From a virus, in the IMG/VR virus record IMGVR_UViG_3300044729_001179, positions 1-30,688 of that record: 30,688 nt of DNA; one strand, written 5' to 3'. A program made the position numbers and the translations under genes. Position 1 is the stretch's first letter; every line of letters begins with the position of its first letter. The notes below the pieces were generated by a model. That model saw nothing but the letters and a program-made list of their open reading frames with translations, had not been told where the DNA came from and did not search any database. Positions 1 through 30,688 of this stretch are shown here, piece after piece.

Positions 1-118
1 TGGACGGGTGATTGACGAGGCTCGCGGAGTCCGTGAGCTTCTGAACGACGGCCTGATTGAGGATCGCGGCAAGACGGGCGTTGCCCGAGAGCCCACTAAA
101 ATAGACTTCGTTGGCCAT
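1..118 (-). CDS. Major capsid protein, N-terminal fragment (duplicate of right-end gene)
   Basis: This is the first 39 codons of the major capsid gene, cut by the window edge. The complete copy is at 29685-30608. The start codon ATG (118-116) follows an AGGAGG ribosome site nine or so bases upstream on the minus strand. It is not a second gene: on the closed circle it is the same locus. The single mismatch with the right copy is synonymous. Confidence 0.93.
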   Translation of the reverse strand, partial: MANEVYFSGLSGNARLAAILNQAVVQKLTDSASLVNHPS

Positions 119-198
119 TGTGGCCTCCTATGGAGTTCGACGTTGGCCGCGCCTGTCACTGTTTACGGGAGCTTGCCCCGAGCGCGCAGCGGCGTAGC
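1..198. repeat. Terminal direct repeat, left copy (contig closure)
   Basis: These 198 bases recur at 30491-30688. The only difference is A at 71 against G at 30561, which falls in the third position of codon 16 of the capsid gene, where both bases give Leu. The repeat cuts through the capsid gene rather than lying at a packaging locus, so it looks like the overlap left when a circular or permuted genome is assembled. A genuine physical terminal repeat is less likely. Confidence 0.93.
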
Positions 199-229
199 CG
201 CTTCTCAGAAGCTACGCCGACGAGTGACA
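154..229 (-). other. Nested inverted repeat between scaffold and capsid genes
   Basis: In the gap between scaffold stop and capsid start, a perfect 9-bp stem (190-198 with 211-219, loop 12 nt) is nested inside a 7-bp outer stem (154-160 with 223-229). No T-run follows it on the minus strand, so it is not a classic terminator. It may act as an RNA processing site or partial terminator that sets capsid mRNA level. A TTGACA hexamer overlaps the scaffold stop (minus strand, 238-233), but no convincing -10 follows. The right end of the contig stops exactly at the end of the left 9-bp arm. Confidence 0.6.
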
Positions 230-234
230 ATCTG

Positions 235-807
235 TCAAGGCGTCCGCATACTCGCAAAGATGGCCTCTCGGTTCGCCTTGAACTCCGCAGGAGACATCCG
301 CGCGATCGCCTCAGCGCTCCACGCCGCGGCCTCCGGGATCGGCTGCTGAACCGTCGCCGTGGAGGTCCGAGGCATCGGCACGGTGGCGGGCGCCGTCGGA
401 GACGGGAGCGTCGGCGCCTGCTGAGGCGCTGGTGCCGCGTCGGACAGGTACGCGCGGACTGCCTTAGGCAGCCCATCGCGGTTCGCGAGCCACTCCCCGA
501 TAGGCGGGCGTCCATCGGCCGGGAGCTTCCCGTAAGCGTGCTGGACGTAGTCGAGGCCCTCGGCGTCTACGACGCCTGCAGACATGATCTCGCGCTCGAG
601 GCGCAGCGCCTCGCGCTCCGCCTTGCTGGATGCGCGGGCCTCCTCGTACTGCGAGCGCCACTTGTCGGCCTGCTGCGCCTGCGGCTCGAGCTCACCGATC
701 CGGCCCTCGAGTTCCTTCACGCGCGCCACCAGCTGGCGGATGCGCGCAGCTGCGCCGCTATCGTCGCTCGGAGGCTGCGGCGTCGTCGTCCCTTCGTCGT
801 TGTTCAT
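235..807 (-). CDS. Putative capsid scaffolding protein
   Basis: The predicted protein has 190 residues, starting at the ATG at 807 (Met-Asn-Asn-Asp). The reading frame is open further upstream, but this start follows an AGGAGAT-type ribosome site just past the preceding gene. Residues about 20-75 are charged and heptad-like (coiled coil), the middle is Pro/Ala-rich, and the C-terminus is helical with basic residues, as in scaffolding proteins that use a basic tail to contact capsid subunits. It lies directly upstream of the capsid gene, the usual scaffold position. The family is inferred from position, size and composition, since scaffold sequences are poorly conserved. No protease motif was seen in it. 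Confidence 0.72.
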   Translation of the reverse strand: MNNDEGTTTPQPPSDDSGAAARIRQLVARVKELEGRIGELEPQAQQADKWRSQYEEARASSKAEREALRLEREIMSAGVVDAEGLDYVQHAYGKLPADGRPPIGEWLANRDGLPKAVRAYLSDAAPAPQQAPTLPSPTAPATVPMPRTSTATVQQPIPEAAAWSAEAIARMSPAEFKANREAIFASMRTP

Positions 808-1238
808 CCCATCTCCTTCTGTGCTTCGTCCACACGCGCCTGCTGACGCATGATCTTCCGCGCCCAGGTCCGCCCCGCGTCCCCTCCCCAGAGGAGCCAC
901 GCGATGTACCCGGCGCTCGGATACCCAGGGTTTCCACGCTTCGCCGCGGGAGCCTTGAGGTCCACTTCGTGACGCTCGAAGTAGGCCACCATGCGGCGCG
1001 CAGTGTCTACACTAAGCTCCTTGCGGTTGCTCAGGTCTCGAGCTCGCGCAACGCCGACGGCCGTGCCACCGCGGCCATACTCGCGTCGGAGCTCGAGGCC
1101 GCGCCGTGCGGCGGCAGCGACAGTCACGGGCGGCTTCGTGTCCACGTCTCCACGCTCCTCCGCTGCCTTGAACTCGCGGTAAACGTCGGGCTTGTTCACC
1201 TGTAGATAGCGGCGCTGCCGGTCAGTAACGAACGGCAT
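804..1238 (-). CDS. Conserved phage protein between portal and scaffold
   Basis: The protein has 144 residues from the ATG at 1238, which forms a TGATG junction with the portal stop. A GTG one codon earlier is the alternative start. Residues 1-30 carry a PF-x-Q-RR-Y motif like that of small capsid-adjacent phage proteins. The rest (about 50-135) is a basic region with a GRGGTAVGVARARDLSNR stretch, then PSAGYIAWLLWGGDAG. I recognise this type as a recurrent phage protein of unknown function. The basic central part could bind nucleic acid, and the position next to the portal suggests a role in head assembly or packaging. It overlaps the scaffold start by 4 bases, so the two are probably translationally coupled. 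Confidence 0.7.
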   Translation of the reverse strand: MPFVTDRQRRYLQVNKPDVYREFKAAEERGDVDTKPPVTVAAAARRGLELRREYGRGGTAVGVARARDLSNRKELSVDTARRMVAYFERHEVDLKAPAAKRGNPGYPSAGYIAWLLWGGDAGRTWARKIMRQQARVDEAQKEMG

Positions 1239-2935
1239 CACTCAACCTCGCCGGGGAGCTCCTCGGACGCCTCGACGGGTTCGCCGGTCAGGTAGCCGCG
1301 GGCCTCGCGCATCGACTCAAGGACGGCGGACAGCACCTCGCGCTGGTCATCGGTGAGCGTTCCTTCGAGCAGCCCGGCGATAGCCTCCTCAGACGCGCGC
1401 ACCTCGTCCACGGCCTCGTCCATCGCGGCGGCGTGCTCACGCGATACGTCGACTCCGGGCGCCGCCTCCCCGCGGTTCGCTCCTTCTGCCAACGGTGCAG
1501 GCGGCGCCTTTCCGTTCATCTCATCGATCGCCTTGAGTCGGATCACCGCGTCCTGCTCGCTCAGCGACCCGAAATAGCGGAGGGCCTCAACCCGGTCCAT
1601 GAGCCCGGCCGCCATCATCTCCATTACGTGCGTTCGTCGCGCCTGCATCTCCTCCGGGCTTAGAGGGATCTCCCGGTAATGGATGCGGTAGTTCGACTCC
1701 GGGTAGTTCGTCCCGATCGAGCGGTTCAGCAGGATCGCGGACAGCGCGACGAGCTCCTCGTCGGCTCCCTGGAACTGGAGGATGTATTTCCGCTGCGCGG
1801 TGCGCTTGCCCTCGTTGCTTAGGCTGATCGCGTACCCGCTCTTCGCGGACCCGCTCACGCGCTGGAGCTCAGACGGAGACAGGCCCGCGTCAGTTGCGAG
1901 GCGATGAGCGATGGCAGCGATCGTGCTCTCGATCTTCTCTACGTCCGCGCCCGCCTGGAACTGCGACACCATCGGCTGCGTCGTCTCGGCCACCGGATCG
2001 AACATGAGGATCGTAGTCGGGTCGGTGATGACCTCGGCGCGAGACGCGCGCGTGTTCCCGTCCACCTGCTCCATCCCGGCGACTCTCACGCCGACGGCGT
2101 AGCGCTGCGGATAGCTCGCATCTCGGAGACAGTGCCCGAGGTACGAGTAGTAAACGCTCAGGTTCAGAGCGCCCTCGTAGAGCTCGATCCCGTAGTACGG
2201 ATCGAACAGGCGATCGCCGTAAAGCGCCGCATGGTAGAGGACAACCGGGAGGACCGGCGTGCCGTCCGACTTCCGGTACGGGTACGCATCGCCCGAGAAC
2301 GACGCCCCGAGCACCTGGACGGTAATGTCCTCCCCGAACGTGGCGCCGTCCCCAGCGAGGTGCACGCGGTACGAGGGAGCGTCCTGGTCTCGGATATCGA
2401 ACGCATCCCACGTCCACCGCTGCGTCCCGTTGATGGTCCGCGGACGAAGCTCTGCGAACGACAGCGGCACCGTCGGCCGCGCCGGGTCGGCCTCCGCGAT
2501 CGTCATGTCGGGAGACACCGGCCGATACGAGATGCGGCCGTTCTCCACGTCTACGCGCATCCACATTTCGCGAAGCGCGATCGTCATCGACTGAAAACGG
2601 CTCATCTGCGACCAGAGCCCAGACCGCGCGATCTCTCCGTCCGAACTGATCAGCGGCTCAGCCGCGGCGGCCTCCGTGTTGTGTCGGATGTCCGGCGCCG
2701 CGTCGTACAGCGTCGATAGCTCCGTGGCCACAACGCGGAACGGGTTGCTCGATAGATCGGGCAGGCCCCACGCGGCACGTCGCACGGTGCCCAGCTGCGC
2801 CTGTAGCCGCGCCTCAAGCAGCGCAGCCCACCGGCCCTCCATCAGCGCGCGCCGATGGCGTGTGTGCTCCCATCGCCGGGCCTCCTCCGGGTTCGAAGGC
2901 GCGGGCGGCATCGGCAACGTCTGATGAGCGTACAT
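1238..2935 (-). CDS. Portal protein
   Basis: At 565 residues this has the usual length for a siphovirus portal, the dodecameric ring at the capsid vertex through which DNA passes. It lies immediately after the large terminase. Its central part has the mixed beta/alpha pattern of portal proteins (regions around PYYGIELYEGALN and KSGYAISLSNEGKR, followed by long helices), and the last 100 residues are acidic and Ala/Glu-rich, a common variable tail. The start at 2935 is supported by a strong AGGAGG-type site, eight bases after the terminase stop. The call rests on position and overall pattern; no single catalytic motif exists for this family. Confidence 0.85.
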   Translation of the reverse strand: MYAHQTLPMPPAPSNPEEARRWEHTRHRRALMEGRWAALLEARLQAQLGTVRRAAWGLPDLSSNPFRVVATELSTLYDAAPDIRHNTEAAAAEPLISSDGEIARSGLWSQMSRFQSMTIALREMWMRVDVENGRISYRPVSPDMTIAEADPARPTVPLSFAELRPRTINGTQRWTWDAFDIRDQDAPSYRVHLAGDGATFGEDITVQVLGASFSGDAYPYRKSDGTPVLPVVLYHAALYGDRLFDPYYGIELYEGALNLSVYYSYLGHCLRDASYPQRYAVGVRVAGMEQVDGNTRASRAEVITDPTTILMFDPVAETTQPMVSQFQAGADVEKIESTIAAIAHRLATDAGLSPSELQRVSGSAKSGYAISLSNEGKRTAQRKYILQFQGADEELVALSAILLNRSIGTNYPESNYRIHYREIPLSPEEMQARRTHVMEMMAAGLMDRVEALRYFGSLSEQDAVIRLKAIDEMNGKAPPAPLAEGANRGEAAPGVDVSREHAAAMDEAVDEVRASEEAIAGLLEGTLTDDQREVLSAVLESMREARGYLTGEPVEASEELPGEVE

Positions 2936-2943
2936 GCGCCCTC

Positions 2944-4329
2944 CTATCCGATACGGACCAGTTGCGGCGCGTAAAGGCGCCGGGTCACCAGTTCGAGAGT
3001 GTACCGCAGGGCGTCGATGGAATGCTTGTGCTTGGAGTTCTCTCGGCCATCGAAGCGCGACAGGTCATCGATCAAGCGCTGACACCGCGGGTTCACGGTG
3101 AAGTTCCCGCGAAGCATCTCGCTCTGGAGCAGGCGGTACCCGGCGTATACGCTCCCCCGCGGCTTGTACGCCGTGTGGATGCGCGCGGGCCAGCTGCCAA
3201 CGGGGAGACGTAGATCGCGTTCGATGGCCTGTACCAGCATCGCGTTCGACTTCAGCGCGCCGCCACGTCGAGAGATGGCGGCACGGTCACCTACCCAGCG
3301 GTCCACGTCCTCCCAGCGCAGGCCGCAGCGCTTGAGCATGTCGAGGATCGCCTTGGCGTCCTGCTCTGGCGTCGTCATGCCGTCGCTCTGCACCTGGTCA
3401 AGCACCATGATCCGATGGTGCCCATCCTCCGTTGCCTGCATCGCCGTCAGGATCGCCACCTGGGCGCCAGACTCGCGACCGTGATCAATGCCGACGCCGA
3501 CGAGCCAGTTACCCTCCGGCGCCTCGTCCTTGACGTGAATCTTAGGGTCGAACGCGGCAAAGACGCGACCTTCAACAAACGTCGTCGTCCACTCACCGAA
3601 CAGGCGTTGACCTCGCTCCGACTCGAGGATGCCCTGCGAGAGCTCGTCGATCTGCGCCTGCGTCAGCATCGGACGCCCGCCGATCGGCGTCGTGTTCTCG
3701 ATGGTCAGCGGCGCGCAGATGTCGCGGACGCGCTTGTCCTCCACCATCTTCTTCAACCATTCCAGCGGCTTCCCGATGGGCGTCATCGTAAGCGAGATCG
3801 TGCCATGGTTCCGGAACACGCGCGGGACGAGCTCGTTCCACACGTCCTCCGGGGGCGGCTCGTCGATCATGATGTGGTGGAGCGTCGAACCGGCGAGGCT
3901 CAACGCCCCCTGTTCCACACTCCGGAACTTTAGGATGCTGCCGTTTACGAACCGGACCATCGCCTGACGGCCGCGGAAGCCCTTGCCCGCCACGAACTCC
4001 GTGTCAGGAAGGATCGAGTCCTTCGGCAAAAGGCGCCAGCACTTTTCCTGGATGGCGATCCCCTGCTGAGTCGTGACCGTGATCACGTGCGCCTCGATCG
4101 GGGCCGGGCGGCAATACTGGTAGGGATGAGCGCCGAGGCATCTGAACACGGTGTCCGCCATCCCCACCCATGTCTTTCCTACCTGGTTCGCGCCTCGGTA
4201 GAGACGTATGCGATCCGTGGCCTTGAGGAACTCCAGCTGCGGAGGCGTCGGCCTGAAGTAGGACAGCGGGTCCGTGTCGCTGCGGCGCGTCAGCGTGTGC
4301 GCCGCAGACGCGAGAGCGGACAGGCTCAC
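2944..4329 (-). CDS. terL: Terminase large subunit (packaging ATPase/nuclease)
   Basis: The protein has 461 residues and drives DNA into the prohead by ATP hydrolysis and cuts the concatemer. The Walker A loop GANQVGKT is at residues 46-53. A Walker B strand IMIDEP ending in the catalytic Glu is at 153-158, and a coupling-type segment TMTP follows near 181. The C-terminal RNase H-fold nuclease shows the first acidic site at IDHG (281-284) and a late SIDALRY motif near residue 440. Length and motif spacing are normal. The start overlaps the upstream XF1762-like gene by four bases, giving translational coupling. The sequence alone does not reveal whether packaging is cos, pac or other. Confidence 0.95.
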   Translation of the reverse strand: MSLSALASAAHTLTRRSDTDPLSYFRPTPPQLEFLKATDRIRLYRGANQVGKTWVGMADTVFRCLGAHPYQYCRPAPIEAHVITVTTQQGIAIQEKCWRLLPKDSILPDTEFVAGKGFRGRQAMVRFVNGSILKFRSVEQGALSLAGSTLHHIMIDEPPPEDVWNELVPRVFRNHGTISLTMTPIGKPLEWLKKMVEDKRVRDICAPLTIENTTPIGGRPMLTQAQIDELSQGILESERGQRLFGEWTTTFVEGRVFAAFDPKIHVKDEAPEGNWLVGVGIDHGRESGAQVAILTAMQATEDGHHRIMVLDQVQSDGMTTPEQDAKAILDMLKRCGLRWEDVDRWVGDRAAISRRGGALKSNAMLVQAIERDLRLPVGSWPARIHTAYKPRGSVYAGYRLLQSEMLRGNFTVNPRCQRLIDDLSRFDGRENSKHKHSIDALRYTLELVTRRLYAPQLVRIG

Positions 4330-4769
4330 TTGAGCACCTTACGCCAACGTGACTTTGCGGTCATCGGCTGATCCGTCCTGCGTCCATCTCGAGAGTTCCA
4401 ACCTTCCCCGTTCTTCCTGACGACACCATCGCACGACCAACCAGCGGCACGGAGGGTCACGCCCGGCTCGTCCTCGAGGATGTAAGTCTGGATATACGCA
4501 AAGCCCATCGCCTTTGCTGCCTGCGCTGCGCGAGAGTACAGGAAGGAACAGGCATTTTTCGTTCCGTTGGTGACTAAGCGCGTCACCTCCGCAACCTCGT
4601 ACTGAGAGACAGCACGGGCAACTGGGCGCCCGACGATCACCGCGCCCACCAGCGTTCCGTCATGCTCGGCGCCGATGCTGAAACGATGCCCCCTCACCGG
4701 CTTGTGATGTCGGTGGAGCTCCGCTACTACCTCGTTGGCCTGTGCCAACGTCAGCGGCACAGCACGCAT
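4326..4769 (-). CDS. XF1762-family, GNAT-like protein
   Basis: The protein has 147 residues and closely matches the pattern I know for XF1762-family phage proteins: an early HRHHKPVRGHRFSIG segment, then a strand with VGAVIVGRPVAR, then EVTRLVTNGTKNACSFLY, and later LRAAGW. These are GNAT-fold (acetyltransferase-like) proteins. The LV-x-NGT-x-NACS region stands where acetyl-CoA binding is expected, but a canonical Q/R-x-x-G-x-G/A loop is not obvious. The substrate is unknown. The family is frequent beside phage terminases. Resemblance of the fold to the Mu Mom DNA-modifying enzyme raises the possibility of base modification, which is inference. The gene sits between small and large terminase, joined to both by 1- and 4-base overlaps. 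Confidence 0.78.
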   Translation of the reverse strand: MRAVPLTLAQANEVVAELHRHHKPVRGHRFSIGAEHDGTLVGAVIVGRPVARAVSQYEVAEVTRLVTNGTKNACSFLYSRAAQAAKAMGFAYIQTYILEDEPGVTLRAAGWSCDGVVRKNGEGWNSRDGRRTDQPMTAKSRWRKVLK

Positions 4770-5143
4770 TACGCATTACCCGCGAGGCGCACTACCTTCC
4801 CCGTGCGCCGCATCTCGATCGCGTCCTCGAGGCGCTCGAGGTGCTGCGGCGGGAGGTTCGCCACGGCGGACACGATGATGCCAAGCAGTTGCTCGTCGCT
4901 CATCCCGTCGTCGGGGCTCGCGGCCTTCGCGATCTCTGCGTCGAGCTCGCGCCGACACTCCATGGCCTTTGCCGCGCCGGAAAACATCGCTTGCCACGAC
5001 CCGGCCTTGTTCGCGTCAATGACGGCCTGCTCCAGCTGAAGCAGCTTCGCCCGGAGGTACTCGGTGTACGTGGCCTTAGTCGCTTCGTCCGGCGTCATCG
5101 CAACGACGGGGTGCTTCTTCGGGGGCTTGCCTCGGATGGCCAT
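4769..5143 (-). CDS. Putative terminase small subunit
   Basis: The protein has 124 residues, basic at the N-terminus (RGKPPKKH), then mostly helical with a coiled segment of Leu, Glu and Arg (about 28-70) and a second helical block ending in MRR. It starts the packaging cluster, two genes upstream of the large terminase, after a 388-bp non-coding region. That is where a small terminase, which recognises the packaging site, normally lies. The helical GSWQAMFSGAAKAMECRREL stretch resembles small proteins annotated this way in other phages. No clear helix-turn-helix was identified, so the function depends mainly on position. The start has a good AGGAGCGACATC leader. Confidence 0.55.
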   Translation of the reverse strand: MAIRGKPPKKHPVVAMTPDEATKATYTEYLRAKLLQLEQAVIDANKAGSWQAMFSGAAKAMECRRELDAEIAKAASPDDGMSDEQLLGIIVSAVANLPPQHLERLEDAIEMRRTGKVVRLAGNA

Positions 5144-5531
5144 GATGTCGCTCCTGGTTGACGTTTATCCGGGTTGATGGCGGCTGTTCAATACTTCGGG
5201 TGCGGGTAAAAGGTCGAGGAACGCAAGCGGTCGGGGGGGGTCCCCTCGGTATACACGCCTTTTCGACCCGAAAAGGCCCGAAATGGCCCCGTTTCGAGAG
5301 GTCCGCGCCCCTGCTCGCGGGGACCGCGCGCGGTCATTCGTGCCCGAACTGCTACGCCTCGACTCATCGACATCCTCCCCTTCGCCTGCCACACCTGCCA
5401 CACCTGCCACACAAAAAACACGTCCCAGACTTTCTATATACTTTTTCTTTCTCTTAGATTAAGTCAACAAGAAGGTATGGCAGGTATGGCAATGGCAGGT
5501 TTAAAGCACCTTTGCCACACCTTGCCATACC
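5144..5531. other. 388-bp non-coding region with origin-like and packaging-site-like elements
   Basis: No convincing gene lies here. The part next to the small terminase (5144-5380) is GC-rich and contains an unbroken run of eight G (5233-5240) followed by TCCCC, and a 6-bp inverted repeat TTTTCG/CGAAAA (5260-5274). The other part (5385-5531) holds iteron-like 9-mers flanking an AT-rich stretch. Short open frames that span the 9-mers give Trp-Gln-Val repeats and are artefacts of the repeats. The region lies between the helicase and terminase genes and probably carries both a replication origin and signals for packaging and late transcription. Confidence 0.7.
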
Positions 5532-5556
5532 TCAACGAGGTGTGGCAGGTATGGCA
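5387..5556. repeat. Iteron cluster flanking AT-rich DNA: candidate replication origin
   Basis: The 9-mer TGCCAYACC occurs nine times. On the plus strand it starts at 5387, 5396, 5405 (last base differs), 5513 and 5523. As its complement GGTRTGGCA it occupies 5474-5482, 5483-5491, 5539-5547 and 5548-5556. Copies lie on both sides of 5412-5473, which is about 30% GC in an otherwise GC-rich genome. The 30 bases 5431-5460 are only about 20% GC and include TATATA. This is the classic layout of an iteron origin, with initiator sites beside a DNA-unwinding element. The final copies run into the end of the helicase gene and form a 10-bp hairpin around its stop codon. The initiator protein is not known. 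Confidence 0.72.
5435..5467 (-). promoter_or_regulatory. Possible promoter for the packaging/structural operon
   Basis: On the minus strand, TTGACT (5467-5462) resembles a -35 element and TATATA (5440-5435) a -10 element, pointing toward the small terminase. The 21-base spacer is too long for a typical sigma-70 promoter, so this is only a candidate. The AT-richness may instead serve strand opening at the origin. Confidence 0.25.
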
Positions 5557-6791
5557 GCGGACCAGAGCACAACGCGGCTTCCGTCAGGCTTCGTCACGCG
5601 GCGCTTCGTCCACCCGGCAGCGCGTAGGATGTTCCCAAGGCGCATGTCATCGGCGCGGCTGGCGTTGATCCTCTCGTTTCCAAGAGCACCGGTCCAGCAC
5701 TCGGAAAGGGTAATGCTCCCCATCTGAGTCCTGAGCCAGTTCACGACGGGCGCTTCCCATGAGTCCGTCGGGGCGTAGTGCTCGGCCTGCTCGGCGCGCA
5801 TCGCGTCCACCTCGGCGTCGAGGTGCCACGCCTCCCCCTGCGACCATGCGTGCACGGCTTCGGCCCATAGCTGCTCGCGGTCCAGCTGGAGGCGCTCGGT
5901 GTCGCACTGTCCTACCTCCACGACCCAGAACCGACGCGAGCCCGTCGCGTCCACCAGGAATTCCGCGTCATTCGTCGTGCCAGCGAACACAGTAGTCCGT
6001 GGAACATCGACGCAGTTACGGCCGTAAGCCGGGCGGTAGGAGTCCACCTGCGACGAGACGAAAGCCTTAAGGGCGCGGGCGTCCGCCTTCCTCATCGCGT
6101 CGAGCTCCCCGAGTTCGTAGATCCATGCGCCCTCGAGCGCAGAGAAGCGATCCTTACTCCCGAGGTCAATGTCGGAGTCCTTGAACCATTGACCGCCCAT
6201 GACCTTTACCGTCGTGCTCTTCCCGCATCCCTGCGTGCCCTTGAGGATCAACACGGTGTCCGCCTTGCATCCTGGCGTCATCGCTCGAGCCACGCACTGG
6301 ATGAGCCACGCACGCCCGACGGCGCGACTGAGGCGCGATTCATCCGCGGCGCAGTACTCCGATAGCCATCGCCCGATCCGCTCAACACCGTCCCATTCGA
6401 TCTCGTTGAGCCAGTACCGGACGGGATGATGGCGGCGCTTCGACGCGGCCCAGCTGATCGCCTCATGCACCGCGGTAGTCGTCGGCACGATGCCATACGT
6501 CCTTGCGAGCCGGTGCACGATGTCGGCCTCCGCTGCGTCTGTCACGGGTACGTCATCGAACGTCACGCGCTGCCTGAGCTCGCAGAACTCAAGGCGCCCG
6601 CGCCACACGGGATCGTGCTCAAGAATGGTCTGCACGTTGGCGAGGTGCGACTTCGGCTTACCATCCCGGATGACGTGCCCTGTCTGCTTGTCCCTCAGCG
6701 GGTCCGCCTTATCCAGAAGCGCCATCGTCCCGAGGTGCGGTCCTGGCTCGAGGTGCACGCCAAGCAGGTTGGCGATCTTGTCATCATCCAT
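5532..6791 (-). CDS. VapE/VirE-like superfamily 3 replicative helicase
   Basis: The protein has 419 residues. A Walker A loop GTQGCGKST is at 185-193, a Walker B strand WIYELGELD at 223-231, and a sensor-type segment FAGTTND with a following GSRRFW arginine pair at about 269-289. These and the HHPVRYWLNEIEWDGVERI lead-in (121-139) are the hallmarks of the VirE/VapE family, P4-alpha-like ATPases that unwind DNA at phage and plasmid origins. The C-terminal 70 residues look like a winged-helix DNA-binding domain. It follows the primase-polymerase with an 8-base overlap and a GGAGG ribosome site inside that gene. Its own 3' end lies in the iteron cluster, which supports a direct role at this origin. 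Confidence 0.9.
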   Translation of the reverse strand: MDDDKIANLLGVHLEPGPHLGTMALLDKADPLRDKQTGHVIRDGKPKSHLANVQTILEHDPVWRGRLEFCELRQRVTFDDVPVTDAAEADIVHRLARTYGIVPTTTAVHEAISWAASKRRHHPVRYWLNEIEWDGVERIGRWLSEYCAADESRLSRAVGRAWLIQCVARAMTPGCKADTVLILKGTQGCGKSTTVKVMGGQWFKDSDIDLGSKDRFSALEGAWIYELGELDAMRKADARALKAFVSSQVDSYRPAYGRNCVDVPRTTVFAGTTNDAEFLVDATGSRRFWVVEVGQCDTERLQLDREQLWAEAVHAWSQGEAWHLDAEVDAMRAEQAEHYAPTDSWEAPVVNWLRTQMGSITLSECWTGALGNERINASRADDMRLGNILRAAGWTKRRVTKPDGSRVVLWSAAIPATPR

Positions 6792-7650
6792 TGAAACCTC
6801 CGAGGCGGGTCAACGGCCCAGCCCACTTGCAAGAGTTCCGATGGTGGCACACTGCCGGGCCTCCATCGATGTAGAACCAGACCTCATCCCTACCGCAAGT
6901 CGGGCATCGGATGCCATCGACGTATGGGCGCTGTGCTGCCCTGTAGGTTCCTCCTACCTGCTCCCCGAGGCGTCGTCGCACGTCAGCGTCGGTGTCGATC
7001 GCCGCATGGAACACGCGGCGGAGTTCCCGAGGCGTGACGCTGACGGGGATCTCGACGCGCACGGGCGGCGGCTTCGGCTTGACCTTTACGAGCTCCACCA
7101 ACCACATAGGCGGGCGCTGGGGCATCACATCGTAGGCTCCATCGGTCAACCACTCGTAGCGGACGCCTGACCGATGAAGCGTCGGCGGCGCGACGACGTA
7201 GCCGCCATCTCCCCGCACATCCACGCCGGGGACGATGCCCTGAGCGTTGCGGATCTCCACCTGTTCGTCCTCTGGGAACTGCCACCAGAAGTGACGCCCT
7301 CGTCCCGTCTTGGCGCCGCGCGTCTTGACGAGTCCGTGGATCTTCGCCTGCGCCTTGTACCAGGCGAGGGCCTCGTCCCCGTCGCAGTCGAGCACCCACA
7401 CCTTCGACGCCTTACCCGTCGCCACGCCGATTCCAGCGGATGGCCACTGCTCCCACCATGCGGTCACCCGCTCTGCATCCGTCGTCGCCATCGTCTGCCA
7501 TGCCCCGAGCCGCGGATGCTTCCCGCGCTGCTTCTCTGAGCACTCCTTTCCCGCTCGGCAGGCGCAGACGAGCTCATCGCTGACCTCGTACAGCGGATGA
7601 ACGCGCAGCCCTACAGCGGCGCACTCGAGCGCCTTGGACAGCATTTGCAT
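6784..7650 (-). CDS. Bifunctional primase-polymerase (AEP/PrimPol) with C-terminal zinc finger
   Basis: The protein has 288 residues. The archaeo-eukaryotic primase core shows the metal-binding DCD at 88-90 in VWVLDCDGD, the nucleotide-binding His in GRGRHFWW (His about 120), and the third acid in GVDVRGDGGYVVAPP (Asp about 144). Residues 28-50 (CACRAGKECSEKQRGKHP) match the N-terminal segment common in phage and plasmid PrimPols. A C-terminal Cys-x2-Cys / Cys-His...Cys cluster (about 248-275) is a zinc finger likely to contact template DNA. It would make primers for replication with the adjacent helicase. Two nearby in-frame ATGs (codons 1 and 3) could both serve as start. Confidence 0.9.
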   Translation of the reverse strand: MQMLSKALECAAVGLRVHPLYEVSDELVCACRAGKECSEKQRGKHPRLGAWQTMATTDAERVTAWWEQWPSAGIGVATGKASKVWVLDCDGDEALAWYKAQAKIHGLVKTRGAKTGRGRHFWWQFPEDEQVEIRNAQGIVPGVDVRGDGGYVVAPPTLHRSGVRYEWLTDGAYDVMPQRPPMWLVELVKVKPKPPPVRVEIPVSVTPRELRRVFHAAIDTDADVRRRLGEQVGGTYRAAQRPYVDGIRCPTCGRDEVWFYIDGGPAVCHHRNSCKWAGPLTRLGGFNG

Positions 7651-7651
7651 C

Positions 7652-7861
7652 TCAGCGCTCGGCTACGAGGTCGCGAAGCTCATCCGTCGCGCGCTCGATG
7701 AGCAAGCCAGCCACGTAGGACGGCGGCAGGGACGCCTCAAGTGAGAGTCGGTCCAGCTGATCCCACACGGCGTCAGGCATCCGGAGCGTTCGGGCCTGGA
7801 CGCGGACACCTCGTCCCCAGTGATTAGGGCGCCCTGCGCCGTCGCGTTGTCCGCCCCTCAT
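7652..7861 (-). CDS. Small putative ribbon-helix-helix-like DNA-binding protein
   Basis: The protein has 69 residues. Its basic N-terminus RGGQRDGAGRPNHWGRG is followed by a strand (VRVQARTLRMP), then two helices (DAVWDQLDRLSLEA and PSYVAGLLIERATDEL). This strand-helix-helix order resembles CopG/Arc repressors. It overlaps the upstream gene by four bases and ends one base before the primase-polymerase start region, so it is in the replication operon and might autoregulate it or assist at the origin. Family assignment is by pattern only. Confidence 0.6.
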   Translation of the reverse strand: MRGGQRDGAGRPNHWGRGVRVQARTLRMPDAVWDQLDRLSLEASLPPSYVAGLLIERATDELRDLVAER

Positions 7862-8040
7862 CGCTCCCCCTCGCGGCGGTGCTCGCCGCGCTCGATGATG
7901 TCGGCCACCGGCCCATAGCCGGGGCGCGTCCGCAGGTACGCCACGACGGCGGCGCGCTCCTCAGCGACGGCCGCGGCTATGTCCTCCTCAAGCAGCTGGA
8001 TCGCCTTCTCGATCTCCGCTTGCAGATCGGTACCGGTCAT
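7858..8040 (-). CDS. Small helical protein, family B copy 2
   Basis: The protein has 60 residues. Its first 36 residues, from MTGTDLQAEIEKAIQLLEED onward, are the same as those of family B copy 1 (8417-8638), then the two diverge. It is strongly helical and acidic, with an Ala/Glu-rich heptad pattern, so probably a dimerising coiled coil. Function is unknown. The DNA identity with copy 1 is perfect over 100 bp, pointing to a recent duplication. It begins inside the end of the family A gene upstream (ATGA overlap) and ends in another ATGA overlap with the ribbon-helix-helix-like gene. Confidence 0.72.
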   Translation of the reverse strand: MTGTDLQAEIEKAIQLLEEDIAAAVAEERAAVVAYLRTRPGYGPVADIIERGEHRREGER

Positions 8041-8045
8041 GGCGC
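7946..8045. repeat. 100-bp identical direct repeat, copy 1
   Basis: This stretch is identical to 8544-8643, exactly 598 bp away. It covers the 5' part of a family B gene and the last bases of the family A gene before it. Similarity continues imperfectly on both sides. It marks tandem duplication of an A-B gene pair, or gene conversion between the copies. Confidence 0.95.
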
Positions 8046-8420
8046 AGCCTCCAGCGCGGCGACGAGGGCTTCGGCCTCGGACGAAAAGGCCGGAAGAATG
8101 ATGGCGGCGAAGCACTCCGACCCAACTCTTGCTCCGACGCCCCAACCTGTGCTGGCATGGACCGTAGACGCGATGTGGTCTGTGCCTCGTCGCGGTTCCC
8201 ACGCCTCCCGCACCAGCGCGAGCACGCATCCTAGCGTGGCGGGGTCGGTGAGGTCGGGGGCGGCGTCGGCCCATTCTCCCGTGAGGCGGCAAATGTCATC
8301 CTCTGAGCGGAACCACGCCGTCGGCACGTTGCGCCGCCCTACGGCGCGCATCCCCGGCATCCATCGCCACTTCGGGCACGCGACTGCGCGCTTCGCGAGC
8401 GCGATCTGCTCCTCGGTCAT
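8037..8420 (-). CDS. Small phage protein, family A copy 3
   Basis: The protein has 127 residues and shares a common plan with the proteins at 8635-9003 and 9000-9338: an N-terminal helix with EEQIALAKRAVACPKWRWMPGM, a central PDLTDPATLGCVLALVREAW, and a C-terminal TEAEALVAALEAAP-like helix. The middle segment between these blocks is variable. I recognise such proteins as common in phages, often called ABA-sandwich-like, but no function is established. It overlaps both neighbours by four bases. The conserved ends with a variable insert suggest a shared fold with different binding faces. Confidence 0.72.
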   Translation of the reverse strand: MTEEQIALAKRAVACPKWRWMPGMRAVGRRNVPTAWFRSEDDICRLTGEWADAAPDLTDPATLGCVLALVREAWEPRRGTDHIASTVHASTGWGVGARVGSECFAAIILPAFSSEAEALVAALEAAP

Positions 8421-8638
8421 GGCTCCTCCTCGCGGCGGTGCCAGCCGCGCTGAATATTGGTCGCGAGCAGCCGTAAGTGGTCACCGCTACCACGCGGCCC
8501 GAACGTGTCGCCGCCCTGCGCGCACTCACTCAAGTACGCCACCACGGCGGCGCGCTCCTCAGCGACGGCCGCGGCTATGTCCTCCTCAAGCAGCTGGATC
8601 GCCTTCTCGATCTCCGCTTGCAGATCGGTACCGGTCAT
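8417..8638 (-). CDS. Small helical protein, family B copy 1
   Basis: The protein has 73 residues, starting at the ATG at 8638 (ATGA overlap with the preceding gene). The N-terminal half is the same as in copy 2 at 7858-8040. The C-terminal half differs (SECAQGGDTFGPRG then LRLLATNIQRGWHRR) and is longer. A helical, acidic N-terminal half and a basic tail suggest an oligomerising adaptor or nucleic-acid-associated protein, but this is a guess from composition. Function unknown. The different tails attached to an identical head hint at diversification by recombination. Confidence 0.72.
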   Translation of the reverse strand: MTGTDLQAEIEKAIQLLEEDIAAAVAEERAAVVAYLSECAQGGDTFGPRGSGDHLRLLATNIQRGWHRREEEP

Positions 8639-8643
8639 GGCGC
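8544..8643. repeat. 100-bp identical direct repeat, copy 2
   Basis: This is the partner of 7946-8045. The identical block includes the family B start codon and the coupled end of the preceding family A gene. The unit duplicated is therefore the A-B gene junction rather than a single domain. Confidence 0.95.
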
Positions 8644-9003
8644 CGCCTCCAAGGCCGCGACGAGGGCTTCGGCTTCGGTGTCGTAGTCGCAGAGGGAGTG
8701 TTCCTTGGCGTGCCACGACCAGCGGTTGCCGGATTGCCAGTACTCGCTGTCGTACCATACGCTCGCGTGCGGGTCGCCCCACGCCTCTCGCACCAGCGCG
8801 AGCAGGCACCCCAGCGTGGCGGGGTCGGAGAGGTCGGGGAGCCATACGCCGACTTCGTGCCAGCCGTCGTCCACGCGAACGGGACGCCCGCCCGTGAGGC
8901 TCATGCCCGGAGCGGACCACTCGACGGCGAGCATCCCCGGCATCCAGCGCCAGCCCTTGCACGCTACGGCGCGGCGTGCGAGCGCGATCTGTTCGTCGGT
9001 CAT
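8635..9003 (-). CDS. Small phage protein, family A copy 2
   Basis: The protein has 122 residues from the ATG at 9003, which overlaps the stop of copy 1 by four bases. It contains MTDEQIALARRAVACKGWRW, PDLSDPATLGCLLALVREAW and the shared C-terminal TEAEALVAALEAAP. It is closest to copy 3 at both ends. The central part has its own Trp/Tyr-rich segment (WYDSEYWQSGNRWSWH). As with the other copies the function is unknown. The gene is in the leader of the replication operon, where phages often keep host-interaction genes. Confidence 0.73.
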   Translation of the reverse strand: MTDEQIALARRAVACKGWRWMPGMLAVEWSAPGMSLTGGRPVRVDDGWHEVGVWLPDLSDPATLGCLLALVREAWGDPHASVWYDSEYWQSGNRWSWHAKEHSLCDYDTEAEALVAALEAAP

Positions 9004-9338
9004 GGCGCCGCCTCCAGCGCCGCGACGAGGGCCTCGGCTTCGGTGTCGCCTTCCGCGATGTTGTGGCACCCATCGTCATCGTTGAGGCAGACAGTCCACC
9101 CGCCATCCTCGTCATTCCACGGCATCGCGTAGGCTTCATGATCGCCGCAGGATTCACGCACCAGCGCGAGAAGGCATCCGACGGTCGCCGGGTCGCGCAG
9201 GTCTGGGACGTCGATCGCGCTGTTCCATCGCCAGAGCAGCGAGTCGTCCCAGCTGCGGCCCTGGACATCGCGCATCCCGCGCATCGGCCGGAAGTGTTTA
9301 CACGCGACGAGGCGCCGCCCAAGTTCGATGTGATCCAT
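9000..9338 (-). CDS. Small phage protein, family A copy 1
   Basis: The protein has 112 residues and is the first gene after the lysis terminator. Its start at 9338 follows an AAGGAGCATC leader. The open frame extends further upstream into the terminator, but that part is non-coding. It is the most divergent family member: RRLVACKHFRPMRGM replaces RRAVACKGWRWMPGM, while PDLRDPATVGCLLALVRES and the DTEAEALVAALEAAP end are kept. An acidic Trp-containing middle (NDEDGGWTVCLNDDDG) suggests a binding surface. Function unknown. Confidence 0.72.
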   Translation of the reverse strand: MDHIELGRRLVACKHFRPMRGMRDVQGRSWDDSLLWRWNSAIDVPDLRDPATVGCLLALVRESCGDHEAYAMPWNDEDGGWTVCLNDDDGCHNIAEGDTEAEALVAALEAAP

Positions 9339-9376
9339 GATGCTCCTTCCGTCGTCGGCTCCATCGCCGCCCGACA

Positions 9377-9407
9377 CATCATAGATACCGCACCGCATTC
9401 TATGATG
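9377..9407 (-). promoter_or_regulatory. Inverted repeat in the leader of the replication operon (candidate operator/promoter)
   Basis: A perfect 9-bp inverted repeat, CATCATAGA (9377-9385) and TCTATGATG (9399-9407), lies between the endolysin terminator and the first family A gene. Weak promoter-like hexamers for the minus strand overlap it (TTGCAT and TATCTA, 17-base spacer). Position after a terminator and before an operon suggests a regulated promoter. The binding protein is unknown. Confidence 0.45.
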
Positions 9408-9420
9408 CAAGGAGGAGCAT

Positions 9421-9460
9421 AAGAAAAAGCCGCCGGGCTGCACCATGCGACCCGACGGCT
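9421..9460 (-). terminator. Rho-independent terminator after the endolysin gene
   Basis: Read on the minus strand, a 10-bp GC-rich stem (9460-9451 pairing with 9439-9428 region, one G-U pair) with a short loop is followed directly by TTTTTCTT (9428-9421). It starts about 20 bases after the endolysin stop codon and separates the lysis block from the replication operon. Confidence 0.9.
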
Positions 9461-9480
9461 TCCCGCCTTCCATCGAAGGT

Positions 9481-10182
9481 TTAACCGATCTTCACGCCAC
9501 GGACGGTAAAGGGCGTCGCCAGGCTCCAGTTACCCGCGGTCATGAGGCCCTCGAACGTCTCCATGCGGTACACGGTGCGCTGCACCAGGGCGTTGGAGCT
9601 CCCCGCCAGCCACGCCTTCCGAGCTCCGACGTAGGCGCGGACCCACTCCTTCTCGTCGCCGCCGTTGGCGGGAGACTTCTGCGGGAACGCCGCACGGTGC
9701 GTAGCCACACGACCCGGCCCAGAGTGAATGCAGGTGTCGTAGACGACGGCGTAGCCGAGGGCAGTCGTGAGGCCGATCGCCTTCGCGTGCGTGACGGCAG
9801 GGTTCCAATAGTTCTCGTCAAACACCTCGTCCTGCGCCTTATGCATGACGGGATCGGCCCCGGCCTCCTTGAGGAGCGAGACGAGGGCCTTAGCCCACTC
9901 CGGATGCGCTGCCGGGTTCAACTTCGCGGTCTCGTTCGCAGCGAGGCGCGGGACGTAAGGCTTGAGGGCCTCGGCGTGCTTGCCGCCCGCTGAGATGTAC
10001 TTCGCGACGATCTTGTCGAGGCTTCCGGCGTTGTCGGTGGCCTGATGCTTGCCGTAGCTGATCCCCGCGCCATCGCGAAGGATCGTGCATGTCTGGTACG
10101 CCGCGGGCGTCGGCACCTTGCCCGTCTCGAACACGGACAGGATCGAGTCGATCGCCTTCTTCTGCTCGTTCGTAACGCTCAT
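9481..10182 (-). CDS. Endolysin, GH46 chitosanase-like
   Basis: The protein has 233 residues and no signal peptide. The N-terminal part has the glycoside hydrolase family 46 pattern: Glu19 in SVFETGK and Asp37 in LRDGAGISYGKHQ, 18 residues apart as in the catalytic pair of chitosanases. The GSLDKIVAKYI and AIGLTTALGYAVVYDTCIHSG segments also fit this lysozyme-like fold. In phages such enzymes cleave cell-wall glycan. It follows the membrane protein at 10179-10571 with an ATGA overlap, making a holin-endolysin pair, and its ribosome site AAGGGGG lies in the holin gene. A terminator follows. Whether it cuts peptidoglycan or another glycan cannot be told from sequence. Confidence 0.8.
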   Translation of the reverse strand: MSVTNEQKKAIDSILSVFETGKVPTPAAYQTCTILRDGAGISYGKHQATDNAGSLDKIVAKYISAGGKHAEALKPYVPRLAANETAKLNPAAHPEWAKALVSLLKEAGADPVMHKAQDEVFDENYWNPAVTHAKAIGLTTALGYAVVYDTCIHSGPGRVATHRAAFPQKSPANGGDEKEWVRAYVGARKAWLAGSSNALVQRTVYRMETFEGLMTAGNWSLATPFTVRGVKIG

Positions 10183-10571
10183 GAGTCCCCCTTAGAAATG
10201 GACTTAGTTCCAAAGAAATAAGCGAACACCATCAAGCACGTATCCTTGATGAAGTGCAGGATGATCGTGTGCTCCTCGTCGCTCAGCAGCGACGTATCCG
10301 GACCGGCGATGAGGAGGTCAGCGATGTAGGCGCCGATGACGAGCGCCACCAGCGAGGTAACGAACCGCGTGAGGTACTCCTGTTCCGTTTTGGCGGTCAC
10401 GTACATGCGCGAGATCCCGAACTGGATCGACCCGACGATGAAGAACCCGAGGGCGATCGCCGCCAACGTCGTGCCCTTGTCGTCGTACAGGCTCGGATAC
10501 TCGCGTCCACCTGGCGCAGCTGGCGCCTGAACAGCTACGAGCTCAGGCGTTGCGGTCTGGTCTGGGTACAT
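10179..10571 (-). CDS. Putative holin
   Basis: The protein has 130 residues. After a Pro/Ala-rich soluble N-terminus of about 30 residues, three hydrophobic stretches follow: about 33-58 (TLAAIALGFFIVGSIQF), about 67-90 (FVTSLVALVIGAYIADLLIAG) and about 104-122 (HFIKDTCLMVFAYFFG). The tail SKGDS is short and polar. Size, three membrane segments and direct coupling to the endolysin gene fit a class I-like holin that permeabilises the inner membrane. No separate spanin genes were recognised nearby. Its ribosome site AGGAG lies just past the methyltransferase stop. Confidence 0.75.
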   Translation of the reverse strand: MYPDQTATPELVAVQAPAAPGGREYPSLYDDKGTTLAAIALGFFIVGSIQFGISRMYVTAKTEQEYLTRFVTSLVALVIGAYIADLLIAGPDTSLLSDEEHTIILHFIKDTCLMVFAYFFGTKSISKGDS

Positions 10572-10579
10572 GCTGGCTC

Positions 10580-11767
10580 CTACTCTACCAGGTGGGCGAA
10601 CATCGGGCCGAGAGTGTAACGGATGCGGGCGCGGGCAAGTTCCGCGTACTCGTCGGACAGTTCACACCCCACAAAGCGCATCCCCTCAAGCATCGCGGCG
10701 CGTCCCGTCGAGCCCGATCCCGTGAACGGGTCCAGGACAATCCCGCCGGGCGGCGTCACCATGCGGACAAGGTAGCGCATAAGTTCGGTGGGCTTGACGG
10801 TCGGGTGATGGTTGACGACGCTTGACGCCGTGCGCCCTGCGCCTGCTCGCGGCGACTGCGTGCCCGCGCTGCCCTCCTCGCGCTCGACGGCCTGCGCGCC
10901 TGTGCGTGTCGGGAGGTCACCGAGCACCTCGTCACGGTCTGCCCTGTCGGCCTTCGCCGTGTAGAAGTACCGCGCCGCCTCACGCAGACCATCCGTCACA
11001 TCTTCGCTGCCGTCGTGGAGGACGTTTGCGGGCCAGCGGCCGTTCTCCTTGTAGGTGTCAATCTCCTGGCCAATGAGGCCAGCAGACGCAAACTGCACAA
11101 CGCCATCCGACCGTTGCTGCCGTTGCTTCCGGCTGAAGTCTACGCTCTCGAGCTCAAACGGCACGCGGCAGGCGTCCACGTTGACCGCCCCTGTCCCGTG
11201 CGTCAGCACGTTGCTGGCGACTGTCCCGACAAGCGGCTTGCGCGCCATACAGATCGGCTCATGCGCTGGCTTCAACGCGGTGCCCCAGCCGGACCAGCGG
11301 CGGGCGTCGTCGGTGGCTGCAATAGTGACCTTTGCTATAGCTCCTTCCGCATGTCCTCCCAAGCATCCATTTCCACCGATCCCGTATGCAGGGCGTTCAC
11401 TCAGGATCTCCCGCTCCGCGCCCGCCGCCTTGTCGATAGCCTTTGACACATCCAGCGACTTTGGGAACCCTGACCCATACAGCCACATGATCTGGTCACG
11501 GATCTCGAACCCGGCGTCCTCGATGGCGCAGGTCATGCGATGGTACGTGCGCGAGCCAGAGAACGCGAGAAGGTGCCCGCCTGGCTTGAGCACGCGCAGC
11601 GCTTGACGCCACACCTCGAGGTCGTAGGCGATCCCCGAGGCGTCCCAGCGCTTGCCCATGAACCCGAGCTCATAGGGCGGGTCGCTTACGATGGCGTCGA
11701 TGCTGGCGTCTGGGAGCTCAGCCATGCGCGCTCGACAATCACCGACGAGGATACGCGCGCGACTCAC
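10580..11767 (-). CDS. DNA methyltransferase, beta-class (N6-adenine or N4-cytosine)
   Basis: The start is taken as GTG at 11767, which overlaps the RuvC stop as GTGA. The frame is open further upstream, but that part is antisense to ruvC. The product has 395 residues. Catalytic motif DPPY is at 29-32 inside SDPPYELGFMGKRWD, and the AdoMet-binding motif DPFTGSGSTG is at about 346-355, so the target-recognition region lies between them: the beta-class order. No restriction partner is present, so it is a solitary enzyme, probably protecting phage DNA against host restriction or tuning timing. DPPY fits adenine-N6 slightly better than cytosine-N4 but does not decide. The recognition site is unknown. 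Confidence 0.9.
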   Translation of the reverse strand: MSRARILVGDCRARMAELPDASIDAIVSDPPYELGFMGKRWDASGIAYDLEVWRQALRVLKPGGHLLAFSGSRTYHRMTCAIEDAGFEIRDQIMWLYGSGFPKSLDVSKAIDKAAGAEREILSERPAYGIGGNGCLGGHAEGAIAKVTIAATDDARRWSGWGTALKPAHEPICMARKPLVGTVASNVLTHGTGAVNVDACRVPFELESVDFSRKQRQQRSDGVVQFASAGLIGQEIDTYKENGRWPANVLHDGSEDVTDGLREAARYFYTAKADRADRDEVLGDLPTRTGAQAVEREEGSAGTQSPRAGAGRTASSVVNHHPTVKPTELMRYLVRMVTPPGGIVLDPFTGSGSTGRAAMLEGMRFVGCELSDEYAELARARIRYTLGPMFAHLVE

Positions 11768-12231
11768 GGCACGCCCCCATAGAGCGCGAGACACGCCGCA
11801 TCCGCGAGGCCGTCGTGGGCCTTCCGGCGCTTGCCCGGCGTCAGGTCCAGCCCTGGGATCATGGCGGCACGCGCGATGGATCGGGCCTTGCCCTCGCCGG
11901 GGATGTCTCGCAGAACGATCTTCTGCCACGACTGCGGCGTCGGCTCGATTACGTGCGGCACACGCCCCGCGAGGATGCCACGCCAGAGCCCGGCGCCGTA
12001 CCCCAACTTGAACATAGACGCGACTCCCTGCCCTGGCCGAGACGCCACGCGCTCAAGGACCGCAACGGTGACACCATGATCGGCGCACCACTGCCCTACG
12101 AGCCCGTCCATCTGCTCTGGCACGTAGCCATCCGGGCAGAGGTCGCGCGTGCAGTGCTGCTCCACGATGCGCCCGTGCGCGTAGACGACGAGGGCGCCGT
12201 CGAGGCCGGGGTCGATTCCGATGACGCTCAT
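11764..12231 (-). CDS. RuvC-like Holliday junction resolvase
   Basis: The protein has 155 residues, near the length of bacterial RuvC. The four RNase H-fold acids are visible: Asp7 in IGIDPGLDGALVV, Glu60 in VLERV, and the pair Asp140 and Asp144 in AHDGLADAACLAL. The basic KRRKAH before the last motif and the GKARSIARAAMIP helix fit DNA binding. It would resolve branched intermediates, trimming concatemers before packaging and completing ERF-promoted recombination. It overlaps its upstream neighbour by four bases (ATGA) and its downstream methyltransferase by four (GTGA). Confidence 0.92.
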   Translation of the reverse strand: MSVIGIDPGLDGALVVYAHGRIVEQHCTRDLCPDGYVPEQMDGLVGQWCADHGVTVAVLERVASRPGQGVASMFKLGYGAGLWRGILAGRVPHVIEPTPQSWQKIVLRDIPGEGKARSIARAAMIPGLDLTPGKRRKAHDGLADAACLALYGGVP

Positions 12232-12473
12232 AGTTCTTCATGCTCCCCATACCGGATGTCGCGTGCGGCGCCCTTGAGGCCCGTAGCCTCGAGGTACGAG
12301 ATGACGCGGCGCCGCTCCTCGTCACGCGCCCGATGCACCTGGGAGCTCCACCATTCCGAGGTGGCCTTGTTGTAGCGCTGGGTAGACTCGCATTCGGCGC
12401 GGGCCGCTCGGAGCTCCTCGAGCGTCCGGCTGAGCAGAGACTCGAGCATCGGGAGGTCAATACGCCACTCCAT
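12228..12473 (-). CDS. Small coiled-coil protein of unknown function
   Basis: The protein has 81 residues and is nearly all helical. Residues about 8-30 form a Leu/Glu/Arg heptad pattern (LESLLSRTLEELRAARAE), followed by a WWSSQVHRARDEERRRVISYLEATG stretch and a short end. It has no recognisable domain. It starts at a TAATG junction with the repressor-like gene and ends in an ATGA overlap with ruvC, so it is translated as part of that operon. The RRRVISYLEA segment resembles the EERAAVVAYL segment in the family B proteins, but too briefly to claim homology. Confidence 0.65.
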   Translation of the reverse strand: MEWRIDLPMLESLLSRTLEELRAARAECESTQRYNKATSEWWSSQVHRARDEERRRVISYLEATGLKGAARDIRYGEHEEL

Positions 12474-12742
12474 TACGTCACCTCATGTACGACGGTCCAA
12501 ACGGGATCGGGCGTGGGGATTCCGCACGCCTCGTAGAGTTCGATGCATTCGCGCGCGGTGAGGCCGAGCGCGTGACAGAGCACGACGGCTCCCTCAGGCG
12601 TGGGGCAGCTGCGCCCGTGCACGTAGTTGCTCACGCGCTGCCGCGGCGCTCCAAGGGCGTGCTCGACGAACGCACGCGAGAGCTCGCGCTGAGTGATGTT
12701 CTTCGCCGCCATGAAGCGGCGGATCGTCCTCTGCGGTTCCAT
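12473..12742 (-). CDS. XRE/Cro-type helix-turn-helix regulator
   Basis: The protein has 89 residues. The helix-turn-helix is at about 17-45: NITQRELSRAFVEHALGAPRQRVSNYVHGR, with the typical Gln-Arg-Val-Ser-Asn-Tyr recognition helix, followed by CPTPEGAVVLCHALGL as in XRE-family repressors. There is no C-terminal cleavage or oligomerisation domain, so it is Cro-like or a minimal repressor. It is divergent to the ERF operon, and a perfect 16-bp palindrome lies 31 bases upstream of its start. It most likely binds there and controls both directions. The ribosome site is weak. Confidence 0.85.
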   Translation of the reverse strand: MEPQRTIRRFMAAKNITQRELSRAFVEHALGAPRQRVSNYVHGRSCPTPEGAVVLCHALGLTARECIELYEACGIPTPDPVWTVVHEVT

Positions 12743-12854
12743 GCCCTACAGGTAGCCCGCGGGAGAAATGTTGTCCACCGCGGTGGACGTTTCGACCCGC
12801 TACGTAGTACATATGGTGTACGGCTTCGGTCGAACTCGCCACGCAGGAGCAGAT
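12743..12854. promoter_or_regulatory. Divergent control region between repressor and ERF operon
   Basis: These 112 bases separate the minus-strand regulator from the plus-strand operon. They contain the palindrome at 12773-12788. On the plus strand TTTCGA (12790-12795) and TATGGT (12812-12817) are possible -35 and -10 elements with a 16-base spacer, each a partial match. GTAC occurs twice near 12808 and 12817. A CAGGAG ribosome site precedes the ATG at 12855. Confidence 0.5.
12773..12788. promoter_or_regulatory. Perfect 16-bp palindromic operator candidate
   Basis: GTCCACCGCGGTGGAC reads the same on both strands (two 8-bp arms, no spacer). It lies 31 bases upstream of the helix-turn-helix gene and just before the possible plus-strand -35. 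A dimeric XRE-type regulator would be expected to bind such a site. Confidence 0.68.
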
Positions 12855-12995
12855 ATGAGCAGCATTGATATTGGCGGTTTTTGTCGCGATCTCGTCGCCG
12901 TGATCATTCTCGGCGCCATCGTCACCGCGGGCGCGTATGCGTTCGTCCACCCCGAACCGTGCGTGCACATGGCGCACGGCCTTGTTTGCCGTTGA
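12855..12995 (+). CDS. Tiny single-span membrane protein
   Basis: The protein has 46 residues from the ATG at 12855, chosen because a CAGGAG site precedes it. The open frame extends upstream through the promoter region, but that part lacks a ribosome site. A hydrophobic segment (LVAVIILGAIVTAGAYAFV, about 13-31) follows a short polar N-terminus, and the tail has two Cys and two His. It is the first gene of the plus-strand early operon, 13 bases before the ERF gene. Early single-span phage proteins are sometimes superinfection-exclusion or host-takeover factors. That is speculation here. Confidence 0.6.
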   Translation: MSSIDIGGFCRDLVAVIILGAIVTAGAYAFVHPEPCVHMAHGLVCR

Positions 12996-13008
12996 AGGAG
13001 TAGAGTCT

Positions 13009-13776
13009 ATGTCGTTCCATATGTCCCCCACGATCGGTGAGCTCGCCAAGGCGCTCACCGCCGCGCAGTCCGAGATCACGCCTGCGAAGCGTGACAGCGT
13101 GAATCCGCACTTCCGCAGCAGGTACGCCGATCTGGCGTCGTGCTGGGATGCCGTGCGCGGCCCGCTCGCAAAGCACGGCCTGGCGCTCTCGCAGCTGGTC
13201 GGCGGAGACGGCGAAACCGTGCGGCTCACGACCATGCTGATCCATTCGTCCGGTGAGTTCATCGGGTCGGATGCGGTGTTGCGCCTCGCGAAGCACGACC
13301 CGGCTTCTTGTGGCTCGACGTTGACCTACCTTCGTCGCTACGGCCTGAGCGCGATCGTCGGCTTGTCCTCCACGGAGGACGACGACGGCGCCAGCGCCAC
13401 GACTCCGACGGCGCCCGCGGCCATCGCTGCCACGTTCGCCAGCGCCACCCCGACGGAGAAGATGCAGGCGGCTACCGCCCTCATCGAGACGGCGTTCCCT
13501 GGCGCCAAGACCACCTATGCGCCGATGGGCAGCGGGGCCGATGGTGATCCGTCCTGCCCTGTCTGCGGCAACCGCATGTGGGACAACCGCGGGACGCCTG
13601 AGAAGCCCAAGGCGAACCCCAAGGCGCCCGACTTCAAGTGCAGGGACAAGGCATGTAACGGCGTGATCTGGCCGCCCCGTGGCGCCAAGAAGGCCGTCGC
13701 CGCGGCTCCTCCTCCTCCCCCGCCGCCGCCGTCCGATGACGACGCGCCCCAGTACGACGAGGAGATCCCGTTCTGA
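13009..13776 (+). CDS. erf: ERF-family single-strand annealing protein with zinc ribbon and acidic tail
   Basis: The protein has 255 residues from the ATG at 13009, after a GAAGGAG site. Residues 10-125 carry the ERF recombinase signature: ALTAAQSEITPAKRD, NPHFRSRYADLASCWDAVRGPL, HSSGEFIGSDAVL, GSTLTYLRRYGLSAIVGL and EDDDG. Such proteins anneal complementary strands and circularise or repair phage DNA. A four-Cys zinc ribbon follows (Cys183, Cys186, Cys211, Cys216), then a Pro run, and the last residues DDDAPQYDEEIPF imitate the acidic tip of single-strand-binding proteins. The ATG of the Gp157-like gene overlaps its stop (TGATG). Confidence 0.92.
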   Translation: MSFHMSPTIGELAKALTAAQSEITPAKRDSVNPHFRSRYADLASCWDAVRGPLAKHGLALSQLVGGDGETVRLTTMLIHSSGEFIGSDAVLRLAKHDPASCGSTLTYLRRYGLSAIVGLSSTEDDDGASATTPTAPAAIAATFASATPTEKMQAATALIETAFPGAKTTYAPMGSGADGDPSCPVCGNRMWDNRGTPEKPKANPKAPDFKCRDKACNGVIWPPRGAKKAVAAAPPPPPPPPSDDDAPQYDEEIPF

Positions 13777-14273
13777 TGACTGGACATGAACTCATGAAGG
13801 AGGCGGGCGCGCTCGTCGCCCTCCTGGATGCGCCAGAGGGCGCGGACGCGGACGCATTCGACGCGCTCTTGGCAAACTGGCTTGACTCCACCGACGACAA
13901 GATCACGGCGTACTGGGCGGTGCTGCGCCGGATGAGCGATGAGGTGGACCAGCTGCGCGACCTCGAGGGCATCCTACAGCGTCGGCGCCGGTACATCGAA
14001 ACGCAGGAGGAGCGTGTAAAGGGGCTCGCCACGGAGCTCCTTGCAGCCCGCGAGGCCCTGGGCGAGGCCCCAAAGGTCAGGACGCCGTTGTTCTCCGCTT
14101 GGCTCGGTACGAGCCGGTCGGTAAGCGTGACGTGCGCCCCGGAGGAGCTTGAGGCGTGCTATCAGCGCGTCGTCGTCTCCGTGGACAAGCGCGCTCTACT
14201 GCGTGACCTTGAGGTCGGGCGCGAGGTCGCGGGCGCCTCCCTGGTCGAGAGTCGGGGTGTACGATGGCGGTAA
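13776..14273 (+). CDS. Gp157-family-like protein
   Basis: The protein has 165 residues. An N-terminal helical part with LDAPEGADADAFDALLANWLDS and a long middle helix (DEVDQLRDLEGILQRRRRYIETQEERVKGLATELLAAREALG) precede a short strand part (KVRTPLFSAWLGTSRSVSV). This is the layout of the Siphovirus Gp157 family, usually found next to single-strand annealing or nuclease genes. The biochemical role of the family is not settled; one member was linked to phage resistance in streptococci. The gene is coupled to ERF upstream and overlaps the winged-helix gene by ten bases. Confidence 0.78.
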   Translation: MTGHELMKEAGALVALLDAPEGADADAFDALLANWLDSTDDKITAYWAVLRRMSDEVDQLRDLEGILQRRRRYIETQEERVKGLATELLAAREALGEAPKVRTPLFSAWLGTSRSVSVTCAPEELEACYQRVVVSVDKRALLRDLEVGREVAGASLVESRGVRWR

Positions 14274-14518
14274 CGCGCGTGTACGAGCGCTCGGAGACGG
14301 CGCAGGCGCGGGCCTACCTGGTCCTCGCTGAGCGCCTGAAACCCGTGTCCACGCGGCACATCTGCGAGGCGCTGGAATGGAAGGACGGGAAAGCGTTGGA
14401 CGTTCTCGCGGCCCTACACGACCGCGGCCTCGTCCGGCGTACTGAGCTCGAGGTAAAGGAGCACGTCGGGCGACGGTTCGCCCGGCGCGTCGAGTACCGA
14501 TGGGAGGCGTTGCTGTGA
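14264..14518 (+). CDS. Small winged-helix DNA-binding protein
   Basis: The protein has 84 residues. The pattern ARAYLVLAERLKPVSTRHIC, then LEWKDGKALDVLAALHDRGLVRR, then strands with ELEVKEH and RVEYRWEAL, is helix-helix-recognition helix-wing. It resembles MarR-like or replication-associated winged helices. It could be a transcription regulator of the early operon or an accessory DNA-binding protein for recombination. It shares ten bases with the Gp157-like gene and its stop overlaps the next start as GTGA. Confidence 0.7.
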   Translation: MAVTRVYERSETAQARAYLVLAERLKPVSTRHICEALEWKDGKALDVLAALHDRGLVRRTELEVKEHVGRRFARRVEYRWEALL

Positions 14519-14898
14519 AGCCACCTGGACATACATGTCCGGCGATTGACCGGGCTCAGAGCTCCATGCGAAAGTTGGCCTGGAGAGCGGCTGGAGGCTC
14601 GTCTCCCGTCACTCCTGCCGAGGTGCTTAGCGCTGGGATGCTGGCCCTCGAGGAGGTGCGGATGGAGAACGCGCAGATGCGGCAGGCTCACGCCTACATG
14701 CTCGAGGAGATCGAGAACATCCGCGTCGAGCTCCTCGCGGCGCAGCGTGACTGTCAGACGTTGCGCGATGAGATGCAGGCTGCCCGGCCTGCGCTCGCTC
14801 GCGGTAACTTCCTTGACGCCGTGTGCTTCGGGGACGCCGACGACAAGGCGCAGCTGCTCTCCTACGCCCGCGATCTCGTCGCTAAGGAGGGCAAATGA
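14515..14898 (+). CDS. Coiled-coil protein of unknown function
   Basis: The start is GTG at 14515, which overlaps the previous stop (GTGA) and has GGGAGG seven bases upstream. An ATG at 14500 is the alternative but would lie on the ribosome site. The 127-residue product begins with PPGHTCPAIDRAQSSMRKLA, then has a long coiled coil (about 48-95, rich in Glu, Gln, Arg and Leu) and a short C-terminal part. HTCPAID-type starts occur in other phage coiled-coil proteins near recombination genes. Function unknown. Confidence 0.7.
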   Translation: MKPPGHTCPAIDRAQSSMRKLAWRAAGGSSPVTPAEVLSAGMLALEEVRMENAQMRQAHAYMLEEIENIRVELLAAQRDCQTLRDEMQAARPALARGNFLDAVCFGDADDKAQLLSYARDLVAKEGK

Positions 14899-15101
14899 AG
14901 TGCACGCGCTGCGGTGGCGCCCTCGAGGTCGTGGACACCATGCCACCCGCGAAGGCGTCAGCGAACAAACGTCGAGAGGCCCGCCGGGTCGTGGCCTCAT
15001 CGTCGGAGTACATCATTCGGCGCCGACGGTGTAAGGACTGCTCGCAGTGCTTCTACACCGTCGAGGTTGAGATCCCGGATGCGCCGCTCAGACCGGGATG
15101 A
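14895..15101 (+). CDS. NrdR-like zinc-ribbon protein
   Basis: The protein has 68 residues. It begins MKCTRCGGALEVVDTMP and has IIRRRRCKDCSQCFYTVEV at 40-58, so Cys3, Cys6, Cys46 and Cys49 make a zinc ribbon. The order Cys-pair, V-V-D, then RRRRC-x2-C-x2-F-x-T is that of the N-terminal zinc ribbon of NrdR, the ribonucleotide reductase repressor. The ATP-cone domain that normally follows is missing. It could bind promoters as NrdR does, or be a general DNA- or polymerase-binding ribbon. The gene ends the plus operon and its last 14 bases overlap the convergent gene at 15088. ATGA overlap and AAGGAGG support the start. Confidence 0.8.
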   Translation: MKCTRCGGALEVVDTMPPAKASANKRREARRVVASSSEYIIRRRRCKDCSQCFYTVEVEIPDAPLRPG

Positions 15102-15429
15102 AGATCAGTTCATAGTTGGTGCTGGCGCTGGGGCTGAACAGCGCCACCACTGACGCAGACTGAAATCCCGAGTGATGGCTGGAGTCCGCCTTGATCTGGA
15201 GCGGGTCCGCGATCGTAAAGAACATCGCGGGCGCCGCTCCGCCTTGCGTGAGCGCCGGATCAAAGGAAATCCGGAGCTCGCGTGACGCTTTGTCGCGATT
15301 GTGCAAGATCACCGCCACGCCGGGGACGTGCGGGATCGTCACCAGCTGGCACGTATTGATCGTGGAGGGCGTCGTCCCCGAGTAGACATACGGGATCGTC
15401 GGCAGGTTCGAGACGTTTACGGCGGGCAT
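15088..15429 (-). CDS. Small putative virion protein
   Basis: The protein has 113 residues, rich in Val, Ser and Thr and in predicted beta strands (CQLVTIPHVPGVAVILHN, RELRISFDPAL, SASVVALFSPS, YELIFIPV). It resembles a small beta-sandwich, as in decoration or tail-accessory proteins. It is the last gene of the late operon, after a good AGGAGACATC leader, and its 3' end overlaps the convergent NrdR-like gene. No family recognised. Its composition is similar to the 124-residue protein at 17503-17877, but I cannot show homology. Confidence 0.62.
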   Translation of the reverse strand: MPAVNVSNLPTIPYVYSGTTPSTINTCQLVTIPHVPGVAVILHNRDKASRELRISFDPALTQGGAAPAMFFTIADPLQIKADSSHHSGFQSASVVALFSPSASTNYELIFIPV

Positions 15430-15437
15430 GATGTCTC

Positions 15438-16097
15438 CTACGGCCGCGTGGCGCGGGCCTTGATCTTCTCGTCGATCTTCTTGAGCAGGCGCTTCTCGAG
15501 CTCCTTCTCATCGAACGTGTCCATGCTGGACGTGAAGGAACGCACGTTGCGGTCTATGCGCTGGATTCGCCCGTCGAGCGCGGCAAGCTCCTTGCGGAGT
15601 TCGGCGGTCGTGGCCTGACACGGTGGCGGCTGCGCGCCTGCCATGCCCTGCGCCTGCGCGTCGAGCTCGAGGCGCTTCATCGCCTGTTCGTGGCGCTGGT
15701 CCGCAAGCTGCGTCCAGAACTTCCACCCCGCGGCGCCACCTCCGACGACGATCAGCGCGAGGATGACACCGACGATCGGGTTCCCGCCCGCGAGGTCCGC
15801 AACCTGCGACAGGTCAGGCGTGGCAGGCGTCGCAACCTCGGTGCCTGCGGTGCTCTGCTCGGAGCTCTCCGTGCTCTGCTCGGAGCTCTCCGTGCTCTGC
15901 TCAGAGGCGGCGGGAGGCTTCGGCGGCTGAGGCTCTGTGTCGGGCGTGGGGTCGGGCATCGGCTTTTCCTCATCGTATGCGACAGAGAATACGACGCCCG
16001 CCGGGATCGTGCAGTCGTGGAGCTCCTCCGCCGTCGTGGCCGTCACCTGGATGCGGTCACCTGAGTCAACGTCGCACGGCGGACGCGAGTCGCTCAT
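15438..16097 (-). CDS. Membrane-anchored coiled-coil protein
   Basis: The protein has 219 residues. Residues 1-45 form a small strand-rich part, 46-90 are Pro/Glu/Ser/Thr-rich with a tandem SEQSTES repeat, and 107-127 (IVGVILALIVVGGGAAGWKFW) is a membrane segment. The rest is a charged coiled coil (about 128-150 and 160-215). One membrane span between a flexible acidic arm and a long coiled coil is unusual for a virion protein. It may be a lysis accessory such as a spanin-like factor, or an exclusion protein. Neither is supported by a family match. It starts at a TAATG junction and is followed by the gene at 15088. Confidence 0.68.
   Translation of the reverse strand: MSDSRPPCDVDSGDRIQVTATTAEELHDCTIPAGVVFSVAYDEEKPMPDPTPDTEPQPPKPPAASEQSTESSEQSTESSEQSTAGTEVATPATPDLSQVADLAGGNPIVGVILALIVVGGGAAGWKFWTQLADQRHEQAMKRLELDAQAQGMAGAQPPPCQATTAELRKELAALDGRIQRIDRNVRSFTSSMDTFDEKELEKRLLKKIDEKIKARATRP
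15850..15906 (-). repeat. 21-bp tandem repeat inside the membrane coiled-coil gene
   Basis: The 21-bp unit is present twice exactly (15850-15870 and 15871-15891) plus 15 bases of a third copy with one change. It is in frame and encodes the SEQSTES motif. It is likely to expand and contract by slippage without breaking the frame. Confidence 0.92.
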
Positions 16098-16282
16098 TAG
16101 TCCAGAACGTCGAGCGCTACCTTCGCGGTCAGCTTCGACAGCCTACGGAGAAGCTCGCGCGCCTCCAGCGGGTCGAGGCGCTTGACGCCCGTGTCGTCTG
16201 GCTTGAGCGCCCGGTCAAGGAACGACACCAGATCGGCAAGCTCAAGGGCGAGGCCGACGGCCTCGTCAGGGGTCAGCGGCAT
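16097..16282 (-). CDS. Small helical protein of unknown function
   Basis: The protein has 61 residues and is probably all helical: LTPDEAVGLALELADLVSFLDRAL, then DPLEARELLRRLSKLTAKVALDVLD. A GAGGAGC leader supports the start at 16282. It is coupled by TAATG to the membrane coiled-coil gene downstream. No family was recognised. Its place between fibre genes and the membrane protein suggests an accessory or host-interaction role. Confidence 0.62.
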   Translation of the reverse strand: MPLTPDEAVGLALELADLVSFLDRALKPDDTGVKRLDPLEARELLRRLSKLTAKVALDVLD

Positions 16283-16298
16283 ACGTGCTCCTCAGTGT

Positions 16299-16496
16299 TT
16301 AGACCGGCTTCCACGCCACGATCGCGCCGGTGTCGTCCTCAGTGATGACGCACGGGAGCATCCACCCGTCCGTCTCTGCCTGAGCCATGTAAACGGGCGG
16401 GATGCCCTGTAGAAGCGCGCTGCAATCGTTCAGCGTTGCAAGCTGAATGGCTGCGTCGATCGCCATCGTAGGGTCAACGATTAGAAGGTTCTGCAT
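16299..16496 (-). CDS. Small protein following the polyglycine fibre gene
   Basis: The protein has 65 residues from the ATG at 16496, two bases after the fibre stop. The frame extends upstream but is then antisense to nothing useful and overlaps the fibre coding sequence. Sequence features are a helical AAIQLATLNDCSALLQG and a strand-rich end (MLPCVITEDDTGAIVAWKPV). Small genes directly after fibre genes are often fibre chaperones, but no family match supports this. Function unknown. Confidence 0.6.
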   Translation of the reverse strand: MQNLLIVDPTMAIDAAIQLATLNDCSALLQGIPPVYMAQAETDGWMLPCVITEDDTGAIVAWKPV

Positions 16497-16498
16497 AG

Positions 16499-17506
16499 TT
16501 ACGCACCGCCAAACGAGATGAGCGCCACCGTCCCTGCGGTGCCGGACGCGCCGCTGGTCGCTGCGGTGCCAAGGCCCGTGCCTCCGGTTCCGCCGATCGC
16601 CTGGACCGTTCCACACGACGAGGCAGCCGTGTTCGTGATCAGCGTGACAAGGCCGCCAGCCCCGCCAGCCCCGCCACCTGCGCCGCCGAGCGTGACGGTG
16701 CCGGATGCGTTCGCTCCGGCCCCGCCGTTCGCGCTGATGCGGCCAGAGTTCGCCACGGTGGACGCAGCAACCCAGACGATGCCGCCGCCACCGCCACCGC
16801 CACCCGAAACGGGCGTGTCAGTGTTGACGATGACGCCGCCGCTTCCGCCTCCGCCGCCGCCGTTCCACGACCCCCCGGTCCATCGGCCAGTGCTCCACGT
16901 CCCGGCGAGGCGCTGTACGGGAGACGGAGCAGCCGCGCCGCCGCCGCCGCCGCCGAGGTAGGCCCCGGAACCCTGGCCACCGATGCCGCCTGTGGGGGCT
17001 GCGCCGGTGTCATTCGCGGACGAGTTGCCGCCAGACCCGCCGCCGACGTTCCCGCTGCCGGTCGTGTTGCGGCCTGCCCCGCCACCGCCCGCAGCACCGC
17101 CAAGGTAGGCTCGAGACGTGAGCGCGCCTCCTGCCGTGATGCCAGATGCGGCGTTCCCGTCATCGTTGAACGAACCCGTCGCCGCGATGGTCAGCGTGCC
17201 GTTTACAAAGATCCGATACCCGGCAGGCTTGAAGGTCGTACCCGCCGGGATCGTTACGCTCGAGAACTGGCGCTCCGTCGTAGCGGTGTAGGTGCCGACT
17301 ACCGTGAGGCTGCCGTCGCCACCGTTGCCATAGATGCCAGCCGTGAGAGCGGGAAGCGAAGGCGTTCCATGCGTGTGGTCGGCGCGGGCGTAGTCCGTGG
17401 ACACGCCGACGGCGCTTGCGCTTCCGAACGTCGTCTCCGTGACGACGGTAGACGCAGGCGTCCCAGCGCCTCCACCTGCGACACTGGGAAGGGCCTGCGA
17501 ACTCAT
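16499..17506 (-). CDS. Polyglycine-rich tail fibre / adhesin
   Basis: The protein has 335 residues. Near the N-terminus the VGVSTDYARADHTHGTP segment (about 33-49) is a motif seen in many phage tail-fibre proteins. Residues about 120-320 are dominated by Gly runs (GGGGGG-type stretches) alternating with short polar segments, as in fibre tips built from packed polyglycine-II helices (Salmonella phage S16 Gp38 is the known example). In such adhesins the variable loops between Gly helices bind the receptor. It is most likely the receptor-binding part of the tail. Its start overlaps the preceding stop by four bases (ATGA). Confidence 0.82.
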   Translation of the reverse strand: MSSQALPSVAGGGAGTPASTVVTETTFGSASAVGVSTDYARADHTHGTPSLPALTAGIYGNGGDGSLTVVGTYTATTERQFSSVTIPAGTTFKPAGYRIFVNGTLTIAATGSFNDDGNAASGITAGGALTSRAYLGGAAGGGGAGRNTTGSGNVGGGSGGNSSANDTGAAPTGGIGGQGSGAYLGGGGGGAAAPSPVQRLAGTWSTGRWTGGSWNGGGGGGSGGVIVNTDTPVSGGGGGGGGIVWVAASTVANSGRISANGGAGANASGTVTLGGAGGGAGGAGGLVTLITNTAASSCGTVQAIGGTGGTGLGTAATSGASGTAGTVALISFGGA

Positions 17507-17877
17507 GCGAGCACCTGGTACACGACGCGGTACGAGAAGTCGTTGTCGGCGCCCGCGTCCGGCGAAGGCTGGAGGTAGATCCGCCCGTCGGTGTCGGTGT
17601 TGCAGAGCACGCCCTCGGATGCCACGTCGAACAGATCGGCCACGGCGGTAGACGTACCCTTGAACTCCTGGGTGATGTCCTCATTCGCGCCAGTGCTCGA
17701 GGAGAACAGGCGCGGCACGAACGTGGCGGCGGTCCCGGCCGAGCGCCTCAGCTTGAGGCGCAACACCTTTACCAGATGCACCGAGTCCGCGATCTGGATC
17801 GTCGCCTTCGAGGTCGCGCCTGCGCCCGTAATGGTGCCGGTCGCTACCTGGAGGATGTTGTAAACGGGAACGGCCAT
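17503..17877 (-). CDS. Small putative tail-associated protein
   Basis: The protein has 124 residues from the ATG at 17877 (TGATG junction with the preceding gene; a GTG one codon upstream is an alternative). It is predicted strand-rich, with KATIQIADSVHLVKVLRLKLRR, a variable middle and FSYRVVYQVL at the end. It looks like a single beta-sandwich domain, as found in tail accessory or receptor-contact proteins. No family recognised. It sits between the membrane protein and the polyglycine fibre. Confidence 0.65.
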   Translation of the reverse strand: MAVPVYNILQVATGTITGAGATSKATIQIADSVHLVKVLRLKLRRSAGTAATFVPRLFSSSTGANEDITQEFKGTSTAVADLFDVASEGVLCNTDTDGRIYLQPSPDAGADNDFSYRVVYQVLA

Positions 17878-18137
17878 CACTCACCAACGGGGAGAACGGG
17901 AGGAACGGATGCGGGAACCTGAGCGGCTACCGGAGGCGTGAGACTCAGCGTGGGCGTGATCACCTGGACACCAGCGAGCGCCATCAATCCGAGGAGCGCC
18001 ATTACGCCGAGGGACCGCACGTCCGAGCGGAGGTCCGCGATGATGGCGCGGAACTCCTCTGTCTGGACCTTGCGGTCAACGCTCGTCTGCTTCATGTGCT
18101 GGCTGAACAGTTCAGCGAGGTCCGGCGAGGAGCTCAT
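17877..18137 (-). CDS. Small single-span membrane protein
   Basis: The protein has 86 residues. A helical, charged N-terminal part (about 1-42, FSQHMKQTSVDRKVQTEEFRAIIADLRSDV) precedes one hydrophobic segment (LGVMALLGLMALAGVQVI, about 43-60) and a Pro/Val-rich tail (PPVAAQVPASVPPVLPVG). This resembles small bitopic proteins that some phages place among tail genes, including second holins or antiholins. It is not convincing as either. AGGAGAGCG precedes the start. Confidence 0.65.
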   Translation of the reverse strand: MSSSPDLAELFSQHMKQTSVDRKVQTEEFRAIIADLRSDVRSLGVMALLGLMALAGVQVITPTLSLTPPVAAQVPASVPPVLPVGE

Positions 18138-18191
18138 TTCACGCTCTCCTCGCGCGAGTGTATCGCATCAGAGGTGGCGACGGTATGCGGA

Positions 18192-18746
18192 CTAAATGAC
18201 GATCCAGCCCGTACCGGTGCTTTGCACCATACATGCGTTCCGAGAGTTCAACACGACGGTCGCGCCCGCGTCGATGAGCTCGGCGCCGTTGGCGTCAACC
18301 GTCACGGTGTTCTGGCTCGCCGCAGCGTGCTTCACGACGTACACGCGCCCGACGTTCCCAGCCGCGGCGGGGAGGTTTACCGTTGCGGGCGTCACCGTTG
18401 GGTCCACGGCGATCGTGTAGTCGCTCACTCCCGCGGTCGTGACCGCTGCGCCGACGGCAGACGCGAACAGGCGGTAGCTCATCACCTGCGTCGTGGGCGG
18501 CGTCGGGTTCGTGTTCGTGATCGTTAGCTGCGCTTCTTCGGGGCCTGCCCCGGCATCGGTCAGCGACAGACTAATCCCGCTCCCTCCGATTACCCGCAGC
18601 GCACGACGCACCGTTTCGATCGTCTGCTGCCCCGACGGGATGCGAACGCGGAGGCGCGACACGGCGTCGAGGTTGCCGACGAGGGCGTCACGCTCTCCCG
18701 CCTTATGCGCGGCACCATGCGAGATCGGGCGGCGTGCGGCTGGCAT
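18192..18746 (-). CDS. Tail fibre-like protein
   Basis: The protein has 184 residues. The first 70 residues contain helical and Ser/Thr-rich linker parts. The C-terminal half (VDPTVTPATVNLPAAAGNVGRVYVVKH, then TVTVDANGAELIDAG and a strand-rich end) fits the repeated beta domain common at the ends of phage fibres. There is no enzymatic motif. It starts at a TAATG junction with the preceding tail gene. It could be a short side fibre or the base on which the polyglycine fibre is mounted. Confidence 0.72.
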   Translation of the reverse strand: MPAARRPISHGAAHKAGERDALVGNLDAVSRLRVRIPSGQQTIETVRRALRVIGGSGISLSLTDAGAGPEEAQLTITNTNPTPPTTQVMSYRLFASAVGAAVTTAGVSDYTIAVDPTVTPATVNLPAAAGNVGRVYVVKHAAASQNTVTVDANGAELIDAGATVVLNSRNACMVQSTGTGWIVI

Positions 18747-20545
18747 TAGAGGTTGTCCCTCGCCGGATCTTCGATGATGAGCAGCGATACGCCGAGTGTA
18801 TCGGATGTGTCGTACTGTATCTCACGCACCAGACAGACCAGACCGGACACGCCGATCTCCGAGTCAGTGAGCGTCACGATGTCGCCACGCTCGAGCGTCT
18901 CGTAGTCGTTGGCGGACACGATGTAGTCAACCGTGCGGTGAGCGAGAGCGTAGGCCCTGGCGCGGATGGCGAGGATGGCGTCGGCCGTCGCCACGTCCCA
19001 CACGATCGCGGTGTCGAGCTCATCCTCCCGCACTCCCGTGTCCCGGCTGGTCCGGTATCGCGCCTGGGACACGGCGCAGATGTAGCTCCCCCGCGTGCTG
19101 GGGTCGTCGGCGTTGTACTCACCGTCGAGAATGCGGTATTGCATCGTCGTTCCCGTGCGGCGGTTCATGCAGAAGTTGAGGCGCAGACGGTTCTTGATCT
19201 TCGAGCTATCGACCCGGACGCGGCTGGCCCGCTGGATCGTCGGGTCATCGTCCACGTTCAGCGCTGCCACTGCCTCGGATGCGGTCGCGTCGTAGCGCCA
19301 CACGACCGCGTAGATTCCTTCCGGTCCATTCGCCAAACTGACCGGGAGAATGGGAAGAAGTTCGCTCTGCAACCACTCCCAGACCTTCACGCGGGTATCG
19401 ATCGCGCAGTCGATCTTGAGATGGTTGAGCGCCGCCGCGGCGGCGGCCATGCGCCCGCGGTCCACCGTCATTGTCGTCTGGTTGAGCATGTAGGACAGCA
19501 CATCGCCCGCGCCGCGGACAAGCTGCCCGTCCTCGCCCACCATGCCGCCGCCTAGGTCGGAGCGCGTGCGGTCGTACCATCCGACGTACAGCGGCACGTA
19601 GATCGTTCCGCCGTTACCGTCCGATGACGAACGGTAGCTCTGGTCCGCGAGGTCGATATTAAGGAAGTTCGCGCCGAGGGACGACACCTCGACGCCGTTT
19701 ACCAGGTCGGTGGAGGCGCCGGACGCGAACACGCCGGGGACGACGGCCACCTCCCGGCCGAGCGCGTCGAGCTTGTGGTACACCACAAACCCGTTGTCCT
19801 GCGGGTCCGTCCCTGCAAACGGCTTGTGGTAGTCCCATGTGTCGTTGCTGATGCTCTCCGTGTACAGGTACACGGTGTCGGACAGCACGCGATGCCCGGC
19901 GATCACGATGTAGGGCCCCGTCCATCCAGCGGCCAGCGACGGCCCGTCATCGCGGGAGACGTGTACGGCGATGCTCCCTTCGTAGACCGGGTAGGTAAGC
20001 CCGCTCGTCACGCCCGGCGTCCCGAACACGACGGGGTACGCGAGGTTTAGATCCTCCGGGACCAGCGATGACGCGAAGTCGAGCGTAGGTTCCGCGGAGT
20101 GACCATCCGGCCACGTCGCAGAGCTCACCGCGGCGGTCTGGTCCGGGATCTCTGTGTCCACCTGCCAGAGCTCATCCACCAACGAGAACGCTACGGGCTC
20201 ATCAGCGGCGCCATACTCCGGGCCGCTGACCGTTCCGACGAGGCGCACGCGGCGCTCCTCCCACGTCTGCCCCACGCGCCACACGGCGAGAGAGCCCACG
20301 GCCCCCTCGAGGCGGTAGCCCTGAGCGATGAGCGCGGGCACGTCCACGGGAAGGACCGCCTCGATGGACACGGACGCCTCTGGCAGCTGCGCGTCGAGGA
20401 GCTCGAGGGCCTCGGATAGCTGCACGTCCTGCAACGTCCCGACGTAGTGCAGATCCCCGGCATCGCTGGCGATGTCGAGGTCTGCCGTGCTCAGTCGGAG
20501 CGTCTGCCCTGCGAACTCCAGATCGAGGAGCCAATAGCGGGTCAT
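18746..20545 (-). CDS. Tail tip / hub protein
   Basis: The protein has 599 residues. It starts with a strand-rich domain (RYWLLDLEFAGQTLRLST, about 3-20) and later has segments such as YNADDPSTRGSYICAVS and DYETLERGDIVTLTDSEIGVSGLVCLVREIQYD (about 555-587). The last fits the C-terminal domain of phage tail-hub or tip-attachment proteins, which close the tail tube and anchor fibres. Size and position between a tail-fibre gene and the large Asp-box tail protein agree. Its start overlaps that gene's stop by four bases. An exact family cannot be named. Confidence 0.72.
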   Translation of the reverse strand: MTRYWLLDLEFAGQTLRLSTADLDIASDAGDLHYVGTLQDVQLSEALELLDAQLPEASVSIEAVLPVDVPALIAQGYRLEGAVGSLAVWRVGQTWEERRVRLVGTVSGPEYGAADEPVAFSLVDELWQVDTEIPDQTAAVSSATWPDGHSAEPTLDFASSLVPEDLNLAYPVVFGTPGVTSGLTYPVYEGSIAVHVSRDDGPSLAAGWTGPYIVIAGHRVLSDTVYLYTESISNDTWDYHKPFAGTDPQDNGFVVYHKLDALGREVAVVPGVFASGASTDLVNGVEVSSLGANFLNIDLADQSYRSSSDGNGGTIYVPLYVGWYDRTRSDLGGGMVGEDGQLVRGAGDVLSYMLNQTTMTVDRGRMAAAAAALNHLKIDCAIDTRVKVWEWLQSELLPILPVSLANGPEGIYAVVWRYDATASEAVAALNVDDDPTIQRASRVRVDSSKIKNRLRLNFCMNRRTGTTMQYRILDGEYNADDPSTRGSYICAVSQARYRTSRDTGVREDELDTAIVWDVATADAILAIRARAYALAHRTVDYIVSANDYETLERGDIVTLTDSEIGVSGLVCLVREIQYDTSDTLGVSLLIIEDPARDNL

Positions 20546-23500
20546 ACCTCCTCCTCGATGCGGACCCGCGCGAGGCGGTACACCTCGCCGGGGTTCTGGT
20601 ACTCGTCGCCCTGCACGGTATCAACCCGGAGCGTCTCGGACATGATGCGCCCGTACAGCATCAGCGGCGGCGCCACGATCGTGTATGTCGTCGTCGCCCC
20701 GGACAGCTTCAGCACGCTTGGCAGGTAAACGATAGGCGTCACGGCCCCGTCGAGGTCAGCGAGCACCCCGAGCATCGACGGCGCCACGTCCACCGGGGAG
20801 GCGATCGGGTCCGCCGACGAGTGCGCCCGCACGTAGTCAGGGTTCACCGTCGCGAGGCCGGACCCGTCCACGCCGTCGTCCCACGACACCTCTACGGCTC
20901 GACGTGCAGGCCCCGTCCGCTGCGCCCGACGAGCGCCTCCGCGGCCCTCCGTGAGCGAGTACGCGGGCGTGATCTCCTGGGCGCGGTTCGATCCGTACTG
21001 CTGGCCGAATGCGTGGAGGTGGCCGAGGATGGCCACGCCAACCTGGAAGTATCCTTCAGCGGTCACCTGTACCGGGATGCGGAGTCGATACGCCGCGAAG
21101 TTCGCATTCGTCGTGTCATTGATGACAACACACACGCGGTCGCTCCGCACCTCTCCGTCGGTTCCGCTCAGCGCTCCCCCGGAGGCGTTGACCCGGAGGC
21201 GCGTGGCGGCCGTCGTGTAGATGGCCAGAGACGAACCCGGCCACGCTCCCGGCGTAGAGTCGAGGATCTTGTAGACGTTCGCGCCACCGTTGCGCGCGAA
21301 GTAGCTACCAACGAGCTCCCCGTGCGTGAGGTATCGACCGATCGCGGTGCGCGGTGGCGCGCCTGGGTCAGGCTTCACGATCCCGTCGTTCATCGTGTAT
21401 CCCAACCCCGTCTGCGTGGAGGCGGCGTCCACCGTCACGATGGGCACCCATACGGCCCCCTGTAGGCCCTCGAGGTAGGCCGTGCGGAAGTTGATCCCGC
21501 CGAGGTACAGCACGCGCGCCACGCCCATCGACGGCGACGTGTTGGCGCCCGCGGCGTTGATGCTCCACGCGATGATCTGTTCGGAGTCATCGTCGACACT
21601 GCGCCACGCCCGACGGGGCGACGGCTCCTCCTCGGCGTGGATGGCGCGGATCGGGTACTGATACGCCGTTGCCACCGTCCACGAGTCACCGACGAACGCG
21701 GGACCATCGACGCCGTACACGCTAACGCCGTCCGCGATGTACATCGGCTGGGCGGGGAGGTCATGCCCGAGGAGGTCGGACGGGTTGCCCTGCCCTCCGT
21801 AGATCTGCGTGACATCCGTCCCGGCGTAGGAGTCGAACGTGTACGCCGCCCATCGATACTGCACGTTGATCCCGAGCGCACCGGACACCGCGCCGAACCG
21901 GACGAGGCTCGTAGCGCTCGCCCCCTGCTGGAGCGTGGCAGTGTTCCCGATCGGGATCCAGTTGCGATCCTCGCCGTCTCCGCGTCCGGCGACGCAGTAC
22001 CAGGCGTAGACCTCACCATTGTTGGCAGGCGCCCCGGAACCGTTACCGACGGACACGCGGATGAAGATCCCGCTCTGGGCGTCGGACGTGTTGATCGTCG
22101 CGATGACCGCAGCCGAGGTCAGGTCAAGCAGTCGGATCGTCGTCGGTGTGGCCTCGACGCGGGCCGCATACGAGGTCGGCCCAGCGACTCCGACGCGCAC
22201 GTCCAGCTGAGCTACGCCGACGGTCACGTCAACCCACACCTCAGCGATCAACCCCTCGAGGAGGCTCGTAGTCGGCGTGGCGCTCCACCCGGCGCTCTGC
22301 CCGACGGCGCCGGTGTTGATGCTAAGACCCGTGGCCCCGAGCGCGATCGTGGGCGGGCCGACAGTCGCGAGCGTCCACGCCGTACCCGTCGCCTCTGGCA
22401 TGTCGTAAGGGAGGTAGGTGATCTCCCACGCCGTCATCGTGTCATGGCTGATCGTGGACGTGAGCGCGGGCATCTGCACCGAGCTCCACCCGCCCGCGAA
22501 CAGCACGGCGATTGAAGCGTCGGCCGTCGTCCCCGTGGACGTATGGATGTGCGCGATGGCGGCGCGGCCTCGCTGCCACGTAGCCGACAGCTGCGCCGGG
22601 GAGGTGCTCGAGTCCTCCCCACGCCAGAGCATCGCCTTCGTTGTCTGGTGCGAGCTCGAGCCCATACCAGACCACGACGATCCGCCGTCGTCGGTGTAGC
22701 GCACGGCCACGTCGTCGAGGCCAGCGACGGAGAGGTCACGACCGAACGCATAGATGCGTCCCACGTCGTCGGCGCATACCGCCATGTCCCCGGCCGTGTA
22801 GTCGCCCGCCGAGTACGATCCCCACGACATCGGGTTTGTGTCGTCCTGGATCTTTACCTCAGTCTGCGCGCTGAACCTCGCGAAGGCGCTGCCGAGGCGT
22901 CGAGCACGCGGGCGGCTGCGCGTGCCGTCGTACCGGACATACGTCAGCACGATCGCGTCCGAGGTGGCCGCTACGTCCGGGTACGCGCCCTGGTTGTCGG
23001 CATCCACGCCGGACCACTTGTCCACCTGGGAGAACGTGCTCCCGAGGTCGGCGGACGCGAACTGCGTGAGGCGCCGGTAATACGTCGTGGATGTGTCGCG
23101 CAGGTCAGCGAACAACACGATCTGCCCCGCGAGGTAGGCGGCGCGGAGGCGCTGTACCGTCGTCGTCGTCGTGCTGATGGCATCGCGCAGACACACGCGC
23201 TGCCCCAGCGACCATGTATCGCCCTGATCGTCGCTGTAGCGCATCCCGATCTGGACGGTCGAGGTCAACGAGTCCTCGACGCAATGGAAGAGGAGCACGC
23301 GCCCGGACGGGAGCTCAACCAAACACGGACGCGCCCCGGAGGCATAGACGCCCGTCGGATGCGTGTAGATCGTCTCCGAGGTCCACGTCGCAGCGGACGC
23401 GCTACGCCGACGGCCGAGGATCTGTCCCGTGCTGGTCCGCTCGAACACGATCAGCAGCGAGTCGTCCGAGAGGCGCAGGATGCACGGATCTTGGTAGTCC

Positions 23501-23838
23501 CCGGCCGTCGTCGTGAACGCTGCGAAGTCGAACCCCGTGATCGTCTGCGGCGGCTCCCATCCGCGGTAGCGCGTGTCACCCGTGCGGCGCCAAACGACGT
23601 TCGCGAGGTCCACGCCCGGCATCCCGCCGCGTGCGGCGTACACCTCGAGCGAGCTCCCCGCGGGTTGATCACCGACTGCCACCAGAGCGGCGTAGGTGTC
23701 TCCCGCGGCCTCCGCCTGCCCTGCCATCGGCCCCGCCTGCGTGACCGTCGAGAGCGTGGACGAATACGCCCCATCGTAGGTGATTCGCGGATCAGGGATG
23801 ACGAGACCGCGGAGATGCGTGCGGGTCAACTCAGGCAT
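20542..23838 (-). CDS. Large tail protein with Asp-box (sialidase-like) beta-propeller
   Basis: The protein has 1098 residues. Three Asp-box motifs (S-x-D-x-G-x-T-W/F type) are visible: SDDQGDTW at about 202-209, SADLGSTF at about 262-269 and TDDGGSSW at about 382-389. They are spaced like the blades of a sialidase-like propeller and occupy about residues 100-400. The rest is strand-rich with repeating jelly-roll-like parts (about 470-960). A tail-specific C-terminus follows. It is probably a tail-tip or side protein that binds or cleaves host glycan. Catalytic residues of true sialidases (an Arg triad, Tyr) are not established, so binding is as likely as cleavage. TAATG junction with the tape measure gene. 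Confidence 0.8.
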   Translation of the reverse strand: MPELTRTHLRGLVIPDPRITYDGAYSSTLSTVTQAGPMAGQAEAAGDTYAALVAVGDQPAGSSLEVYAARGGMPGVDLANVVWRRTGDTRYRGWEPPQTITGFDFAAFTTTAGDYQDPCILRLSDDSLLIVFERTSTGQILGRRRSASAATWTSETIYTHPTGVYASGARPCLVELPSGRVLLFHCVEDSLTSTVQIGMRYSDDQGDTWSLGQRVCLRDAISTTTTTVQRLRAAYLAGQIVLFADLRDTSTTYYRRLTQFASADLGSTFSQVDKWSGVDADNQGAYPDVAATSDAIVLTYVRYDGTRSRPRARRLGSAFARFSAQTEVKIQDDTNPMSWGSYSAGDYTAGDMAVCADDVGRIYAFGRDLSVAGLDDVAVRYTDDGGSSWSGMGSSSHQTTKAMLWRGEDSSTSPAQLSATWQRGRAAIAHIHTSTGTTADASIAVLFAGGWSSVQMPALTSTISHDTMTAWEITYLPYDMPEATGTAWTLATVGPPTIALGATGLSINTGAVGQSAGWSATPTTSLLEGLIAEVWVDVTVGVAQLDVRVGVAGPTSYAARVEATPTTIRLLDLTSAAVIATINTSDAQSGIFIRVSVGNGSGAPANNGEVYAWYCVAGRGDGEDRNWIPIGNTATLQQGASATSLVRFGAVSGALGINVQYRWAAYTFDSYAGTDVTQIYGGQGNPSDLLGHDLPAQPMYIADGVSVYGVDGPAFVGDSWTVATAYQYPIRAIHAEEEPSPRRAWRSVDDDSEQIIAWSINAAGANTSPSMGVARVLYLGGINFRTAYLEGLQGAVWVPIVTVDAASTQTGLGYTMNDGIVKPDPGAPPRTAIGRYLTHGELVGSYFARNGGANVYKILDSTPGAWPGSSLAIYTTAATRLRVNASGGALSGTDGEVRSDRVCVVINDTTNANFAAYRLRIPVQVTAEGYFQVGVAILGHLHAFGQQYGSNRAQEITPAYSLTEGRGGARRAQRTGPARRAVEVSWDDGVDGSGLATVNPDYVRAHSSADPIASPVDVAPSMLGVLADLDGAVTPIVYLPSVLKLSGATTTYTIVAPPLMLYGRIMSETLRVDTVQGDEYQNPGEVYRLARVRIEEEV

Positions 23839-25796
23839 TAGACGGCCTCCCTCATTCCGACGGTGCGGGAGCCCCTTATCGCGTCAGCCAACGACCCACC
23901 GAGGCGCAGGTTGTCGCGCACGAAGTCGTTGTACACGCGATGCCGGTACTGCTGAACCGCCACAACCTGGACAGGCTGCGACATGCCAGCGTTCGCCCGG
24001 TTGATCTGGTCGTCTCCGATCATGTTGCGCCCGGTGCGGGAGAGCACGGCCTCCCCGGTGAGAAGCCGCGCCTGCGTCTCGTCTGGAACCATGCCGCCGC
24101 TGTGGAATGCAGGCTGCACCGACGCGATAGCCGCCAGCTGCGCCGCGCCCGTGGCACCGGCGAGGCCAGCGAGGAGGAGGTTTGGCGCTGGCGGCGTGGC
24201 GAGTGCGTTTGCAACGCTCGCTGCCGTTGCGATCGTGGCCTCAGCGAGGCGCCCGAGCTTCGCGATCTCGAACTGCTTACGTGCCTGCTGACGCTGCGTT
24301 TCGATGCGCTCCTTTAGCGCCTGGCGCTCAGCCTCCGTCATCTCGTCGCGGTTCGCCGCGAGCTCTCCCTCCATGCTGGCGAGAGTAGACGCGGCCTCGT
24401 CTGCGCTGCGCTCGATGCCGTCCGTTACCGTGGAAACGATCTGTCCCATTGCTTCGGCGGCGGCCTGCATCTGCTGACGGCGCAACGCGTCCCGCTCCTC
24501 GGCCTCTGCTCGCGCCTTGTCGAGGAGATCCTTGATGCGCGCCTCTTCGTCCGCGTCCGCCTTCGCCTGCTCTTCTGCGGCCTCGTCGCGCAGTTTCTGC
24601 ACCTCGTCGCTATACTTCTTCTCAGCGGCCGCGAGCGCGATCGAACCCTGGATCGCGGCTTCCTGGCGCATCTCCTCCGTCGACGCGAGCGCCTCGAGCT
24701 CCGTAGTTAGCGCCTGGATCTCGTCGCGCTGCTTGGCGTACTCGACGGTGAGTCGTTCCTCATCGGAAAGGAAATACTGACTGATGGAAGAGAGTTCCTC
24801 CATCCCGGCCGTGTAGTCGTTGACCCGCTGCGCGAGCTCTTGGAACATGAGAAGCGATTCATCGATCGCGTCTGCCTCATCACTGACGGCGGCGGCGTGA
24901 CTGCGCGTGGCCTTCGTGCCGCGTTCGGTGCGCTTCGTGTTCTCCTCACGGAGTCGTAGCGTTTCGTGAACGAGCCCGATCTCGCGTTCGCGCCGTTGGT
25001 TGAGGGCTGCGATCTGCTCCTCTTTCGCTGCGAGCGCCTGCCGGGCGGCGTTGACCGTCCCAACCTGGCGCACATCAAGACCCAGTTGTTCGATCGTCCG
25101 CTTGGCCTCGTCCCGCTGCCGAACGAGAAGCGCCTCCGACTCGCGATACCTCTCTTTGATCGCCTTGGTCGCCCGCACCTCGGCGGCCTCGCGCTCGGAA
25201 AGGTTGCCCGCGGCTACGTGGTATTGGAGGTCGAGCTCCTCCTGATTGCCCGTGACCATCGCCGTGGCTTCCGCCATCCGGCGCGCGGACTCGGCGGCCT
25301 TGTTGTTTCGCTCCTCCACCTCGCGCAGGTTCCGCGAAAGGATGGCATGAGCGGCAGCGGCGGCTCCCGCAGCGATGGCGACAGGTCCGAGGATGTTGAT
25401 CAGGTTGATGCCCGACGTAGACGCCACCTCGAACGCATCCGCGAGGTCGGCACCTGCGCGCGCGATGTTCCCGAGCTCCGGCGACACCATGCCGAGAGAC
25501 CCGGCCAGCTTCGACGCATCGGTACCCATGCGCCCAAAGTTCTGGCTCGCGTTGAGCGTCGCCGTCCCGACGTTATCGACGGCCTGGGCTGCATCGCGGG
25601 CCGCGGCTTCCGTCTCCTCCATCGCGCGGCGCGATGTTGCGGCGGCCTGGCGGGCGGCTGCCTCTGCGGCCTTGAAGCTCTTATTGAGCTCGTTCGCCAT
25701 CGCCCGCGCCTGCGGGGCTGTGATGCCGGGGATCGACTCGAGAGCCTTACGCAGCCCGGTGATGTCAGCGACAACGTTCAGATCGATGTTTGCCAT
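23838..25796 (-). CDS. Tape measure protein
   Basis: The protein has 652 residues. It is largely helical and Ala-, Glu- and Gln-rich with long coiled-coil stretches (about 30-75, 150-320 and 370-520). Hydrophobic segments are at about 135-155 (ILGPVAIAAGAAAAAHAIL) and near 540-580. The C-terminal part has the FHSGGMVPDETQARLLTGEAVL motif found near the end of many tape measures. This protein sets tail length and is ejected with the DNA. By the usual 1.5 angstrom per residue the tail would be roughly 95-100 nm. Position after the tail chaperones and AGGAGG leader agree. Confidence 0.92.
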   Translation of the reverse strand: MANIDLNVVADITGLRKALESIPGITAPQARAMANELNKSFKAAEAAARQAAATSRRAMEETEAAARDAAQAVDNVGTATLNASQNFGRMGTDASKLAGSLGMVSPELGNIARAGADLADAFEVASTSGINLINILGPVAIAAGAAAAAHAILSRNLREVEERNNKAAESARRMAEATAMVTGNQEELDLQYHVAAGNLSEREAAEVRATKAIKERYRESEALLVRQRDEAKRTIEQLGLDVRQVGTVNAARQALAAKEEQIAALNQRREREIGLVHETLRLREENTKRTERGTKATRSHAAAVSDEADAIDESLLMFQELAQRVNDYTAGMEELSSISQYFLSDEERLTVEYAKQRDEIQALTTELEALASTEEMRQEAAIQGSIALAAAEKKYSDEVQKLRDEAAEEQAKADADEEARIKDLLDKARAEAEERDALRRQQMQAAAEAMGQIVSTVTDGIERSADEAASTLASMEGELAANRDEMTEAERQALKERIETQRQQARKQFEIAKLGRLAEATIATAASVANALATPPAPNLLLAGLAGATGAAQLAAIASVQPAFHSGGMVPDETQARLLTGEAVLSRTGRNMIGDDQINRANAGMSQPVQVVAVQQYRHRVYNDFVRDNLRLGGSLADAIRGSRTVGMREAV

Positions 25797-25805
25797 ACCG
25801 GCCTC

Positions 25806-26459
25806 CTATCTCGCGATGCGGTTGCCAACGGCCGTCAACGCTGTGTCGAGCTTCGCTACGTGCTTCTCGGTGATCTTCTTGCTCGGAGTGATGACGAGCG
25901 CTTGCCAAAGACGCTTGCCGTCGCCTGCCTTCGGGTTCGGTTCGATCTTCGCGAGTCCGACGGGGCGACGGCGCCCGAGGCTATCAGTCATGCGCGCAGC
26001 CACGTAGCCCTCCGGAAGGCCACCAAAACGCCGGAAGTGGGACATCAGCAGGCGGTATTCCGGCATCGGCACCGAGCGCGCGACCTTGCTGAACGCCCGC
26101 GGGCGGTGGACGAAGTACCCGTACTTCTCCTGCGCCACTTCAAGGCGGCCACCCACTCGGCGCTTCGCGGCCTTCGTCGCATCGTTGAATACAACGCCGA
26201 CGATGGAGTCCCCGCGGATGACCATCTTGTACTTCAATCCAGCCTGAGAGTCACCCGTGACCTTCGTCACGTTGTCGTACCACTGGCTGTAGGCGCTATC
26301 GCGGCTCTCCTTGACGATGGCCTCCACGGCGTCGATGACCTCACCAGTTACCGAGCGGATGAGGTCGTAAACCGTGCGGTCCATCTCTGGACCGATCCGA
26401 ACTTCGACGGCCTCCACCTTGGCGACATAGGCGCGGGTCTTTCGCTGCTTAGCCGCCAT
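25806..26459 (-). CDS. Putative minor tail/neck protein
   Basis: The protein has 217 residues. The N-terminal half is helical (PEMDRTVYDLIRSVTGEVIDAVEAIVKESRDSAY), followed by strands (KYKMVIRGDSIVGVVFN) and a KYGYFVHRPRAFSK segment. That order recalls HK97 gp10-like head-tail proteins, but those usually lie before the tail tube gene, not after the chaperones. A basic tail follows. It overlaps the frameshift extension of the tail chaperone by eleven bases and precedes the tape measure gene by nine. Probably a tail assembly component; family uncertain. Confidence 0.55.
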   Translation of the reverse strand: MAAKQRKTRAYVAKVEAVEVRIGPEMDRTVYDLIRSVTGEVIDAVEAIVKESRDSAYSQWYDNVTKVTGDSQAGLKYKMVIRGDSIVGVVFNDATKAAKRRVGGRLEVAQEKYGYFVHRPRAFSKVARSVPMPEYRLLMSHFRRFGGLPEGYVAARMTDSLGRRRPVGLAKIEPNPKAGDGKRLWQALVITPSKKITEKHVAKLDTALTAVGNRIAR

Positions 26460-26685
26460 TCAGCCCCCAGAAGGACGCGCCGGATGCGCTGATCGTATCA
26501 CCGGGGCGCGTCTGCATCCCACGCCCGCGCTTCTGCGTGGCCTTCGGCGTGTGCTTCATCCGGTACCATCCGAGGACGCGCTCCTGCGTCTCTCGAGGCC
26601 AAGAGAAGAACGCATCGGGATCGCCGCAGTACGTGAGCCCGATCTCCAGCGCTACGGCGTCGAGCCCGCCGTCGGGGCTTCGGTA
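26449..26685 (-). CDS. Tail assembly chaperone, -1 frameshift extension (GT)
   Basis: In the -1 frame relative to the chaperone gene, an open stretch of 78 codons runs from within that gene to a stop at 26449. It encodes YRSPDGGLDAVALEIG, then FFSWPRETQERVLGWYRMKH, which looks like the T domain of long tail chaperones. This frame has no ATG, GTG or TTG near its beginning. Its last upstream stop is at CTTAAG about 60 bases earlier, so the two frames overlap only in a narrow window. The TTTTA at 26688-26684 is the most likely slip site: pairing of the TTT codon is kept after a -1 slip. The fusion would have about 187 residues. Confidence 0.72.
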   Translation of the reverse strand, partial: YRSPDGGLDAVALEIGLTYCGDPDAFFSWPRETQERVLGWYRMKHTPKATQKRGRGMQTRPGDTISASGASFWGLNGG

Positions 26686-27011
26686 AAATCCGCGGCGGCC
26701 TCCACCTCTGCCTCCCGCGGGTAGGAGTCCACCAGGAGCTTAAGCGCCGTCGTCGAGGCGTTGGCGATCTCCTCGTCAGTCACGCCGAGGGCGTGGAGCT
26801 CATCGCGCACGGCAGCGCCATAGGCCAAGCCGTCGAACTTGTGCGCCGACAGGGTAGCCTTCAGGGGCGGACGCGCCGGGAGACAGACGCCCAGGACGGC
26901 GCCGAGGCCGATCCATGCGTTCGTCGCGACGGCGTGCATGACAACCTGACGGGACGAGTGAGACGACGGGGCCGTCAGCTTGACGGCCTTCCCCTTGATC
27001 TGAACTTCCAT
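26652..27011 (-). CDS. Tail assembly chaperone (G protein)
   Basis: The protein has 119 residues from the ATG at 27011, after AAGGAGCATC. The open frame extends upstream through a terminator, which is not coding. It starts MEVQIKGKAVKLTAP and is helical afterward, with an Ala/Asp/Glu-rich C-terminus (SYPREAEVEAAADFTE). It lies between tail tube and tape measure, the fixed place of G-type chaperones, which keep the tape measure soluble during assembly. A minority of ribosomes probably shift into the -1 frame near codon 109 to make the longer GT form. A strong hairpin terminator precedes the gene. Confidence 0.82.
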   Translation of the reverse strand: MEVQIKGKAVKLTAPSSHSSRQVVMHAVATNAWIGLGAVLGVCLPARPPLKATLSAHKFDGLAYGAAVRDELHALGVTDEEIANASTTALKLLVDSYPREAEVEAAADFTEAPTAGSTP

Positions 27012-27033
27012 GATGCTCCTTCGGCGCCAAAAA

Positions 27034-27070
27034 CGACGACGCCCCCCGAACCGTAGCACGGAGGGCGTCT
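27034..27070 (-). terminator. Rho-independent terminator/attenuator after the tail tube gene
   Basis: On the minus strand an 11-bp stem (27069-27059 with 27048-27038, one mismatch, 10-base loop) is followed after two to three bases by TTTTT (27033-27029). It begins about 15 bases after the tail tube stop and ends about 20 bases before the chaperone start. It would reduce expression of distal tail genes relative to the abundant tube protein. Confidence 0.82.
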
Positions 27071-27084
27071 ACATGCCGACGAGC

Positions 27085-27573
27085 TCAGGTAGCGACGATG
27101 GTGCCGAGCACCTCGAAGTTGATCGTGAACGACGACGGGTCGCCCTCCGAAAAATCGATCGTGCACCGGCAATCGTCCATCTCAAGGGTATGGTCCGACG
27201 AGTCCCCAAAATTGGTGCCCTCGACGCTGAGCGTGATCTTCAACGTGAACAGGTCCGCGTTGGCTCCGAGCGTCGAAACGGCGGTGGAGAACGCGCCGGT
27301 CTTATTGACCAGATCCCAGATGTTCGTGTTCGAGGCGTCGGAGAACTCCGTCATCTGGCACGAGAAGGAGCCCGTGGGGAAGCTCCGATTCGTCTTGCGG
27401 ATGCTGCCGAGGTCGCCGCGGTCCAGGTACTTGATGTGCTCGAAGTTGCCCTGATTCACGCCGGTGAGCGACAGATCGCCAGCCTCGTACTGGATCGTCA
27501 GGGTGTTGATGCCATTGTCGGCCAGGGTGATGGTGCCGTCCCTGAAGTTCTTGACGACGGAGGAGATGGGCAT
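27085..27573 (-). CDS. Major tail (tube) protein
   Basis: The protein has 162 residues, with a strand-rich pattern: VVKNFRDGTITLADN, NTLTIQYEAGDLSL, and a late FTINFEVLGT. This is the layout of siphovirus tail tube proteins of the HK97/lambda V type. It stands after the head-completion genes and before the chaperones, and a terminator follows directly. These support the call more than any single motif. The tube polymerises around the tape measure protein. Confidence 0.85.
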   Translation of the reverse strand: MPISSVVKNFRDGTITLADNGINTLTIQYEAGDLSLTGVNQGNFEHIKYLDRGDLGSIRKTNRSFPTGSFSCQMTEFSDASNTNIWDLVNKTGAFSTAVSTLGANADLFTLKITLSVEGTNFGDSSDHTLEMDDCRCTIDFSEGDPSSFTINFEVLGTIVAT

Positions 27574-27581
27574 GAGCTACC

Positions 27582-28028
27582 TCACTGAAGCGGGAGTGTA
27601 TGGACGATGCGGAATGTTATCACGCCGATAACCCATTCCCCCGCCTCGTTTGTGGCGCGGGTAGTGGTGATGAACTGCACTTTGTAGGAACCCGGCCACG
27701 TCGCATCGTAGGCCATCAACTTGTTGATCACGGCCTGCTCGCCGTCAAGCGCGTCATCGTAGCTGTTCGAGATGTCCTTCGGCGCGAGACGCCACGAATA
27801 GTGCACCGTGAGCGGCGTCTCTACGAGGGTTCCCTCCGCGGGCCGTCCGCGGTACAGGCGCAGATCCTCCGAGTCGCCGGGGAGCACTGCAAAGGCCTTG
27901 TGGGCGATGGAGTCGCTATCCGCGCCAAACAGATCGGGCGCCACGCGCGACTCCCGCCATCCCGAGAGGGTCAGGATGCGGGCGGTCACATCCTCGCGCA
28001 GCTGACGAACCGTCTTGCTCGCCATCAT
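27582..28028 (-). CDS. Putative tail terminator / tail completion protein
   Basis: The start is taken as ATG at 28028, overlapping the upstream stop (ATGA). GTG at 28034 and ATG at 28025 are alternatives. The 148-residue product has an N-terminal helix (RQLREDVTARILTLSGW), strands (PLTVHYSWRLAP), a helix (DGEQAVINKLMAYD), and further strands (YKVQFITTTRA, WVIGVITFRIVHTLPL). This is the usual fold order of tail terminator proteins of the lambda U type, which cap the tube and join it to the head. Position just before the tail tube gene agrees. Confidence 0.7.
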   Translation of the reverse strand: MMASKTVRQLREDVTARILTLSGWRESRVAPDLFGADSDSIAHKAFAVLPGDSEDLRLYRGRPAEGTLVETPLTVHYSWRLAPKDISNSYDDALDGEQAVINKLMAYDATWPGSYKVQFITTTRATNEAGEWVIGVITFRIVHTLPLQ

Positions 28029-28780
28029 CGCCACCAGGCGACGAGACTATCGCCGCGGCCACCCGTCCAAACGACCGAGCTTGCGCTCTTCTTCTTGGTC
28101 ACGTCCACGACGTTCTCGTCGGCCTCGTCGTAGACGAAGCGGATCTGTCCCCACGCCGACTCGTAGGCAGTGCCATAGTACGACGCCAGAGCAGCCCAGC
28201 GGCCGGAGTCCCCGGCGCTCGTCTGGAAGTCCAAGAAGATCATGTGCAGACAGAGCATCAAGTGACACTCACGCAGCGCGCTCGGCTGGATGACCAGACA
28301 CGGCCTACGGCCCTGAGCGATCAACCTGTTCGCGATCGTGAAAAACGACTCGTCGATATACGGTTGGTAGCTCGTCGCCCCGCCGAGGAGGGCGGTCAGG
28401 TCGGAGTGCCGCTGCAATAGGTCGGTGTCGCTGATGACCGGGTAGAGCGTCCGACGACACACCGCGGCGTCGTTGCGGAACGTATGCACCACACCGTCGG
28501 GCATCGTAAGCGCCCATTCAACAAGGTACCCCTCCGACAGGATCTCCGCGGTCGTGACGCCACCGGCGAGCGAGAAGGTTGCGATCCCGCCTGCGATGGT
28601 GACAGCGGCAGGCGCCACAAGTTGCGTCCGGTCGGGACGGTACAGCGTGAACGTACCGCCCGAGGGCGTGGCCGTGGCGCCTGCGCGCATCGTCGGGCAG
28701 GAGAGCACCTGCGTGCGGCCTCGCTCGATCGTCTCCGTGGAACGGAACCGTGCGGAGTAAACGACTTCAGCGAGGCTCAT
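28025..28780 (-). CDS. Putative head-tail connector / adaptor
   Basis: The protein has 251 residues. The first 110 or so are strand-rich (GGTFTLYRPDRTQLVAPAAV, GIATFSLAGGV, LVEWALTMPDGVVHTFRND). The C-terminal half is helical (DTDLLQRHSDLTALLGGA, FTIANRLIAQGRRPC, HLMLCLHMIFLDFQ, GRWAALASYYGTAYESAWGQI). The helical part resembles the adaptor proteins that join portal and tail. It starts after AGGGAGAGC and is followed at once by the tail completion gene. The two-part layout suggests a fusion of an Ig-like or virion-surface domain with an adaptor. Family not certain. Confidence 0.68.
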   Translation of the reverse strand: MSLAEVVYSARFRSTETIERGRTQVLSCPTMRAGATATPSGGTFTLYRPDRTQLVAPAAVTIAGGIATFSLAGGVTTAEILSEGYLVEWALTMPDGVVHTFRNDAAVCRRTLYPVISDTDLLQRHSDLTALLGGATSYQPYIDESFFTIANRLIAQGRRPCLVIQPSALRECHLMLCLHMIFLDFQTSAGDSGRWAALASYYGTAYESAWGQIRFVYDEADENVVDVTKKKSASSVVWTGGRGDSLVAWWR

Positions 28781-28791
28781 TTGCTCTCCCT

Positions 28792-28941
28792 TTAGCGGCC
28801 CTTATCCGTCTGCTTGGCGTCGTGCTTGCGCGCGGTTTCCTGCGCCACCTTGCGCGCCTTATCGGCGGCCATCCCGCCGTCGCGCAGCTGCTTGGTCATG
28901 CGGTCCATCGCCTCCCGGTATCCGGGGCGCTCGCCGCTCAC
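28792..28941 (-). CDS. Small basic protein, GTG start
   Basis: This 49-residue gene has no ATG start of normal position. It starts with GTG at 28941, which overlaps the previous stop as GTGA. The product (SGERPGYREAMDRMTKQLRDG, then helical DKARKVAQETARKHD) is basic and helical. A short conserved-looking protein between capsid and connector genes, coupled to both, is common in phages, but its function is unknown. ATGs at 28908 and 28899 are weaker alternatives. Confidence 0.65.
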   Translation of the reverse strand: MSGERPGYREAMDRMTKQLRDGGMAADKARKVAQETARKHDAKQTDKGR

Positions 28942-29603
28942 GACCGAGCCCGCGCGCGCTTAGGCGTAGCCTTCGGCGCCGTCTCTCCGTCCTCGGAGGG
29001 CGGGTTGTAGAGGCGGTCCATCGCGGCCTTCATCTTCTCGAGGAGGGCCTCTTCGACGGCGAGGGCATCGCGGTGGAACGGGGAGCTTGGCGCCTTCTCG
29101 CGCCACTCATCCACCAGCTTCTCCTGACGCTCGATCTGGATCGCGATGAAGTCGGGATCGGGAAGCTCGATGTAGCGTCCTACAAGGCTGCGACAGAACG
29201 CCCAGTAGCCTCCCTCGTCGTTCGTGATCCGGGTCTGGCCAGCAACCAGCTTTGGCGTCTCCCAGCGCGACATATGCACCGGCCCGGCCACACCCTCGTA
29301 AGACACGCAATAGCCGCCCTCGATGGCATCCCAGGGGATCAGCGTCCAGCCGCGGCGGCGCTTGGAAACCTCGGCGGCCTCCGTGCTGCCGTGCTGATCC
29401 ACGTTCGACACGCCAGGATCAGCGACGAGGGTAGACAGCCAAGGCACCCACTCACCGTCCCGATAGGTCCAGCGCGCCGGGTGATGCAGGTACCAGAACG
29501 CCGGGCGCGGCTCGAGCTTGACGAGCTCCTTCATCGCCTGTGGGCGCTGTGCGGGCTGCGCCGAATAGTTCCCGCTCCCTGCCGTGCCGAATGTCGCCGC
29601 CAT
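28938..29603 (-). CDS. Structural-module protein of unknown function
   Basis: The start is ATG at 29603, with AAGGAGAGATC before it. The frame is open further upstream, but that part crosses a hairpin and is non-coding. The 221-residue product begins AATFGTAGSGNYSAQPAQ, followed by a central strand-rich part (PAFWYLHHPARWTYRDGEWVPWLS) and a helical, charged C-terminus (about 160-221) with Lys/Arg/Pro at the end. It is probably a virion or head-maturation protein given its position right after the capsid gene. No family was recognised. Confidence 0.7.
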   Translation of the reverse strand: MAATFGTAGSGNYSAQPAQRPQAMKELVKLEPRPAFWYLHHPARWTYRDGEWVPWLSTLVADPGVSNVDQHGSTEAAEVSKRRRGWTLIPWDAIEGGYCVSYEGVAGPVHMSRWETPKLVAGQTRITNDEGGYWAFCRSLVGRYIELPDPDFIAIQIERQEKLVDEWREKAPSSPFHRDALAVEEALLEKMKAAMDRLYNPPSEDGETAPKATPKRARARS

Positions 29604-29635
29604 GATCTCTCCTTCTGTGTTCCGCGAACGCAGAA

Positions 29636-29672
29636 GCGCCCGCGTCAGTAGGGTAACCACCGACGCGGGCGC
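29636..29672 (-). terminator. Strong hairpin after the capsid gene
   Basis: A perfect 11-bp stem (29672-29662 with 29646-29636, loop 15 nt) lies 13 bases after the capsid stop. The following minus-strand bases are TTCTGCGTT, so the T-run is poor. It may be a partial terminator or a stabilising 3' hairpin that lets capsid mRNA exceed downstream genes. Confidence 0.65.
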
Positions 29673-29684
29673 GTGCTTCAACGC

Positions 29685-30608
29685 TTAGAAGTCGGACAGA
29701 ATGCCGACGCCCTTAGCATCGTCGATCTCGCCAACGCCAACGAAGGCGCTGCCCACGATGATCGTGGAGCCGTTCGAGGCGTCACGCTCGAACTCGACGA
29801 CGATCGGGGACTGCGGGACTACAGTCTCGGAGCCCATGACAGGCGCCGCGGTGCCGGTCGCCAGGCCGATGGCGCCGGGGGCGATCATCATGCCCAGGTA
29901 GTCGGCGCCCGCGTTGGCGGTCGGGACGAAGGAGGACTTGAACACGTCCACCCCGTAGAGCGTGCCAGCGAAGCCCTGACCCTTGGCGAGGAGCATCTCC
30001 TGATTAGCCGCGATGTACTGGCCGGGGCCGGTCTCGGAGCGAAGCGAGGACATAAGATCGTTCAGCTGCTGCGGATGCAGGATGGCGGTGAACGGCCCGT
30101 TGTTGCTCTGAAGCTGGAGAGCAAACATGCCCGAGTAGAACGTCGTGACCGAGAGGTCAACGCCGGTGGAACCAACCGAGGTCGAGAACCCCGAGGACAG
30201 CGCGCAGATCATGGTCGTCGCCCGCTTCTGGTACGCAGCGACCATATCGGCGGCCAGGTTGTCGATCGTCACGTCGAGCGGGATCCCGGTCGCGGTCAGC
30301 TGCGCGAGGTCGCTGATTTGACGGCGGAGGGCCTGACGCGCGATCGTGATGTTCGCGTTCGTGGAGGTCAGCGCGGTATTACTGACCGAGGCGTTCTCGG
30401 CCACGGCCGCCATCGCGTCGGCGCCCCACGAAACAACGGGCACCTGAACGACGGTGGACCCGCTGCCGTTCATAGAGCGAAGCTGAAGGATGGACGGGTG
30501 ATTGACGAGGCTCGCGGAGTCCGTGAGCTTCTGAACGACGGCCTGATTGAGGATCGCGGCGAGACGGGCGTTGCCCGAGAGCCCACTAAAATAGACTTCG
30601 TTGGCCAT
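29685..30608 (-). CDS. Major capsid protein
   Basis: The protein has 307 residues and makes the capsid shell. After an N-terminal helical region (1-50), strand- and helix-rich parts follow the HK97-fold layout: DAMAAVAENASVSNT (E-loop area), a long spine-type helix (DNLAADMVAAYQKRATTMICAL, about 115-136), and a late domain with GATLYGVD-like YGVDVFKSS and the FERDASNGSTIIVGSAFVGVGEID end. It is directly downstream of the scaffold gene with a strong AGGAGG site. No N-terminal protease-delta domain is evident, which agrees with a separate scaffold. On the circle its start is at 118. Confidence 0.88.
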   Translation of the reverse strand: MANEVYFSGLSGNARLAAILNQAVVQKLTDSASLVNHPSILQLRSMNGSGSTVVQVPVVSWGADAMAAVAENASVSNTALTSTNANITIARQALRRQISDLAQLTATGIPLDVTIDNLAADMVAAYQKRATTMICALSSGFSTSVGSTGVDLSVTTFYSGMFALQLQSNNGPFTAILHPQQLNDLMSSLRSETGPGQYIAANQEMLLAKGQGFAGTLYGVDVFKSSFVPTANAGADYLGMMIAPGAIGLATGTAAPVMGSETVVPQSPIVVEFERDASNGSTIIVGSAFVGVGEIDDAKGVGILSDF

Positions 30609-30688
30609 TGTGGCCTCCTATGGAGTTCGACGTTGGCCGCGCCTGTCACTGTTTACGGGAGCTTGCCCCGAGCGCGCAGCGGCGTAGC
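30491..30688. repeat. Terminal direct repeat, right copy
   Basis: This repeats 1-198 with one silent change (30561 G, 71 A). Removing one copy closes the genome at about 30,490 bp. The right end stops exactly at the end of one arm of the 9-bp hairpin at 190-219, which suggests that the assembly, not biology, set the end. Confidence 0.93.

Follow-up and report, generated by a model that had tools for sequence, protein, structure and literature searches.

The locus studied here raises the question of what a cluster of repeated nine-letter words does beside the replication genes of a virus. The window is the whole stretch analyzed, 30,688 nucleotides of IMG/VR record IMGVR_UViG_3300044729_001179. 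The cluster is most likely the replication origin of a phage, and a comparison of about 200 related phages suggests the tail end of the adjacent helicase as the reader of its words. The window is a tailed phage and not a satellite, with a large terminase gene, putative portal and tail genes (including a weak tail-protein match), and a closed genome of 30.5 kb. Its two ends (1-198 and 30491-30688) are identical at 197 of 198 bases, with one mismatch, so the record either is a closed circle or carries terminal repeats. After closure the circle would be about 30,490 bp.

The array extends from 5387 to 5556, with three words on one side of an AT-rich segment and six on the other (Table 1). Nine copies of TGCCAYACC in both orientations had been predicted. 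Both strands do carry the word, but the count is eight exact copies (5387, 5396, 5513, and 5523 on the plus strand; 5474, 5483, 5539, and 5548 on the minus strand) and a ninth at 5405 that matches at 8/9 positions, its last base being different. The 8-mer TGCCAYAC is exact in all nine array copies and occurs 11 times in the window against 1.3 expected. The expected number of exact TGCCAYACC words in the whole window is 0.35, nine were reached in no shuffle, and the single further exact copy outside the array is isolated, at 25791. As the original prediction held, the words flank a low-GC stretch, which is the minimum of all 60-bp stretches in a window of 66% GC. Located at the helicase gene's 3' end, the array is at least 240 bp from the next gene. 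Also as predicted, the helicase gene ends inside the cluster, and the last two iterons are coding. They encode the tail AIPATP at the C-terminus, where the protein's final four residues are predicted to be disordered. Cumulative GC skew, which had been proposed as a check, has no extremum at the 5.4 kb array; here it is uninformative about the origin because it largely tracks gene orientation.

Table 1. Features of the putative origin and the adjacent replication genes (window coordinates)
Feature	Position	Strand	Remarks
Iteron set 1: TGCCACACC at 5387 and 5396, TGCCACACA at 5405	5387..5413	+	9-bp spacing
AT-rich putative unwinding segment	5414..5473		30% GC, lowest 60-bp GC of the genome
Iteron set 2a: TGCCATACC twice, contiguous	5474..5491	-	
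Iteron set 2b: TGCCACACC and TGCCATACC	5513..5531	+	10-bp spacing
Iteron set 2c: TGCCACACC and TGCCATACC	5539..5556	-	within 3' end of helicase gene
VapE-type SF3/AAA+ helicase, 419 aa, proposed self-loading initiator	5532..6791	-	PF05272, E 1.7e-77; 7pds; AF2 model
Predicted C-terminal winged helix codons (residues 346-412), proposed iteron reader	5556..5756	-	
PrimPol (archaeo-eukaryotic primase-polymerase), 288 aa	6784..7650	-	PF09250, E 6.2e-36
Ribbon-helix-helix-like protein, 69 aa	7652..7861	-	label of the original prediction; no family match

The replication genes next to the array include a likely initiator. On the minus strand the order is ribbon-helix-helix-like protein, PrimPol, VapE helicase, array, a 124-aa protein, a Mom-like protein, and large terminase. 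The end of the PrimPol gene overlaps the helicase start, while its own start has no upstream overlap. The original prediction found no recognized Rep/O-type initiator, and among the ten proteins around the array and the others scanned (Pfam and PHROGs; part of the frames) there is no separate Rep/O-family protein. However, the VapE helicase itself is a relative of SaPI Rep1 (PDB 7pds), with a sequence profile E value of 1.2e-71, and its predicted fold matches DNA-bound Rep1 with a TM score of about 0.75 over its length. The missing initiator is therefore probably the helicase. Its AlphaFold2 model has a mean pLDDT of 94.3 and ends in three helices (346-353, 362-370, and 379-391) followed by two strands (394-400 and 406-412), and this C-terminal end is predicted with high confidence to be a winged helix.

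The arrangement corresponds to a known type of origin. In SaPI Rep and Cch2 it is the C-terminal domain that binds iterons, which lie immediately downstream of the helicase gene (PMC7581432), and in PICI origins an AT-rich region is always flanked by two sets of iterons (PMC6092414). Like SaPI1, with its Rep1, and the Gram-negative PICIs, the window has a primase gene upstream of a VapE-type rep gene (in some cases the two are fused), a C-terminal domain on the Rep protein, and, immediately 3' of rep, an AT-rich region with an iteron set on each side. The proposal of a distinct minimal replicon is not supported, since a primase, a Rep helicase, and iterons around an AT-rich region 3' of rep make up the published SaPI/PICI layout (PMC7581432, PMC6092414). 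The window differs from these elements in being a tailed phage and in its iterons, which are 9-bp words of both orientations and lie in part within the helicase gene. It probably has a SaPI/PICI-type Rep-iteron origin in a non-satellite tailed phage. The Cch2 - CCPol-MP system of SCCmec (eLife 2020, PMC7581432) also resembles what is proposed here, in that a helicase of the self-loading type binds downstream repeats with its C-terminal domain, but Cch2 belongs to the Primase_Cterm/D5_N helicase subfamily and its primase is based on an A-family polymerase rather than a PrimPol.

The sequence is still best read as originally predicted, as an iteron-type origin that has an AT-rich unwinding segment and adjoins a PrimPol-helicase pair. 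The proposed mechanism is modelled on SaPI Rep, Cch2, and the PICI origins. The VapE helicase would bind the iterons by its C-terminal winged helix and assemble on both iteron sets, on either side of the AT-rich segment. It would then melt this segment and load itself as the replicative helicase, after which PrimPol would prime the exposed strands. Host replication proteins would probably extend the primed strands, since no replicative DNA polymerase was found among the window proteins scanned. We consider it very probable that the array is an origin working in this way. The sequences show the array with its AT-rich segment, the gene order, the relationship to SaPI Rep1, the predicted winged helix, and recoded arrays that recur next to helicases of this family; from these we infer origin activity and the steps of binding, melting, self-loading, and priming.

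The array is kept in related phages, while the word changes. Conservation of TGCCAYACC in relatives had been proposed as a check, and it holds for the closest ones (L010, L024, and L027), which keep both word and array; the L027 helicase is 62% identical to that of the window. Beyond these the array persists in recoded form. In phages whose helicases are 58% and 53% identical, it is at the same place but made of different words. The words of relatives include TGTCCAYACC (L028), TGTCCCCACC (L092), TGTCCACCC (L093), and TGTCCAACC (L095), and TGTCCCACC is a further example. Words differ from phage to phage but are homogeneous inside each phage. Arrays of their own words are found in Pseudomonas phage vB_Pae_U5, Corynebacterium phage CL31, Bacteroides phage F2, Marinobacter phage PS3, and Acutalibacter phage Fontainebleau, and the same detector found none in Streptococcus phage Javan100 and Rhizobium phage X2_26. 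An array was found no more than 1.5 kb from the helicase gene at 97 of 145 distinct VapE loci (85 downstream and 12 solely upstream), compared to 5 of 68 control stretches taken from these contigs; the detector gave none at the remaining 48 loci. A query with PF05272 against 274 genomes added few loci, which were left out of later analysis.

The survey bears on two other functions for the array. The next genes in the window are those for the 124-aa protein, the Mom-like protein, and the large terminase subunit, which raises the possibility of a packaging (pac/cos) or terminase-recognition site. The array adjoins terminase genes in the window and in L024, L027, and L095. In other phages the neighbor of the array is the helicase and not terminase, and several loci of the AAA_25 class described below have an SSB-like frame after the array. 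Furthermore, in L022, L031, and L039 the array is 5' of the helicase gene. The tracking of helicase genes at two-thirds of the VapE loci also argues against a packaging site, and this function is extremely improbable. A second possibility is that the words are operators for a transcriptional regulator, as short words in mixed orientation can be, and some arrays do lie upstream of the helicase operon. The window array, on the other hand, is at the 3' end of the helicase gene, well before the next gene, and it brackets the segment of lowest GC, making operators highly improbable. An origin is the preferred explanation of the array.

Arrays of this kind also accompany a second and unrelated class of helicase. 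When IMG/VR was scanned for three words in mixed orientation, 17 loci were obtained, against a chance expectation estimated to be well below one. Some of these encode VapE helicases about 30% identical to that of the window, in genomes of 35-51% GC, and others encode a RepA-like AAA_25 helicase, in several cases with a fused Toprim primase domain. The mixed-orientation scan was the sole specific scan for the word. An 18-base literal-word scan gave mostly chance matches in protein-coding sequence of low-GC phages, and a scan for three copies on the same strand gave mostly low-complexity coding repeats. Clear words are present at 54 of 80 AAA_25 loci, with 23 different words in which TGCnnn precedes ACC, AGT, or a similar ending. 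The arrays begin at or near the helicase stop codon and have a conserved geometry, with sites near 0(-), 21(+), 31(+), 40(+), 68(-), 105(+), and 147(+) after it. The AAA_25 helicase core matches RSF1010 RepA (1nlf) with a TM score of 0.81 by target length, and the model ends in a winged helix with the same order of elements as the VapE one. Homology of the two winged helices is not established, as hhalign gives a probability of 20% (P 0.0012). RSF1010, with its RepA-RepC-RepB' system, shares with the AAA_25 phages the hexameric RepA helicase core and an iteron origin. It differs in that a separate protein, RepC, reads the iterons (PMC4234260), while the phage helicases have the extra C-terminal winged helix, with residues that covary with the word.

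Three further repeat clusters are recorded here. The nearest relative, L025, has a 12-bp tandem repeat of about 21 copies upstream of its PrimPol gene (L025:2521-2761), the unit of which contains GCCGCCGCA. Three contigs of Bifidobacterium callitrichidarum (L077, L083, and L085) have dispersed, mixed-orientation clusters of TGCCACACC in stretches where no VapE or AAA_25 helicase was detected; these may be genomic intergenic repeats or part of another replicon. In L033, eight copies of TGCCAYACC surround an AT-rich segment (L033:5149-5482) beside terminase and Cpn60-like genes, and no VapE helicase was detected in the 10-kb locus.

Covariation between word letters and helicase residues suggests that the winged helix reads the word. 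The AAA_25 set comprised 47 loci after removal of near-duplicates, and columns were corrected for overall distance. The top columns are residue 405 for word position 4, 409 for position 6, 352 for position 7, and 356 for positions 8 and 9, all within the final 70 of the 420 residues. At residue 356, 23 phages with words ending in C have Q and 20 with words ending in T have R, with four exceptions. On a tree built from the motor only, position 4 changes eight times, and residue 405 agrees with it in about 5.7 of 6 supported independent pairs, which ranks first among 347 columns; the pairing of position 9 with residue 356 ranks second, with agreement in three of four pairs. In the Pseudomonas-like clade of the VapE class, all 18 GWRR helicases go with TGTCCC and all 15 GWRK helicases with either TGTCCT or TGTCCA. 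The window counterpart of the variable residue is K396, which lies in the first wing strand. For the TTCC clade, word position 5 has its top column at an F/Y residue of the last wing strand. K396 and R398 of the window helicase are the counterparts of covarying positions in relatives. With two and three changes behind them, and a single supported pair in each case, the VapE signals agree with a helicase that reads the word but are not independent proof. The domain-level test on 55 VapE loci does not discriminate, since the partial correlation of the C-terminal segment (0.15), although among the highest, is equalled by residues 49-73 and 162-186. Overall, 8 of the 13 word positions tested have their top column in the C-terminal domain, where about two to three would be expected, although positions are not independent. 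Top columns outside this domain were found for position 1 in the TGTCC clade, position 5 in AAA_25, and positions 1 and 6 in the TNCC group.

The same origin could instead have its iterons read by PrimPol, the ribbon-helix-helix-like protein, or a host factor, and we regard this as unlikely. PrimPol is adjacent to the helicase and conserved with it in L027, L028, L092, and L093, and the prim-pol of phage NrS-1 starts at a specific 8-nt template sequence (PMC8775771). NrS-1 polymerase resembles the window proteins in combining PrimPol and AAA+ helicase regions, with some structural similarity (6k9c, TM about 0.49), but it is a single protein in which the prim-pol/HBD part reads the 8-nt site. 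The window PrimPol has no match to the NrS-1 HBD (PF22763), although L022 has one, and the AAA_25 phages have such arrays together with a Toprim primase domain or no detected primase domain, and not with a PrimPol. The helicase, the ribbon-helix-helix-like protein, and a duplicated family A/B protein had been put forward as binders. Of these the helicase is the best candidate, because the gene for the ribbon-helix-helix-like protein was not found in the more distant L027, L028, L092, and L093, all of which have PrimPol, helicase, and array. If a host factor were the reader, the word should not vary between phages of similar hosts. A different reader is also disfavored by the AAA_25 word letters, which follow helicase residues.

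The inverted words might act as a stem-loop or cruciform rather than as protein sites, as proposed for the origins of pRN1 and phage BIP-1. Folding of the 183-nt strand is far stronger than that of shuffled versions (z -8.4), the outer iterons form 20-nt arms that are 95% complementary, and pRN1 requires a stem-loop 3' of its PrimPol-SF3 gene (PMC4234260). Such folding, however, is expected of any inverted iteron set. The sites include direct runs; their number, order, and spacing vary in relatives; and the conserved AAA_25 order (-,+,+,+,-,+,+) does not form one single stem. A purely structural role is thus very unlikely compared to protein binding. The systems are otherwise alike, in that pRN1 ORF904 and BIP-1 have a PrimPol, an SF3 helicase, a winged helix, and a required region 3' of the gene (PMC4234260), and pRN1 also has a small upstream gene, which in that plasmid is a repressor. 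They differ from the window in having a fused protein and an origin interpreted as a stem-loop and not as iterons. In Bordetella phage BIP-1 (L356:1108-1211), TTGCCTCGT occurs twice and its complement twice, as inverted pairs around a short gap. The region published as a stem-loop origin has these four copies only, and it may be a small inverted iteron array.

Three things are new beyond the window: arrays are widely present in phages, the word is recoded from one phage to the next, and a second class of motor follows the same logic. There is about an even chance that the broader picture is correct: PICI-style origins are not confined to satellites but widespread in tailed phages, the helicase winged helix reads the origin, word and residues are recoded together, and this occurs with two unrelated motors (SF3/VapE and RepA-like AAA_25), either by swapping of the reading domain or by convergence. 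A literature search that reached neither most subscription papers nor key SaPI papers found no description of wide arrays, recoding, or a second motor. The survey contradicts the statement that no other known bacterial replicon has such an organization. Origins are unannotated in many phages with VapE or RepA-like helicases. If the broader picture holds, the origin could be located from sequence alone, by the helicase gene, and its word could be partly predicted from a few winged-helix residues. Recoding would also imply many mutually distinct replication specificities. It would offer a direct route to study how these diverge, as in incompatibility between co-infecting phages and satellites, and the recoded words are a natural set of variants for tests of protein-DNA recognition.

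Several other genes of the window are also recorded. The Mom-like DNA modification protein (4326-4769, minus strand; phrog_1384, E 3.5e-34), encoded between the 124-aa gene and the large terminase, is also found in L027 and L092. An N6/N4 DNA methyltransferase (10580-11929, minus strand), an Erf-like annealing protein (12937-13776, plus strand), and a Gp157-like protein (13776-14273, plus strand) are present as well. The protein encoded at 9481-10182 (minus strand) has a glycoside hydrolase family 46 domain of the chitosanase type (E 4.5e-25), which makes it a candidate lysis or wall enzyme, an unusual one for a phage.
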